This document shows positions 1 to 57,669 of a DNA stretch of 57,669 nt, one piece after another. Below the pieces are notes generated by a model. That model was not told the DNA's origin, did no database searches, and was given only the letters and a program-made list of their open reading frames with translations. Each line of letters opens with the position of its first letter. The first letter of the stretch is position 1. The translations under genes were made by a program, and so were the position numbers. Origin of the DNA: an uncultured Bacteroidota bacterium (lineage in GTDB: Bacteria > Bacteroidota > Bacteroidia > Flavobacteriales > Flavobacteriaceae); NCBI GenBank assembly GCA_902519955.1, contig CABYMF010000005.1:1-57669 (forward strand), read 5' to 3'.

Positions 1-1
1 A

Positions 2-427
2 ATAATCTCAGAGCCAGGAAACCTTAATAAAACTCATCCATTCTGTAAATCAAATACAGTTGTCAATTGGGATAAAGATAATCATGAAGATATATTAGAG
101 TATTTAAATGGGGTTGTACTTCATAGAAATTTCTACAAATGGGATGAAGGCAACGGTTATGAGTTAAAAATTGGAAGGAAAACTGGGAGGAAATCTAAAG
201 TAATTTGGAAAATTACAGGTGACAAAAAGTCGAATCTAAATATTACTGTTTATCCACATGTATTCAGCAATAGAAATAAATTTAGCTATTTTCTAATCCA
301 TACTTTCTTTATTAATCCAGGATTAAAAAAATATTTAAATTCTGTATTAAAAGGTTACAAATGGTATTTAGAAAATAAACAGTCTGTTCCTAGAAATCAT
401 TTTGGTAAACACAGATGGTTTTCATAA
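2..427 (+). CDS. SRPBCC-like protein, C-terminal part
   Basis: This is the 3' part of a gene whose start lies left of the window; the frame is open from base 2 to the TAA at 425-427, about 141 residues. The visible part alternates polar and hydrophobic residues. It contains NWDKDNHEDILEYLNGVVLHR, strands such as KVIWKITGD and LNITVYPHVF, and a C-terminal helix-like stretch (NPGLKKYLNSVLKGYKWYL). That layout of a ligand-cavity beta sheet ending in a long helix fits the SRPBCC/START fold, but this is a shape argument and no catalytic motif is visible. It converges on the 166-aa gene that follows on the other strand, with 2 bases between them. The family call is tentative. Confidence 0.5.
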   Translation: MISEPGNLNKTHPFCKSNTVVNWDKDNHEDILEYLNGVVLHRNFYKWDEGNGYELKIGRKTGRKSKVIWKITGDKKSNLNITVYPHVFSNRNKFSYFLIHTFFINPGLKKYLNSVLKGYKWYLENKQSVPRNHFGKHRWFS

Positions 428-429
428 AA

Positions 430-930
430 TTAATTATGATCGGAATGATCCATGTTGTGGTTCATGTGCATTTTTTTCCCAATGTTGAAAATTGGCATCA
501 TTAATCCTAAAGTTTTCATCGACTCTGAAGTATTGAAAAATATCCTAACTTTTTTACTTTTAAAGAGCTTGTATTCAATTCCAATATATGGTTCATTATG
601 ATTATCATCTGAGCTTTGCATAGACCCCATGCCCATTTGCATTCCCATGTGGTCGTCTGGCATTTCGTGAAACATATATCCAGCCGCAACATTAAATCTA
701 CCTAGATTATATTTAACATTTAACATTATTTCATAATCATCATCCACATCAAAAGGAGTTATCATTACACCCCCACCAATCATAACCTTAGGAAGTGGCA
801 TGAAGTTTAGACCTACTCCTAACTTGGAGTATTCATTTTCAAGATCAAATCCACCCATTACACCAATGTGGGCTTGAGAGTATAAATTAAAAGAAGCCAG
901 TGTCAACATAATAATAAGTAAATTTTTCAT
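430..930 (-). CDS. Small secreted Met/His-rich beta-barrel-like protein
   Basis: A 166-aa protein with a clear signal peptide (MKNLLIIMLTLASFNLYSQ, cleavage after SQA likely). The mature part has alternating strands with many glycines (GVGLNFMPLPKVMIGGGVMI), as in small outer-membrane or periplasmic barrels. Residues about 86-110 and the C-terminus are rich in Met and His (HMGMQMGMGSM; MHMNHNMDHSDHN). Such runs are seen in copper- or silver-handling envelope proteins, so metal binding is a reasonable inference but unproven. It lies just downstream of a 57-aa membrane protein on the same strand (6-base gap) and probably shares its transcript. I do not recognise a named family. Confidence 0.75.
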   Translation of the reverse strand: MKNLLIIMLTLASFNLYSQAHIGVMGGFDLENEYSKLGVGLNFMPLPKVMIGGGVMITPFDVDDDYEIMLNVKYNLGRFNVAAGYMFHEMPDDHMGMQMGMGSMQSSDDNHNEPYIGIEYKLFKSKKVRIFFNTSESMKTLGLMMPIFNIGKKMHMNHNMDHSDHN

Positions 931-936
931 AGTAGT

Positions 937-1110
937 TTATTTAGGTAACGAACCATGACGATCATAATAATCTTTATCATAGTCCATTTTTTCTTTGTTT
1001 GATAAAATTAATGAAATTAATACCATGATAGTAACGACTACACCAAAAATAAATATAGATGTTGTTAAATCTCCTAATAGTAAATCTCTAATTTGACCGT
1101 ATCTGTTCAT
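937..1110 (-). CDS. 57-aa single-pass membrane protein
   Basis: A small gene running from ATG at 1110 to TAA at 937. The protein begins MNRYGQIRDLLLGDLTTS. It then has one strongly hydrophobic segment of about 20 residues (IFIFGVVVTIMVLISLIL, residues 19-36) and a charged, Tyr/Asp-rich tail ending in DRHGSLPK. Size and layout resemble small subunits or assembly factors of membrane complexes, but no family is recognised. It sits 6 bases upstream of the Met/His-rich secreted protein in the same direction, suggesting one operon. A TAATTTTG element (TAnnTTTG type) lies on this strand at 1114-1121, only a few bases ahead of the start. Confidence 0.6.
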   Translation of the reverse strand: MNRYGQIRDLLLGDLTTSIFIFGVVVTIMVLISLILSNKEKMDYDKDYYDRHGSLPK

Positions 1111-1431
1111 AGGACAAAATTATTTATATATAGCTAAGTTAATTTAATTGATTTATAATTAACAAAAATTTTAGATTTACATATTTAACTAAAATATACA
1201 TTTGTAATGTGTTTAGAATAAATAAAATTCCAAAAGAATATTACCCAGAAATCCTTTTTGTGATTTTCTTAGTCTTTATGTTTACAAAGGTTTACATAAT
1301 GGTTCAACTCGCAAACTCTTAATTAGTAAATCAAATTATTTCTAAAATATACTGATTTTGCCATCCCTATTAAATGAGTTTTTATTAACTACAGTTAATA
1401 ATAAAAGGGTTAAAAATTATATCTTGTAGAA
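1111..1431. other. Intergenic stretch with a possible 37-aa gene
   Basis: This AT-rich gap lies between divergent genes. It holds a TAnnTTTG-like element on the minus strand (1114-1121) and one on the plus strand (1197-1204, TACATTTG), plus the possible small gene listed at 1209-1322. Apart from these I see no repeat, RNA gene or strong hairpin. Confidence 0.5.
1209..1322 (+). CDS. Possible 37-aa membrane peptide
   Basis: A GTG-initiated frame ending at TAA 1320-1322. The peptide starts MFRINKIPKEYYPE, followed by a hydrophobic segment ILFVIFLVFMFTKVYIMV and a short polar end. This looks like a bona fide one-helix membrane peptide, and codon use is like its neighbours. Against it, the start would be GTG, and the TACATTTG element at 1197-1204 would place transcription start at about the start codon, implying a leaderless message or a chance element. 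Treat as a candidate only. Confidence 0.3.
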   Translation: MFRINKIPKEYYPEILFVIFLVFMFTKVYIMVQLANS

Positions 1432-2211
1432 ATGAGATATATAATATTTATTGGCATAATCTGTTTACTTTCAATCAATTGTGATAGAGGTAATGAAGGT
1501 TGGACAAATCTTTTTGATGGAGAGAGTCTTAATGGCTGGGAAATGAAAATTGCTGGATATGAGTTAAATAATAATTATCGAAACACTTTTAGTGTAAAAG
1601 ATGGTGCAATTAGAGTTTCTTACGAAAACTATGACTCATTTGATGATAAATTTGGTCATATTTTCTACACAAAAAATAAATTCAAAAATTATCACCTAAA
1701 GATGGACTATAGGTTTTATGGTGAGCATGCAAATTTATTTAAAAACGAAGATGAAGCATGGAACTATAAAAACAGCGGAGTTATGCTTCACTCTGAAGAC
1801 CCATCAAAAATGTTTATAGACCAAGAGTTTCCTGTCAGTATAGAAGCACAATTTCTTGGTGGATCAGGAGAAAAAGATAGACCAACACTTAACATGTGTT
1901 CACCTGGCACAGAAGTTGATATTGATGGTTCTCAAGTAGATAAACATTGTATTTTTTCTAATTCTAATACATATCACAAAGAAAGCTGGATTAGTGTTGA
2001 ATTTATTGTTTATTCAGACTCGATTGTTCATCATGTTATTGGAAAAGACACGGTTATGACTTACTCTAATATAAAAATTGGTGGAGAATATATATCAGAT
2101 AATTTTTTAAATAAAGTTGGTGAGCCACTTAATGAAGGATATATTTCACTTCAATCTGAAGGACATCCAATAGAATTTAAAAACATAAGAATAAGAGAAC
2201 TTACAGATTAA
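1432..2211 (+). CDS. DUF1080 / 3-keto-disaccharide hydrolase-type lipoprotein
   Basis: A 259-aa lipoprotein: the signal segment ends in a lipobox (LSIN-C17). Right after it comes the hallmark of the DUF1080 family, LFDGESLNGWE at residues 27-37, followed by a concanavalin/laminarinase-like beta-sandwich pattern (NSGVMLHSED; VSIEAQFLGG; GYISLQSEGHPIEFKNIRI near the end). The family includes secreted glycan-active proteins, among them 3-keto-glycoside hydrolases, and is common in Bacteroidota and Planctomycetes. Full length for a single-domain member. The GNAT gene follows after 4 bases, so the two are probably cotranscribed. Substrate cannot be told from sequence. Confidence 0.85.
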   Translation: MRYIIFIGIICLLSINCDRGNEGWTNLFDGESLNGWEMKIAGYELNNNYRNTFSVKDGAIRVSYENYDSFDDKFGHIFYTKNKFKNYHLKMDYRFYGEHANLFKNEDEAWNYKNSGVMLHSEDPSKMFIDQEFPVSIEAQFLGGSGEKDRPTLNMCSPGTEVDIDGSQVDKHCIFSNSNTYHKESWISVEFIVYSDSIVHHVIGKDTVMTYSNIKIGGEYISDNFLNKVGEPLNEGYISLQSEGHPIEFKNIRIRELTD

Positions 2212-2215
2212 TACA

Positions 2216-2659
2216 ATGCAAGTAAGAGAAGCTAAATTGTCTGATCTTAAAAATCTATCAGTTTTATTTAATTCATATAGGATGTTTTATGGAAAAGAAT
2301 CTGATTTAAAAGTTGCCGAAGAATTCTTAAGATCCAGAATTGAAAATAAAGACTCCAAAATATTTATTTGTGAATTTAATAATGAATTATCTGGCTTTGT
2401 ACAATTATATCCCATATTTTCATCAACTAGAGTTAGTAAATATTGGTTATTAAATGATTTATTTGTTGATATTAACAAGAGAGGAAAGGGATACTCAAAG
2501 CTACTAATTGAAAGGTCTAAAGAACTCGTTATAGAATCGAAGGCATGTGGTATGATGCTTGAAACTGAAAAGTCAAATAATATTGGTAATATGTTATATC
2601 CTTCAACAGGTTTTAAAAAGAATGAATTATGTAATTTTTATGAATGGGTTCCTAATTAG
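2216..2659 (+). CDS. GNAT-family N-acetyltransferase
   Basis: A 147-aa single-domain protein with the GNAT fold in order: N-terminal strand and helices (VREAKLSDLKNLSVLF), the central strand ending in LNDLFVD, then the acetyl-CoA pyrophosphate loop RGKGYS at about residues 86-92 (R/Q-x-x-G-x-G/A pattern), and the C-terminal block with NNIGNMLYPSTGFKKNE, typical of motif B (A..LYe..GF). It would transfer an acetyl group from acetyl-CoA to an amine; the acceptor is unknown. It starts 4 bases after the DUF1080 gene, suggesting translational coupling. Confidence 0.85.
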   Translation: MQVREAKLSDLKNLSVLFNSYRMFYGKESDLKVAEEFLRSRIENKDSKIFICEFNNELSGFVQLYPIFSSTRVSKYWLLNDLFVDINKRGKGYSKLLIERSKELVIESKACGMMLETEKSNNIGNMLYPSTGFKKNELCNFYEWVPN

Positions 2660-2973
2660 AATATTTTTCTTTTTATAAACACATGCTATTAATGACTTAA
2701 CAAGCAATCATAAATACTTCGCTACTATACGTGACTACAATTAAAATAAAAGAACCTCTATCGTTTAAAATAATTTAATTTTTTTTAAACATCTCCCAAA
2801 ATCTATTGAGTTGTAATGTGTAATTAATATTTTAAGGTAAAAGTTAAGATTAAAAAATCATATTACACTTTATTTAATAATCTATATTTATAAATGTATT
2901 TAATTATCATATTATTAAATTTTATATACTTTTTTTATCAAATTAATAAAATTTTTACTAAATTTATAACAAA
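2660..2973. other. AT-rich intergenic stretch upstream of the RNA leader
   Basis: No gene is visible here. There is an interrupted inverted repeat (GTGTAAT at about 2817-2823 and ATTACAC at 2863-2869) with a long loop, and runs of A and T. It probably carries the promoter for the leader and YRG protein that follow, but I cannot point to a clean TAnnTTTG element. Confidence 0.4.
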
Positions 2974-3042
2974 TCCCGTGTAGACTGGGACAAATAATAG
3001 AGTCGCGGGTGGAGAGAACGCATCCGAAAAAATCGTTACAAT
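2974..3042 (+). promoter_or_regulatory. Structured 5' leader, riboswitch-like, of the YRG-repeat gene
   Basis: This 69-base stretch stands out from its AT-rich surroundings by its GC content and pairing potential. CCCG (2975-2978) can pair with CGGG (3006-3009), enclosing GACT (2983-2986) with AGTC (3001-3004). A competing hairpin TCCC (2974-2977) with GGGA (2987-2990) uses the same bases, so two exclusive folds exist. Further on, GGA (3011-3013) can pair with TCC (3023-3025), and AACG (3017-3020) with CGTT (3034-3037), placing a stem right in front of the ATG at 3043. The piece GAACGCATC (3016-3024) resembles what I remember of the 3' core of glutamine riboswitches, but their upstream CGUUC partner is absent. 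The class is unassigned. Confidence 0.5.
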
Positions 3043-3252
3043 ATGTTTAATATAAATCTGAAATATATGAATTCTGAAAAATCAAATTTTACTTACAGAG
3101 GTGTTAAATATAATCACAATGATATTTCATCTTCTGATTCAAAACTTTCCAATGGTAAATATAGGGGAGTAAAGTTTAATGAAGGTTCACTTGAAAAAAA
3201 TCAAGCTTTTAAAAGAAAAGGCTTGTATAGAGGTCTAGAAGTTACTATCTAA
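3043..3252 (+). CDS. DUF4278-like YRG-repeat small protein
   Basis: A 69-aa protein built on three copies of a short motif: YRGVKY (residues 18-23), YRGVKF (40-45) and YRGLEV (62-67), spaced exactly 22 residues apart. Between them are polar, Ser/Asn/Lys-rich linkers. The YRG-V-x-Y/F motif is that of DUF4278, a family I know mainly from cyanobacteria and marine microbes; its function is unknown. There is no signal peptide or membrane segment, so it should be cytoplasmic. A second Met at residue 9 is a possible alternative start. The gene stands alone between a structured leader and a strong terminator, so it forms its own regulated transcript. Confidence 0.7.
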   Translation: MFNINLKYMNSEKSNFTYRGVKYNHNDISSSDSKLSNGKYRGVKFNEGSLEKNQAFKRKGLYRGLEVTI

Positions 3253-3262
3253 AAAGTTAATT

Positions 3263-3288
3263 AACTTAAAATACTAGTATTTTAGGTT
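3263..3288. repeat. Palindromic hairpin after the YRG gene
   Basis: AAAATA-CTAG-TATTTT forms a perfect inverted repeat, extended outward by AAC/GTT with a small mismatch. It lies 11 bases after the stop codon and about 20 bases before the real terminator. It could protect the 3' end of the message or be an operator; no poly-T run follows it, so it is not itself a terminator. Confidence 0.45.
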
Positions 3289-3310
3289 ATTTATTTAAGT
3301 AATCAGATTA

Positions 3311-3340
3311 AACCCCTTGTTATTAACAAGGGGTTTTTTT
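3311..3340 (+). terminator. Strong intrinsic terminator
   Basis: AACCCCTTGTT-ATT-AACAAGGGGTT forms a near-perfect stem followed by seven T residues. It closes the YRG-protein transcript. The stem is palindromic and could also slow transcription from the opposite side, where the SGNH gene ends at 3369. Confidence 0.9.
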
Positions 3341-3368
3341 ATTTTGAGACCTCTTTAAAAAATTGTAT

Positions 3369-4163
3369 TTATTGTATTGGCAAATAATTCTTTTTTAAAT
3401 ACATGGATGTAGCTTTATCTGCAATTTCTTGAAGAAGTATCTTATCTTCCTCATCTATAGCCCCATAGTAATTATATTTTAAACCTATTGGTGATATTCC
3501 ATATATACTAGCAAAAACAGTACATGCTGCCAAGTATGTTCCTTTGAGATTTGGGTGTGTCCCATCGTCTTGATGAAGTTTTATGTCAGGAAATTCCTGA
3601 TATGCAATATCAAAAGCTAACCCAACAGGAATTACAATAACATTGTTTTCTTTGCCAACTTTTGTGTAAATCTCTTCTATAACTCTTATTTGGTTTTCTT
3701 CAAAATCTTTATGTGGTTTCACATAAGCATGTGTCATATAAAGTGCTGCTTTAGAGTTATTCGCTTTGATTGATTCTATATGTTTTGTAGCGTAGTATGA
3801 AAACTCTTTCCGATTTTCTTGAGTTAATGGTTCAGAACTACCACCTTGAAGAATAACTAAATCAAACTTTTTAATTGAACTAATTGCCTTCGGCATAATT
3901 AGTCTTTCAACATCATGATGTTTTAATCTAGCTCCTCCAATAGTTGCAGATTTTACTGATGCTGCTCCATCATAGTCTTCAAGATGTTCTTCAACCATAC
4001 GTTTGAAATGATTGTGAAGACTATCCCCGTAATATAAGTAGCTATTACCAATAAATAATATCGTTCTAGGTTCTTGATTTTTATCGTAATTATCAACCTC
4101 TTGAGAGAATAAAGAGTTCGAAAAGAATAATACAATTAGTATAAGTTTATAAATATTTTTCAT
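3369..4163 (-). CDS. Secreted SGNH/GDSL-type hydrolase
   Basis: A 264-aa protein with a signal peptide (cleavage near LFSQ, residue 21). It carries the SGNH hydrolase blocks: block I ILFIGNSYLYY with the nucleophile Ser41, a Gly in LQGGSSEP for the oxyanion hole, and block V D200-G-T-H203-PN giving the Asp-x-x-His of the catalytic triad. Members are esterases or lipases, often deacylating carbohydrates. It is monocistronic: a terminator hairpin lies downstream and the reductase at 4237 is divergent. Substrate unknown. Confidence 0.85.
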   Translation of the reverse strand: MKNIYKLILIVLFFSNSLFSQEVDNYDKNQEPRTILFIGNSYLYYGDSLHNHFKRMVEEHLEDYDGAASVKSATIGGARLKHHDVERLIMPKAISSIKKFDLVILQGGSSEPLTQENRKEFSYYATKHIESIKANNSKAALYMTHAYVKPHKDFEENQIRVIEEIYTKVGKENNVIVIPVGLAFDIAYQEFPDIKLHQDDGTHPNLKGTYLAACTVFASIYGISPIGLKYNYYGAIDEEDKILLQEIADKATSMYLKKNYLPIQ

Positions 4164-4236
4164 GGATTAATTTCCAGAAGGTAAATATTCTTTTAATTTT
4201 AACCAAGTTTCTTTTAATCCCCAATTAATTTTAAAT

Positions 4237-5442
4237 ATGTCATTAGATAAAAGAGAATTTGATGTTGTAATCTGGGGTGCATCTGGATTTACTGGAAGAC
4301 TTGTTGCTGGGTATTTATTTGAAAATTATAGCCATAATAAATTGAAGTGGGCTATAGCAGGTAGAGATAGCAATAAGCTAAATAAAATAAGAAATCAATA
4401 CCTGGATGTAAAAATTCCAATAATTATTGCAGACAGTTTTGATAAAGTTAGCTTAAGCAAAATGACAAAAAGAACCAAGGTAATTTGCACTACGGTTGGC
4501 CCATATGCAAAATATGGATCTCTACTTGTAGAGTCATGTGTTAGTTCAAAAACACATTATTGTGATCTAGCTGGTGAGGCACAGTGGATTAGAAAAATGA
4601 TTGATCTTCATCATGAAGATGCTAAAGATAATAATGTAAGAATAGTTAATTCTTGCGGTTTTGATTCTATACCATCAGATTTGGGTGTCTATTACATTTA
4701 TAAAAATATTTCCAAAAAAAACCTCTCAATAAGAATGAGGGTTACAGGTGCAAAAGGAACCTACAGTGGAGGAACATATGCAAGTATGCAGAATATAATC
4801 AAGGAAGCATTTAAAGATAGGGAAGTAAGAAAAAGTTTAACTAACCCTTATGGACTAAATCCTGTGGGGCATCAAGATGGCCCTGATAAGAGAGATTTAA
4901 GATCTGTAAAATATGATAAAAGAATTAAAAGCTGGATATCCCCTTTTTTAATGGCTGGAATTAATACGCGAATTGTAAGAAGGAGTAATGCATTAAGTAA
5001 TTTCAGTTATGGAAAAGAATTTACATATGACGAAGCCGTAATGACTGGGAAAGGATTAAAAGGAAGATTAAATGGAATTTTTCTATCAATGCCTCTTATG
5101 TTTCTTGCCTCAAAGCCAGGATCTTTTTTTAATAAAATTTTTAATATTATTTCACCTAAGCCAGGACAGGGTCCAAATAAAAAAGAAAGAGAAAATGGAT
5201 ATTTTAGTTTAAGATTTTTTGTTTTTCAATTAGAGGGTAATAAATCAATTTTTAGAGTAACTGGTGATAGAGATCCTGGTTATGGCTCTACTTCTAAAAT
5301 GTTAGCTGAAAGTGCAGTCTGTCTTGCAAAAGATGAATTAGAAGAAAGATATGGTGTATTAACTCCATCATATGCAATGGGTGATAATATCCTTCATAGA
5401 CTTATTTCAAAAGCAGGATTAACATTCAAAAAGATTAAATAG
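4237..5442 (+). CDS. Saccharopine dehydrogenase-like NAD(P)-binding reductase
   Basis: A 401-aa protein that opens with a Rossmann fold: VVIWGASGFTG with G14-x-x-G17-x-x-G20. It then matches the saccharopine dehydrogenase-like / trans-acting enoyl reductase group (TVGPYAKYGSLLVE, HYCDLAGE, VNSCGFDSIPSDLG, TYSGGTYASM). In mycobacteria relatives reduce polyketide-derived lipids; in other bacteria the substrate is unknown. Length is usual for the family. The protein is probably cytoplasmic or membrane-associated through the hydrophobic segment near residues 280-292. It is divergent from the SGNH gene and followed by a methyltransferase 80 bases later. Confidence 0.85.
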   Translation: MSLDKREFDVVIWGASGFTGRLVAGYLFENYSHNKLKWAIAGRDSNKLNKIRNQYLDVKIPIIIADSFDKVSLSKMTKRTKVICTTVGPYAKYGSLLVESCVSSKTHYCDLAGEAQWIRKMIDLHHEDAKDNNVRIVNSCGFDSIPSDLGVYYIYKNISKKNLSIRMRVTGAKGTYSGGTYASMQNIIKEAFKDREVRKSLTNPYGLNPVGHQDGPDKRDLRSVKYDKRIKSWISPFLMAGINTRIVRRSNALSNFSYGKEFTYDEAVMTGKGLKGRLNGIFLSMPLMFLASKPGSFFNKIFNIISPKPGQGPNKKERENGYFSLRFFVFQLEGNKSIFRVTGDRDPGYGSTSKMLAESAVCLAKDELEERYGVLTPSYAMGDNILHRLISKAGLTFKKIK

Positions 5443-5522
5443 TGAATTTGGCAAGTAATTTTAATATTAATCTTTTAAATTAACTGGTTCAAAATTTAGA
5501 ACTACTTTTTGTACATTTAGAT

Positions 5523-6131
5523 ATGTCCAGCAAATCTCATTGGGAAAAAATATACAAAGAAAAAAGCCCTCAAGAAGTTTCTTGGACTCAGGAAATCCCA
5601 ACTACTTCAATAGAATTTTTTAATGATTTTAAAATTCAAAAAGATGATCCAATAATTGATGTCGGTTGTGGTGAAAGTAAATTTGTAGATTATCTAATCG
5701 ATAATGGATACAAAAATATATCTGTTCTTGATATTTCAGAGAATGCAATAAATAATGCTAAAAAAAGAATAGGTAGCAGATCTGAATTTATTAATTGGAT
5801 TATTTGTGATATAAATGAGTTTGAACCAGAAGGAAATTATGTAGTTTGGCATGATAGAGCTGTATTTCATTTTTTAACTTCTCAAGTTGAAATAGATAGA
5901 TATGTCAGAAAAGTTAAATTAAATACTGAAAATTTTATAATAGGAGCTTTTTCAACTTTTGGTCCAAAAAAATGTAGTGGACTTGATATAACTCAGTATC
6001 ATGAACCATCATTAAAAAAATTATTTGTAGATCAAAGATTCTCATTAAAAAGAACTGAAAACATAAATCATATTACCCCTTTTGGAACGACTCAAAATTT
6101 TATATTTTGCAGTTTCTCATCAAAAAAATAA
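5523..6131 (+). CDS. Class I SAM-dependent methyltransferase
   Basis: A 202-aa protein with the SAM-binding motif I IIDVGCGESKF at about residues 44-54, an acidic residue after the second strand (SVLDIS) and motif post-I/II (WIICDINEF). The N-terminus SHWEKIYKEKSPQEVSWTQ is typical of a bacterial group of small methyltransferases related to thiopurine- and tellurite-type enzymes. The C-terminal part (GAFSTFGPKKCSGLDITQYH) is also characteristic. The acceptor cannot be inferred. The aldo/keto reductase gene starts 11 bases after its stop. Confidence 0.85.
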   Translation: MSSKSHWEKIYKEKSPQEVSWTQEIPTTSIEFFNDFKIQKDDPIIDVGCGESKFVDYLIDNGYKNISVLDISENAINNAKKRIGSRSEFINWIICDINEFEPEGNYVVWHDRAVFHFLTSQVEIDRYVRKVKLNTENFIIGAFSTFGPKKCSGLDITQYHEPSLKKLFVDQRFSLKRTENINHITPFGTTQNFIFCSFSSKK

Positions 6132-6142
6132 ATCATTATAGT

Positions 6143-7174
6143 ATGGAATATAATAAACTACCAGGTACAGAAATTGATGTAAGTAAAATATGTCTTGGAA
6201 CAATGACTTGGGGAAGACAAAATTCAGAGTCTGAAGCTTTTGATCAAATGGATTATAGTTTAGATAAAGGAGTGAATTTTTTTGATACAGCCGAATTATA
6301 TCCTGTACCCGCTACACCTGATAGATATGCTGATACTGAAAAGATAATTGGAAAATGGATTGTATCAAGAAAGTCAAGAGACAAAATTATTCTTGCTTCA
6401 AAAATTGCAGGTCCGGGTGATTACACAGCACATATTAGAAAAACAGGGTTTAAAGGAGATTCCATTGAGGAAGCTATCAATGGAAGCCTTAAAAGATTAA
6501 AAACAGATTATATAGATTTATATCAGCTACATTGGCCAGAAAGAGCTACAAATTATTTTGGCAAAAGAGGATTTGATTACATTGATGATGGCTGGAATGA
6601 TAACTTTAGAGAAATTCTTGAAACTTTAAAAAGAATTGTTAATTCCGGAAAAGTCAGGTATGTTGGGTTGTCTAATGAAAACGCATGGGGCATTATGAAA
6701 TATCTTGAATATTCTAAAGAAGGATTGCCTAAAATGATTACAATTCAAAATCCTTATTCTCTATTAAATAGATTATTTGAAGTTGGAAGTGCAGAAATAT
6801 GTAAAAGAGAAAATGTAGGCTTACTAGCTTATTCTCCCCTAGGATTTGGAGTTCTTTCTGGTAAATATAGAAATGGTAACATGCCTGAAAATAGTAGGCT
6901 AAAACTGTTTTCAAATCTTGCTCGATTTAGTAACGATAAATGTTTTAAAGCTACAGATCTATATTATGATATAGCTAAAAAATATAATCTAAGTCTTACA
7001 GAAATGTCATTAGCATTTGTAAATGATAGACCTTTTGTGACAAGTAATATCATTGGTGCAACTTCCATGGATCAGCTTAAAGAAAATATTAATAGTATTA
7101 ATGTAAAGTTGTCTAAAGAGATTATTGCTGAAATAAATTCTATAAATGAGAAGATTCCAAATCCAGCTCCATAA
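6143..7174 (+). CDS. Aldo/keto reductase, Tas-like
   Basis: A 343-aa NADPH-dependent oxidoreductase with a TIM-barrel fold. The catalytic tetrad is visible: D48 and Y53 in FFDTAELY, K87 in ILASKIAG, and H130 in YQLHWPER. The end ...NPAP is typical of E. coli Tas-type members, which have the same length. I chose the ATG at 6143, giving MEYNKLPGTEIDVSKICLGT; a longer frame reaches back to 6107 inside the methyltransferase gene but adds a non-family extension. It follows the methyltransferase by 11 bases and a hairpin terminator lies downstream. Confidence 0.9.
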   Translation: MEYNKLPGTEIDVSKICLGTMTWGRQNSESEAFDQMDYSLDKGVNFFDTAELYPVPATPDRYADTEKIIGKWIVSRKSRDKIILASKIAGPGDYTAHIRKTGFKGDSIEEAINGSLKRLKTDYIDLYQLHWPERATNYFGKRGFDYIDDGWNDNFREILETLKRIVNSGKVRYVGLSNENAWGIMKYLEYSKEGLPKMITIQNPYSLLNRLFEVGSAEICKRENVGLLAYSPLGFGVLSGKYRNGNMPENSRLKLFSNLARFSNDKCFKATDLYYDIAKKYNLSLTEMSLAFVNDRPFVTSNIIGATSMDQLKENINSINVKLSKEIIAEINSINEKIPNPAP

Positions 7175-7223
7175 ATATGTCTAATAAATGACGAGATTAT
7201 AATATGAGCCACCTTTAACATTT

Positions 7224-7255
7224 AATAAACATAACTGCGACATGTTTATTTTTTA
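7224..7255 (+). terminator. AT-rich intrinsic terminator
   Basis: AATAAACAT (7224-7232) pairs with ATGTTTATT (7242-7250) around a 9-base loop and is followed by a T-rich run. It fits the end of the methyltransferase-reductase transcript. Confidence 0.6.
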
Positions 7256-7299
7256 TCTTCGCAAAGTCTTAAAAGAAGATTTTTTAAATAGTAAGTATT

Positions 7300-7857
7300 A
7301 TGAATAAGTATTTGATTTTAAATGTATTTTTATTTCTAAACACTACAATGGTTATGTCACAAAAATATGAGTCTCAAGAATATGAAGTAGTTGACCAAAT
7401 TGACAAAATTGAAATTAGATATTATCCTAGTGCTCCTATGATCAGAGTATCATCTAAACAAAGTAGAAATAATAATTTTGGTAAGCTATTCAGATACATT
7501 GCAGGTAATAATAACAATGAAGAAAAAATTGCAATGACAACACCTGTTTATATCTCTGATCAGAGTAAAACAATGGAATTTGTTCTTCCGAAAAAATTTC
7601 TCTCAGGAGATATACCCGTTCCCAATGACAACGATGTAGAGACATATATATCTAACCCTAAATATTATGCAGCAATAAAATATTCCGGTTATTCCAATAA
7701 TAAAAAGGAAGAAAATTACAGACAAGAGTTAGTCAAAGCTTTACAAAATAGTAATCTTAAAATTCTAAGTGAACATTTTGTCCTATCATATGACGCCCCA
7801 ACAAAATTTTACAACAGAAGAAACGAAATATTAATTCAAGTTGATTATTCAAATTGA
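7300..7857 (+). CDS. Secreted SOUL-family heme-binding protein
   Basis: A 185-aa protein with a signal peptide (MNKYLILNVFLFLNTTMVMSQ). The mature part is a SOUL/HEBP domain: it opens with YEVVDQIDKIEIRYYPSAPMI, then FGKLFRYIAGNNNNEEKIAMTTPV, where KIAMTTPV is the family signature. SOUL proteins bind heme or porphyrins with micromolar affinity; the biological role in bacteria is unknown. The usual position of the domain and its full length support the call. It is flanked by terminator-like sequence on the left and the porin promoter on the right, so it is probably transcribed alone. Confidence 0.9.
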   Translation: MNKYLILNVFLFLNTTMVMSQKYESQEYEVVDQIDKIEIRYYPSAPMIRVSSKQSRNNNFGKLFRYIAGNNNNEEKIAMTTPVYISDQSKTMEFVLPKKFLSGDIPVPNDNDVETYISNPKYYAAIKYSGYSNNKKEENYRQELVKALQNSNLKILSEHFVLSYDAPTKFYNRRNEILIQVDYSN

Positions 7858-7978
7858 TAATTTGAAAAAAAATAAATTGAATTTTTAAACATTCTAAAAA
7901 AAATCTAATAAAAAATATCATTTTCGCAAAAGTGAAATAATAGATATTTTTAATATAAAATAATATTAATTGATAGTA

Positions 7979-7986
7979 TAGATTTG
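7979..7986 (+). promoter_or_regulatory. TAnnTTTG promoter element (TAGATTTG)
   Basis: A TAGATTTG element matching the Bacteroidota -7 consensus, 25 bases before the porin ATG, giving a short leader of about 20 bases. It would drive the porin-PII-Amt operon. I see no good -33 TTG at the expected distance. Confidence 0.5.
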
Positions 7987-8011
7987 GAACTTAATATTAA
8001 ACAACTGAAAA

Positions 8012-8680
8012 ATGAAAAATTTAATTACAAATTTCTCTTCAGCTTTTAAGTTTACTTTACTAACTATCGTAGCGTTAATGTCAACGAATATTTCATATTC
8101 ACAAGACTTTGGAGCAGACTTAGTAAGTTCTTATGTATGGAGAGGAACACAATTTGGATCTGGAGCTCATATACAACCTTACATGGAGCTTGGGTCTGGT
8201 AACTTTACAGGTGGTGTTTGGGGAAGTTTTCCAACTACTGCTAAAGGGGGTGGAAATGAGCTTGACTTATGGGTAAGCTATGACTTTGGACCTCTTGCAT
8301 TAACTGTAACTAATTATACTTTCCCAATTGAGGGTGGAAAATATTTAGAAGGAGAAGGATTATTTAATGGTGACTACACTGAGGTTGCTGCATCTACATC
8401 TATAGGAGGTGTTGATTTGTCTGCGGGTTATTTTACTGAACTTGAGGCTTTATACGTAGAGCTAGGTTTCTCAACCGGAGCTATTGACATAGCAGTCGGA
8501 TATGCTGATGATATGGCAGATGCATGGTATGCCGGTGGAGGATCAGGTCTTGTAAACATGTCCTTTAGTGGATCAAAAGAAATTTCAATAACAGAGAATT
8601 ATGCATTACCTGTTTTTGGTTCATTTATAATAAACCCAGATGCTGAAGCTGCATTCTTGGTATTTGGTATAAGTTTCTAA
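8012..8680 (+). CDS. TorF-like (Gcw_chp-type) putative outer-membrane porin
   Basis: A 222-aa protein with a long signal peptide (cleavage after NISYSQ). The mature sequence is a series of amphipathic strands, beginning DFGADLVSSYVWRGTQFGSG, which matches the start of the Gcw_chp/TorF family of putative outer-membrane proteins, and ending in an aromatic residue (FGISF), as expected for a barrel. In marine bacteria this family is repeatedly found directly in front of PII and ammonium transporter genes, as here (13-base gap to PII), so a role in outer-membrane passage of ammonium or small nitrogen compounds is a reasonable inference, not shown. Confidence 0.8.
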   Translation: MKNLITNFSSAFKFTLLTIVALMSTNISYSQDFGADLVSSYVWRGTQFGSGAHIQPYMELGSGNFTGGVWGSFPTTAKGGGNELDLWVSYDFGPLALTVTNYTFPIEGGKYLEGEGLFNGDYTEVAASTSIGGVDLSAGYFTELEALYVELGFSTGAIDIAVGYADDMADAWYAGGGSGLVNMSFSGSKEISITENYALPVFGSFIINPDAEAAFLVFGISF

Positions 8681-8693
8681 GTCATTAATATAG

Positions 8694-9032
8694 ATGAAAA
8701 AAATAGAGGCAATTATTAGAAAGTCAAAATTTGACGATGTAGTTAAGGCTCTTCACGATGCTGACGTTCATTTTTTTAGCTACTGGGATGTTACAGGAGT
8801 TGGAAATGAAAAAGTTGGTAAGGTATATAGAGGAATAACTTCAAGTACTAAAGACATTTTAAGAAGATGCTTATCTATTGTTGTATCAGACTCATTTGTT
8901 GATACTACAGTAGATGCTATTTTAAGTTCTGGAGCTACAGAAAAAGTAGGTGATGGTAAAATTTTTGTTCTACCATGTGACGAAGTCTACAGAATAAGAA
9001 CTGGAGAAAAAGGAACTAAATCTTTAAACTAA
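8694..9032 (+). CDS. PII nitrogen regulatory protein
   Basis: A 112-aa PII signal protein. It starts KKIEAIIRKSKFDDVVKAL, carries the B-loop region ATEKVGDGKIFVLPCDEVYRIRTGEKG (family pattern GDGKIFV..v..v.RIRTGE), and should trimerise to sense ATP/ADP and 2-oxoglutarate. The T-loop is unusual: Y45-R-G is followed by ITSSTKD rather than the common (A/S)EY, so the tyrosine usually modified by uridylylation (Tyr51 in enterobacteria) is replaced by serine/threonine. Being 5 bases upstream of the ammonium transporter, it should be the GlnK-type partner that blocks the channel at high nitrogen. Confidence 0.95.
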   Translation: MKKIEAIIRKSKFDDVVKALHDADVHFFSYWDVTGVGNEKVGKVYRGITSSTKDILRRCLSIVVSDSFVDTTVDAILSSGATEKVGDGKIFVLPCDEVYRIRTGEKGTKSLN

Positions 9033-9037
9033 AAATT

Positions 9038-10264
9038 ATGGAATTATTAACAACAAATAATGTTTGGATGATGCTATGTACAGCATTAGTCTTTTTTATG
9101 CATCTAGGATTTTCTTTCCTAGAGATTGGACTTACTAGACAAAAGAATACAATAAATATCTTATTTAAAAACTTTTTTATTATTACAATGGGATTAATTG
9201 TCTATTGTTTAGTTGGTTTCAACTTAATGTATCCTGGTGATTTTGATATCATAGGGAATGGTATTTTAGGATTCGCAGGTCCTGGTTTAGATGCTGTAGC
9301 TGCAGCAGACTTATCTTACAATGAGGGTTATACCTATTGGACTGATTTCCTATTTCAAGGAATGTTTGCTGCCACAGCTGGGACAATCATATCAGGTGCA
9401 GTAGCTGGAAGAATTAAGATTAATGCATTTATGCTTATAGTCTTTCTTTATATATTAATAGTTTACCCAATTGTTGGATCTTGGCAATGGGGAGGTGGTT
9501 TCCTTTCAACGCTCACGGATGAAGTTGGATTCTATGACTTCGCTGGTTCTACTCTTGTTCACTCTGTTGGTGGATGGGGAGGATTAGTTATAATTTACCT
9601 GCTTGGTGCTAGAAAAGGAAAATTTGACAGCTCTGGAAAAGCACTTGCAATTCCTGGATCAAACATTCCACTCTCTGCAGCTGGTGTTCTAATATTATGG
9701 CTTGGATGGTTTGGATTTAATGGTGGATCTGTCTTATCAGCTGATCCTGCAAATACTTCATTGGTACTTGTTACAACATGTCTAGCTGCTGCTGCAGGAG
9801 GATTAGGTGCCTCATTTTTATCATCTCTCATGTACAAGAACTTAGATATCACAATGTTTATGAATGGCGTTTTAGGAGGACTGGTAGGAATTACAGCTGG
9901 TGCTGATCAGATGGGTCCCACATCTGCAATATTAATTGGAGCAATAGGAGGGGCAATTGTTGTTCTTGGTGTAGCTCTTCTTGATAAATGTAAACTTGAT
10001 GATCCAGTTGGTGCAATTCCTGTGCATCTATTTGCTGGTATATGGGGAACTTTAGCTGTAGGAATTTTTGGAGCCTCTGCAGGTTTTGATCAATTTATGG
10101 TTCAACTTGCAAGTACTGGAATTGTGGGCGCGTTTTGTGTTGTTGGTGCCACTATTATTGCTTTAATAGTAAAATCAACTATGGGCCTCAGAGTATCTGA
10201 TGAAGAAGAAGAAATAGGATTAGATATTTCTGAACATGGAACAAAAGCGTATTTTTCATCATAA
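9038..10264 (+). CDS. amt: Ammonium transporter (Amt)
   Basis: A 408-aa inner-membrane channel with about 11 hydrophobic segments. Family landmarks are visible: DFAGSTLVHSVGGWGG with the Asp of the recruitment site and the first pore histidine, GWFGFNGGS, and GAIPVHLFAGIWG with the second pore histidine of the twin-His pair. The C-terminal tail (LRVSDEEEEIGLDISEHG) is the conserved cytoplasmic region that couples subunits and contacts PII. It is the last gene of the porin-PII-Amt operon and is followed by a strong terminator. It conducts ammonium/ammonia into the cell. Confidence 0.97.
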   Translation: MELLTTNNVWMMLCTALVFFMHLGFSFLEIGLTRQKNTINILFKNFFIITMGLIVYCLVGFNLMYPGDFDIIGNGILGFAGPGLDAVAAADLSYNEGYTYWTDFLFQGMFAATAGTIISGAVAGRIKINAFMLIVFLYILIVYPIVGSWQWGGGFLSTLTDEVGFYDFAGSTLVHSVGGWGGLVIIYLLGARKGKFDSSGKALAIPGSNIPLSAAGVLILWLGWFGFNGGSVLSADPANTSLVLVTTCLAAAAGGLGASFLSSLMYKNLDITMFMNGVLGGLVGITAGADQMGPTSAILIGAIGGAIVVLGVALLDKCKLDDPVGAIPVHLFAGIWGTLAVGIFGASAGFDQFMVQLASTGIVGAFCVVGATIIALIVKSTMGLRVSDEEEEIGLDISEHGTKAYFSS

Positions 10265-10295
10265 TGAGATAATAGCTTCTATTATTTTCAGTCTT

Positions 10296-10323
10296 AAAAG
10301 GAGATCATTTGATCTCCTTTTTT
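10296..10323 (+). terminator. Intrinsic terminator of the amt operon
   Basis: AAAAGGAGATC-ATTT-GATCTCCTTTT is a perfect stem with a T run, 32 bases after the amt stop codon. Confidence 0.92.
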
Positions 10324-10373
10324 GATTATTATATGTTTTAATTTTTTCATTTATAATATCTTAGTTTATAATA

Positions 10374-11873
10374 ATGAAGAAAATTGTAATAGTTGGAAGT
10401 GGAGTTAACGGACTCGTTGCTGCAAATTATCTAGTTAAGGATGGGTATGAAGTAACGATTATTGAAAAAAAAGACTTAACAGGGGGTGCATGCATAAAAG
10501 ATTCGAAGGTCATTGAAGGTAAAAAAATTGATTTTGCATATGGAGCGACAGTACTAGGTATGATGCCAAAGTTCATATTTAATGAAACTGGTTTGGTAAA
10601 TGATGTTGAAGGATTTTATCCAAAAACTCCAAAACTAGTATATTTCAAAAATGAAGAAAATTCTACTAAAATCTTTCAAGATTCTCTTGAATTAGCAAAA
10701 GAACTAAAAAATAAATGGGGAGAAAAGGGCAGGATAAATGATTTTAGAAATGATGAAAATAAAGTAATTAAATTTATTCAAAAGCTTTATAAAGAGGCTT
10801 CAACTCCAACTGTTGAAATAGCTTATAAAGAACTAGGGAAAAAGCTTTCTAATCTTTGGATATTTGGAACTGCAAAAGACCTACTTGATCACTATTTTAC
10901 ATCTGAAAAATCAAAATTATATATGGGTATGACAGTAATTGAAAGTGGCCCTGCATCAATTTATGATCCAGGAACTGCATTTACAATTCCATTGATGGAC
11001 TCTGGATCTGTCTTTGATGGATATTGGGGGTTTGTAAAAACTGGTATTTGGAAAATAACAGAGAGTCTGACTAAAATCAATTTAAGTTTGGGTGTAAAAA
11101 TTAATTTAAACTCACATATTAATGAAATTGATACTCAATCTAAATTGATCTCTTTCACAAGAGATCAAGGTGACATAGAACAATATTATGATCATTTAAT
11201 ATTTGCTACAGATCCGATAACACCCTCTAAACTAATTAAAGATTTTAATAAAAAAATTGAACTCGATTTAATAGGAACTAGTGGAAAGGTAACAGCATTT
11301 TTTAGAAATCCTGTAAAATGGAAGGACTCCAATGAGTACCCTAATACCTTTAGATTTATATTTTCAAATAATAGTCTTAAAGAATTTGAGGAAGCTAGTC
11401 AAAATTCTCTAAAAAACAATGGAGATTATTTTCCAGGATTCATTCAGATATACCCAGATGGAAGTGCACAACGAAGTATGAATAACAAAGAGAGTTTTGA
11501 TAAACTAATACTTTTTACTAAGAATCTTAGCTATAATAAAAAAGCTCATGATTTAAACAAAGTAAAGGAAGAAATAATATCAGCTGTATTACCTTACATT
11601 GAAAATCCAGAGGATCTTGCTTTTAGTAAGTTTCTTACTCCAAAAGATTTAAATGAGACTTTTCATTTTCCAATGGGCAATATTGATCATACAACTATAA
11701 CTGGAAATCAAAATTATAATAAAAGGACTTTTAGTAATAATGATAAAAACTTTTACTCATATTATGACTATAAAGATATTTATTATTGCGGTGCTGGAAG
11801 CTTTCCTTGTGGAAGTGTAGCTGGCACTGCTGGATACATGTGTTCCAAACAAATTATTAGAAATGATTATTAA
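10374..11873 (+). CDS. FAD-dependent oxidoreductase, PYROXD2/phytoene desaturase-like
   Basis: A 499-aa flavoprotein. The N-terminus is a dinucleotide-binding fold, KKIVIVGSGVNGLVAANYL (G8-x-G10-x-x-G13), followed by an acidic end of strand two (IIEKKDLTGGACI). The C-terminus has the PYROXD2-like pattern: FLTPKDLNETFHFPMGNIDH and IYYCGAGSFPCGSVAGTAGY, the latter closing around FAD. Relatives include carotenoid desaturases and a mitochondrial/bacterial group of unknown substrate. I see no signal peptide. It stands between the amt terminator and the SGNH pair, probably as its own transcript. Confidence 0.85.
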   Translation: MKKIVIVGSGVNGLVAANYLVKDGYEVTIIEKKDLTGGACIKDSKVIEGKKIDFAYGATVLGMMPKFIFNETGLVNDVEGFYPKTPKLVYFKNEENSTKIFQDSLELAKELKNKWGEKGRINDFRNDENKVIKFIQKLYKEASTPTVEIAYKELGKKLSNLWIFGTAKDLLDHYFTSEKSKLYMGMTVIESGPASIYDPGTAFTIPLMDSGSVFDGYWGFVKTGIWKITESLTKINLSLGVKINLNSHINEIDTQSKLISFTRDQGDIEQYYDHLIFATDPITPSKLIKDFNKKIELDLIGTSGKVTAFFRNPVKWKDSNEYPNTFRFIFSNNSLKEFEEASQNSLKNNGDYFPGFIQIYPDGSAQRSMNNKESFDKLILFTKNLSYNKKAHDLNKVKEEIISAVLPYIENPEDLAFSKFLTPKDLNETFHFPMGNIDHTTITGNQNYNKRTFSNNDKNFYSYYDYKDIYYCGAGSFPCGSVAGTAGYMCSKQIIRNDY

Positions 11874-11949
11874 ATATGATAATTTCTGTTATTAGTTTTA
11901 TTTGGATTGTTAGCCTCAATTACACTTTATATTTTTTTAACTTAGTCAA

Positions 11950-12672
11950 ATGAAAAAAATATTTATTCTATTAATTAGTTTCTTAATTTTCTCTTGTACA
12001 AATTCAACAAAGATTGTCTTTTTAGGTGACTCAATCACAAATGCTGGAGTCTATGATATAAATGTTGGGATTCCAGAAAATGGCGAATTAGTATACCCTC
12101 AATATACAGGATTTATTACACTTTTATCAAATAGCGTTGGAGAGAACACAGAGTTAGTTGGCAAAGGAATTGGTGGCGATAAAGTGTCTGATCTTCTTAC
12201 TAGATATAAAAATGATGTGATTAAATTAAATCCTGATATGGTATTTATATACATCGGAATTAATGATGTTTGGCACAAATATGATTATGGAACTGGTACA
12301 GATATTGATCTATATGAAAATGGCTTAAGACAAATAATTAGCGATATAAAAGATAATGGAATCGAAGTAATTCTATGTACGCCAACAGTTATAGGCGAAA
12401 ATAAAGGTGAATTTACTCTGGTTAATCAATTTAAAGACATTGAGACAATGGAAATAATGAATAATGATCTAGATGCCTACTCAGATGTGATTAGAAAATT
12501 ATCTTTAGAATTTAGCACTGAACTTATTGACTTGAGAAAAATATTTATGAATTATATTTCTGAAAATAATCCAAATAATAGTCCATCAGGAATTACAACT
12601 TATGATGGAGTTCATTTAAATGATCTAGGTAATAAATTAATTGCCGACGAAATGATAAAATTTATTAATTAG
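11950..12672 (+). CDS. SGNH/GDSL hydrolase lipoprotein
   Basis: A 240-aa lipoprotein (lipobox FLIFS-C16). Block I is IVFLGDSITNAG with Ser28 as nucleophile; block II has the glycine in GKGIGGDKVSDLL; block III is IYIGINDVW with the Asn (GxND); block V is D219-G-V-H222 near the end. All four invariant residues Ser, Gly, Asn and His are present, so the enzyme is probably active as an envelope esterase. A second SGNH lipoprotein starts 13 bases downstream. Confidence 0.9.
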   Translation: MKKIFILLISFLIFSCTNSTKIVFLGDSITNAGVYDINVGIPENGELVYPQYTGFITLLSNSVGENTELVGKGIGGDKVSDLLTRYKNDVIKLNPDMVFIYIGINDVWHKYDYGTGTDIDLYENGLRQIISDIKDNGIEVILCTPTVIGENKGEFTLVNQFKDIETMEIMNNDLDAYSDVIRKLSLEFSTELIDLRKIFMNYISENNPNNSPSGITTYDGVHLNDLGNKLIADEMIKFIN

Positions 12673-12685
12673 TAAGGCTAATATC

Positions 12686-13798
12686 GTGAAGAGGATTTTA
12701 CTTTGTTTATCATTATTTTTTTTTGTAGGATGTCATCAGAATTCTTCGAATAACATATTATACTCCTCTGGATTTGATGATATAAAATATTTTGGAAAAG
12801 ATTCATTCCTATTAGAAGGAACTGATATCCCTGAATCATTAAAAGAGAATATCTATGATAGATTGCCAGCCTCCTACAAAGAAATTGTTCGAGAGCCTGT
12901 TTGGGATTTATCAAAAAATTCCGCTGGACTATCCATAAGGTTCCTGTCCAATTCATCTGTAATTACTGCTAAATGGGAACTCCTAAATAACCTTAGCATG
13001 GACCATATGCCTGATACAGGTATAAAGGGAATTGATCTATATTATAGAAATAATAATCAATGGCAATATATTAATACTGGTCTTCCAGTAGGATTTAAAA
13101 ATGAATATAGGCTTGTTGATAATATGACTAATGAAGTAAGAGAATACAAAATATTCCTTCCATTGTATGACGGGCTAAAAAAAATTGAAATTGGAATAGA
13201 TAACTCTAGTTTCATTAGGAAACCTGAAAAGAGTAAAAAAAAACCTATAATTTTTTATGGAACTAGTATAACACAAGGTGCGTCTGCATCAAGACCCGGA
13301 ATGGCTCACACTAATATAATATCTAGAAAGCTTGATCGTAATATTATTAATTTTGGATTTAGCGGTAATGGCAGGATGGAGCAGTCCATATCTAAATTAA
13401 TATCAAAATCAAATCCTGCTTTCTATGTTATTGAATGTATGCCTAATATGTACCCTCCTGAAATGATAACAAGTAATACAATTCCATTAGTTGATTCAAT
13501 TAGAAGTAAAAATCCAGAAACTACTATAATTTTAGTAGATCTATTTATATCTCCTCTTACTGTTTTGGACAATAAAAAGAATATAGTGTCTGAAGAAATG
13601 AATAATTCATTAAGAACTGAATATGAAAAAATGATTAATAATGGATATGATAATATTATATATCTAGAGACTGGAAATGCTTTGGGTTCTGATTTTGAAG
13701 GAACTGTCGATGCGCTTCATTTTACAGATTTAGGTTTCTCCAGATATTCAAACTTTTTAATTGAAAAATTTAAAGAATATAACTTATTGATTAATTAA
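12686..13798 (+). CDS. Two-domain SGNH hydrolase lipoprotein
   Basis: A 370-aa lipoprotein (lipobox FFVG-C) starting at GTG. Residues about 60-180 form an extra beta-sandwich typical of the SGNH group with an N-terminal GxSxxN domain. Then comes the catalytic domain: IIFYGTSITQGASASRPG with Ser194, NFGFSGNGRME, YVIECMPNM in place of the usual GxND block, and D342-A-L-H345 near the end. The departure at the third block is normal for this subgroup. It probably deacylates a carbohydrate or small ester outside the inner membrane. Together with the preceding gene it makes a two-esterase operon. Confidence 0.85.
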   Translation: MKRILLCLSLFFFVGCHQNSSNNILYSSGFDDIKYFGKDSFLLEGTDIPESLKENIYDRLPASYKEIVREPVWDLSKNSAGLSIRFLSNSSVITAKWELLNNLSMDHMPDTGIKGIDLYYRNNNQWQYINTGLPVGFKNEYRLVDNMTNEVREYKIFLPLYDGLKKIEIGIDNSSFIRKPEKSKKKPIIFYGTSITQGASASRPGMAHTNIISRKLDRNIINFGFSGNGRMEQSISKLISKSNPAFYVIECMPNMYPPEMITSNTIPLVDSIRSKNPETTIILVDLFISPLTVLDNKKNIVSEEMNNSLRTEYEKMINNGYDNIIYLETGNALGSDFEGTVDALHFTDLGFSRYSNFLIEKFKEYNLLIN

Positions 13799-13952
13799 GT
13801 TTATTTAAAGGTGTTATCAATATTTTATAATTGAAACCAAAACTCAAAGCTTAATGAAATTGTGATTATATATATTTATATGTAAACTATTTAACAATTT
13901 CTTAAATAAATCTTTCTTATTTATTTTTAATATTGCACCGTAATAAATAAAT

Positions 13953-15557
13953 ATGAATAATTATTACAGAATATCAATTATACTGTTTTTGATCATTGCT
14001 GTTATTTCGTGTTCAAAAGATAGTGATGATTCATATGGATCATATACATCCCAAAACACCTATACTCCTCCACCAGCTACAACATCTACAGCAACAACCG
14101 TTACTCAGTATACTTTAGCTGCTTCAGCAGGAGTAGGTGGGACTGTATCAACTTCAGGAGGAACATATGATGAAGGAACTTCAATTACAATAACTGCTTC
14201 AGCAAATGATGGATATGAATTTACTGGATGGAGCGGGTCTGACATGTCAAGTTCAACCATTACAATTACTTTAAATTCAAATACTACAATTGAAGCTGTT
14301 TTTAGTCAAATTTCAACGCTATCAATTGGTGAAAATATCAATTTTGTTTACAATTTACACGAAAGTCTACCAGATAACTACATTACTGAATTTAATACAA
14401 TAATGGATAATTTAATAGAGATCATGCCAGCCAAGCAACAAAGCTGGCTGTTTAATCCTGATTTAAATATATATGCATGGAACAACATTATATCCAGTCC
14501 TTTTGTTGATGCTAACGGCAATGCAATGCAAGGAGCTTCAATTTCAGGTAATGGTTCCTCTTTTTGGATGGTATTAGAAATTCCATCAGATGAATTTATA
14601 AATAATAGTATGCATAGATACTCAGTAATTGCTCATGAGTATTTTCATTTCTACCAAATGTCGTTGTCTGAGAGCTTTGCGGCACCAAGTGATGGTACGA
14701 ATCCAAATGCATTTGATGTTTTATGGCTTGCAGAGGGAACTGCAGCAAGCTTTGAATCTTTATTCATTCAACAATATTATGGAGTTAATTATTTTGAAGA
14801 GGGTCAAGCCTGGGGAGTAAGCGAAACAGTTGTAAATAGTCCCGAGTCATATGAATCCCGTAATGTCCAAGATATGAACTATTCAAATTCAGTTTTTATG
14901 ATACTGGCACTAATTAAAGAACTAGAAAAGGTTGGTTTTTCAACTGAAAAAGCATTTCAATCAGTCTATAAAACTTTCTGGGAATCAAATCCTAACAATA
15001 CTAACTGGAAAAATATTTTTGAAGAAGTTTTTACAATATCTGTTGATAGTTTTTATACTATGCTTGAGTCCTACACGGCTGACATGAGCTTGATATATCC
15101 TTCATCTTCGATCACACTCCAAGATATTATTAATGATAATTCAACAATCTCAACTGATTCAACTTCAACTGATTCAACCTCAACTGATTCAACCTCAACT
15201 GATTCAACCTCAACTGATTCAACTTCGAGTACATATAGTATTACCGTAACTGCACAAAGTTCCTCCAATTACATTTTATCTGGATCTGACCAGAATGGTA
15301 ATGTCTCAGGTAATGATCCTTCGATTTCAGCTAAAGTGGGTGACACCTTTAGTTTTAACATGAATTCACCAGGTCATCCTTTTTATTTAATTAAAGTATC
15401 AAATGGTGGTACAGACTCAAGTAATTTAATTGATGGTGTCACAAATAATGGTGCTTCAAGCGGAACTATCTCATGGACACCAAGTGAAGTTGGAACTTAC
15501 TACTACATATGTGAGTTTCATGCTTCGATGCTCGGGACTATTTCCATAACTGAATAA
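13953..15557 (+). CDS. Lipoprotein: InlB-like repeat, HExxH metallopeptidase-like domain and cupredoxin domain
   Basis: A 534-aa lipoprotein (lipobox AVIS-C). Domains in order are a Thr/Pro-rich linker; a divergent InlB B-repeat at about 53-120 (GGTVSTSGGTYDEGTSITIT..GYEFTGWSG); a metallopeptidase-like domain at about 125-390 with H228-E-Y-F-H232 and E261 in WLAEG, the gluzincin arrangement for zinc; a (TDSTS)n linker at about 400-425 encoded by five 15-bp repeats; and a C-terminal cupredoxin domain with H475 (GHPF) and C520-x2-H523-x2-M526, a full type-1 copper ligand set. It should be anchored in the envelope, facing periplasm or surface. No known family combines these parts to my knowledge. 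Transcribed alone. Confidence 0.8.
   Translation: MNNYYRISIILFLIIAVISCSKDSDDSYGSYTSQNTYTPPPATTSTATTVTQYTLAASAGVGGTVSTSGGTYDEGTSITITASANDGYEFTGWSGSDMSSSTITITLNSNTTIEAVFSQISTLSIGENINFVYNLHESLPDNYITEFNTIMDNLIEIMPAKQQSWLFNPDLNIYAWNNIISSPFVDANGNAMQGASISGNGSSFWMVLEIPSDEFINNSMHRYSVIAHEYFHFYQMSLSESFAAPSDGTNPNAFDVLWLAEGTAASFESLFIQQYYGVNYFEEGQAWGVSETVVNSPESYESRNVQDMNYSNSVFMILALIKELEKVGFSTEKAFQSVYKTFWESNPNNTNWKNIFEEVFTISVDSFYTMLESYTADMSLIYPSSSITLQDIINDNSTISTDSTSTDSTSTDSTSTDSTSTDSTSSTYSITVTAQSSSNYILSGSDQNGNVSGNDPSISAKVGDTFSFNMNSPGHPFYLIKVSNGGTDSSNLIDGVTNNGASSGTISWTPSEVGTYYYICEFHASMLGTISITE
15151..15225 (+). repeat. Five tandem 15-bp repeats in the peptidase-cupredoxin gene
   Basis: The unit CAACTGATTCAACYT occurs five times in a row, differing only at the position next to the last. 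It encodes the Thr-Asp-Ser-Thr-Ser linker. The unit is a multiple of three, so copy-number changes by slippage would alter linker length without a frameshift. Confidence 0.95.
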
Positions 15558-15560
15558 ATA

Positions 15561-16013
15561 CTATCGAAATTTTAAGAGTTTTGAATTGGATGGAAGGTAT
15601 AATGGATGCTTAGGAGAGCCATCTTTGTTTTTTCCAAGACACATAGGCCTATCAACTAATTTTTTTAGAAATTTTGGCTCTTCTGTGTTATTACCCCATG
15701 CGTAGACAACATCACTTACAGAATTAATTAATTTTGAAAGAATCTTTAAATTTTTTTTTGAAATGTTTTGAGATCGATCAATTTTATTTGGATTAGAAGA
15801 TATATAAGTGTAGAGGTTGCCAACAAAAAACCCTCCATAATTAAATTTCTTAGAAAAATTAATTAGTCTTTTAATTGTTGGATCATCTTTGGTCTCATTT
15901 GCCTTTGAAGGATTAAACATTATGAATAGGATTTTCTTATTTGATTTACTCCACTCACGTTTTAATACAAATCTATTTTTATTTTCTGAACAGAACTCTG
16001 CTTCACCTCTCAT
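15561..16013 (-). CDS. DUF1643 protein
   Basis: A 150-aa cytoplasmic protein matching DUF1643: it opens with a short strand pair (RFVLKREW), then ILFIMFNPSKANETKDDPTIKRL, then GGFFVGNLYTYISSNP and DVVYAWGNN. The family is widespread, often on mobile DNA, and has no proven function; the NPS-A-xx-DDPT signature suggests a phosphate- or nucleotide-related enzyme. Its ATG directly abuts the stop of a 31-aa peptide gene (TAAATG), so translation is probably coupled. It converges with the cupredoxin gene. Confidence 0.85.
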   Translation of the reverse strand: MRGEAEFCSENKNRFVLKREWSKSNKKILFIMFNPSKANETKDDPTIKRLINFSKKFNYGGFFVGNLYTYISSNPNKIDRSQNISKKNLKILSKLINSVSDVVYAWGNNTEEPKFLKKLVDRPMCLGKNKDGSPKHPLYLPSNSKLLKFR

Positions 16014-16109
16014 TTATTTATATTTTTTTTCTCTATGATCTTTAATTACTCCATTCCAATTCATTCCAAATGCAAAGATCCCTAATAGGGTTAATAATAT
16101 TTTTTTCAT
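16014..16109 (-). CDS. 31-aa hydrophobic peptide in the DUF1643 operon
   Basis: A small gene from ATG at 16109 to TAA at 16014. The peptide starts MKKILLTLLGIFAFGMNWNG and ends in a basic tail (KDHREKKYK), so it reads like a short membrane peptide or a signal peptide with a mini mature part. It sits exactly between the NAD(P)H oxidoreductase (6-base gap) and DUF1643 (0-base gap) on the same strand, which supports it being translated. No family recognised. Confidence 0.55.
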   Translation of the reverse strand: MKKILLTLLGIFAFGMNWNGVIKDHREKKYK

Positions 16110-16115
16110 TTTAAT

Positions 16116-16691
16116 TTATTTTTTACAATCTTTAAGAACATCTTTTTCAACAACTCTGAGATATTTTTGTCTTTTTTTATTAGATACAAATGGAACTGAC
16201 CAAAACTGTTTTGTATTTTTCCAATTTCCACCCCAACCAAAAACAAAAGTAAATACTCCAAGTACTAGTCTTAGCTTAACTGAATTAAGATAGATGGTTT
16301 TAACTGGAATAGATGGAGCTCCATGAGTTAGATAGCATCTTATCTTTTTGTGTTTAAAATATGATTTAGGATAAGCATAAATTTTTGTAATTTTTACGAA
16401 CTCATATGCAAAGCCTGGAGCAAAAACCTCATCAAAAAAAGTTTCCATTTTTGGAGTTAATCTAAACCACCAAATAGGAGAAATAAAATATATTCTTTCA
16501 GCCCAAAGAACTTTTTTCTTATAAGAATCGATTAATTGTTTTTTACCCTCATGAAGTTTATCTTCGTATAGGTCAATAGTTTTAATATTTTGATTTTGGT
16601 GTTGACTCAGAATTTTTGTAATTGTACTAAAAATTCCATTATGGCAGAAAGATTTTTTATCTGGATGCCCAATTATAACTAGGTTATTCAA
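16116..16691 (-). CDS. NAD(P)H-dependent flavin oxidoreductase (NQO/flavodoxin-like fold)
   Basis: A 191-aa flavodoxin-fold protein: LVIIGHPDKKSFCHNGI at the start is the FMN/FAD phosphate-binding end of the NQO1/MdaB/KefF family, ERIYFISPIWWFRLTPKMETFFDEVF is the family's central signature (P-x-WW/Y), followed by APGFAYEF. Such enzymes reduce quinones or electrophiles by two electrons using NAD(P)H. It is the first gene of a three-gene operon with the 31-aa peptide and DUF1643, and is divergent from the YpdA-like gene. Confidence 0.88.
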   Translation of the reverse strand: MNNLVIIGHPDKKSFCHNGIFSTITKILSQHQNQNIKTIDLYEDKLHEGKKQLIDSYKKKVLWAERIYFISPIWWFRLTPKMETFFDEVFAPGFAYEFVKITKIYAYPKSYFKHKKIRCYLTHGAPSIPVKTIYLNSVKLRLVLGVFTFVFGWGGNWKNTKQFWSVPFVSNKKRQKYLRVVEKDVLKDCKK

Positions 16692-16745
16692 TGTAAGAAT
16701 TTAAATTAAGGCTCAAAATTAAAGAAATTTGTTTAGAATTATACT

Positions 16746-17705
16746 ATGAAAGATTTAATAATTATTGGTGCTGGACCTATAGGTCTAGCTTGTGGAATTG
16801 AAGCTGAAAAAAATAAATTAGACTACTTAATAATTGATAAAGGAATGTTGGTTAATTCTATTTTTAATTATCCTGTTAACACTACTTTTTTTTCAACCTC
16901 TGACAAACTTGAAATCGGAAATATTCCTTTTATATCTCATAGTGTAAAACCAACAAGAACAGAAGCACTTGAATACTATCGAAGAGTTTGTGATACATGG
17001 CAGCTTAATTTAAGCCTTTATAATGAAGTAAATGAAATTACTCAAAAAGAAAAATATTTTAAGCTAAGAACAAGTGAAGGAATTTTGAATTCAAAAAAGA
17101 TTATTATTTGTACAGGTTTTTATGATATTCCCTACATGCTAAATATTCCCGGAGAGGATAAAGATAAAGTACTTCATTACTATAATGAATCTCATCCATA
17201 TTATAAAATGGATATTGCAATAGTAGGAGCAGGAAATTCAGCAGTAGATGCTGCACTAGATACTTTCAGAAAAGGGGCTAAGAGTGTAACAATGATAATT
17301 AGAGAAAATGAAATTGGGAAGAATATAAAATATTGGGTAAGACCAGACATAATTAATAGGATTGAGAATAATGAGATAAAAGTATTCTATGAATCTATAA
17401 TTACCGAGATAAAAGATAAATCAATAATTATAAAAAATAGTAAAGGAAATAGTGAGATAGAGAATGACTTTGTTTTAGCTATGACAGGGTATCAGCCTAA
17501 TTATAAAATTTTGGAAACTCTTGGAGTTGAAATTCTAGAGGATGAGTTTAAAACACCATTTTATGACGAAGAGACTATGGAGACAAATGTAAAAGGAGTA
17601 TTTCTTGCTGGTGTAATTTGTGGAGGGCTTAAAACAAACAAATGGTTTATTGAGAATTCAAGAGACCACTCTGAAAAAATTATTGCTAGTATTCGAAAAA
17701 ATTAA
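16746..17705 (+). CDS. ypdA: YpdA-like FAD-dependent (bacillithiol) disulfide reductase
   Basis: A 319-aa flavoprotein resembling thioredoxin reductase but without a redox CxxC. FAD-binding motif IIIGAGPIGLACG (about 5-17), then FNYPVNTTFFSTSDKLEIG, which is a YpdA hallmark, and a second nucleotide motif VGAGNSAVDAAL for NADPH. The C-terminal VFLAGVICGG closes on FAD. In Firmicutes YpdA reduces bacillithiol disulfide; several Bacteroidota also make bacillithiol, so that role is plausible here. Its stop overlaps the stop of the convergent M20 gene by 4 bases. Confidence 0.85.
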   Translation: MKDLIIIGAGPIGLACGIEAEKNKLDYLIIDKGMLVNSIFNYPVNTTFFSTSDKLEIGNIPFISHSVKPTRTEALEYYRRVCDTWQLNLSLYNEVNEITQKEKYFKLRTSEGILNSKKIIICTGFYDIPYMLNIPGEDKDKVLHYYNESHPYYKMDIAIVGAGNSAVDAALDTFRKGAKSVTMIIRENEIGKNIKYWVRPDIINRIENNEIKVFYESIITEIKDKSIIIKNSKGNSEIENDFVLAMTGYQPNYKILETLGVEILEDEFKTPFYDEETMETNVKGVFLAGVICGGLKTNKWFIENSRDHSEKIIASIRKN

Positions 17706-18994
17706 TTCAACTCAATTTTATCAATTTTTAAGATAGTATTAAGCATTACATTGGTTGTTTTCTCTAGCATTTCAAAATCTGTATATTCTTTGGGAGAATG
17801 ACTTATCCCATCCTTACTTGGAGCAAAGATCATAGCTGTTGGTGCAATCAATGCCATAGTTTGGGAATCATGACCTGCTCCACTTGGCATTAACATAGAG
17901 GTATATCCAAGATCATCCGATACTTCAGTAATTATATTGATTATTCTTCTATCCATTAATGCAGGATCTCCGGTGGCATCAATTGGGCTAAAAGAGAATT
18001 TAGTTTTTGTCTCTTGTTCAATAATCTTTGTGTTTTCTAAAATGTTATTGTAAATAATTGAAATCTTCTTTGAACTTAAATCTCTTAATTCTAAACTTAA
18101 ATTTACAATTCCAGGTATTACGTTTGGGACTCCTGGTTCTGCTGAGATTCTACCGACAGTTCCGACTTGTGAACCTTCATATGAGTTAACAGTTTCATTA
18201 ACCATCAATATAAACTTAGAAGCAGCAATCAGGGCATCCTGTCTTTGGTTCATAGGTGTTGTACCTGCATGGTTAGTAGTTCCTGTAACAGTTACATCCC
18301 ACCATTTAAGACCTACAATTCCCTCAACAATCCCCACATCAGTATTGCTACTGTAGAGATTATTTCCTTGTTCAATATGCATTTCTAGAAAAGCATGGAT
18401 ATCACCCATATTTCTTTTTACCTCATATATCCTATCAACATTTCCACCAAGCCTTTCAACACCTTCTCCATTTGTATATCCTGAAATAGTCATAACATCC
18501 AATGTCTGTTGATTGATTTTACCTGCAAGTGCTTTGCTTCCAAAAAGCCCCCCCTCTTCATTAGAAAAAACTATAACTTCAAGTGGATGATTTAATAAAA
18601 TTTTTTTTGAATGAACAGTCTGTAAAACTTCAATTGCATGTATTACACCAGCTACTCCGTCATAGTGCCCTCCATTGGGAACAGCATCAACGTGAGAACC
18701 AAATAAAATTGGTTTTAAGTTACTATTGTTTGGATTATAATGTGCAATAAGATTACCGGCAAAATCAGTATGAACTTTAGCACCAATTTTTTCAAGTTTC
18801 TTTGAAATATATTCCCTTGCTTGAATTTCAAAATCACTATATGCCACTCTATCATTTCCTTGATTTTCATTTACTCCAAACTTTTTCAAATTCTCAAAAA
18901 GGTCAATGATTCTATCCTTTTCAACTCTATAATCCTGGGAGAAGAGAAATGAGCAGCCTAAGATGTATATTAATAAAATTTTTTTCATTATCAA
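17702..18994 (-). CDS. Secreted M20-family Zn amidohydrolase (carbamoylase/allantoate type)
   Basis: A 430-aa protein with a signal peptide (KKILLIYILGCSFLFSQ). The M20 metal ligands are visible: GSHVDAVPNGGHYDGVAG (His, Asp), FSNEEGGLFGSKA (Glu-Glu), EMHIEQG (His) and GAGHDSQTMALIAP with HSPKEYT near the end. SHVDAVPNGGxYDG and E-x-HIEQG are typical of the hydantoinase/carbamoylase subfamily, which splits N-carbamoyl amino acids, allantoate or ureidoglycine. Export is unusual for that reaction but common in marine Bacteroidota homologs. A second Met two codons in (18988) is an equally good start. It follows the Rieske oxygenase by 2 bases. Confidence 0.88.
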   Translation of the reverse strand: MIMKKILLIYILGCSFLFSQDYRVEKDRIIDLFENLKKFGVNENQGNDRVAYSDFEIQAREYISKKLEKIGAKVHTDFAGNLIAHYNPNNSNLKPILFGSHVDAVPNGGHYDGVAGVIHAIEVLQTVHSKKILLNHPLEVIVFSNEEGGLFGSKALAGKINQQTLDVMTISGYTNGEGVERLGGNVDRIYEVKRNMGDIHAFLEMHIEQGNNLYSSNTDVGIVEGIVGLKWWDVTVTGTTNHAGTTPMNQRQDALIAASKFILMVNETVNSYEGSQVGTVGRISAEPGVPNVIPGIVNLSLELRDLSSKKISIIYNNILENTKIIEQETKTKFSFSPIDATGDPALMDRRIINIITEVSDDLGYTSMLMPSGAGHDSQTMALIAPTAMIFAPSKDGISHSPKEYTDFEMLEKTTNVMLNTILKIDKIELN

Positions 18995-18996
18995 AT

Positions 18997-20082
18997 TTAA
19001 GAATTTATAAATTTTGCAATTAAACTATGGAAATGGTGGATTGCAGTCTCTTTTGTTGGAGAAAATCTTCCGGTAGAATAATATCTTGATTCAAGACCTT
19101 TACTCACTTCCTCAACAACAAATTCATCTTCTCTCTCCACTTTATCGATAAGTCCACCTGCTCCTATATGATATTTACTTTCGTCCATCATAAATTGAAT
19201 AAATGAAACTTTTGTTCTGTTTTTATTAATTGGGGTTATAATATTTATTGATAGTCCCCATGGATAAAAATTAAGCATTAGGTTAGGAAATATCCAATAA
19301 TAATATGCACTTATTTTTTTTCCGAAATCCTTTTTTCCTTCTGGAATTTCAAATGAATCTTCGTCATCTTTAGAATATCCAATCTGTAGATTATAATTAT
19401 TATATATTTCTGTTTTATATTGATTGATATCCAAAACTGATGTTAGTTCTTTGTGGACGAATGGAATATGGAATGGGTCAAGATAATTTTCACAATAAAT
19501 TGCCCAATTTGCTTTAACAAGATGGTCTGAGGTTAAATCAGGTCTTTCTACCAATTTTTCAAATTTAAAAAAAGATAAACGATTGTATATTTCATCAAAT
19601 ATATTTTGAATATTAAATTCTGGCTCTAGGCTAGTAAATAAAAAAGGGCCGAGTCTTGAGACAGGAAAGTTTCTTAAATTCTCACAATCTCGCGGGAAAT
19701 TTTTAGCTTCTTCAAAATCTGGCATAGATTTAAACTTCCCATCTAAATTAAATTTTCTGCCATGATAATTACATCGTAAGTTTTTTTGTTCACTTGGATT
19801 ATGGACAATTACGTTTGCTCTATGTGTGCAGACATTTGATAAACAAGATAAAGAATCATCTAATTTCCTTACTAAAACCAATGGCTCGTCTATAAAATTT
19901 GGAATAAATGTAAATGGATAAAGGTTGATATTTATTGGTAAAATATTTTCATGCCCGATATACTGCCATGATTTTACAAAAATTTTTTCTTTGGCTAGTT
20001 CAAAAATACTTTCGTTTTTATAAAAGTCAGATGGTAAAGTTTCAGCAATTTTAATATCTTTTTTAACCTTAATTTGTTTCAT
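18997..20082 (-). CDS. Rieske non-heme iron oxygenase, alpha subunit
   Basis: A 361-aa oxygenase. The Rieske cluster ligands are C85-x-H87 (CTHRAN) and C104-x2-H107 (CNYHGRKF). The catalytic iron site has the bridging D202 with H205 and H210 (LDPFHIPFVH), the D-x2-H-x4-H spacing of ring-hydroxylating and choline-type oxygenases. The end RFSPTKETAIHHFHSLI is typical of the single-component alpha-only group. A reductase is needed but none is encoded next to it. It is followed 2 bases later by an amidohydrolase, so the pair may oxidise then cleave a nitrogen-containing substrate; this is inference. Confidence 0.9.
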   Translation of the reverse strand: MKQIKVKKDIKIAETLPSDFYKNESIFELAKEKIFVKSWQYIGHENILPININLYPFTFIPNFIDEPLVLVRKLDDSLSCLSNVCTHRANVIVHNPSEQKNLRCNYHGRKFNLDGKFKSMPDFEEAKNFPRDCENLRNFPVSRLGPFLFTSLEPEFNIQNIFDEIYNRLSFFKFEKLVERPDLTSDHLVKANWAIYCENYLDPFHIPFVHKELTSVLDINQYKTEIYNNYNLQIGYSKDDEDSFEIPEGKKDFGKKISAYYYWIFPNLMLNFYPWGLSINIITPINKNRTKVSFIQFMMDESKYHIGAGGLIDKVEREDEFVVEEVSKGLESRYYSTGRFSPTKETAIHHFHSLIAKFINS

Positions 20083-20161
20083 TCTATTTAGTTAAAAGTT
20101 TATTAAAGTTTATGGTTCTTATTTATTGTAATAAATATACATATTAGATTTACTATAAATT

Positions 20162-20692
20162 ATGGAAAGGAGAAAATTTCTAAAAAATACATGTCCAACT
20201 GTAACTTTTGCCTTCTTTGGGCTATCCTACATTCAAGCATGTTCAAAGTCTGATGATGAGTCATCCTCATACAGCTCTAATAATTCAAACATTGTTCCTG
20301 ATGATGTTAGTGGTGGTAATGCAAGTGGAGGAGGTACTCAAACTAACAGTGGAATTGTGTCAAGTGGAAATAATATAACTATAGATCTAACAAACTCAAA
20401 TTTTAGTAGTTTGTCAAACCCAGGTGATTTTATAAACCTAACATCAGTTGGTGTTTTAGTCTTAAAAATATCAAGTTCAGAATTCAGAGCCTTTGATAAC
20501 TGTTGTCCACATAATGGAACCAAAAATGATTGGTCGTATTCAAACCAAGAGTTTACATGCAACTCACATGGTAACAAATTTGGCATCGATGGAAATAATA
20601 TTGTAAATTGTGGTTCAGCTGCTACATCAGGAGATTTGAAAATTTACTCAACCTCTCTTGCTGGAGATAGCTTAACCATAACTACGAGTTAG
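20162..20692 (+). CDS. Rieske 2Fe-2S lipoprotein with Tat-like signal
   Basis: A 176-aa protein. The N-terminus RRKFLK followed by a hydrophobic stretch and YIQA-C27 looks like a twin-arginine lipoprotein signal. A Ser/Gly/Asn-rich linker (about 28-70) leads to a Rieske domain with C115-P-H117 and C133-x2-H136, so the [2Fe-2S] ligands are complete. It should be a membrane-anchored periplasmic electron carrier. The next gene starts 1 base after its stop, and the YceI gene follows with an overlap, making a tight operon. It is divergent from the Rieske oxygenase gene. Confidence 0.88.
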   Translation: MERRKFLKNTCPTVTFAFFGLSYIQACSKSDDESSSYSSNNSNIVPDDVSGGNASGGGTQTNSGIVSSGNNITIDLTNSNFSSLSNPGDFINLTSVGVLVLKISSSEFRAFDNCCPHNGTKNDWSYSNQEFTCNSHGNKFGIDGNNIVNCGSAATSGDLKIYSTSLAGDSLTITTS

Positions 20693-20693
20693 A

Positions 20694-21329
20694 ATGCCTC
20701 AAATAAAGAAAAATTTTTTATTAAGCTTATTAGCTCTAGTTATAAGTATTAATTGTTTTACTCAAGATTTTACTGAAGAATTTGAAAACCTTATCAATAC
20801 AGAAAAACCCAGTCTTCTGCCAGAAAAAATGTTAATTACTCAAAGAATTTTGTGGGGAGAAAAAGGCTTATTCAGAAAAACTGGTATTGCAAAACTAAGT
20901 CTTGAAAATAGAGAGAAGGAGCTTATTGTTCGAGAAAAAATGTTAAAGGCTCATCAAATTATTGGATATATAACTTTTGCAGGAATGATATACCAGGGTA
21001 TATTGGGAGGTAAAATGTACAATGGTGATTACAGTGTCTATAATACACATAAAACATTGGGAAAAGTTGTAACTGCATCATATTTTACAGGGGCCGGTTT
21101 ATCTTTATTTACACCTCCTCCACTGGTAAGTAGAGAGAGGGAAGGATTAAATAATATTAAGCTTCACAAAATATTTGCCAACATTCATATACCAGCTATG
21201 ATAATCACAAATGTTTATGCTGATAAACAGCATCAGGATGATAAATATAGAGAAATACATAAAGTCTCAGCTTATACAGCATTTGCAAGTTACTCTTTTG
21301 CTATGATTTCTATAATACTTGACTTCTAA
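20694..21329 (+). CDS. Four-helix membrane protein with aligned histidines, cytochrome b561-like
   Basis: A 211-aa protein with an N-terminal signal segment (to about residue 24) and a soluble stretch, then four hydrophobic helices at about 86-104, 122-140, 157-175 and 190-209. Each begins next to a histidine: H87 (KAHQIIGYITF), H119 (NTHKTLGKVV), H158 (KLHKIFANIH) and H189 (EIHKVSAYTAF). This repeated His placement is that of a diheme cytochrome b561-type core. It lies 1 base after the Rieske lipoprotein and its stop overlaps the YceI start (TAATG), so it is probably the membrane partner of the Rieske carrier. Heme binding is inferred. Confidence 0.65.
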   Translation: MPQIKKNFLLSLLALVISINCFTQDFTEEFENLINTEKPSLLPEKMLITQRILWGEKGLFRKTGIAKLSLENREKELIVREKMLKAHQIIGYITFAGMIYQGILGGKMYNGDYSVYNTHKTLGKVVTASYFTGAGLSLFTPPPLVSREREGLNNIKLHKIFANIHIPAMIITNVYADKQHQDDKYREIHKVSAYTAFASYSFAMISIILDF

Positions 21330-21853
21330 TGAGAATAGTTGCCTTTATATTGCTCCTAACTTCAAGTACTTTAATATCTCAAGAAATAAAAAGAGTTGAT
21401 TCAGAAAGATCTTATATTAATTATAGTGGTAAACATTTTTTACATAAATGGTCAGCTGAAAACAAGAACATATCAGGACTAATTCAGATACAAAATGAGT
21501 CTATTTCAAATATTGGTATTGTAGCAAAAGTTAGTGACTTTAAAAGTGGTAATTCCAGTTTAGATAGTAATTCATTGAGAGTACTTGATGCACTTCAATT
21601 TCCAAATGTTATTTTTAAATCTACTACTGTTATACAAGAAAACGGTCAAGTAATATTTGAGGGGGTAATGAATTTTCACGGAATTGAAAAAGATTTTAAA
21701 ATATTTGCTAAGGTTACTCAACTTGATAAAATAACTCAGTTATCAGGAAAATTTAGTGTTTCTTTGACAGAGTTTTTAGTTAAACGACCATCATTACTTA
21801 CAAGAAAAATTGATGACGAAATCAATTTAGAATTTGATTTATACTTCAAATAG
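21329..21853 (+). CDS. YceI-family periplasmic lipid-binding protein
   Basis: A 174-aa protein with a signal peptide (MRIVAFILLLTSSTLISQ). The mature domain shows YceI features: RVDSERSYINYSGKHFLHKWS at the start, SLRVLDALQFPNVIFKSTTV in the middle and a lipocalin-like strand order. YceI proteins bind polyisoprenoids such as long-chain quinone-like lipids in a tube-shaped cavity. Its position right after a Rieske protein and a b561-like protein suggests that it carries an isoprenoid or quinone used by that redox pair. Overlaps the preceding gene by one base. Confidence 0.85.
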   Translation: MRIVAFILLLTSSTLISQEIKRVDSERSYINYSGKHFLHKWSAENKNISGLIQIQNESISNIGIVAKVSDFKSGNSSLDSNSLRVLDALQFPNVIFKSTTVIQENGQVIFEGVMNFHGIEKDFKIFAKVTQLDKITQLSGKFSVSLTEFLVKRPSLLTRKIDDEINLEFDLYFK

Positions 21854-21866
21854 ATAAGTTCTAATC

Positions 21867-22751
21867 TTAATCTATTATATTTCTAACCTTCATCCACTCC
21901 TCTACAATTTTAGGCCATGATTCAATTGACCCTCTACCTTTACCTAGACCATATCCATGTCCTCCATCTTCCCAAATATGAAGTGCTGTAGGTATATTGT
22001 TTTTTCTTAATGCCATATAATAGCTTACACTGTTTTCAGGAATTACATCTACATCATTATCAGAATGAATAATAATTGTGGGTGGAGTATTTTTATCAAC
22101 ATTTAGTTCATTTGAAAATCTTAGAATCATTCCTTCAGTTGCACTTTCTCCAAATAAACTGCTAAATGTCCAAGAATTTGTTTTTTTAGGGTTCATTGTT
22201 ATTACTGGATAAAGAAGAACAGAGAAATTTGGTCTTGAATCATTTGTTTTCAAGTTTGACAAACTAGAAGCCAAATGTCCACCTGCGGAAAAACCCATAA
22301 CTCCCAATTTATTTGGGTTAATTTTAAATTTTATTGAGTTATCCCTTATAAAATTAATAGCAGCCTGACCATCTTCAATTGCAACTCTTTGTTTACATGA
22401 TCCTTTATAATTCGCAGGTAATCTATGTTTTAAAACAAAGGCATCAATACCTATTTGATTTAACCATTCTGCAATTTGAGTTCCCTCTGATTCAATGCTT
22501 AACTGAGCATATCCTCCACCAGGTATAACAATCACAGCTGGATTGTTTTCAATTTTACTCTCTGAAGGATAATACCAAACTTCTGGATCTTTAATCTCTG
22601 TATAAATAATATTTTCACCTTCGTATGCTATCTTGTCTTCATTATTTTGATAGCACGGAAGATCTTTATTATAAATTGGAATTTTTTCCTGTGAAATGGC
22701 CGTAAAGGAAAAGAGGATCAATAAAGTTAAAATTGAATTAATTTTTAACAT
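21867..22751 (-). CDS. Secreted alpha/beta hydrolase, acetyl-xylan-esterase-like
   Basis: A 294-aa protein with a signal peptide (to about TAISQ). It has the oxyanion HGG-like motif as IPGGGYAQL, the nucleophile elbow GFSAGGH with Ser155, a catalytic acid in IIHSDNDVDVIPE, and the catalytic His in EDGGHGYGLG. This combination is typical of the BD-FAE / esterase-lipase group in Bacteroidota that deacetylates plant or algal glycans. It converges with the YceI gene (13 bases apart) and is transcribed alone. Confidence 0.88.
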   Translation of the reverse strand: MLKINSILTLLILFSFTAISQEKIPIYNKDLPCYQNNEDKIAYEGENIIYTEIKDPEVWYYPSESKIENNPAVIVIPGGGYAQLSIESEGTQIAEWLNQIGIDAFVLKHRLPANYKGSCKQRVAIEDGQAAINFIRDNSIKFKINPNKLGVMGFSAGGHLASSLSNLKTNDSRPNFSVLLYPVITMNPKKTNSWTFSSLFGESATEGMILRFSNELNVDKNTPPTIIIHSDNDVDVIPENSVSYYMALRKNNIPTALHIWEDGGHGYGLGKGRGSIESWPKIVEEWMKVRNIID

Positions 22752-22811
22752 TCAATCAATTTATGAAATATATACTATATTTAGTGCCTAACTAATAAAT
22801 CAATTTTAAAA

Positions 22812-23543
22812 ATGAAAAATTTTTTATTACTATTAACACTATTTGTCTTTGGTTCACTCTCAGCTCAAATAGCTGTATTCCATCCAATTCAGATACCTGG
22901 AGATCAAGTGGAAACATTTGAAAAAATTCAAACTGAATATGTACAAAAAATTGCTCAAGATGCTGTCGATAAAGGCAACCTTGGTGCATGGGCACTTTTA
23001 AAAGCATTTAATGCTACTGAAGATGACTACAATTACCTTTGGGTTCATCTATATCAAGATGTAGATCAAGTTGTTGATAAATTCAGTTGGTGGGCTAACT
23101 CTGAGGAAGTTTTAGGAATCAAGCCAGATATCCTTTATGGAGATGTTGGTGGAAAAGCTGACAGAAGATATTTCTACAAAATGGAGATGGCGATACCAAA
23201 TTCAGAACAAGGGGAATGGGTTATTCTAAACTTTGGTAATCCGGACAATGTTAGTCAATTTTTAGAAGACTCAGAGAAAATTGTCATGCCTCATTTTGAG
23301 AAAATGCTAAATAAATCTGGTCTTTTAGGCTGGGGTGTTGCAACTAAAATAACTCCGCAAGGTAAAAACTCACAAGGTGGTGATTATGCCACAGCTATGA
23401 CATATGATGTATATGACAATTTAAAAAATGTAATGTTACATATGGCTGGAAGTGCAGCAATAGAAGGCTTACCTATTGAGAAAATTTCTCCTGCAAACTT
23501 TTCAATTAGAGGCATATTTAGTATTGTGACAGGAACAGAATAA
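22812..23543 (+). CDS. Secreted protein with duplicated ferredoxin-like domain
   Basis: A 243-aa protein with a signal peptide (FGSLSAQ). The mature part appears to be two related halves. The first runs from VETFEKIQTEYVQKIAQDAV to NYLWVHLYQDVDQVVD; the second from VSQFLEDSEKIVMPHFEKML to ATAMTYDVYDNLKNVM. Each has a helix, a W/G-rich turn (LGAWALLK / LGWGVATK) and a strand-helix ending, as in dimeric alpha/beta-barrel proteins. I do not recognise a named family. The gene is followed by an NTF2-like lipoprotein 21 bases later; they share a terminator. Confidence 0.7.
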   Translation: MKNFLLLLTLFVFGSLSAQIAVFHPIQIPGDQVETFEKIQTEYVQKIAQDAVDKGNLGAWALLKAFNATEDDYNYLWVHLYQDVDQVVDKFSWWANSEEVLGIKPDILYGDVGGKADRRYFYKMEMAIPNSEQGEWVILNFGNPDNVSQFLEDSEKIVMPHFEKMLNKSGLLGWGVATKITPQGKNSQGGDYATAMTYDVYDNLKNVMLHMAGSAAIEGLPIEKISPANFSIRGIFSIVTGTE

Positions 23544-23564
23544 TTAACTTAAATCAATTTAAAA

Positions 23565-24089
23565 ATGAAAAATATAATTTTAACACTAATATTTAGTTTT
23601 GCAATTCTAAGTTGTGAAACCCCTACTCAAGCTGACTCAGATTATCCTGTTGTAATAGATGAGACTGAATTAGTTGAGTTATTAAATAGTCAGTATAAGG
23701 CTATGAATTCTGGAGATATTGAATCTGTAATGAATCTATACTCTGATACTGCTATGTGGTCTTTCCCAAATGGGGTAAACATGGAAGGAAAGGATCAAAT
23801 TAAGGCAATGCTTGAGACAACAACAGGTATCTGGAAAATTTCCTCAGGCGAGGATACAAACTATCTTGCAATGAAAGGAAAAGATACTAATGAGAATGGA
23901 GAAGAGTTCGATTTTCATATTCTTCTAAGTTGGGGACCTCAAACATTCTCTAATGATGAAACATCAATTACAGTTCCATATCACAATGCAACATTTTTTG
24001 TTGGAGAAGACAAAAAAATTCAGTGGAATGGTGCTTTTTATGACAGGACAAAGTTTGTTCAGGCATATGATGAGGATCCAATAAAATAA
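23565..24089 (+). CDS. NTF2/SnoaL-like lipoprotein
   Basis: A 174-aa lipoprotein (lipobox AILS-C). The domain is NTF2-like: LLNSQYKAMNSGDIESVMNLYSDTAMWSFPNG is the usual helix pair and first strands of SnoaL-type proteins, followed by a curved sheet with NEDGxIQWNGAFYD near the end. Such folds act as small enzymes or as ligand binders; no catalytic pair is obvious. It lies in a row with a duplicated-domain secreted protein and, after a terminator, another NTF2-like lipoprotein. Confidence 0.78.
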   Translation: MKNIILTLIFSFAILSCETPTQADSDYPVVIDETELVELLNSQYKAMNSGDIESVMNLYSDTAMWSFPNGVNMEGKDQIKAMLETTTGIWKISSGEDTNYLAMKGKDTNENGEEFDFHILLSWGPQTFSNDETSITVPYHNATFFVGEDKKIQWNGAFYDRTKFVQAYDEDPIK

Positions 24090-24111
24090 CTTTAAATATT
24101 TTTATATAATT

Positions 24112-24138
24112 AAACCCCTGATTTACAGGGGTTTTTTT
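24112..24138 (+). terminator. Intrinsic terminator
   Basis: AAACCCCTG-ATTTA-CAGGGGTTT with seven T residues closes the transcript of the secreted protein and first NTF2-like lipoprotein. The next gene starts only 29 bases later. Confidence 0.92.
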
Positions 24139-24166
24139 ATTTTTGAGAATAACAAAAAATTTAATT

Positions 24167-24688
24167 ATGAGAAAACTTGCAATATTATTAATGATTTTAT
24201 TTGTTTCATGTCAGGCTCCAACTTCAGGAGTTAGTGAGACGGATTCAAATACTTTTGAACAAAATGTACAAACTATAAAAGATGCCTGGATTCAGGGTTT
24301 TGAGGAAGAAAACTTAGAAAAAGCGATTTCTTTTATGGCGGATTCAATAAAATGGACAGGCCCTAATGGAAATACTGTAGGTATGGAATCATTAAAACAG
24401 AGTATTCAATACTGGATGGAGACATTTGATGAAATGACATATTCTGAAGGAGATGGCTTACCAGGAACAGATATAGGTTTTTGGGGAGGAAACACTTATC
24501 CTACCTCTCAAGCAATGTCTGGCCCTAATAACATTAGAATGTATGGCACTTGGAGTATGAAAAATACTGCAACTGGTAAAACAGCAAAAACAAAGCATTA
24601 TGCAGTATTAACATTTAATGAAGATGGAAAAGTTCATACAGCTACTGAATATGCATCTTTTGACGATGTTAGAAATTCATTTGAATAA
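24167..24688 (+). CDS. NTF2/SnoaL-like lipoprotein
   Basis: A 173-aa lipoprotein. I chose the ATG at 24167 because it gives a clean signal peptide and lipobox (MRKLAILLMILFVS-C); an upstream TTG at 24143 would add eight unhelpful residues and lie on the terminator flank. The domain has the NTF2-like opening TIKDAWIQGFEEENLEKAISFMADSIKWTGPNG, parallel to the previous lipoprotein, with a conserved W-x-x-PNG turn. Despite the terminator just upstream, it probably forms part of the same functional group. Substrate or ligand unknown. Confidence 0.78.
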   Translation: MRKLAILLMILFVSCQAPTSGVSETDSNTFEQNVQTIKDAWIQGFEEENLEKAISFMADSIKWTGPNGNTVGMESLKQSIQYWMETFDEMTYSEGDGLPGTDIGFWGGNTYPTSQAMSGPNNIRMYGTWSMKNTATGKTAKTKHYAVLTFNEDGKVHTATEYASFDDVRNSFE

Positions 24689-24745
24689 TTGTTTATAATT
24701 TATTACTGTTAAGACGTGTAAGTAATTTAAATATTTATAGATTTA

Positions 24746-24753
24746 TATGTTTG
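24746..24753 (+). promoter_or_regulatory. Possible TAnnTTTG element with inverted repeat
   Basis: TATGTTTG fits the Bacteroidota -7 element and overlaps a perfect inverted repeat GTTTGC-AATC-GCAAAC (24749-24764). No gene follows on this strand before the terminator at 24786, so it either drives a very short RNA or is a chance match or operator. Confidence 0.25.
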
Positions 24754-24785
24754 CAATCGCAAACTAAATTGGTTTATGGTTAATT

Positions 24786-24818
24786 AAAAGCCCTTAAATA
24801 TAATTTAAGGGCTTTTTT
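24786..24818 (+). terminator. Intrinsic terminator
   Basis: AAAAGCCCTTAAAT-ATA-ATTTAAGGGCTTTT is a long perfect stem with a T run, about 100 bases after the NTF2-like lipoprotein stop. Confidence 0.92.
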
Positions 24819-24939
24819 GTTTTGCCATTGTTGACATGTCTAAGACTATTAACCAATTATTTAGACTAATATGAAATTATGCAATGAAATCAATAATTCA
24901 TAACAATGAATATATTATTTGTTTACAATCTTTCAACAA

Positions 24940-25443
24940 TTATTCTTCAGAGCCACCTCTAATAGCATATTGTCTTAATGTAATAATCTTTCCATTAACT
25001 ACGTAATAGCTCTCATGGTGTAAAGTTGTATATTCTTCTGAATCATCTGTTGCAGGATAATCTACAGAAAAACCTGCTTGAACATGCTCACCACCAATAG
25101 TTGGATCTAAATCAACAGAAAAGGCATAATTATATGTCCATGTCGCGGAGCCTCCAGAACTAATACCCTCAACAAACTCATCAAATGTGTTAGTGTAGGA
25201 ACCATTAGGTCTAATAACTTCAACTGAGTCAGCAAAATATGGTCTCATCCCTTCATAATCTTGGTTAGCCCATAGTTCATCAACTTTTGAAACAATATCA
25301 ATAGCATCTTGAGTACCAAGGTGCCATTTAGTATCAGAATTATCACCAGTAACGAAACCAATAGATCTTTCAGTCATATTAGATTCACATCCTGCTAAAA
25401 AAATAGTAGCAGAAAGTAAAATATATAAAATTGAGTTTTTCAT
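24940..25443 (-). CDS. NTF2/SnoaL-like lipoprotein
   Basis: A 167-aa lipoprotein (lipobox FLAG-C). After a short linker the NTF2-like domain reads DIVSKVDELWANQDYEGMRPYFADSVEVIRPNG, with the same helix pair and R/F-PNG turn as the two lipoproteins on the other strand, then strands ending in HHESYYVVNGKIITLRQYA. It is a third member of a local group of secreted NTF2-like proteins, here on the opposite strand. Function unknown. Confidence 0.78.
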   Translation of the reverse strand: MKNSILYILLSATIFLAGCESNMTERSIGFVTGDNSDTKWHLGTQDAIDIVSKVDELWANQDYEGMRPYFADSVEVIRPNGSYTNTFDEFVEGISSGGSATWTYNYAFSVDLDPTIGGEHVQAGFSVDYPATDDSEEYTTLHHESYYVVNGKIITLRQYAIRGGSEE

Positions 25444-25708
25444 TATAATAATTTTAAAATTAAAGATATAATTAATTATTATTAATTAAATGTATCATTT
25501 TGAAAGTGTAACATTCATAATTTTATATATTTCTAATTTTGTGAATTATATCAATTAAATTTAAATAAATGGACAAAATAAATATTATTTCATTTTTATA
25601 TTAATAAAAAAATAAAAATATGATGTATTATTATTACATAATTTGATACAATTATTGTTTTATTACGCTGAGAAAATTATTAAAATGGATTTTTTGTGAA
25701 ATATGTAG

Positions 25709-25909
25709 TTAACCCCTTTTCTTTAAAGAAGATTGTGAGATTAACTCTGCAAGTAATTCATCAGCTTTTTCATCAGCTTCTGACCTTTTATTAGAATCAA
25801 ATTTTTTATAAACTGAGATAAAATGATTTGACGTTCTTTTGTTAATTTTTCTTAAAAGAAAAGCTTCCTGAACTCTTCTTAAAAAAATACTTTTTGAATT
25901 AAGATGCAT
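25709..25909 (-). CDS. Small basic protein, unknown
   Basis: A 66-aa frame with a plausible amino acid mix: a Lys/Arg-rich N-terminal half (FLRRVQEAFLLRKINKRTSNH) and an acidic, helical C-terminal part (SEADEKADELLAELISQSSLKKRG). There is no signal peptide or membrane segment. No family is recognised. It stands alone in an AT-rich region between the NTF2-like lipoprotein and the DUF5916 pair, so support comes only from composition and helix-like pattern. Confidence 0.45.
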   Translation of the reverse strand: MHLNSKSIFLRRVQEAFLLRKINKRTSNHFISVYKKFDSNKRSEADEKADELLAELISQSSLKKRG

Positions 25910-26016
25910 TGGTTTATACTTGCTAACTAAAATAATAAAAATTCTTAATTATAAGGCTAACTAATAGATAATAATTTAAGTTTTTAAAGCTCATTTAACA
26001 ATAAAATACTATTAGA

Positions 26017-28245
26017 TTACTTAAAAAGGTACTGAAACTTTAGAAATAGTTGTGTTTTATTTACTCTATAGTGTGGAGAATTATAGTCTGTAAATTGATC
26101 AATATAATTTTGATTACCTCCTAAGTAGAATATTGTATCTGGATTAGGCCTCCAAGAAATAAGTGGCTGAAAATAAAACTGTTTTGAAAAGTCATTATAC
26201 TCGGAAATTAATCTTAAATCTAACTCAGTGTTAAATTGATATCTTAAGTCAAGTCTACTTATGTATCCTTTAAACAAAAATTCATCAGATTTGAGCTTCC
26301 TCATTTCAGAATAACTTATTGAGGGTCTCAGTCTAAAGTTTTGGTTAAATGAAATCTCAGAAGAAAAATTAATATTATTTGTCATACCCAATTCTGGAAC
26401 TGCTTGTCTGTATGCAATATCTTTCCCAAACTTGTAGAAAATTGAAAAATTGAAGAAATTAACAGGCTGTGACTCAATTCTAATCCAATGATTAATAAAG
26501 TCTTTAAATTGGAATTCAAAATGAGATTTTATAAAATTATATTCATAATTCCATAATATATCTGTATTTAAAATGGTTAAAAGCTGTATATAAGATTGAA
26601 AACTTGATCTTGAAATATCATTATAAAAGCTATACTCAAAATCATGTCTTAAACTGATCCTATAACTTTTTAAATAATCCTTTTCAGGAAAATCATAATA
26701 ACTATGCCATAATGTGTATTTTTTTAAATTATTAGTAGTAATAAAGCCCAGATCAGACCTAAAACCATCAGACATTTCAGTATACTGAATAAATGATCTC
26801 CAATTTCTTGTATCCCTTCTAATTGATGCAAAAACTGCATTACCATTAATCTTTTCACCATTTAATTTAATTGAGTATTCACCAAATTTTTTTTCAGAAT
26901 TTATCCAGTTTGCTATTGGCTCTTTATTTGAGTTAAGAAATATTTCAAACTGAAATTTCCAGTTATCTGAAAAATTAAATAGACCATCTAACCCAAATAA
27001 ATTTCCATATGCTCCACCGTCATAGAACCTATTTGAGGCTAATAGTCCAATTTGAGATTTTGAATTAAAAAAATTTTGATATCTTAAAACATTTCCAAAG
27101 CTCTTACCCCCAATACCAGAATAGGATTCAAACTGTGTTGGAACAAGATATGGACTCTGCTCATCAAAGGCAGACAAGACATAAAGTCTTGATTTCCTAC
27201 CTTGATTGAAAATCTTCGAAGCAAAAGTTGGATTATTTATAGACCTTGAATAAAAAACTTCAAGAGAATATGATAATGCATCAATACCTTTGTTGAAGAA
27301 AGGTCTTTTCTCATCGTAGTTAATTGCTGTTGGAGAGTTAATATCAATTTTTGTTGCATCTGACTCAACCTGAGAAAAATCAGGGTTAATGGTTCCTTCA
27401 ACTGAAAGATTTTTATTTAACTCGAGATCAAAACCGATTCCATAATTTAATTCAGGTTTTTCATAATTAATCCTACCATAATATTTATCTCTTGTACCTG
27501 AAATATTTGAACTTACATATGGTAAAAAATTTAATTTTTTTTCAATTTTGATATCATTTAAATTGATTACATGATCTAATAAACAAAGTTGACAACTTGC
27601 ATTTAAATCTACTTTGCTCGTTGCACTGACCTCTTCCTCATTATTGATATCTTTATAAACACTAAAAATTTTTATTTTCCAAGATTGGTCTTTTCCATTT
27701 GGAAAAGGTATTTCTGAAAAAGGTATAATAAACTCCAACTCATACCCTTCATCAGTAATTCTTCCCAATGATGCAAAGTTATAATTGACATTTCTATTAA
27801 CTTGTGGTTCACCCCCAAAGCCTATTCCGGGGGTTCTCACAGCATCCGTTTTACTTCCAGCAGAATTAGATACAATAATAATATGACTCCTTGCATCACC
27901 ATATGTATCAATAGCTAAACCTGTAATATCTCCTGTCCAAACAGTCATATCATCCCTCGATGTAACGGGTGAGACTACTTTAATCCTTTCAGCTTTTACA
28001 CCAACATAAAGAAATGCTTCAGAGTAAGTAAAATAACCAACTGTTTCTAAAGATGGTAAAGAATTGTATCCAGGACGCTCCTCATATTGAAGAGCTATTG
28101 CCTCTGCACCATATATCTCTCTGTCGGAAACAATTCCATCCAAAAGAAATTCTGATTTATCGATTTTATAAAGATCAAGCTGAATTTCTTGAGAAAAAAT
28201 ATTTCCAAAGCTTAGAAAAATTAAAACTAGAATATATTTTTTCAT
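26017..28245 (-). CDS. DUF5916 outer-membrane protein with CBM9-like N-terminus (copy 1)
   Basis: A 742-aa protein with a signal peptide (FGNIFSQ). The N-terminal 200 residues form a CBM9-like beta-sandwich (LDGIVSDREIYGAEA..GYFTYSEAFLYVGVKAERI), with YELEFIIPFSEIPFPNGKDQSWKIKIF near its end. From about 240 to the C-terminus runs the DUF5916 barrel, with INPDFSQVESDATKIDINSP and LEVFYSRSINNP as recognisable family landmarks and a final ...LFLKFQYLFK. It should sit in the outer membrane. It is about half identical to the 756-aa gene directly upstream in the operon (19-base gap), so the two arose by tandem duplication. Confidence 0.85.
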   Translation of the reverse strand: MKKYILVLIFLSFGNIFSQEIQLDLYKIDKSEFLLDGIVSDREIYGAEAIALQYEERPGYNSLPSLETVGYFTYSEAFLYVGVKAERIKVVSPVTSRDDMTVWTGDITGLAIDTYGDARSHIIIVSNSAGSKTDAVRTPGIGFGGEPQVNRNVNYNFASLGRITDEGYELEFIIPFSEIPFPNGKDQSWKIKIFSVYKDINNEEEVSATSKVDLNASCQLCLLDHVINLNDIKIEKKLNFLPYVSSNISGTRDKYYGRINYEKPELNYGIGFDLELNKNLSVEGTINPDFSQVESDATKIDINSPTAINYDEKRPFFNKGIDALSYSLEVFYSRSINNPTFASKIFNQGRKSRLYVLSAFDEQSPYLVPTQFESYSGIGGKSFGNVLRYQNFFNSKSQIGLLASNRFYDGGAYGNLFGLDGLFNFSDNWKFQFEIFLNSNKEPIANWINSEKKFGEYSIKLNGEKINGNAVFASIRRDTRNWRSFIQYTEMSDGFRSDLGFITTNNLKKYTLWHSYYDFPEKDYLKSYRISLRHDFEYSFYNDISRSSFQSYIQLLTILNTDILWNYEYNFIKSHFEFQFKDFINHWIRIESQPVNFFNFSIFYKFGKDIAYRQAVPELGMTNNINFSSEISFNQNFRLRPSISYSEMRKLKSDEFLFKGYISRLDLRYQFNTELDLRLISEYNDFSKQFYFQPLISWRPNPDTIFYLGGNQNYIDQFTDYNSPHYRVNKTQLFLKFQYLFK

Positions 28246-28264
28246 AATTAAGTAATTAAATAGT

Positions 28265-30535
28265 TTATGATTTAATTAAATACTGAAATTTTAAAAATAA
28301 TTGAGTACTATTTGCCTTGTAATGAGGGGAATTATAATCCAAAAATTCATTAACCATATTTTGATTTCCGCCAAGATAAAAAATTGTATCTGAATTAGGT
28401 CTCCAAGATATTAATGGTTGGAAAAATAATTCTTTAGAAAAATCATTATACTCTGATATAAACCTAACACCTAAAAAAGGAGTAAATTGATATCTTAAGT
28501 CTAACCTACTTATATAACCATTAAAAAAATATTCATCTGATTGAAGCTTTCTTAATTTTGAATAGTTGATTGACGGTTTTATTGAAAAATTATCCGTTAA
28601 TGTAAAGTCTAATGTTAAATTATAATTCAGCCTTTGGCCTAAATCAGGTATTTCTTCTCTGAAAGCAATATCTTTTCCAAATGAAAAACCAGAGATAAAG
28701 TCAACAAATTTAAACGGTTTAAAGTTTAATGTAAACCTGTGATTATCATAGTTTCTATACTCTTTATCTAAATATGAATTTAAGAAATTATACTCATAAT
28801 TGTAGAAAAGTGTGGAATCTAGAACTGAAGCAATTGTAAAATATCCTTCAATTTTACTGTCAGTGTAATTATTTGAATAATCATATTCAAGCTCATATCT
28901 AGATGAAAGTGAAAATCTTTTTATTAAGTCTTCATTTAAATAATTTGTATAACCTTGGAAAAAAGAAATTCTTTTTAAATTATTTTCAACTATAAAACCG
29001 AGGTCTGATCTAAATTCAGGAGAAATATCAAAATACCTAATCCTGGTTGACCAGTTTTCGGTATCTCTTCTAAGAGTTGTATATAATGCTGAACCATTAA
29101 ATGACTCACCATCAAGATTTACAGTATAATTTGAAAATTTTTCATCTGTATCAATCCATTCAGCGATTGATTCTTTACTTGAATTATAGAATAATTCATA
29201 CTCAAGTTTCCAAAACTTAGAAAAAGTGAAAAGCCCGTCAGTACCGATAACATTATTAAAACCTCCTTCATTAAATTTTTTATACAATGAGGTAAGTCCA
29301 ATTTCTGCATTTTGATTTATTACATTTTGATATCTAATAATATTATTAAAACTTTTTGAACCAACACCAGAAAATGATTTATATTTAGTTGGAACTAGAA
29401 TTGGTGTGTCCTCATCTATCGCAGTTAAAATCAATATCTTTGATTTGCTTGGTTGAGCAATTAGCTTCGAAGCAAAGACTGGATTATTTATTGATCTTGA
29501 ATAAAATACATCAAGAGAAAAATCTAGCGATCTAATACCTCTATTAAAAAAAGGTCTTTGTTCAGGATAATTTAATGCAGTTGGAGAATTAACATCTATT
29601 TGAGTAACATCAGCCTCTACTTGAGAAAAATCTGGATTTAAAGTTGCTTCAAATGAAACGTTTTTAATAATATCAATGTTTAAACCTAAACCGTAATTTA
29701 ATTCTGGATTCGTGTAATCAAGTTTTTCATTATAATTGTCTCTTGAGCCAATTATATTAGATGATAAATATGGAAGCAAATTAAATGATTTTTCGATTTC
29801 AATATCATTCATAATAATCTCATCGTCAAGCTGACATAGCTTGCAAGCATTATCTCTATCAAGTCTGGATGTATTTGATTCTACATAAACTCCTTGTCTA
29901 TTTTTTTCAATATATCGTGTATTAAGTCTAATTTTCCATTTTTGATTTTTTGAATTTGGAAAGGATATTGACGAGAAAGGTATTTTAAATTCAACTTCAT
30001 ATCCGAAATCAGTTACTCTTCCGGATGTCTCAAAATCATAATTTGATTCGAGGGACCAACCTCCAGAGCCAGGCCCTTGCTGCACTCCTCTTGGTTCGAT
30101 TCTGGAGCCATCTACTTGGCTCCCAAGAGCATTTGCAACAAGTCCTACCCAATTTCTTGCATCTCCGAAGGTATCAATATGAATACTTACCATATCCTGA
30201 CTTGATGTATATATTTTGAAATCATCTCTGGGGAGTACAGATGTTTTAACCTGATCTCTGTATGCCCTAAAACCAACATAAAGAAATTTGTTTGTGTAAA
30301 ACATATAACCCAATGTTTTATATTTAGATGGAATATTATATCCTGGTGAGGTTTCATTATTGATATTAAAAACTTTGGAATTTTCAATTTCTTTGTTAGT
30401 TATAACACCATCAATATTTATTTGATTAGAATCTTTCTTATATAAAACATGAGATCTTATTTGTGAATAAGAATTAAAAAAGGTAGACATCAAAAAGGCA
30501 AGAAGAAAGAGTTCTCGATATGATTTTCTATTCAT
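28265..30535 (-). CDS. DUF5916 outer-membrane protein with CBM9-like N-terminus (copy 2)
   Basis: A 756-aa paralog of the preceding entry with the same layout: signal peptide (FFNSYSQ), CBM9-like domain (IDGVITNKEIENSKVFNI..LYVGFRAYR), then the DUF5916 barrel (LNPDFSQVEADVTQIDVNSP; LDVFYSRSINNP; C-terminal LFLKFQYLIKS). Long blocks such as YNDFSKxxFFQPLISWRPN are identical in both copies. The start codon overlaps the end of a 62-aa membrane protein gene by 8 bases, indicating coupled translation. The ligand is unknown; the family is broadly conserved in Bacteroidota and often linked to peptidases or glycan use. Confidence 0.85.
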   Translation of the reverse strand: MNRKSYRELFLLAFLMSTFFNSYSQIRSHVLYKKDSNQINIDGVITNKEIENSKVFNINNETSPGYNIPSKYKTLGYMFYTNKFLYVGFRAYRDQVKTSVLPRDDFKIYTSSQDMVSIHIDTFGDARNWVGLVANALGSQVDGSRIEPRGVQQGPGSGGWSLESNYDFETSGRVTDFGYEVEFKIPFSSISFPNSKNQKWKIRLNTRYIEKNRQGVYVESNTSRLDRDNACKLCQLDDEIIMNDIEIEKSFNLLPYLSSNIIGSRDNYNEKLDYTNPELNYGLGLNIDIIKNVSFEATLNPDFSQVEADVTQIDVNSPTALNYPEQRPFFNRGIRSLDFSLDVFYSRSINNPVFASKLIAQPSKSKILILTAIDEDTPILVPTKYKSFSGVGSKSFNNIIRYQNVINQNAEIGLTSLYKKFNEGGFNNVIGTDGLFTFSKFWKLEYELFYNSSKESIAEWIDTDEKFSNYTVNLDGESFNGSALYTTLRRDTENWSTRIRYFDISPEFRSDLGFIVENNLKRISFFQGYTNYLNEDLIKRFSLSSRYELEYDYSNNYTDSKIEGYFTIASVLDSTLFYNYEYNFLNSYLDKEYRNYDNHRFTLNFKPFKFVDFISGFSFGKDIAFREEIPDLGQRLNYNLTLDFTLTDNFSIKPSINYSKLRKLQSDEYFFNGYISRLDLRYQFTPFLGVRFISEYNDFSKELFFQPLISWRPNSDTIFYLGGNQNMVNEFLDYNSPHYKANSTQLFLKFQYLIKS

Positions 30536-30716
30536 TCAGGTTTTTTTTTAAACCTAGGAAACTTTTGATTTGATTAGATGATCTTAACCAAATTGCAATA
30601 GCGCACCAAATTGAACCCAGAGGTATCCACCAAAGTACTGCTAAAAGTGCATAATACTCTTTTTTATTTGCCTTTTTAACTTTTTCTTTAAGTTTTGTAT
30701 AACTAAGGTTTTTCAT
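30528..30716 (-). CDS. 62-aa small membrane protein
   Basis: A short protein with a basic N-terminus (SYTKLKEKVKKANKKEYY), one hydrophobic helix with many tryptophans (ALLAVLWWIPLGSIWCAIAIWL) and a polar end. It is encoded just upstream of the two DUF5916 genes and overlaps the first by 8 bases, which supports expression. It may be an accessory of the DUF5916 proteins, though such pairing is not known to me. No named family. Confidence 0.65.
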   Translation of the reverse strand: MKNLSYTKLKEKVKKANKKEYYALLAVLWWIPLGSIWCAIAIWLRSSNQIKSFLGLKKNLNE

Positions 30717-30941
30717 TAAAAAAGGATAATATTAATTAAAACTATACTTGATTGAAATAATATTTGCAGAGAAATTTGAACTATACTTCTCTATATACTT
30801 TTGATAAATATAATCGAATATTTAGGCTAATCAAAAATTGGTTAACATTAGTCAATTAAGTTTTAGTTAAAACTATCTAAAAGACTTAATAAGGGATTTA
30901 AGTAGGTTTTAATTATTTACATAATTATTAAATTTATATTA

Positions 30942-31157
30942 ATGTTAAATCATTTAAGCTTTTATTTATTGTTTAGTGTTGTATTAATTAGTTGCAATAA
31001 AGATGAAAATAATAGATGTAAGTCAACAAAAAAATTAATTGCTTGCACTAAAGAGTATATGCCTGTTTGTGGATGTGACAATATTACATATTCAAATAAA
31101 TGCGTTGCTGAGTCTGAAGGTGTAAATAGATGGGTTATCGGTAAGTGTAATTATTAA
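30942..31157 (+). CDS. Kazal-type protease inhibitor-like lipoprotein
   Basis: A 71-aa lipoprotein: a short signal with lipobox (VLIS-C) and a mature part of about 50 residues. It carries a Kazal signature: CTKEYMPVCGCDNITYSNKC, with six cysteines in the order C..C..C-x-C..C..C and the core PVCG-DxxTYxNxC. Kazal domains inhibit serine proteases with a canonical loop; bacterial lipoprotein versions are thought to protect against predators' or own secreted proteases. The gene is small and monocistronic, with about 31 bases to the next start. Inhibitory activity is inferred from fold only. Confidence 0.85.
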   Translation: MLNHLSFYLLFSVVLISCNKDENNRCKSTKKLIACTKEYMPVCGCDNITYSNKCVAESEGVNRWVIGKCNY

Positions 31158-31188
31158 TTTTCCATAAATTTATATAAAACCTATTTAA

Positions 31189-32574
31189 TTGAGATTAGAT
31201 AATTACACAGACGATTTCTTTGAGGTAAATAATAAAAATGGATTTCTTCCTAAGAAAAACCCATTATCAAAACTCCCTGAAAGATATAATGAGCTTCAAA
31301 GATTAATTTATGAAATGCCAATTAAAAAAGAAGACGGAAGCAATGGATTGCTTTCAAAAAAAGGAGCTATCGAAGATCGTATTAATAATTTATCAAATTT
31401 AAAAGATCTGGTTAATAATGAAGATGATGTTTTTATAGTTCAGGCTTTATTTCGAACATATGCATTTCTCACAAGTGCTTACCTACTGGCACCTGCTCAC
31501 TTTAGTTATATTGAAACAAAAAAATATGGAAAGGCACACACTACTTTACCTGCTCAAGTTGCTGAGCCTTTTGCAATAGTTAGTAAAAAACTTGATGTCT
31601 ATCCATTTTTAGATTACCACTATGCATACTCTTTAGGTAATTACGTAAAGATAGATGATACTAAAGGTCATGAGTGGGAAAATCTTGCAATGGCAGCAAA
31701 ATTTTCTGGTATGGATGATGAGAGAGGCTTTATAATGCTGCATGTTGATATTAATCAACATTCCCCTGAATTAATTGGTGGCATATTTGACTATCTAAAT
31801 TCCAATGATTCAACTGAAGTAAATAATTCTCTTAAGAAGTGTCTGTCATCAATGAAAAAAATAAATGAAAGAAGACAAATAATGTGGCAAGCTTCAAGAT
31901 GGAAACACTACAATGATTTTAGGGTATTTATAATGGGTATTAAAGGAAATGATGAAATATTTGGTAATGGAGTAATTTATGAAGGAGTTTCTGATAAGCC
32001 ATTACAATTTAGAGGACAGACAGGAGCCCAAGATAATATTATTCCAACTGCTGATATTTTTACAGGCGTTATTTATTATTACCCATCAAATGATCTTACA
32101 AAATATTTACTGGATTTAAGATTATATAGACCAAAGTGCATACAAAACTTTTTAGAAGATATTAAAAATGAAATGGGAAATAACAGATTATTTAATGAGC
32201 TTAAGGAGTCAAATAATGAAGAGGGGCTATGTATGTTAATTCAAATTCTTGATGAAATATATTATTTCAGGAATGGTCACTGGCAATTTGTTCAAAAATA
32301 TATAATGGCCAATACAAAATATGCTAAGGCAACTGGAGGAACTCCAATAATATCATGGATTCCAAACCAGATTACTGCTGTTTTAAATTATATGGATGAT
32401 GTAATTGGTTTGTTACCCCAAAATTCTGAGTTCCTTAATATTAAGGAGTTTTATAGTCAACTTCACAAAAAAAGAGACTTATTAAATAAGCAGCTAAAAT
32501 TACTGCATTTAGATAAATACAAACCTGACGAGGTTTTTTCACTAAATAGAAAGATGGGTCTAAGTGACAAATAA
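31189..32574 (+). CDS. Indoleamine 2,3-dioxygenase-like heme protein
   Basis: A 461-aa cytoplasmic protein resembling indoleamine 2,3-dioxygenase / PrnB. Landmarks are GFLPKKNPLSKLPERYNELQ at the start, TTLPAQVAEPFAIVSKKLDVYPFLDYHYAYSLGN (the distal-pocket helix), FRGQTGAQDNIIPTAD (the family's RGxSGxQS-like loop) and H364 in GHWQFVQKYIM, the probable proximal heme ligand. Such enzymes open the indole ring of tryptophan. The start is TTG at 31189: the codon just before is a stop (TAA at 31186-31188) and the next Met is at residue 43 inside conserved sequence. It follows the Kazal gene by 31 bases. Confidence 0.85.
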   Translation: MRLDNYTDDFFEVNNKNGFLPKKNPLSKLPERYNELQRLIYEMPIKKEDGSNGLLSKKGAIEDRINNLSNLKDLVNNEDDVFIVQALFRTYAFLTSAYLLAPAHFSYIETKKYGKAHTTLPAQVAEPFAIVSKKLDVYPFLDYHYAYSLGNYVKIDDTKGHEWENLAMAAKFSGMDDERGFIMLHVDINQHSPELIGGIFDYLNSNDSTEVNNSLKKCLSSMKKINERRQIMWQASRWKHYNDFRVFIMGIKGNDEIFGNGVIYEGVSDKPLQFRGQTGAQDNIIPTADIFTGVIYYYPSNDLTKYLLDLRLYRPKCIQNFLEDIKNEMGNNRLFNELKESNNEEGLCMLIQILDEIYYFRNGHWQFVQKYIMANTKYAKATGGTPIISWIPNQITAVLNYMDDVIGLLPQNSEFLNIKEFYSQLHKKRDLLNKQLKLLHLDKYKPDEVFSLNRKMGLSDK

Positions 32575-32680
32575 AAAATAAAAGTATTTTTTTGATTTAA
32601 ACCAGAGAATTTTTTCAGCCTTTTAATGTAAATAGATCTCAATTTTTCTTAAATTTCAATATCTAATAGGAATTTAAAAA

Positions 32681-33100
32681 ATGAGAAATAAAATAATAAT
32701 AGTTGGTTTCTTACTTACCTTTTCATCATGTGGTATATTTATTATTGCTGATACTTCTTCAAAACAGACTACCTATGTTAAAGAGGTGGCTGAAGTTGAT
32801 TCAACACAGAAATTTATAGGAACATATGATCTTACAGCCTACGGAATACCTGGTCTTGGAGATATAGACTATCAAATGGTTGTATCAAAAAATGAAAGTG
32901 GTTTAAAAACTTCATTTAATGAACAGACTTATACTACTATGGAGATACTGAGTACAACAATTGATGAAGGAATTTTATTCATAGACATATATGTCCCTGA
33001 ATATGGGTTAAATACAGTTTTTGAAATTTATGTTGATGAGGACAAAGTCTCTGGATACCTTCACGATCAATTCGAACTTGAAGGAACAATTTCTAGATAA
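32681..33100 (+). CDS. Small lipoprotein, paralog 1 of a local family
   Basis: A 139-aa lipoprotein (lipobox TFSS-C). After a linker the mature part is a small beta domain: FIGTYDLTAYGIPGLGDIDYQMVVSKNESG, then strands ending in VDEDKVSGYLHDQFELEGTI. The pattern G-x-Y-x-(18)-strand-(15)-G-x-Y resembles lipid- or ligand-binding beta-barrels, but no family is recognised. The next two genes encode relatives with the same arrangement. They are spaced 3 bases apart and then overlap, forming one operon. Confidence 0.65.
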   Translation: MRNKIIIVGFLLTFSSCGIFIIADTSSKQTTYVKEVAEVDSTQKFIGTYDLTAYGIPGLGDIDYQMVVSKNESGLKTSFNEQTYTTMEILSTTIDEGILFIDIYVPEYGLNTVFEIYVDEDKVSGYLHDQFELEGTISR

Positions 33101-33103
33101 TTT

Positions 33104-33526
33104 ATGAAAAGAATAATTTTATTATTTACTTTATTTAGTATTTATTTTTCTTCCTGTAAATCTTTAAGGATAATGAAATCACTTGATGATTATAAAGCAT
33201 CCTCTCAAGATGAATATACTCAAAATCAAATTGAAGGTAGTTATAGCTTATCAATTTTATTTGGAGAACCATACGGGGATATAAATGCATCATTAAAAAT
33301 ATTTTCTGAAGAGTCAACACTTTCATCAACTATATAATACTTCAACGGAGAAGAAAATATTCAAGTAACAGTTAATGCCACAGAGTTATTTGAAGGGGCA
33401 ATATTTATAAACCTAGTTGATCCAGAAGCTGGTAATGTTGAAATGGAAGTTTACTTTGATGATGAGAACTCTATTTCAGGTTTTTATGCAGGAAAATTTA
33501 AATTTAAAGGTGAGCGAATTAAATAA
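33104..33526 (+). pseudogene. Small lipoprotein paralog 2, interrupted by one stop codon
   Basis: This reading frame starts at 33104 with a lipoprotein signal (YFSS-C) and continues to TAA at 33524-33526, but has one in-frame TAA at 33335-33337. The part before it (IEGSYSLSILFGEPYGDINASLKIF) matches the first strands of paralog 1, and the part after (IFINLVDPEAG..VYFDDENSISGFYAGKFKFKGERIK) matches its C-terminal strands, with no frameshift. So it is either a recent nonsense mutation, a sequencing error, or a case of readthrough. As written the product is 77 residues and would lack half its fold. Confidence 0.8.
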
Positions 33527-33965
33527 AATAAAAGTAATTTCCATCATAGTTTTTAACATGATAATTTTATCATGTTCATCTACAAAGCCTATCTCTTATA
33601 ATATTGAAAATGATCCAAATGATAAATATTATGGAGTGTACGAATTTGACGTAGAAATTCCATCTGTTCAATTTCCTTTTGAAGCCTATTTGACAATCGG
33701 AACATCAAAAAAAGGAAATACTATCTCAAGGATTGTTTGGTCTTTTCAAGGACAAAGTTTTTACAACTCTGTAGTAAGAAACGTGAGATTTACTAATGGA
33801 GTAATAAGTTTTAATAGTATGAGCTCAGATGGTATTAGTTCAGATGTTAGGTTTTATTTTACAGGAGAAAATAAAATAGAGGGAAGTGCTACCACTTTAG
33901 ATGATCCTGTAGGTGGAATACCTCGTGGAACAGTTTTTTATTTAGAAGGATTAAAAGTTAAATAA
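33510..33965 (+). CDS. Small lipoprotein, paralog 3
   Basis: A 151-aa lipoprotein starting at GTG 33510, which gives a good signal and lipobox (IVFNMIILS-C); a longer frame upstream to 33417 lies wholly inside the preceding reading frame and is not a signal peptide. The mature part reads YYGVYEFDVEIPSVQFPFEAYLTIGTS, then VRFYFTGENKIEGSATTLDD, the same two blocks as in paralogs 1 and 2. It overlaps the end of paralog 2 by 17 bases. Function unknown. Confidence 0.65.
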   Translation: MSELNKIKVISIIVFNMIILSCSSTKPISYNIENDPNDKYYGVYEFDVEIPSVQFPFEAYLTIGTSKKGNTISRIVWSFQGQSFYNSVVRNVRFTNGVISFNSMSSDGISSDVRFYFTGENKIEGSATTLDDPVGGIPRGTVFYLEGLKVK

Positions 33966-34334
33966 CTATTGGGACATCTCGTACTCAAATTCCCAAAGGG
34001 GATTATCAAGTTTATTGATTATATAATTCAAGGTAAGTTCTTCGCCTGATAAAATATTTTTTTCAGCAATTATTCTTATGTGTTTTATGTTCCCAATTGA
34101 TTCATGTGATTCAGAAACTACTGCTTTGCAGTTTGGCATTTCATGATGGTTTATAAATGCTCCTAATGGAAGTCTTATATAATTATCTGGGAATCTTTCG
34201 TCATAAACATGAGATATCCCAAGATCGGTATTTGCAGAAATATTTTTAGTAGCAAAGACACCAAGACCTTCAATTTTACTATCCTTTACTGTAATAGAAT
34301 CAGGTAATGGTCTCCATTCTTTTTTTTCTTTCAT
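33966..34334 (-). CDS. SET-domain protein
   Basis: A 122-aa protein that is essentially one SET domain: SKIEGLGVFATKNISAN at the start (SxIxGxGVFA), GAFINHHEMPNCKAVV with the NHxxxPNC motif, and SGEELTLNYIIN with the GEEL/YxY-like end. SET domains bind SAM and methylate lysines; small bacterial versions without a post-SET cysteine cluster are common, and their targets are mostly unknown. It is the last gene of an apparent set with the endonuclease and TesB on the same strand, and converges head-on (0-base gap) with the lipoprotein gene. Confidence 0.85.
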   Translation of the reverse strand: MKEKKEWRPLPDSITVKDSKIEGLGVFATKNISANTDLGISHVYDERFPDNYIRLPLGAFINHHEMPNCKAVVSESHESIGNIKHIRIIAEKNILSGEELTLNYIINKLDNPLWEFEYEMSQ

Positions 34335-34383
34335 ACATTCAATTTATGAATAATTATTTATTTGATTAATAGTTTACATAATA

Positions 34384-35052
34384 TCAATCACATTCTATCT
34401 CATATTCATTCCATAACTTATCAGGAGATAAATTAGGGAAGTAAAAGCATTTTTTCGAACTATCAGGGAAAACGACATATTTATAGAAGGCAGAAGGCAC
34501 ATGAGCACCAGTTTCAAGAATTATGTGATTAGAATCAAACTGTAAATATATTTCAATATCAATATCCCCAAACTCATCAGCCCATTCTCTCACTTGCTCT
34601 TCAAGGTCTACCCAAGCACCTCTGTTAAGATCATCATATTGAAGTGCAACATTTAAATAAGTAAAAGTTGAATATAAATTCTCATATGAATCATTAAATG
34701 AACCTGCTGGAGCCATGTGACCTCTATCCCATCTGTTTGAGTAATAATCATTGTCATCTGATGTATAGATGGAATCAACAGTGTAGAAATTCATTCCATC
34801 TCTATCTGCATTTTTAAAAATGTCTCTAACCGTGTATTTAACCCAGTTTGGTTGTTCAAAAATTTCATTGTATGAAATTTCAAAAATATTTGTTGAAACT
34901 AAAATTGAATCTATTTTATCCCTATCTAGTTCTTGAGAGATTTTTAGTTGATTAAATTGAGGTTCCTCAGTGGATGCTTTATTGGTTGACTTATTTCCTT
35001 CTTTCTGACATGAGCCAATTATAATCAAAAAAAACAAGAAATACTTATGCAT
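34384..35052 (-). CDS. DNA/RNA non-specific endonuclease, lipoprotein
   Basis: A 222-aa lipoprotein (lipobox IIGS-C15) of the NUC1/Serratia nuclease type (beta-beta-alpha-metal). The signature D109-R-G-H112-MAPAG contains the general-base His, and N143 in LNRGAWVDLE is the likely Mg ligand. The ligand-spanning helix begins as usual with xGxWxxLE. Export to the envelope suggests nutrient scavenging of nucleic acids or defence against foreign DNA. It follows TesB by 2 bases and precedes the SET gene by 49. Confidence 0.9.
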   Translation of the reverse strand: MHKYFLFFLIIIGSCQKEGNKSTNKASTEEPQFNQLKISQELDRDKIDSILVSTNIFEISYNEIFEQPNWVKYTVRDIFKNADRDGMNFYTVDSIYTSDDNDYYSNRWDRGHMAPAGSFNDSYENLYSTFTYLNVALQYDDLNRGAWVDLEEQVREWADEFGDIDIEIYLQFDSNHIILETGAHVPSAFYKYVVFPDSSKKCFYFPNLSPDKLWNEYEIECD

Positions 35053-35054
35053 TA

Positions 35055-35915
35055 TTATTTCTTTAATTTTCTCATTAATCCCTCTTGGGCAACTGAAGCA
35101 ATCATAGTCCCATCTTCTTTAAAAATACTCCCTCTTGCAAATCCTCTAGAATTTGATGCACTAGGACTCTCCATATCATAAAGCAGCCAATCATTAATAG
35201 AAAAATCACGATGAAACCAGAGAGCATGGTCAAGACTAGCATAATAAGCTCGGGTCTTTGCAATTTCTTTTCTATGAGGAAGAGATGCAGTGGCTAATAG
35301 TTGATAGTCGCTAACAAATGCTAATAGTTGATGATGAAATTGAAGGGGCATGTCTATTTTATCCTTTAACCTAAACCAACAATGATTAATTGGAAGTGCA
35401 TTTTCTTTTCTCAAAAAAGTATTGGTTCCAACTGGTTTAAAATCAAATACCTTTGGATGAGCAGCCAAAAATATTTGATACCTTTCTGCTAGTTCATCTT
35501 TAAACTTTTCTGCTTGCTCAAAATCTGTAAGCAATAAGTCTGGACTTAAAACATTAGGTTTTTGAATTTGATGATCATACCCTTCTTCATCCTTTTGAAA
35601 AGAAGCAGCCATGTTAAAAATTGCCATTCCTTTCTGGAATGCTACAACTCTTCTTGTAGTAAAGCTTCCACCATTTCTAATATTATCAACCTCGTAAGTA
35701 ACTGCTTCATTTAAGTCTCCAGGTAAAATAAAGTACCCATGCATAGAATGAGCAATTCTATTTTCAGGTACAGTCTGATATGCTGCATGAAGTGACTGAC
35801 TTAAAACTTGTCCTCCGAAGATTCTACCCCAGACTGTTTTATAGTTTTGACCCTCAAATTTATTGTCTCCAATTTTTTTGAGTGTAACTATTGAAATTAA
35901 TTCCTCTATATCCAT
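35055..35915 (-). CDS. tesB: Acyl-CoA thioesterase II
   Basis: A 286-aa protein with the double hotdog fold of TesB: first half RIFGGQVLSQSLHAAYQTVPENRIAHSMHGYFI with the RIFGGQVxxQ signature, second half ending with DHALWFHRDFSINDWLLYDMESPSASNSRGFARGSIFKEDG, where SPxAxxxRG is the family's hydrolysis site region. Length equals E. coli TesB. It hydrolyses medium- and long-chain acyl-CoA. It is the first gene of the TesB-endonuclease-SET row, 2 bases before the endonuclease, and is divergent from the M16 pair. Confidence 0.95.
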   Translation of the reverse strand: MDIEELISIVTLKKIGDNKFEGQNYKTVWGRIFGGQVLSQSLHAAYQTVPENRIAHSMHGYFILPGDLNEAVTYEVDNIRNGGSFTTRRVVAFQKGMAIFNMAASFQKDEEGYDHQIQKPNVLSPDLLLTDFEQAEKFKDELAERYQIFLAAHPKVFDFKPVGTNTFLRKENALPINHCWFRLKDKIDMPLQFHHQLLAFVSDYQLLATASLPHRKEIAKTRAYYASLDHALWFHRDFSINDWLLYDMESPSASNSRGFARGSIFKEDGTMIASVAQEGLMRKLKK

Positions 35916-35985
35916 ATAATTTAAAAAAGCTATTGTAAACCCAATAAAATTGGGATTTCATACGATAAAGTTAATTACAATTTAT

Positions 35986-35993
35986 TATCTTTG
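35986..35993 (+). promoter_or_regulatory. TAnnTTTG promoter element (TATCTTTG)
   Basis: TATCTTTG 24 bases before the M16 peptidase ATG, consistent with a Bacteroidota -7 element and a leader of about 18 bases. Confidence 0.5.
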
Positions 35994-36016
35994 ACCTGAA
36001 TTTAATACAAATTTTA

Positions 36017-37324
36017 ATGAAAAAAATATTAGCTATAGCATTTCTAGCTCTAACTTTTTGTGCTTCAAATGCTCAAAAAATTGACTTTATTGAATATGAC
36101 TTGGATAATGGATTGCATGTGATTTTGCATCAAGATAATTCTGCACCAGTTGTTTCTACATCAGTGATGTATCTTGTAGGATCTAAAGAAGAAGACAAGG
36201 GAAAAACTGGATTTGCTCACTTTTTTGAACATGTATTATTTACTGGTTCTAAAAACATAAAAGAAGGTGAATGGGATAAGATTGTTAATGCAAATGGCGG
36301 TTTTTACAATGCAAATACTGGTCATGATAGAACATATTATTTTAATAATTTTCCTTCAAATAAGCTAGAACTTACACTTTGGATAGAATCAGAGAGAATG
36401 CTTCATCCAATAATCACAGAAAAAGCAATTAAAACACAGCAAGAGGTTGTTAAAGAGGAAAAAAGACTAAGAGAAAACCAACCATATGGTAATTTATTTC
36501 AAGTTGTATCTGAAAACTTATTCAAAGTTCATCCATACAATAACTTTGTTATTGGATCTATGGATGATTTAAGTTCAGCATCTGTTGATTATTATCTTGA
36601 ATTCAATAAAAAATTTCATGTTCCAAATAATGCTGCATTAGTTGTCGCTGGTGATATTGATATTGAAAAGACTAAAGAAATGATAAATAAATATTTCAGT
36701 GATATTCCAAGAGGAATCGATATTCCAAGGGACTATCCGATGGAAGAGGAAATTACAAGCGCTATTAAAGTTGAAAGTTTTGATAAAAATATTCAAATTC
36801 CTGCATACTTATTAGGTTATAGGACACCTGGACACAATGAAAGAGAAGCATATGTAATGGAAATGATTTCAATTTATTTAAGTGGCGGGCAAAGCTCCAA
36901 ACTTTATAAAAGAATAGTGGATGAAAAAAAATTAGCACTTCAAATTAGTTCTCAAAATCTTTCTTTAGAAGACTATAGTGTATACTTTATTTTCAGTCTT
37001 CCAATGGGAGAAACTAACATGGAAACAATTCTGAGTGAAATTGATTCAGAAATTGAATTAATGCAAACAGATTTAATTTCAGATAAAGATTTTGAAAAAA
37101 TTCAGAACATAATTGAAAATAGGTTTGTTAGTTCGAATTCAACAGTAGCTGGAATTGGAAATTCTCTTGCACATAACTACTTTTTCCATGATAGCACAAA
37201 TCATATAAATACTGAGTTGGATATTTATAAATCAATATCAAAAGAGGAAATAAGAGAAGTAGCTCAAAGACTGCTTGGGAAAAATCAAAGATTAGAACTT
37301 AAGTATTTACCTGAAAACGAATAA
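36017..37324 (+). CDS. M16 zinc peptidase, catalytic partner
   Basis: A 435-aa protein with a signal peptide (TFCASNAQ). The inverted zinc motif is H68-F-F-E71-H72 and the third ligand is E148 in VVKEEKRLRENQPYG, the expected spacing for M16. The second half-domain continues with GYRTPGHNEREAYVMEMIS and LSGGQSSKLYKRIVDEKKLAL. These periplasmic or surface peptidases break down peptides together with an inactive partner encoded next door, here 3 bases downstream. Together they make the full clamshell. Confidence 0.93.
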   Translation: MKKILAIAFLALTFCASNAQKIDFIEYDLDNGLHVILHQDNSAPVVSTSVMYLVGSKEEDKGKTGFAHFFEHVLFTGSKNIKEGEWDKIVNANGGFYNANTGHDRTYYFNNFPSNKLELTLWIESERMLHPIITEKAIKTQQEVVKEEKRLRENQPYGNLFQVVSENLFKVHPYNNFVIGSMDDLSSASVDYYLEFNKKFHVPNNAALVVAGDIDIEKTKEMINKYFSDIPRGIDIPRDYPMEEEITSAIKVESFDKNIQIPAYLLGYRTPGHNEREAYVMEMISIYLSGGQSSKLYKRIVDEKKLALQISSQNLSLEDYSVYFIFSLPMGETNMETILSEIDSEIELMQTDLISDKDFEKIQNIIENRFVSSNSTVAGIGNSLAHNYFFHDSTNHINTELDIYKSISKEEIREVAQRLLGKNQRLELKYLPENE

Positions 37325-37327
37325 ATC

Positions 37328-39436
37328 ATGATAAACATAACAACCACAAGATTAAAAAAATATATTTTATTGACTGCATTAGTTGCTTCAAATTTTATTT
37401 ATTCACAAGTAGACAGGAGTCAGATTCCTCCATCAGGTCCTGATCCAGAAATTAAGCTGGGTGAACCTTTTGAATATGAATTAAGCAATGGGCTTAAACT
37501 AATAATTGTTGAAAATAATAAGTTGCCAAGAGCATCGGTAAACTTATTTATTGATTCACAAAGTTATTCGTCCGAGGGAAAAACTGGTATTGGCTCTATA
37601 ACTTCAAGTCTACTTGGTAAGGGTACAAAAAATATATCAAAAGACGATTTTATTGAAGAAATAGACTTCATGGGTTCAAATCTAGTTCTCTACACAACTG
37701 GTGCTTATGGATCTTCCCTTTCTAAATACTTTCCAAGAATATTAGAATTATTAGCTGATGGATTACTTAATCCTGTTTTTGATGAAGAAGAATTTTCAAA
37801 AGAGAAAGATAGGCTTCTAGAATCTATTAAAGAAAATGAAAAAAGTGTAACAAGTATAGCCAGCAGAGTTGGAGATATAATTGTCTATGGGAAAAATCAT
37901 CCAAACGCAGAGTATACAAGCGAATCATCTATAAATAATATTAGTTTTAGTGATTTAGAACCATACTTCAAAAAAAGGTTTATCCCTAATAATGCTTATA
38001 TGGTAATTATAGGTGATGTTAAAGCTGAAGAAACAAAAGACAGAATTGTCAGTTTATTTAGCGAATGGCAAAATGGGGAAATTATGACAGAGGATATAAC
38101 TGTAAATAATAGTTTTGACCAAACTGAAATTCATTTTATTGATATGCCTAATGCAATTCAGTCAGAGATTAGATTTCAGAACCTGATAAATATGAGGAAG
38201 AATAGTCCAGACTATATCTCTCTTTTAGTTGCTAACAGAATTCTTGGTGGTGAGCCTGAGAGTAGACTTGAGTCAAAAATTAGAGAGGACAAAGGCTATG
38301 CATACTATGCAAGATCAAATTTTGGATCAGACAAGTATTCTAGCACAACTTTTAATGCATTTACGAGTTCAAGAGCAGAAGTAACAGATAGTTCTGTAAT
38401 CGAGCTTTTATCAGAAATTGATAAGATCAAAAAAGTGAAAGTTGGAGATCAAGAGCTTAGTGATATTAAGGCAGCTTATTTTGGAGATTTTGTTAGAGAT
38501 TCTGAGTCACCTAGTACTATAGCCCAGTACTCTGTTGACGTTAAGATTGAGGAATTAGAAAATGACTACTACAAGAATTTTATAAGAAATGTAAATCAAG
38601 TTACTTCTGATGATATTATTGAAGTTTCGAATAAATATTTTAATACAAATCAAGGAGCAATAATAATAGCTGGAAAAGGCTCAGAATTAATTGACAAGTT
38701 AGAAAACCTTTCATACAATGATAAGAAATTAAACATCAATTATTATGATAAGGCAGGAAACGTGATTGATAAGCCGGATTATTCATTTGATGAAAGTATT
38801 TCAGTTGAATCCGTAATCAATAATTATATTGATATAATAGGTGGTCGTGAAAGATTAGAAAAAGTAGAGTCAATTGAAGTTATGGGAGGTGCTAACCTGA
38901 ATATGCAGGGACAAAGCTTTGTTCTAGAATTTTATTCATTGAAAAATAATCAAAATCAATCACTCTCAACAGTTACCGCAGGTGGAATGGTAGTTCAAAA
39001 AAGTGTATTTAATAAATATCAAGGTTACAATGAAGTTAATGGTCAAAGAATCCCTTTATCAGATTCAGAACTTGAAAATGCAATCATTGATTCAGCTTTA
39101 TTCTCTGAATTAAATTATGATTTTTCAACGATTGAGCTTATTGGAACTTCCGTTGTAAACGACGAAAAAGTTTATGAAATTAAAATAACTGATAATAAAA
39201 CTGAATACTATTCAATTGAATCAGGTCTAAAAGTAAAAGAGATAGAGACTTCAGAGGTAGAAGGAAATCAGATTGTTGTTGAAACAACTGTAAATGAGTA
39301 TGAAGAAGTTGATGGAGTTTTAATCCCTAGCGAAATAAATCAGGTAACTCCTACTCTACCAATACCTGGTGGAATTACTATAAAGTTTAGTAAGATTAAG
39401 CTCGATGTAAAAACTTCAGATTCTGATTTTAATTAA
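37328..39436 (+). CDS. M16 non-catalytic partner with C-terminal extension
   Basis: A 702-aa protein with a signal peptide (ASNFIYSQ). The M16 part (about 40-480) lacks the zinc motif: where HxxEH should stand the sequence reads GIGSITSSLLGKGT. It keeps the later signature NRILGGEPESRLESKIREDKGYAYYARS, typical of the R/Y-containing inactive partner that finishes the active site of the catalytic subunit. Residues about 490-702 add a separate beta domain resembling lipoprotein-carrier folds (INNYIDIIGGRERLEKVESI..VLIPSEINQV), found in many Bacteroidota partners. It is cotranscribed with the catalytic subunit and ended by an intrinsic terminator. Confidence 0.9.
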   Translation: MINITTTRLKKYILLTALVASNFIYSQVDRSQIPPSGPDPEIKLGEPFEYELSNGLKLIIVENNKLPRASVNLFIDSQSYSSEGKTGIGSITSSLLGKGTKNISKDDFIEEIDFMGSNLVLYTTGAYGSSLSKYFPRILELLADGLLNPVFDEEEFSKEKDRLLESIKENEKSVTSIASRVGDIIVYGKNHPNAEYTSESSINNISFSDLEPYFKKRFIPNNAYMVIIGDVKAEETKDRIVSLFSEWQNGEIMTEDITVNNSFDQTEIHFIDMPNAIQSEIRFQNLINMRKNSPDYISLLVANRILGGEPESRLESKIREDKGYAYYARSNFGSDKYSSTTFNAFTSSRAEVTDSSVIELLSEIDKIKKVKVGDQELSDIKAAYFGDFVRDSESPSTIAQYSVDVKIEELENDYYKNFIRNVNQVTSDDIIEVSNKYFNTNQGAIIIAGKGSELIDKLENLSYNDKKLNINYYDKAGNVIDKPDYSFDESISVESVINNYIDIIGGRERLEKVESIEVMGGANLNMQGQSFVLEFYSLKNNQNQSLSTVTAGGMVVQKSVFNKYQGYNEVNGQRIPLSDSELENAIIDSALFSELNYDFSTIELIGTSVVNDEKVYEIKITDNKTEYYSIESGLKVKEIETSEVEGNQIVVETTVNEYEEVDGVLIPSEINQVTPTLPIPGGITIKFSKIKLDVKTSDSDFN

Positions 39437-39448
39437 GAGTGAAAAAGA

Positions 39449-40345
39449 CTAATTAGAGGCACCTTTAGTGGGTGCCTTTTTTTTTGTGACTAAATATACT
39501 CCTAGCAAAATTATACTTGTTCCAATAAACTGAGTTAATTTAAATTCTTCACCATCTAACAGTCCCCAAAAAATTGCAACAACTGGCATTAAATATGTTG
39601 TTGATACAGAAAACACTGGCGTAGATATAGCCAGTAATTTTATATACATCACCTTTGCAATTGCCGTTCCAAATAGTGCAAGTATTACTATGTAAACTAT
39701 AGACTCTAATATTAATGGATCTGATGTAAAATCAGAAAATGGGAAGTCAGAGAAAAATAGTACAATAAAAGCTGGAATAAACATAAATAAAAAACTCATA
39801 AATACTATACCTAGTGCAGGAATATTTGGAAGTTTATATTTTAAAAGATTTGCATTTACTGCATAACAAAAAGCTGCTAGAACAACAAACATAACATATA
39901 ATATATTAAAGGATGAAGATAGAAGTTCATTCTGTATCAATACTATAATTCCTAAAAACCCGATAATTACACCAAGTACTTGTTTTTTTAATAACTCCTC
40001 TCCAAAAATTATTACACTAATTAACAGCGTGAATAGAGGGGTAAGTGAAACCATTACAGCAGTAACCGAGCTTGAAATTTCAGTTTCTGCAAATGCAAAT
40101 AAATATGCCGGAAAGAATGAACCTACAAATGCTGAAATAGCAACCCATTTCATTTTATTTTTTGGTATATGTTTGATTTTGTTATAGCCTATAGGAGCTA
40201 TTAATATAGTTGTTATAATTACTCTAATAGATCCTAGATGAACTGGTGTAAGGCCAGTTAAGCCTTTTTTAATGAGTATATATGAGCTTCCCCATATAAT
40301 AGATAAAATAATCAAAGTTCCCCATTTTCTTAGATTCAAGTTCAC
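39449..40345 (-). CDS. EamA-family (DMT) transporter
   Basis: A 298-aa inner-membrane protein with ten hydrophobic helices in two EamA halves: WGSSYILIKKGLTGLTPVHLGSIR in the first, and a second half starting around AFCYAVNANLLKYKLPNIP and ending in the LMPVVAIFWGLLDGEEFKLTQFIG pattern. The drug/metabolite transporter family exports amino acids and other metabolites; substrate not predictable. It follows gldE with a 3-base gap, taking the place where I would expect gldD in Flavobacterium genomes. The protein's final residues are encoded over the terminator of the M16 operon. Confidence 0.9.
   Translation of the reverse strand: MNLNLRKWGTLIILSIIWGSSYILIKKGLTGLTPVHLGSIRVIITTILIAPIGYNKIKHIPKNKMKWVAISAFVGSFFPAYLFAFAETEISSSVTAVMVSLTPLFTLLISVIIFGEELLKKQVLGVIIGFLGIIVLIQNELLSSSFNILYVMFVVLAAFCYAVNANLLKYKLPNIPALGIVFMSFLFMFIPAFIVLFFSDFPFSDFTSDPLILESIVYIVILALFGTAIAKVMYIKLLAISTPVFSVSTTYLMPVVAIFWGLLDGEEFKLTQFIGTSIILLGVYLVTKKKAPTKGASN
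39458..39485 (+). terminator. Intrinsic terminator overlapping the end of the EamA gene
   Basis: GGCACC-TTTAGTG-GGTGCC with nine T residues on the plus strand ends the M16 operon. The same bases encode the last residues (KKKAPTKGAS) of the convergent EamA protein. Confidence 0.88.
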
Positions 40346-40348
40346 TGA

Positions 40349-41605
40349 TTATTTATTTTTTGGCATTATCAATTTTACTTGCTTAATTCTTTTTTTATCA
40401 ACTATTTCTATAATAAACTTTAAAGATTCGTGTTTTATAACCTGTCCTGCTTTAGGGATTTTTTTAACTTTTTCAATTATAAACCCACCAAGAGTTTCAA
40501 TCTCTGTGGAAATATCATCAAATGAGGTTGAATCTTTTAAATTTATTGCTCTGTAAAAGTCTTGAAGATTAATTTTTGAGTCAAAGATATATGTAAAATC
40601 ATCTAGTTTAGAAAACAAATTATCTTCATCATCAAACTCTCCACTGATTTCTCCAAATATTTCTTCAATAACATCTTCTAATGTAATTATACCAGATGTT
40701 CCTCCATACTCATCAACCACGATTCCAATATGTATTTTTTTAGTTTTAAACTCTGTCAATAAATCATCAAGCTTTTTATTTTCAGGAATAAATAGTGGTT
40801 TTCTAAGTAAGGCCTTCCAATTAAAATCATCTTTTTCAAGATGTGGTAATAGATCTTTAACATAAAGTACACCTTCAATCTTATCAAGGTTATCATTATA
40901 AACTGGTACTCTTGAGAAACCTTTATCAACTAGATTATCAACTATTTCAGTAAACTTTTTATTTACATCAAGTGCAAAAACATCAACTCTAGGACACATT
41001 ATCTGTCTTGTTTCAACATTTCCAAAATTTACAATACCCTTAAGAATTTTTTTCTCCTCTTTACTTGTTTCTTTTGAGTCAGTAAGTTCAAATGCCTTAG
41101 AAAGTTTATCGACAGAAAGTTTTTTTGAGTCCTTAACTAAGTTTGATTCTAAATAGCTCATAGATTTACTCATCGGTCTATTGAATAGGAAAAGCACATA
41201 TCTATCCAGAAAGTAAATTGGATTCACCATTATTTTAGAAAAAACCAATGGGTTTCTATTAGCATAAATTTTAGGAAGAATATCTCCAATAAATAAAATT
41301 AACATTCCAATTAAGCCTACTTCAATTATGGTTTCGAGTATAGGGCTATTAAGCGAACTCAAGTATGGATTGTCAATAGAGGCAAATAATATAACTATAG
41401 CAATATTGATAAAGTTATTTGATATCAATATAGTAGCAAGTAATCTTTTAGGCTTATCTAAAAGTAAAAGTATTTTGGATATTAATCTATCGCCCTTTTC
41501 ATGTGGTATGTTTGACTTATCTAAAGAAAAAAAGGCCACCTCAGAGCCAGATGTTAAGGCTGATAAAATTAAGAATAAAAAGATTAGAAGATATTTAACT
41601 AACAC
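40349..41605 (-). CDS. gldE: GldE-type CNNM/CBS membrane protein
   Basis: A 418-aa protein: an N-terminal DUF21/CNNM transmembrane domain (about 1-135; SALTSGSEVAFFSLDKSNIP is the usual start), a linker, a CBS pair at about 200-320 (MCPRVDVFALDVNKKF..GVLYVKDLL and GIVVDEYGGTSGIITLEDVIEEIFGEISGEFDDE) and a C-terminal CorC/HlyC domain. The family handles Mg or Co efflux; in Flavobacteria the version encoded next to ssb is GldE, needed for gliding in the model species when gldD-linked functions are missing. The ssb gene lies 40 bases upstream. Confidence 0.88.
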   Translation of the reverse strand: MLVKYLLIFLFLILSALTSGSEVAFFSLDKSNIPHEKGDRLISKILLLLDKPKRLLATILISNNFINIAIVILFASIDNPYLSSLNSPILETIIEVGLIGMLILFIGDILPKIYANRNPLVFSKIMVNPIYFLDRYVLFLFNRPMSKSMSYLESNLVKDSKKLSVDKLSKAFELTDSKETSKEEKKILKGIVNFGNVETRQIMCPRVDVFALDVNKKFTEIVDNLVDKGFSRVPVYNDNLDKIEGVLYVKDLLPHLEKDDFNWKALLRKPLFIPENKKLDDLLTEFKTKKIHIGIVVDEYGGTSGIITLEDVIEEIFGEISGEFDDEDNLFSKLDDFTYIFDSKINLQDFYRAINLKDSTSFDDISTEIETLGGFIIEKVKKIPKAGQVIKHESLKFIIEIVDKKRIKQVKLIMPKNK

Positions 41606-41645
41606 TGAGTTCTAGATTTTAATTTGTATATATTCAAAATTGATT

Positions 41646-42071
41646 CTAGAATGGTAAATCGTCTTCAGTTTGATCACTTGTCGGATTATTTGTAGTTGTT
41701 GATTGATTAGATTCAACATTAGTGGAAGACTCTTTTTTTGTAGATAGGAAGGTGAATTCATCAACGTTTACCTCAGTAGTATACCTGTCAGCACCATCAT
41801 CTCCCTGCCATTTTCTTGTTCTTAGTTTTCCTTCAACATAAACCTTATCTCCTTTGGAAAGATATTTCTCACATATTTCCGCTGCTTTATTTCTTAATAC
41901 AATATTATGCCAGTCTGTGTTTGTTACTTTTTCATTTGTTGACTTGTTGGTGTATGTTTCATTAGTTGCCATGGGAAATCTTGCAATACATCCACCATTA
42001 TCAAAGTGCTTAATTTTTACATCATCACCCAAGTGACCTATTAACATAACCTTGTTTAGAGTTCCACTCAT
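41646..42071 (-). CDS. ssb: Single-stranded DNA-binding protein
   Basis: A 141-aa SSB. I chose the ATG at 42071 (MSGTLNKVMLIGHLGDDVKI), since SSBs in this phylum begin M(A/S)GTLNKV; an upstream in-frame Met at 42098 would add nine hydrophobic residues not seen in the family. The OB-fold carries TDWHNIVLRNKAAEICEKYLSKGDKVYVEGKL, and the acidic C-terminal tip EDDLPF is the docking site for repair and replication proteins. Located between mutY and gldE in the usual flavobacterial order. Confidence 0.96.
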   Translation of the reverse strand: MSGTLNKVMLIGHLGDDVKIKHFDNGGCIARFPMATNETYTNKSTNEKVTNTDWHNIVLRNKAAEICEKYLSKGDKVYVEGKLRTRKWQGDDGADRYTTEVNVDEFTFLSTKKESSTNVESNQSTTTNNPTSDQTEDDLPF

Positions 42072-42109
42072 ATATATGTTTATATAGCTAATATACAAAA
42101 ATAGAGTAC

Positions 42110-43153
42110 CTAGAATAATTTCTTAATAATAAAATTATTAATTGGTACAGGGAAGTTATAGTTACTTATTTGAGATAAATTTACTCCTGAAGAAATCTCG
42201 TTTTCAATCTTAAATTTATGAAATGTTATATGTAAAATTTGATGTGATAAAACATGTCTAACATTATATTTTAAATACGTTTTACTTTGAATAATTAGCT
42301 CTTGCGAATTAATAAATTTTTTAAAACTAGATACTCCCATAATATCATCAACTTTAAAATTAGTTTCAATTAATGGGAATTGATTAAGTTTAAACCATAT
42401 ATCTTTTTTAACACGTTTTTCAACAATAGTATTATTTTTAGTATCAATCAAAACTAAATAGTTGAGAAACCTTTCCTTTACTTTTTTCTTTTTTAATTTA
42501 AATGGTAATGTTTCAACTTTGTTGTTATTAAGTGCAAAACATTTTGAACTTAAAACACATAAATTACAATCAGGAAAAGGAGTACAGATCAATGCACCAA
42601 ATTCCATCATAGCTTGGTTAAAGTCTCCTGGACTATCTGTTTTATCAATTAATTTTTTTCCAATTTCTTTTACTTTATTTTGAGTTATTTTTGAATCAAT
42701 CGGATCTTTTATACCATAATATCTTGCTAGAAACCTTAGAACATTTCCATCAACAACTGGGTTATATTCATCGAAACAAATAGAGGATATAGCACTTGCA
42801 GTATAATCACCAATTCCCTTTAACTTAATTAAATCTTCATATCTAGATGGGAATATTCCCTTAAGATTATTAAAAATTTCTTTTGAAGTTTTATGAAGAT
42901 TGATTGCTCTATTGTAATACCCCAAGCCCTGCCAGAGCTTAAGAACTTCACTCTCATTTGAAATAGAGAGCTCCTCAATGTTTGGGAATCTTTTAATAAA
43001 GTTACTGTAATACTGAATTCCTTGAGAGACTCTAGTTTGTTGAAGAATTATCTCTGAAATCCAGATACTATATGGATCTTTATTTTGTCTCCATGGCAGG
43101 TCTCTTTTGTTAATTAAATACCATTTAAGTAATTCATTTTCTATAGACATCAA
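42110..43153 (-). CDS. mutY: A/G-specific adenine glycosylase
   Basis: A 347-aa base-excision repair enzyme that removes adenine mispaired with 8-oxoG. It shows the catalytic Glu in WISEIILQQTRV, the helix-hairpin-helix LIKLKGIGDYTASAI, the catalytic Asp in VDGNVLRFLARYYG, and an iron-sulphur cluster with CTPFPDCNLCVLSSKC. The first cysteine spacing is C-x5-C, one residue shorter than the common C-x6-C. A NUDIX-like C-terminal domain (about 225-347) recognises 8-oxoG. The first two codons are both ATG (43153 or 43150). It precedes ssb and gldE. Confidence 0.95.
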   Translation of the reverse strand: MMSIENELLKWYLINKRDLPWRQNKDPYSIWISEIILQQTRVSQGIQYYSNFIKRFPNIEELSISNESEVLKLWQGLGYYNRAINLHKTSKEIFNNLKGIFPSRYEDLIKLKGIGDYTASAISSICFDEYNPVVDGNVLRFLARYYGIKDPIDSKITQNKVKEIGKKLIDKTDSPGDFNQAMMEFGALICTPFPDCNLCVLSSKCFALNNNKVETLPFKLKKKKVKERFLNYLVLIDTKNNTIVEKRVKKDIWFKLNQFPLIETNFKVDDIMGVSSFKKFINSQELIIQSKTYLKYNVRHVLSHQILHITFHKFKIENEISSGVNLSQISNYNFPVPINNFIIKKLF

Positions 43154-43211
43154 GCAATTTATTAGTGGCTAATTATATGTTATTAAATAACTAATTTAAA
43201 ATATTAATTTA

Positions 43212-43219
43212 TATATTTG
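43212..43219 (+). promoter_or_regulatory. TAnnTTTG promoter element (TATATTTG)
   Basis: TATATTTG 39 bases before the HU start codon, predicted to give a leader of about 34 bases for HU and the 29-aa peptide. Confidence 0.6.
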
Positions 43220-43258
43220 CTACCCTTAAAAACTAATTGAATAACCAATATAACAGAA

Positions 43259-43549
43259 ATGACAAAGGCAGATATTGTAAAAAATATATCGGATCAGACA
43301 GGGATGGATAAAACAGATGTACAAATGATCGTTGAAAAGTTTATGGATGAAATCAAAAATTCTCTTCAAAATAAAAATAATGTTTATCTAAGAGGTTTTG
43401 GAAGTTTTATAATTAAAACAAGGGCAGAAAAAACAGGCAGAAATATTTCAAAAAATACTGCTGTAATTATTCCAGCTCATAATATTCCATCATTTAAACC
43501 TTCAAAAACTTTTGTCAAATCTGTGAAACAAAATGTTCCAGTTAGCTGA
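43259..43549 (+). CDS. HU-family DNA-binding protein
   Basis: A 96-aa histone-like protein. It begins MTKADIVKNISDQTGMDKTD and has the HU signature VYLRGFGSFIIKTRAEKTGRNISKN, followed by the DNA-minor-groove arm with IPAHNIPSFKPS and a short C-terminal tail. HU dimers bend and compact DNA. The gene is followed 17 bases later by the 29-aa COX24-like peptide gene. Confidence 0.96.
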   Translation: MTKADIVKNISDQTGMDKTDVQMIVEKFMDEIKNSLQNKNNVYLRGFGSFIIKTRAEKTGRNISKNTAVIIPAHNIPSFKPSKTFVKSVKQNVPVS

Positions 43550-43566
43550 TTATAAATTAGACAGAT

Positions 43567-43656
43567 ATGCCTAGCGGTAAAAAAAGAAAAAGACACAAAG
43601 TTGCTACTCATAAGAGAAAGAAAAGAGCGAGGGCAAATCGTCATAAAAAGAAATAG
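43567..43656 (+). CDS. 29-aa COX24/AURKAIP1 (mS38)-like ribosome-associated peptide
   Basis: A very short gene from ATG 43567 to TAG 43656. The peptide is almost wholly basic, starting MPSGKKRKRHKVATHKRKKR and ending in HKKK. This is the highly conserved Bacteroidota version of the COX24/AURKAIP1 C-terminal domain, whose mitochondrial relative (mS38) sits on the small ribosomal subunit; a ribosomal role is therefore likely. It lies between HU and RNase G, an order I recognise from other Flavobacteria. Most gene callers miss it because of its length. Confidence 0.85.
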   Translation: MPSGKKRKRHKVATHKRKKRARANRHKKK

Positions 43657-43697
43657 TGTTAGGGAACTTCACTTTTAAAAATCCCAAGTTCTTTGAA

Positions 43698-43718
43698 ATA
43701 ACATATAACAAATGTTAT
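43698..43718. repeat. Inverted repeat in the RNase G leader
   Basis: ATAACAT and ATGTTAT form a 7-bp inverted repeat around a 7-base loop, 55 bases before the GTG start of rng. Slightly upstream, GAACTT and AAGTTC can pair as well. These could be regulatory RNA stems cut by RNase G itself, as in enterobacterial rne leaders, but there is no direct evidence. Confidence 0.35.
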
Positions 43719-43772
43719 ATAACTTAAAATGTTTAACCTTTCTACAAAATAGTAGAAATAAAACTTAAAACA

Positions 43773-45323
43773 GTGAAAAAAGAATTGATTATAAGGTCAA
43801 ATTCAAGTGCTGTTGATTTTGCAATGCTTAATGAGGGTAGACTTGTTGAGCTTGACAAAGAAGTAGGTAAAAACAAATTTTCTGTAGGTGATATTTTTGT
43901 TGCAAAAATACGTAAAACCATTCCTGGACTTAACGCTGCATTTGTAAATGTAGGACATGAAAAGGATGGGTTTTTACATTATCATGACTTAGGACCTAAA
44001 TTATTAACATTATCCAAGTTTGTAGATCAAATTGACGCTAAAAAAGTAAAATCTTTTTCATTTAGTAAGTTTGATTTCGCCAAGGATATTCCAAAAAATG
44101 GTCTTATTAAAGATTGTCTAAAATCAAAGCAGACAACTTTAGTACAAATTATTAAAGAACCTATATCAACCAAGGGGCCAAGATTAAGCTCTGAAATTTC
44201 TTTAGCAGGTAGATATATGGTTTTGATTCCATTTTCCGAGAGAATCTCAATTTCACAAAAAATTAAAAGTCAAGATGAAAAGAAAAGGCTTAAGACCTTA
44301 GTAAAGAATATTAAACCAAAGGGCTTTGGTGTAATAATTCGAACAGTGGCAAAAAACAAATCCGTAAGTGAGCTCGAAGGGGATCTTAAAGATTTAATTT
44401 TAAGATGGAAAAGGCTATGTATAAATTTTAGTAAGTCTGATTCATATCCAACAAAAATCTTAGGAGAGATAAATAGGACGACATCAAAACTAAGAGATGT
44501 ATTTGATGATTCATTCTCGAACATTTATCTAGATGACCCTAATTTACACAGCGAAATTAAAGAATATATTAAGCTAATTGCTCCAGGAAAATCATCAATT
44601 GTTAAACTCTACAAAGGGGTAACTCCTATTTTTGAAAAATATGGAATTGAGAGGCAGATAAAATCCTCATTTGGAAGAACCGTCTCTATGCAAAAAGGAG
44701 CTTATCTAATAATAGAACATACAGAAGCTCTTCATGTTATTGATGTTAATAGTGGAAACAGATCCAATAAATCAAAAACACAAGAAGATACTGCCATGGA
44801 AGTTAACTTAATTGCGTCTGCGGAAATCGCAAGACAGTTAAGACTAAGAGATATGGGAGGTATTATAGTTGTAGATTTTATAGACTTAACTAAAAGAGAA
44901 AACAGAAAAAAGTTGTTTGATCACTTTTGTGCAGAGATGGCAAAAGATAGAACAAAACATAAGATCCTTCCTCCAAGTAAATTTGGATTAATTCAAATCA
45001 CAAGGCAAAGAGTAAGACCTGAAATGAATATTAAAACAAAAGAAGCTAATCCAAATAAGGAGTTAGAAGTAGAAGCACCTATTTTACTGGTTGACAAAAT
45101 TAACACAGAACTTAACAAAGTTGTTAAGAACACGCGCTACAAGAATGGAGCAATATACATACATGCTCATCCATTTGTAGCAGCGTTTATAGACAAAGGT
45201 CTATTTTCATTAAAGAATAAGTGGAGCTTTCAACATAAGAGGCGAATTAAAGTTATTCCGAGAGACTCTTACCTATATCTTCAATATAATTTAATGAATA
45301 ACAGATCAAAAATTTTAAAATAA
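43773..45323 (+). CDS. rng: Ribonuclease E/G family endoribonuclease
   Basis: A 516-aa RNase G-type enzyme starting at GTG. An S1-like domain with a long insertion lies near the N-terminus (VGDIFVAKIRKTIPGLNAAFVNVGHEKDGFLHYHD). The catalytic core has GRTVSMQKGAYLIIEHTEALHVIDVNSG, whose DVNSG holds a Mg-binding Asp, and IARQLRLRDMGGIIVVDFIDL with the second Asp. The CPxC zinc-link motif of E. coli RNases E and G is absent after FGLIQITRQRVRPEM, as I would expect in this phylum. It processes rRNA and starts mRNA decay. An intrinsic terminator follows. Confidence 0.95.
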   Translation: MKKELIIRSNSSAVDFAMLNEGRLVELDKEVGKNKFSVGDIFVAKIRKTIPGLNAAFVNVGHEKDGFLHYHDLGPKLLTLSKFVDQIDAKKVKSFSFSKFDFAKDIPKNGLIKDCLKSKQTTLVQIIKEPISTKGPRLSSEISLAGRYMVLIPFSERISISQKIKSQDEKKRLKTLVKNIKPKGFGVIIRTVAKNKSVSELEGDLKDLILRWKRLCINFSKSDSYPTKILGEINRTTSKLRDVFDDSFSNIYLDDPNLHSEIKEYIKLIAPGKSSIVKLYKGVTPIFEKYGIERQIKSSFGRTVSMQKGAYLIIEHTEALHVIDVNSGNRSNKSKTQEDTAMEVNLIASAEIARQLRLRDMGGIIVVDFIDLTKRENRKKLFDHFCAEMAKDRTKHKILPPSKFGLIQITRQRVRPEMNIKTKEANPNKELEVEAPILLVDKINTELNKVVKNTRYKNGAIYIHAHPFVAAFIDKGLFSLKNKWSFQHKRRIKVIPRDSYLYLQYNLMNNRSKILK

Positions 45324-45331
45324 TACTTACT

Positions 45332-45365
45332 AAAAACCGTTTAGAATTTCTAAGCGGTTTTTTTT
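45332..45365 (+). terminator. Intrinsic terminator after rng
   Basis: AAACCGTTTAG-AATTT-CTAAGCGGTTT with a run of T, directly after the rng stop codon. One mismatch in the stem (T opposite G). Confidence 0.88.
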
Positions 45366-45375
45366 ATATTACAGT

Positions 45376-45825
45376 ATGGAGTCTTCTGTAAAAAAGAAAA
45401 TCGAACATTTTTGTGCATATCAAGAAAGATGTCACTATGATGTTAATAACAAACTAAATAAGCTTGGAGTCTATGGTGATCAAGTGGATGAATATATCTG
45501 CTATTTAATTGATGAAAATTTTTTATCAGAAACAAGATATTCCAAATCTTATGTTAGAGGTAAATTTAATAATAATAACTGGGGTCGTATTAAAATTATC
45601 AAAGAGCTTAAGTCAAGAAATATTTCTGAATGGAATATTAACAATGCACTAGAAAAAATAGATAATACAGAATATGAAAAAAAATTAAATAAAATTTGTG
45701 AGAAGCAAATTAAACAAACTAGTGGATCTTCGTTTGAAGTTCGGAATAAGATAATTAGACGCTTAACTCAAAAGGGCTGGGAAGCTGATTTAATATTTAA
45801 ATGTCTTAATCGACTAGTAAAATAA
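45376..45825 (+). CDS. recX: RecX-family recombination regulator
   Basis: A 149-aa protein made of three-helix repeats: KKKIEHFCAYQERCHYDVNNKL, DEYICYLIDENFLSETRYSKSYVRGKF, GRIKIIKELKSRNISEWNINNAL, and RRLTQKGWEADLIFKCL at the end. The R/K-YSKSYVRGKF and W/GRIKI stretch are RecX signatures. RecX binds RecA filaments and moderates them. It lies just after the rng terminator and its 3' end overlaps the convergent atpC gene by 20 bases. Confidence 0.9.
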   Translation: MESSVKKKIEHFCAYQERCHYDVNNKLNKLGVYGDQVDEYICYLIDENFLSETRYSKSYVRGKFNNNNWGRIKIIKELKSRNISEWNINNALEKIDNTEYEKKLNKICEKQIKQTSGSSFEVRNKIIRRLTQKGWEADLIFKCLNRLVK

Positions 45826-46081
45826 CTTGATTATTATTCATTTCAACTGTACCTGATTCAATAGTTAGTATTGTTTCCCTATCGGTAAATTCAAATTTAT
45901 CTTTAGCCCCCTGCTCAACAGAAATTTTACCTATAATTTTGACCTTGCCCCTAGTTAAAGTTGATACAATTGGCGCATGGTTATTAAGCACCTGAAAGTC
46001 TCCATAAGTTCCAGGAAAAAGAATTGATTCCACTTCTCCTTTGAATAAAGTTTTCTCTGGTGAAATTATTTCTAGATACAT
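45806..46081 (-). CDS. atpC: ATP synthase epsilon subunit (short form)
   Basis: A 91-aa epsilon subunit: MYLEIISPEKTLFKGEVESILFPGTYGDFQVLNNHAPIVSTL is the N-terminal beta-sandwich, with GxxGDFxVLxxHAP as signature. The usual C-terminal helical hairpin, which inhibits ATP hydrolysis in many bacteria, is missing, as in other Bacteroidota. It therefore should not act as a lever-type inhibitor. It follows atpD by 2 bases and overlaps the end of the convergent recX gene by 20 bases. Confidence 0.95.
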   Translation of the reverse strand: MYLEIISPEKTLFKGEVESILFPGTYGDFQVLNNHAPIVSTLTRGKVKIIGKISVEQGAKDKFEFTDRETILTIESGTVEMNNNQVILLVD

Positions 46082-46083
46082 TA

Positions 46084-47607
<1,524 letters not shown>

Positions 47608-47623
47608 TTATGAAATTAAAGTG

Positions 47624-47631
47624 CAAATATA
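47624..47631 (-). promoter_or_regulatory. TAnnTTTG promoter element (TATATTTG) for atpD-atpC
   Basis: On the minus strand TATATTTG lies 26 bases before the atpD ATG, a clean match to the Bacteroidota -7 element with a leader of about 20 bases. Confidence 0.6.
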
Positions 47632-47737
47632 TGTTCTTGGATTAAAATTTAAAAGTTAATAGCCCTTCAATTTTGATAATTTATTAAGATAAAATTATAA
47701 TCCTTTTAAAGGAAAAGAGTTTTAGATTTAAATAGAA

Positions 47738-47745
47738 TATATTTG
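47738..47745 (+). promoter_or_regulatory. TAnnTTTG promoter element (TATATTTG)
   Basis: TATATTTG 19 bases before the ATG at 47764. A TTG at 47743 in frame with the gene lies inside this element and so cannot be the translation start. Confidence 0.6.
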
Positions 47746-47763
47746 CTCAAAGTTTACATAATT

Positions 47764-49578
47764 ATGGCATCTAAATATATTGATATTAAGACAGTTAAAT
47801 TCTTTATGAACAATGTACAAGAATTAGAAAAAATATTGGATAAAGAAAGGTTTGTTGATTACAATATAGAGTCTGTAGACCTTTATATTGAATCCGTTAA
47901 AAAGTTTGCTGATAGAGAGTTGTTTCCCTATATCAAAGAAATGGACGAAAAACCTGCTCATTATGAAGATGGCTCAATCCATGTTCATCAACAAGTTGAA
48001 AAGATGATGAAAGAAGGAGGTGCTATGGGATTAATTTCTGCACCATTTAATTATGAAGATGGAGGTCTTCAATTACCGCTACTTGTTCATACTGCTGCAA
48101 ACTATATTTTAGATGCAGCCAATAATCATTTACCAGGTTACTCTGGACTTACCTCTGGTGCTGCGGAACTAATTATAGAATTTGCAAGTAAAGAACTTAA
48201 AGAAAAATATACTCCCAAGATGCTTACTGGAGATTGGGGAGGAACAATGTGTTTGACTGAACCACAAGCTGGAAGCTCTTTATCTGATATAGTTACAAAA
48301 GCTACTCCAGATGCAAACAAAGCCTACAAAATAAGTGGACAAAAAATATTTATATCAGGTGGAGATCATCAATATGCTGAAAATATAGTTCATCTTTTAC
48401 TGGCAAGAATAGATGGAGCTCCCGCTGGAACAAAAGGTATATCATTATTTGTAGTTCCTAAGAAAAGATTGGATGATAACGGTGAGTTAGTAAATAATGA
48501 TGTCACTACAGTTGCTGATTTCGAGAAAATGGGTCAAAAAGGTTATTGTACTACTCATCTAAGTTTTGGAGATAAAGATGATTGTCATGGTTATTTAGTA
48601 GGTGAGGAAAATAATGGTCTGAATTATATGTTTCTTATGATGAATGGTGCTCGTATTGCGGTAGGCCGAGGTGCTTCAGCAATAGCATGTGCAGCATATT
48701 ACGCTTCTTTAGAGTATGCCAATGAACGCCCCCAGGGTCGTAAACTTTCATCTGATGGGACAAAGAACTTAAAAGATAAACAAAGCTTAATTATTGAACA
48801 CCCTGACGTAAGGCGAATGCTTCTACTCCAAAAGTCAATGGTTGAAGGCTCAATGAATATTATCTTCAAAGCTGCAAAATATTATGATCTTCAACACAAC
48901 AGCAATGATGAAAAAGAAAAGAGTAAATATCATACTTTGCTTGAGATGATAATTCCTGTAGTGAAAACTTATCCTTCAGAGGCTGGTATTTATTCAATAA
49001 ACAATGGACTTCAAGTATTAGGGGGATATGGATTTTGCTCAGACTTTATTCTACAACAATATTATCGTGATATAAGAATCTCATCTATATACGAGGGAAC
49101 AACTGGAATTCAATCACAAGATCTTCTTGGGAGAAAAATGATGTTAAACAATGGGGAGGGCGCTAAGCTTTTATTAGATGAAATTAAAAAGACTATTGAT
49201 GAGGCAATTCAAGACGAAGACCTTAAAAAGTGGGCAGATTCATTAAGTCTACAACTTGATCAAACTCAAAAAATTTTATTTCATCTTATACCTTTTGCTG
49301 CTAAAGGAGATTATGAAAGATTTTTAGCAGACGCATCAATCTTTATGGAATTTTTCAGCCTTGTTATAATTGGGTGGTCATGGCTTGAAATTGGTGTTGC
49401 CAGTAAACGTTCGTTAATATTAAGCGGTAGTTCTGATGATTCAAGTTTCTATAAAAGTAAGCTTGATACTCTTGAATATTTTTACGCTTATGAATTGCCA
49501 AAAACAAAAGGACTTGCTGATATACTTTTACACCCCTCATCAATTACGATAAAAAAGGAAAATAAAGTAATTAGTTAA
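47764..49578 (+). CDS. Acyl-CoA dehydrogenase, long form
   Basis: A 604-aa flavoprotein starting MASKYIDIKTVKFFMNNVQEL, a start typical of this family; the upstream TTG falls inside the promoter. It has the acyl-CoA dehydrogenase signatures CLTEPQAGSSLSDI, ISGGDHQYAENIVHLLLARI and GGYGFCSDFILQQYYRDIRISSIYEGTTGIQSQD, where the E of YEGTTGIQ is at the catalytic-base position. A C-terminal extension of about 130 residues follows, as in FadE12/MmgC-like long forms. It oxidises acyl-CoA to enoyl-CoA in beta-oxidation. Its transcript ends at a hairpin shared with the converging phosphotransferase gene. Confidence 0.93.
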   Translation: MASKYIDIKTVKFFMNNVQELEKILDKERFVDYNIESVDLYIESVKKFADRELFPYIKEMDEKPAHYEDGSIHVHQQVEKMMKEGGAMGLISAPFNYEDGGLQLPLLVHTAANYILDAANNHLPGYSGLTSGAAELIIEFASKELKEKYTPKMLTGDWGGTMCLTEPQAGSSLSDIVTKATPDANKAYKISGQKIFISGGDHQYAENIVHLLLARIDGAPAGTKGISLFVVPKKRLDDNGELVNNDVTTVADFEKMGQKGYCTTHLSFGDKDDCHGYLVGEENNGLNYMFLMMNGARIAVGRGASAIACAAYYASLEYANERPQGRKLSSDGTKNLKDKQSLIIEHPDVRRMLLLQKSMVEGSMNIIFKAAKYYDLQHNSNDEKEKSKYHTLLEMIIPVVKTYPSEAGIYSINNGLQVLGGYGFCSDFILQQYYRDIRISSIYEGTTGIQSQDLLGRKMMLNNGEGAKLLLDEIKKTIDEAIQDEDLKKWADSLSLQLDQTQKILFHLIPFAAKGDYERFLADASIFMEFFSLVIIGWSWLEIGVASKRSLILSGSSDDSSFYKSKLDTLEYFYAYELPKTKGLADILLHPSSITIKKENKVIS

Positions 49579-49598
49579 GTAATTCCAAATTACTTTAA
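49577..49598. terminator. AT-rich bidirectional terminator candidate
   Basis: AAGTAATT-CCA-AATTACTT lies between the converging acyl-CoA dehydrogenase and phosphotransferase genes. It overlaps the last bases of the former. The stem is perfect but AT-only and the T run is short. Confidence 0.45.
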
Positions 49599-49607
49599 TA
49601 GTCTATA

Positions 49608-50678
49608 TTAAAATTCAATTTTTTGTTTATCAATTGATGTATTAGCCATTCTTGCGTATGATAAGACAACTAGATCTAGGTGTTTAAACCTTATGTCCTT
49701 TGTCAAACCATTTTTATACCTAAAATATATTTGTTGAACTATAACTGCTATTTTAAAGAGTCCAAAAACAAAATAAAAAACAATCTTTTCTATATGTGCA
49801 CCAAATCTACTAGAATATATTTCCAATATTTCTCCTCTCTTAGGATTATTTTCATTAGAGGTAATGTTTAAGTTAATTTCTCGCATATAATCAGGATCAT
49901 CTTTATTGATCCAATAAGCAAGTGAAGTCCCTAAATCCATAAAAGGATCTCCAGTTGTGCACATCTCCCAGTCCAGAACTGATTTAACAGATAAATTATT
50001 AGAGTCTAGAACTAAATTATCATATTTAAAATCGTTATGAATAAGCGAAACATATTTCGATTCTGTAATATTCTCGTGTAACCATTTTATTACAGAATTG
50101 ATCTCAGGAATATCAGAAGTTTTTGAGTTTTCATATCTCTTTGTCCAACCATGGACTTGTCTTGAAGAGTAACCTTCTGGTCTACCAAATCCTTTCAGGC
50201 CTATTTTCTCAATATTTAGTTTATGAAGCTCGACAAGTGTGTCTACAAACTCTGATGCTATAAAATTATATTTAGTTTTATCAGTAAGTATTTTTTTGTA
50301 GTTATTACTTCTAAGCACAGTGCCTCTAATCCTTTCCATTATATAGAAATCAGAACCAATTATACTTTTATCATTGCAATAATGAATTGGAGTAGGTGAT
50401 TTCTTGTAATCTTTATCTAATGCAGATAATACATTAAACTCTCTACTCATATCATGACCAGACTTTATTTTTGCACCAATAGGCGGTTTTCTGAGTATAT
50501 ACTCTTTATTATTAGATTTAATCAAATAAGTAAGATTTGAAAATCCTGATGGAAATTGAAAAAGCTCAAAGTTACTTTTATCAATGTCCAAAAAATTTGA
50601 TAAATAATTATTCAGAATTTTATTGTCAAGGCCTTCACCTTCTCTTATTTTGGTTGGATTATCAATAAATTCAGACAT
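49608..50678 (-). CDS. Phosphotransferase family protein, ACAD10/11- or LvaA-like kinase
   Basis: A 356-aa aminoglycoside-phosphotransferase-fold kinase. It has the ATP-clamp start (LEQFPSGFSNLTYLI-like FQFPSGFSNLTYLI), RKPPIGAKIKSGHDMSREF, the Brenner loop HNDFKYDN with the catalytic Asp and Asn, and VLDWEMCTTGDPFMDLG with the Mg-binding Asp. RKPPxG..HDMxRE is the mark of the group fused to acyl-CoA dehydrogenases in ACAD10/11 and of LvaA, which phosphorylate 4-hydroxyacyl-CoA. Here the kinase is encoded separately, 20 bases after the acyl-CoA dehydrogenase gene. The substrate assignment is inferred from family and context. Confidence 0.85.
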   Translation of the reverse strand: MSEFIDNPTKIREGEGLDNKILNNYLSNFLDIDKSNFELFQFPSGFSNLTYLIKSNNKEYILRKPPIGAKIKSGHDMSREFNVLSALDKDYKKSPTPIHYCNDKSIIGSDFYIMERIRGTVLRSNNYKKILTDKTKYNFIASEFVDTLVELHKLNIEKIGLKGFGRPEGYSSRQVHGWTKRYENSKTSDIPEINSVIKWLHENITESKYVSLIHNDFKYDNLVLDSNNLSVKSVLDWEMCTTGDPFMDLGTSLAYWINKDDPDYMREINLNITSNENNPKRGEILEIYSSRFGAHIEKIVFYFVFGLFKIAVIVQQIYFRYKNGLTKDIRFKHLDLVVLSYARMANTSIDKQKIEF

Positions 50679-50698
50679 TATAAAATGTATAACAAGCT

Positions 50699-51877
50699 TT
50701 AATTTTTATAAGATTTTAAAATAAGCCTAGCTAGTCGACTTTTATGAACTTCGTCTGCACCGTCATATATTCTTGAGGCTCTTTCATGCCTGTAATATGA
50801 TGATAAAATAAGATCATCCGTAAGTCCTAGTGCCCCATGAACCTGAATGGCATAATCAACAACCTTTTGAAGTACATTAGCACAATAAAATTTTATAATA
50901 GATATCTCAGCCCTAGTCTTATAGGTTCCTTGAGCATCAATTTTTTTTGCAGCATCTTGAACCATCAACCTTGCTGCATTGATTTCTGCTCTTGACTCAG
51001 CAATCCAATTCTGAATAGTCTGTTTGTCAGAAAGCATTTTTCCTTTAGATATTTCTCTTGATACTGCTCTTTCACACATCAGATTAAATGCTCTTTCACA
51101 CATACCTATCCATCTCATACAATGATGAATCCTTCCAGGTCCTAATCGTTTTTGAGCAATAGCAAACCCCTCTCCTTCAGAACCCAAAACATTTGTAATA
51201 GGTACTTGTACATTATTAAATTTTATTTCAGCATGACTTTCCCATCCTGCTCCTGGATGCCCCATAATTGAGACATTTCTAATAAATTCAATACCTTCTG
51301 TTTTTAATGGAACAATTATTTGACTGGCTTTTTTATGGACATCCTCCCCATCAGGATCAGTTACTACCATTACTATAGCAAAGTATGCGCCATCAAAGCT
51401 TGAGGTAAACCATTTATGACCATTGATAATATAGTTATCGTTTTCTTTTTTTGCAGTTGTCCCCATTCTTGTTGGATTTGATCCTGCATATTGAGGCTCA
51501 GTCATTGCAAAACAACTTCTAATTTTTCCTTCTAAAAGAGGTTGTAAATACTGTTTCTTTTGTTCTTCTGTTCCAGTTTCAATTAACACTTCCATATTCC
51601 CTGCATCTGGAGCTTGACAATTAAAAACATAAAAACCATAAGGACTTGCACCAAGAATTTCGCTTACCTCTCCATGTTGTTCTAGAGATAAACCCAGACC
51701 ACCATATTCTTTTGAAACTTGAGGCAGCCAGAAGCCCATTTTTTTTACTTTCTCTCTTAACTCATTAAGCTTAGGAAGCTTCTCACTCCAATCTGAATTA
51801 ACAATCCATGGTTCAAGTGATATTAATTCATCATTTACAAATGTTCTAATTTTTTCTTTTACTTCTTTAAAGTTCAT
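50699..51877 (-). CDS. Acyl-CoA dehydrogenase, ACAD11-like partner
   Basis: A 392-aa protein of acyl-CoA dehydrogenase fold. N-terminal LKEYGGLGLSLEQHGEVSEILG-like helices are followed by CFAMTEPQYAGSNPTRMGTTA (FAD and substrate loop), GHKWFTSSFDGAYFAIVM, LGPGRIHHCMRWIGMCERAF and IQVHGALGLTDDLILSSYYRHERASRIYDGADEVHKSRLAR. The RIHHCMRxxG and DGxDEVH signatures match the ACAD10/11 and LvaC-type group rather than common short-chain enzymes. It may eliminate phosphate from 4-phosphoacyl-CoA made by the neighbouring kinase. It is in a row with MaoC, SDR and kinase genes. Confidence 0.88.
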   Translation of the reverse strand: MNFKEVKEKIRTFVNDELISLEPWIVNSDWSEKLPKLNELREKVKKMGFWLPQVSKEYGGLGLSLEQHGEVSEILGASPYGFYVFNCQAPDAGNMEVLIETGTEEQKKQYLQPLLEGKIRSCFAMTEPQYAGSNPTRMGTTAKKENDNYIINGHKWFTSSFDGAYFAIVMVVTDPDGEDVHKKASQIIVPLKTEGIEFIRNVSIMGHPGAGWESHAEIKFNNVQVPITNVLGSEGEGFAIAQKRLGPGRIHHCMRWIGMCERAFNLMCERAVSREISKGKMLSDKQTIQNWIAESRAEINAARLMVQDAAKKIDAQGTYKTRAEISIIKFYCANVLQKVVDYAIQVHGALGLTDDLILSSYYRHERASRIYDGADEVHKSRLARLILKSYKN

Positions 51878-51905
51878 TTTTAATTCTTAGATAGGTTTAT
51901 ATTAT

Positions 51906-52385
51906 TTAACTTGGAAGTGAATATATTAGAGATATTGTTTCGGCCACACATACAGGCTTGGTCTCTCCATCAACTTCAAATATAATTTTAAATGTATATT
52001 TTGCTCCTCCTGAAACTTCCTCAATATTAATTAAAGATACTTTACCTCTAAATTTTGATTCTGCAGGAGTTGCATTTGGAAATCTAACCTTTTCAAGGCC
52101 ATAGTTTACTGCCAGAGCAATATTATTAAGCTTTAATGTTTGAAACACAACCTGTGAGGCGAAAGATAATACATGAAACCCATGAGCTATGGTTTTTTTA
52201 TATGGAGAATATTTTGCAGCTTTTTCTTGATCAAGGTGAATCCACTGTTTATCTTGAGTTAATTCAGCAAATGAGTTCACTTTTTGTTGTGACATATCAA
52301 ACCAGTCTGAAATACCAATTTCCTTTCCAAGGTATTTATTTAAATCTTCTAAATTTTCTATTTCTGTTGAATAAGGTTTTTCCAT
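51906..52385 (-). CDS. MaoC-like hydratase
   Basis: A 159-aa hotdog-fold protein: it carries VNSFAELTQDKQWIHLDQEKAAKYSPYKKTIAHGFHVLSF, which holds the MaoC hydratase signature (A-x-T-x-D-xQxxH...H-G) with the catalytic Asp and His. MaoC enzymes add water to trans-2-enoyl-CoA in the R configuration. Genes on both sides belong to acyl-CoA oxidation, with the dehydrogenase 28 bases downstream and the SDR 9 bases upstream. Confidence 0.93.
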   Translation of the reverse strand: MEKPYSTEIENLEDLNKYLGKEIGISDWFDMSQQKVNSFAELTQDKQWIHLDQEKAAKYSPYKKTIAHGFHVLSFASQVVFQTLKLNNIALAVNYGLEKVRFPNATPAESKFRGKVSLINIEEVSGGAKYTFKIIFEVDGETKPVCVAETISLIYSLPS

Positions 52386-52394
52386 AATACTTTA

Positions 52395-53171
52395 TTAATT
52401 TATCATATATCCACCATCTATATTAAATGTCTCTCCAGTTGTATAACTTGAAGCTTCTGAAGCAAGGTAGAGAGCCATACCTGATATTTCGTCAGGTTCT
52501 CCTGCTCTTCGAATTGGAAGATCGCCAAGCCAGGTTTCTAACATTTCTTCATTTTGCCAAAGCACTGAACTTAATTTCGTTTTAATTAATCCGGGGCAGA
52601 TTGCATTTGACCTTACTCCATATTTTCCCCACTCTTTTGCCTGAGACTTAGTAAGCATTGAAATAGCCGCTTTACTTATAGAATATACTCCCAGCCCTTT
52701 ATCGGGTTTATGTCCCTCAACTGATGATATATTGATTATCGATCCTGATTTATTTTTCTTCATATATTTAAATGCTAGATTAGATAGTTTGAAAGGAGAT
52801 TTTGTATTTATATCTAGTATTTTATTGAAGAGTTTTTCATCAGCATTTTCCAGTCGATCATATACTGGATTTATTCCAGCATTATTAACAAGTATGTCAA
52901 TTTTTCCATATTTATTAATTGTAGTTTCAATTAGATTTGTTAACTGGTCATCTTCTCCTACATGACAAATACAAGTATTTGCATTATATCCGTCAGCCTT
53001 TATTTCACTAACAACTTTGTCAATGGCGTCTTGTGATCGACTACTAACAACTACATTTGCTCCAAATTCTGCAAATGCCTTAGCTATTGAAGCTCCGATA
53101 CCTTTGCTGGCTCCAGTAACTATAGCTACCTTATCAGTTAAATCAAATAAGTTCTTATATTTTTTTTTCAT
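52395..53171 (-). CDS. SDR-family oxidoreductase, FabG-like
   Basis: A 258-aa classical short-chain dehydrogenase. It has TGASKGIGASIA near residues 19-30 for NAD(P), DILVNNAGINP, the catalytic Ser in IINISSVEG, and Y-S-I-S-K for Tyr and Lys, then PGLIKTKLS. It likely oxidises a 3-hydroxyacyl-CoA or related alcohol next to MaoC. It is the first gene of the four-gene row (SDR, MaoC, dehydrogenase, kinase) and divergent from the acyl-CoA ligase. Confidence 0.93.
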   Translation of the reverse strand: MKKKYKNLFDLTDKVAIVTGASKGIGASIAKAFAEFGANVVVSSRSQDAIDKVVSEIKADGYNANTCICHVGEDDQLTNLIETTINKYGKIDILVNNAGINPVYDRLENADEKLFNKILDINTKSPFKLSNLAFKYMKKNKSGSIINISSVEGHKPDKGLGVYSISKAAISMLTKSQAKEWGKYGVRSNAICPGLIKTKLSSVLWQNEEMLETWLGDLPIRRAGEPDEISGMALYLASEASSYTTGETFNIDGGYMIN

Positions 53172-53336
53172 TTAGATATTCTGATTATCATTTTTGTGTA
53201 ATATACTAATTGATTTAATTTGATTACTATCATTGTTATGTAAATAGGGGAAAAACTAAAAAATTAAAACTGCAAAGCCTATCATTGTTTTTAAAGCTGA
53301 AAATAATCTTATATATTTAAATAAAAACCAAAAGAT

Positions 53337-55025
53337 ATGAGTGCAAATGAAGAACTATTTGAATTAAAATTCTACGAATGGGAGGAAAAGTTTAAAGACA
53401 AACCTTATCTAAGACAGCCAATTGGTGAAAAATGGGAAGAATATACTTGGGGGCAAGTTGGGGATATGGCAAGAAGATTAGCCTCTGGACTTAAATCTCT
53501 TAATCTTAGGGAGGGTGCTCACATTGGTATTTATTCTAAAAATTGCAGAGAATGGATAATCTCAGATCTAGCAATCGTAATGTCAGGATATGTATCTGTT
53601 CCATTTTTTCCCTCTTTAAATGGTAAAGAACTCTCTTACATTATGGATTATGGGGACGTTGACGCTCTTTTCATTGGAAAAATTGAAACTTGGGATGAAA
53701 TCAAAAATGATTTACCTGCTGAAATGCCAATTATAAGATTTCCTAAATATGAGGGTTGTTCAAATGTTACAATAGGACATGAATGGCATGAACTTATTAA
53801 TAGTCATGATCCAATTCAAAACCCAAATACCCCAAAGCTTTCAGATCTATGGACTATTATTTTTACATCTGGTACAACAGGTAACCCAAAAGGAGTTATG
53901 CTAACATATCAAGCGATTGATGGTATCAAAGTAGTTCTAGATGACCCTAACAATCCTCTAGGTATTAAACATACTGGAAACAATGATTTTATTTCCTACT
54001 TGCCCTTAAATCATATTTTTGAGAGAGTTGTAATAGAATGGTGTTCATTCAGATATGGTGGAACTATTTCATTTGTAGAATCTATTGAAACTTTTGGCCA
54101 AAATTTAAAAGATGTTCAACCCCATGTTTTTGCTGGAGCTCCTAGAGTTTGGACTAAACTTCAAATGGGAATCCTATCTAAATTTCCTCAAAAAAGGTTA
54201 GACACTTTGCTTAAAATTCCATTGCTTTCTGGTGTGCTAAAAAAATTAATTAGAAAAGGTCTTGGGTTTAGTAAAGTAAGAGTAACAGTATCAGGATCAG
54301 CTCCTATGCCTGTTGAATTGATAGAGTGGTTTAGAAAAGTTGGCGTGTATATAACAAATGGATATGGAATGACTGAAAATTGTGCCATATGTAGCTCAGT
54401 TGATGGTAGAGATTTTGAAAAGCTAAACACTGTTGGAAAGGCTCAGAAAGGAGTTGAGCTTAAGATTGACAAAGGTACAGGTGAAATACTTATGCGTGGA
54501 CCATTTGTAATGATTGGGTATTATAAAAATGAAGTGTTATCAAATGAGACACTAAGAGGTGGATGGCTTCACACAGGAGATAAAGGTTTCTTAGATGATG
54601 ATAAGTATTTACACATAACAGGAAGAGTAGCAGACAGTTTTAAAACTTCAAAAGGAGAATATATTGAGCCCCTGACATTAGAGCAGTTCTTCGTTAACAT
54701 GAATGAAATTGAAGAAGTCTGTGTAGTGGGTCTGGGTATTGCTCAACCGATGTGTTTAATTCAGCTATCTGAAATAGGTAAAAGTATACCAGAAGATAAA
54801 TTATCAAAAAGGTTTTCTGATACTCTTTCAACTGTCAACAAAAGCCTTGTAAATTACAAGAAGATTTCAACGCTTATTATTGTTAAAGATATCTGGACGC
54901 AGGAAAATGGAATTGTTGGACCAACTCAAAAATTAAAAAGAGGAGCAGTTGACGAGAAATACAATAAAAACTATCTAAGCTGGCATGAATCGGGAAAGAA
55001 TATAATTTTTGAAGGGACCTTTTAA
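53337..55025 (+). CDS. Long-chain acyl-CoA ligase (AMP-forming)
   Basis: A 562-aa adenylate-forming enzyme. Motifs in order are FTSGTTGNPKGVMLTY (from about 176), the P-loop for ATP; NGYGMTENCAICSS, the adenine-binding block; and LHTGDKGFLDDDKYLHITGRVADSFKTSKGEYIEP, the hinge with the ribose-binding Asp and catalytic Lys region. It is of the FadD15/long-chain type found in actinobacteria and Bacteroidota. It would activate the fatty or hydroxy acid that the neighbouring four-gene row and the 604-aa dehydrogenase then process. No signal peptide. Confidence 0.93.
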   Translation: MSANEELFELKFYEWEEKFKDKPYLRQPIGEKWEEYTWGQVGDMARRLASGLKSLNLREGAHIGIYSKNCREWIISDLAIVMSGYVSVPFFPSLNGKELSYIMDYGDVDALFIGKIETWDEIKNDLPAEMPIIRFPKYEGCSNVTIGHEWHELINSHDPIQNPNTPKLSDLWTIIFTSGTTGNPKGVMLTYQAIDGIKVVLDDPNNPLGIKHTGNNDFISYLPLNHIFERVVIEWCSFRYGGTISFVESIETFGQNLKDVQPHVFAGAPRVWTKLQMGILSKFPQKRLDTLLKIPLLSGVLKKLIRKGLGFSKVRVTVSGSAPMPVELIEWFRKVGVYITNGYGMTENCAICSSVDGRDFEKLNTVGKAQKGVELKIDKGTGEILMRGPFVMIGYYKNEVLSNETLRGGWLHTGDKGFLDDDKYLHITGRVADSFKTSKGEYIEPLTLEQFFVNMNEIEEVCVVGLGIAQPMCLIQLSEIGKSIPEDKLSKRFSDTLSTVNKSLVNYKKISTLIIVKDIWTQENGIVGPTQKLKRGAVDEKYNKNYLSWHESGKNIIFEGTF

Positions 55026-55198
55026 CAGGTGTTGTACTTAATAACTTCCATTTACTAGATTAAATTCATTTGGTTGATGAAAAAAATTATATTAACTTGG
55101 TTTTAAATCAGATCAAGCAATACGTTGAAAACCATTGAATTTATTATATACAACGTATATTCTTGTTATAATTTTATAAACTAGTTATTGAAAAGGAT

Positions 55199-55206
55199 TA
55201 ACTTTG
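55199..55206 (+). promoter_or_regulatory. TAnnTTTG promoter element (TAACTTTG)
   Basis: TAACTTTG 22 bases before the TonB receptor ATG, matching the Bacteroidota -7 consensus. Confidence 0.5.
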
Positions 55207-55227
55207 CAATAACAAAACCTAATTAAT

Positions 55228-57669
55228 ATGAAAAATATTTTAAATAAATATTATTTGGCCTTTATGGCTGTAATTCTATTTGGTAGTGTTTATTCTCAAA
55301 ATCAAATATCAGGATCTGTTATGGATGGTGATAATATGGAGGCAATTCCAGGGGTAAACGTTATCATTGATGGAACAAATATTGGGACAGTAACTGACTT
55401 TGATGGAAATTTCTCCTTTAATACAAGTCAGGATCTTCCTTTAACTATAGTGGTTAGTTATGTAGGGTACTCTGCTGAAAGAGTTGTGGTTACCTCTGCT
55501 AATCAAGATATTAACGTATCCCTTACTGTGGGTCAAAACCTTGAAGAAATAGTGATATCTGCTTCTAGGAGAGCTCAAAAAGTTACAGAGGCTCCTGCCT
55601 CAGTAAGTGTAATTTCTACTAGAGAAATTGAAAATTCAGCTCAGGTAACAGAACCAACAAGAATACTTGTTTCTGTTCCAGGTGTACAAATCCAACAACA
55701 AACTGCTAACTCTCTCAACATAGAGATGAGAGCTGGGTCTGGAGTTTTCGGTACATCTACATATGTAATGAAAGATAACAGAGGATTAATAACTCCAGCT
55801 GCAGGAACTTTCTTTAGTTTCCAACAAGGTCTATCAAATCTTGATCTAGCCTCAGTAGAGGTAGTAAGAGGTGCTGCAGGTGTTCTTTATGGACCAGGTG
55901 TAACTTCAGGTGTTGTTCACTTTAGAACTAAAAGTCCTATTGACTTTACAGGTAATTCTGCATCTTTTTGGGGTGGAGAAATGAATGCTTTTGGTTCAGA
56001 GTTTAGAATTGCAAGGGCGAACGATAGTAAAACTTTTGGATGGAAAATTAATGCTAGATATAATTCTGGTGATGACTTCGTCTATGATGATGAAGCAGCA
56101 ATAGCTGATGAGGTTGGTGGAATTAATAGTATAATTAGACAACCTATTATTAAAGACATGATGGTTGACCCTGTTGCTTCTCAAAATGGTGAAATCCTTT
56201 ATGATTTTACTGGAGGAAATGCTATAATAGATAATTACAGCAATGTTGCATTTGACACAACTCTAGAATGGAGACCAAGTGACGATACTAACTATCAAGT
56301 TAGTGCTGGTATGAGTAATGGTGGTGGTTTGTTTTTTCAAGATTTAGGTGTTTCATATGCGGATGGAAATACATATTGGGGTCAAGTTCAAGCTACTATG
56401 GGTAACTGGTATGCTCAAGCATTTATAGATCATAATGATGGTGGTAGCGCAGATAACCCAACATTCTTGTATGGTACAGGGTTACGTCAGGTTGCTGAAA
56501 GAACATCTATAGAAGCTCAAATTCAATATAATTTTGACATGCCATGGTTATTTGATTCAGAGTGGACAGTAGGATATGACTATAGAGACACTGATTCAAA
56601 TTCCGATTATACACTCTGGGGAAGAAATGAGGACACTGATGACTATGTAACCAATGGTTTGTATGGACAAGGAACTTTAGCAATGTCAGAAAAAGTAGAT
56701 CTTGTGGTTGCTGGTAGATATGATCAAGCTAGTTTTATTAGCACAGGAGAATTTGCTCCTAGAGCAGCTCTTGTATACAAGGCTTCAGACAAGACAACAT
56801 GGAGATTAGCTTACAACAAAGCTTTATCTGGACCTCCTGCACTTGCAATGTATATTGACTTCCCAATTAGAACTGCACAACCTGGGGTTTTAGGTGCATG
56901 GTTAAGTGGTCAAAGTACACCACAGCGTTTTGGTGATCCATCAACTCAAGTAATTGATTTAGCAGGTCTTCCTGTTGATCTTCCTGTTTCAGCTGCAAGC
57001 GGTGGAATGCCACTCGCAATTCCTTATGGTAATGTTGCTGCTTCTTCTCTAGCAGGTTTATATGCTCAGGCTCCTTCGCTTCAACCATTACTAACTCCAT
57101 TTTTCGCAAGCTATATGGGGCCATCTGGTGGATCAGGAATTCTAAGTCCTTATGATTTCTTCGAACCTACTCAAACTACTGGTAATAGAGATACAGCTGG
57201 GGGAAGGTTTAATTCTGTTGAAAACTTTGAATTAGGACTAACCACCTTTGTTGGTAAAAAGTTAAGAATTAGTGCTGATATATATTCATATGTTAACCAA
57301 GGGTTTACAAACTTTACTGCAATCGGAGATACATACGCGTTAGTTGGATCAGATATTGCTACTGACCTAGGAAATGCTGTTGCTGCTGATGCTACTGCAT
57401 ACGTAACTGGTGCTATAACTGCTGCTACAACCCAGACTTATCAAGGACTTGCTGCACAATTTGGACTTCCATTTAGTGTTGTTGCTTCTGGTGCTCTTGC
57501 AGCGCAAGGTGTACCTTCTCTTGACGCTTCAATTGCAGGTGGTGTAGCTCAAGCTGTAGGCGGAATTAACAATGCATTTAACGCAGGTGGTGCTGGATTT
57601 GTTAGCCAATTAGGCCCACTATTTGGTGCTATAGGTGCTGTTGAATCTGATAGAGTTCCTCAAGGAGAT
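55228..57669 (+). CDS. TonB-dependent receptor, N-terminal part (runs off the window)
   Basis: The gene starts at ATG 55228 and is open to the last base, 814 codons, so its end is outside the window. It has a signal peptide (FGSVYSQ), a CarboxypepD-reg-like domain (ISGSVMDGDNMEAIPGVNVI..GTVTDFDGNFSF), a plug domain (LEEIVISASRRAQKVTEAPASVSVIS..VEVVRGAAGVLYGPGVTSGVVHF) and a barrel. It should take up a large nutrient such as a siderophore, peptide or glycan using TonB energy. From about residue 585 on, two Ala/Gly/Pro-rich stretches interrupt the regular strand pattern; the second, about 704 to the window end, looks like a long extracellular loop. No SusD gene is visible within the window. Confidence 0.92.
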   Translation, partial: MKNILNKYYLAFMAVILFGSVYSQNQISGSVMDGDNMEAIPGVNVIIDGTNIGTVTDFDGNFSFNTSQDLPLTIVVSYVGYSAERVVVTSANQDINVSLTVGQNLEEIVISASRRAQKVTEAPASVSVISTREIENSAQVTEPTRILVSVPGVQIQQQTANSLNIEMRAGSGVFGTSTYVMKDNRGLITPAAGTFFSFQQGLSNLDLASVEVVRGAAGVLYGPGVTSGVVHFRTKSPIDFTGNSASFWGGEMNAFGSEFRIARANDSKTFGWKINARYNSGDDFVYDDEAAIADEVGGINSIIRQPIIKDMMVDPVASQNGEILYDFTGGNAIIDNYSNVAFDTTLEWRPSDDTNYQVSAGMSNGGGLFFQDLGVSYADGNTYWGQVQATMGNWYAQAFIDHNDGGSADNPTFLYGTGLRQVAERTSIEAQIQYNFDMPWLFDSEWTVGYDYRDTDSNSDYTLWGRNEDTDDYVTNGLYGQGTLAMSEKVDLVVAGRYDQASFISTGEFAPRAALVYKASDKTTWRLAYNKALSGPPALAMYIDFPIRTAQPGVLGAWLSGQSTPQRFGDPSTQVIDLAGLPVDLPVSAASGGMPLAIPYGNVAASSLAGLYAQAPSLQPLLTPFFASYMGPSGGSGILSPYDFFEPTQTTGNRDTAGGRFNSVENFELGLTTFVGKKLRISADIYSYVNQGFTNFTAIGDTYALVGSDIATDLGNAVAADATAYVTGAITAATTQTYQGLAAQFGLPFSVVASGALAAQGVPSLDASIAGGVAQAVGGINNAFNAGGAGFVSQLGPLFGAIGAVESDRVPQGD

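Follow-up and report, generated by a model that had tools for sequence, protein, structure and literature searches.

Upstream of a small DUF4278 gene in the window, by which we mean the whole 57,669-nt stretch of DNA analysed here, comparison of homologs reveals a structured RNA of ~70 nt that is made of two H-type pseudoknots in tandem. It recurs in marine Flavobacteriaceae and in viral contigs, where we found 81 distinct loci and a further five divergent copies, and constitutes a real RNA family without an Rfam 15 match, with riboswitch-like anatomy and the life-style of a mobile cassette: new as a family, known as a kind. That the element is a structured, cis-acting RNA we regard as nearly certain. 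Our preferred explanation, to which we give somewhat better than even credence, is a riboswitch-like 5′ UTR that would act on translation and be carried by a mobile leader-ORF-terminator cassette, with glutamine perhaps as the ligand.

Two pseudoknots in tandem

A preliminary description of this region had proposed a leader able to form two mutually exclusive stems, TCCC/GGGA or CCCG/CGGG enclosing GACT/AGTC, and a further AACG/CGTT stem. All of these words are where it had placed them (CCCG at 2975-2978, CGGG at 3006-3009, the others as in Table 1), as is GAACGCATC at 3016-3024, but together they make better sense as a pair of pseudoknots than as folds that exclude each other. In pseudoknot 1, TCCC/GGGA forms the outer stem and the loop word GACT finds its partner in AGTC; the second pseudoknot has AACG/CGTT as its inner helix, across CGGGTG/CATCCG. 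Each half shows the classic H-type layout, with a stem, a 5-nt first loop, a 4-bp second helix without linker and an A-rich third loop.

Table 1. Coordinates of the leader, its gene and the surrounding insert in the window
Feature	Position	Strand	Details
Pseudoknot 1, 5′ part	2974..2990	+	S1 TCCC 2974-2977 / GGGA 2987-2990, covarying; L1 GUGUA 2978-2982; S2 5′ strand GACU 2983-2986
Pseudoknot 1, S2 3′ strand	3001..3004	+	AGUC; reached across the A/U-rich loop L3 2991-3000
Pseudoknot 2	3006..3026	+	S1 CGGGUG 3006-3011 / CAUCCG 3021-3026; L1 GAGAG 3012-3016; S2 5′ strand AACG 3017-3020
Pseudoknot 2, S2 3′ strand	3034..3037	+	CGUU; 3′ of the A-rich L3 3027-3033
DUF4278 small protein	3067..3252	+	61 aa from ATG 3067 (69 aa if the start is 3043); PF14105 match; probable start, from leader-to-ATG spacing
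Intrinsic terminator closing the cassette transcript	3313..3340	+	CCCCTTGTT/AACAAGGGG, then T7; read from the sequence
Inserted cassette, ~724 bp	2660..3383	+	spans an AT-rich upstream region, the leader, its ORF and the terminator; five relatives lack it at this site
Block common to the YRG cassettes of three same-genus genomes	2820..3270	+	79-84% identity over 433-457 bp; there at another chromosomal site with unrelated flanks

Folding stability gave no signal, since the single sequence folds no better than its shuffles (z −0.53 for 2974-3042 and +0.19 for 2970-3060); energies are ordinary in the homologs as well (mean z −0.36, 24 of 70 homologs). Such ordinary energy is what would speak for a chance GC-rich patch, a reading whose probability we consider negligible and which is refuted because both conservation and covariation extend over 75 sequences. 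The leader had been described from the outset as structured, with the behavior of its homologs as the touchstone, and here the claim has held up: the homologs keep the stems, and they covary.

Stem P1 covaries. In an anchored alignment of 70 sequences, its third pair occurs as CG, UA or AU and its fourth as UA, AU or GC; these are paired in 70/70 and 69/70 sequences, whereas 2000 shuffles never exceeded 58 and 45. The fifth pair (61/70) lies barely above shuffles (mean 55.7, maximum 62), and the sixth not above them. When the same number of sequences was aligned with MAFFT, the four helices of the double pseudoknot were paired in 98.8% of cells, and cells changed on both sides of a pair numbered 48 versus 13.4 in shuffles (0/500). 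Counted without the divergent copies, neither the pairs with both-side changes (3 versus 2.7 shuffled; 372/500) nor the pair types (11 versus 9.3; 65/500) went beyond shuffles. With the five divergent copies included, in a 75-row alignment in which the two outer stems, and not the pseudoknot helices, had been fitted to the model, both-side cells reached 57 versus 15.3 (0/500) and pairs with both-side changes 6 versus 3.2 (0/500); slid controls of this alignment were 16-43% paired. Four rows were left out of the alignment for truncation or N (L051, L101, L106, L114).

Considered by helix, the first S2 pair of pseudoknot 1 is G-C in 71 sequences and A-U in four divergent copies (L154-L157), which are related, so that the change may be one event. 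Its AGUC strand is invariant in 70 sequences, having been fixed by the search pattern in most rows, and the closing pair of P1 is broken in two divergent copies. In S1 of pseudoknot 2, a G-U pair becomes G-C in 22/74 sequences, and the outer pair, unpaired in 10/75, changes once from C-G to A-U (L153). The four pairs of the inner helix AACG/CGUU are all kept in 74/75 sequences, the sole mismatch being in L155, whose ORF also looks frameshifted; covariation was never seen in this helix among the 75 sequences.

The mean nested-ensemble probability of the two outer stems is 0.80 and 0.86 (70 sequences). The CCCG/CGGG alternative can pair in most sequences, at a mean probability of 0.07 in the same set, yet it shows no both-side change and its outer pair is broken in 8/75. 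We therefore reject the proposed switch stem as the conserved fold, and no switching alternative was backed by covariation in the 75 sequences.

The loops GUGUR and GAGNG are near-invariant (mean pairwise identity 0.954 and 0.959 for columns 8-20 and 37-61), a value inflated by the collection of most rows with patterns fixing GTGTRGACTGG and AGTCGCGGGTG. Homologs found without the GTGTRGACTGG pattern, by genome DNA search or by the second-half pattern, show the same core, and the divergent copies found with the model depart from it in part. A coding role for the leader itself was rejected: an open frame runs through several viral copies, but that of the window copy reads GTG-TAG.

Distribution of the family

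When 100 related genomes were searched at the DNA level, seven genomes of the same genus, in addition to the one that contains the window, proved to carry the leader, with 86-89% identity across 66-83 bases. Clear copies occur in 8/25 genus genomes, a patchy distribution among assemblies several of which are incomplete; weak matches in two others (G010 and G011, 17.7-23.2 bits) were not counted. The one in G011 (L179:1128-1199), a 23-bit model match, keeps AATAATATAGT and parts of the pairing with the core lost, and is possibly a decayed leader copy.

Across the family, a second-half pattern with up to three mismatches matched 15/397 genomes. Reading the sequences left nine as real (G000, G144, G212, G326, G352 with three copies, G387, G404, G418 and G452), and six with three-mismatch matches were dropped as chance (G036, G149, G170, G181, G245, G264), as many as a reversed control pattern matched. 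A scan of genome contigs gave 67 loci, in records titled Flavobacteriales, Flavobacteriaceae, Bacteroidetes or relatives, with the exception of L069, titled Bdellovibrionota. A covariance model run on 39 chosen genomes added more divergent copies in G802 (four copies in total), G800 and G812; L164 had no match to the model. With the same approach, 395 genomes sampled from the order and 296 from the phylum returned the window's own copy only, weak negatives given the stricter filters and the few candidates scored per genome.

The distinct loci are what remains of 84 collected once three exact duplicates, truncated at the end of their contig (L051, L060, L078), are removed. Pattern matches dropped by eye as unrelated were L016-L019, L022, L023, L024, L026, L029, L034 and L035, as well as L052 and L054. 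Rfam 15 gave no match at the gathering score in the whole window and none in 11 loci, and the literature searched, mainly without subscription papers, yielded no earlier description of the RNA.

One leader, several small genes

The same RNA precedes unrelated small genes. Among the distinct loci, 15 have a YRG/DUF4278-like gene, 42 an ALEPNQGH peptide and 19 a KYYNKTRT gene; in three the leader is followed by something different (Pfam identifies hypD in L038 and a TonB-receptor gene in L039; L082 has a terminator), and two are cut (L106, L114). The divergent copies precede a KYYNKTRT gene (L153) or ORFs of ~50 aa that we judged by eye to be lipoprotein-like, Pfam having no match for one such ORF. 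The window gene is a DUF4278 gene (Pfam PF14105, E 1.6e-7, 32 bits against a curated cut-off of 25.3) followed by a strong terminator, both as originally proposed. DUF4278 is rare in the family, passing the cut-off in 4/25 genus genomes and 2/299 family genomes, and the five distinct genomes that have it all carry the leader; a match under the cut-off and with stops in G045 was not counted. The commonest partner, the ALEPNQGH peptide, matches no family in Pfam or PHROGs. Judged by their codons, these peptides are translated, because third positions vary most (entropy 0.72/0.48/1.34 by codon position; 40 sequences); pairwise codon differences in this set comprise 3356 synonymous and 3735 non-synonymous ones. 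Among the nearest ORFs read downstream of the leaders, no glnA, amt, PII or gltB was recognised.

In two classes the start codon sits at a near-fixed distance. The ATG lies 59-61 nt after AGTCGC in the 15 YRG loci and 60-68 nt after it in 43 peptide loci (one a duplicate), as chosen by a script that preferred an ATG in that spacing range; the chosen codon is the first ATG of its frame in 50/58 loci, and an earlier in-frame one exists in eight, including the window copy. Because of this spacing in the other loci, we place the window start probably at 3067 and not at 3043, which would make the leader ~93 nt or longer in place of the 69 bases first given for it. This regularity does not extend to every class, since KYYNKTRT genes (19 loci) begin 102-197 nt downstream. 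Leaders of this last class often have, ~60-75 nt after AGTCGC, the TTTATG start of a very short ORF, with the real gene further on (L065, L080, L083, L084, L087, L088, L093, L153); it is possibly an upstream ORF. Many peptide-class and KYYNKTRT-class leaders also have a second AACG (in TTTAACGC) 3′ of CGUU, which could compete with the upstream AACG for CGUU and so be a possible expression platform.

Terminator-like sites follow 13/15 YRG, 35/40 peptide and 6/13 KYYNKTRT ORFs examined, where shuffles expect 0.4, 2.7 and 0.7, and in the YRG and peptide classes none was seen between the leader and its ORF. At L082:4716-4830 an intrinsic terminator comes directly after the leader with no ORF recognised, marking either a decayed cassette or a stand-alone RNA. 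On the 5′ side, a promoter-like box, TAnnTTT[AG], is present in 60/79 upstream regions versus 17.6 in base shuffles. Between this box and P1, six peptide-class leaders (L027, L028, L037, L058, L064, L089) carry an extra inverted repeat (for example TTGTGAAA...TTTCACAA or TACGAATT...AATTCGTA) whose arms differ together between loci, and which may be an additional 5′ hairpin or an operator.

A mobile cassette

Comparison of the same site in related genomes identifies leader, ORF and terminator as a mobile cassette, in which the putative regulatory RNA and the small-protein gene travel together as one unit. In five relatives (G014, G009, G022, G012, G021), the end of a GNAT gene is joined directly to sequence matching the window at ~3384, and the window therefore holds an insert of ~724 bp. 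The GDSL-type hydrolase gene (Pfam) beside the cassette is present in 10/25 genus genomes, the window's own included; in G005 and G016 it joins the gene before GNAT, likewise without a cassette. G012, G021 and G005 have a YRG cassette at another, common site beside tRNA-Pro, with 433-457 bp in common with the window. The tRNA-Pro (tgg) gene that this cassette adjoins lies at 1853-1928 in L004, 1166-1241 in L005 and 2009-2084 in L006. No other ORF of at least 40 aa lies wholly inside the window insert, which fits the earlier remark that the gene has no operon partners, and no recombinase ORF was found there. The right end of the insert (3369-3383) appears to reach the end of the hydrolase gene, altering its last few codons relative to its kin.

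Copies in viral contigs

Viral contigs yielded the copies L015, L020 and L021. A first-half pattern matched 16 contigs, of which 15 were real, and L165 adds one more viral copy with its 5′ end cut. Leader and peptide in L048 are followed, within a T4-like baseplate region, by a small conserved ORF that is also the next ORF in seven further contigs (L040, L042, L043, L045, L047, L050, L053). At 38-43% identity, Flavobacterium phages and a Microcystis phage are among the closest named relatives of the L048 baseplate protein. This T4-like contig also carries a Nol-like carbamoyltransferase gene (9839-11557). L015 and L020, which carry a 22-aa YRG peptide, lie in other surroundings that include a Cpn10-like gene; their viral status rests on the collection they come from, two of their ORFs having no PHROGs match. 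Searches of named phages gave chance matches only or none for the leader, weak matches to a tape-measure region only for the DUF4278 protein, and none for the ALEPNQGH peptide.

A putative riboswitch and its rivals

Taken across the loci, the comparison gives one conserved architecture, a near-fixed AUG spacing in two gene classes, several unrelated partners, terminated cassettes and presence in viral contigs. The conserved, aptamer-like structure in a putative 5′ UTR, with its regular relation to the ORF, matches what one expects of a riboswitch, and the association with DUF4278 or short-peptide genes resembles that of glutamine riboswitches. We consider it fairly likely that the RNA senses a metabolite. 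In the mechanism that we propose, the tandem pseudoknots (~70 nt) and the start codon, set ~30 nt apart by a spacer of nearly constant length, would together tune translation of small regulatory proteins. The GUGUR and GAGNG loops and the A-rich third loops would make the putative ligand pocket; ligand binding would stabilise the tandem pseudoknot and thereby alter ribosome access to a start region without a Shine-Dalgarno sequence. Control at translation is suggested because the YRG and peptide classes have a near-fixed AUG spacing and no terminator was seen there between the leader and the gene. Flavobacterial mRNAs are described as lacking Shine-Dalgarno sequences, with initiation tuned by mRNA structure (PMC6847099, accessible text).

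For the ligand, glutamine or another nitrogen-status metabolite is suggested because DUF4278 is the characteristic partner of cyanobacterial glutamine riboswitches, which in cyanobacteria mainly precede DUF4278 genes and activate on glutamine (PMC6316151, in the part available). By the same analogy, the ligand would most simply switch the gene ON; the small proteins could inhibit a nitrogen-assimilation enzyme or serve it as adaptors. Glutamine is the first candidate because partner, protein size and viral carriage all run parallel, and as the specific ligand we would call it plausible, at rather less than even confidence. The link is one of analogy and not of membership, because the covariance models give no match and no nitrogen gene was recognised downstream. 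A relaxed Rfam scan of the window leader returned only RsaB (18.1 bits, cut-off 55) and rli62 (13.2 bits, cut-off 83), both at chance level; neither glutamine class (RF01739 / RF01704) appeared in relaxed scans of three leader regions, and RF01739 was found in 0/25 genus genomes. The preliminary description had seen a trace of the glutamine riboswitch core in the leader. Its hint proves pertinent for a reason that it did not give, the DUF4278 link (PMC6316151, as far as accessible), but no known class is matched.

It had further suggested a rearranged or new class, and new now looks likelier than rearranged, because no known glutamine class is matched. In known glutamine riboswitches, the closing stem pairs an upstream CGUU strand with a downstream AACG, and the family core is GGAAGUA. 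GAACGC and CGUU are present here in the reverse order, as a permuted member of that family would have them; in the leader, however, CGTT stands 3′ of AACG and pairs with it in 74/75 sequences as a pseudoknot across CGGGUG/CAYCCG, the GGAAGUA core is not visible and Rfam gives no match, so that a permuted glutamine riboswitch is very improbable. As improbable, to us, is an element acting as DNA, that is, a recombination or end site of the cassette akin to an integron attC site or a transposon end. The cassette does move, as a unit of 0.3-0.7 kb whose empty site is clean, but the motif (2974-3037) is internal to the insert (~2660-3383) and not at its ends, its distance to the AUG is kept and the insert has no recombinase ORF, on which grounds we rejected an attC-like site.

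More weight attaches to two rivals that leave the RNA a function without a metabolite. A constitutive translation or stability element, protecting the 5′ end or aiding ribosome loading without a Shine-Dalgarno sequence, could travel with small-protein cassettes and with viral genes needing high expression. The near-fixed distance to the AUG in two classes, the nearby promoter-like box (60/79 versus 17.6 shuffled) and the position beside viral structural genes agree with it, while the near-invariance of the unpaired GUGUR and GAGNG, for which the search patterns account in part, is more than a simple structural block would call for; we deem this reading unlikely, though a genuine contender. A binding site for a host RNA-binding regulator, or a dual-function sRNA acting in trans, is a good deal less probable: short terminated transcripts are predicted (13/15 and 35/40 ORFs) and L082 has its terminator right after the leader with no ORF seen, but the ATG lies at 59-68 nt in all 58 YRG and peptide loci measured, and no partner protein is known.

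The riboswitch-like 5′ UTR that we prefer admits a bolder version, which we find doubtful but conceivable: a third, structurally unrelated class of glutamine (nitrogen-status) riboswitch, built of tandem pseudoknots, may have evolved in marine Flavobacteriaceae and their T4-like phages, converged on the DUF4278 partner of the cyanobacterial classes and spread as a self-contained cassette of "switch plus small inhibitor" that bacteria and viruses have in common. Glutamine riboswitches are described as confined to cyanobacteria (PMC6316151, accessible part); if the bolder version is true, RNA sensing of the nitrogen state arose again, with the same kind of partner protein, outside that group. 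More generally, the analysis adds a covarying RNA family without an Rfam 15 match in marine bacteria and viral contigs, and this leader RNA may be a candidate for an undescribed sensor of nutrient state. The DUF4278 link supplies a concrete and cheap ligand hypothesis, and four families of uncharacterised small proteins become testable as one functional group.

Comparison with known systems

Type III toxin-antitoxin systems have ToxI-like pseudoknot repeats upstream of a gene, on mobile DNA and phages. The family described here resembles them in having a pseudoknotted RNA that precedes a gene and is carried by mobile DNA and phages, but its two pseudoknots are not sequence repeats and its ORFs are small and of other families in the 76 assigned loci; a ToxIN-like system was rejected, the nearest downstream ORFs being small proteins of other kinds. 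The preQ1-I and SAM-II riboswitches are H-type pseudoknots with a stem, a short first loop, a linker-free second helix and an A-rich third loop. The window RNA has this layout in common with them; unlike them, it has two such pseudoknots in succession, and it has no Rfam match.

Glutamine riboswitch type 1 (glnA RNA, RF01739) comes close in its setting, as a ligand-sensing 5′ UTR before DUF4278 genes such as gifB in cyanobacteria (PMC6316151, accessible text). A glnA-like motif is reported in marine phages (PMC9004378, in part), and glutamine riboswitches are described from T4-like marine phages (accessible parts of PMC9004378 and PMC9964418). The window RNA differs from RF01739 in its helices, in its host, Flavobacteriaceae, and in having no match to the covariance model. 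Type 2 (Downstream-peptide RNA, RF01704) is reported only from marine picocyanobacteria in the available text of PMC6316151, and its model finds no match in the window or in the 11 loci scanned. It is nonetheless alike in company and habit: it precedes ORFs of 17-100 aa and DUF4278 genes, occurs in several copies per genome and gives short leader-peptide transcripts such as yfr6 (PMC2864571 and PMC6316151, as far as accessible).
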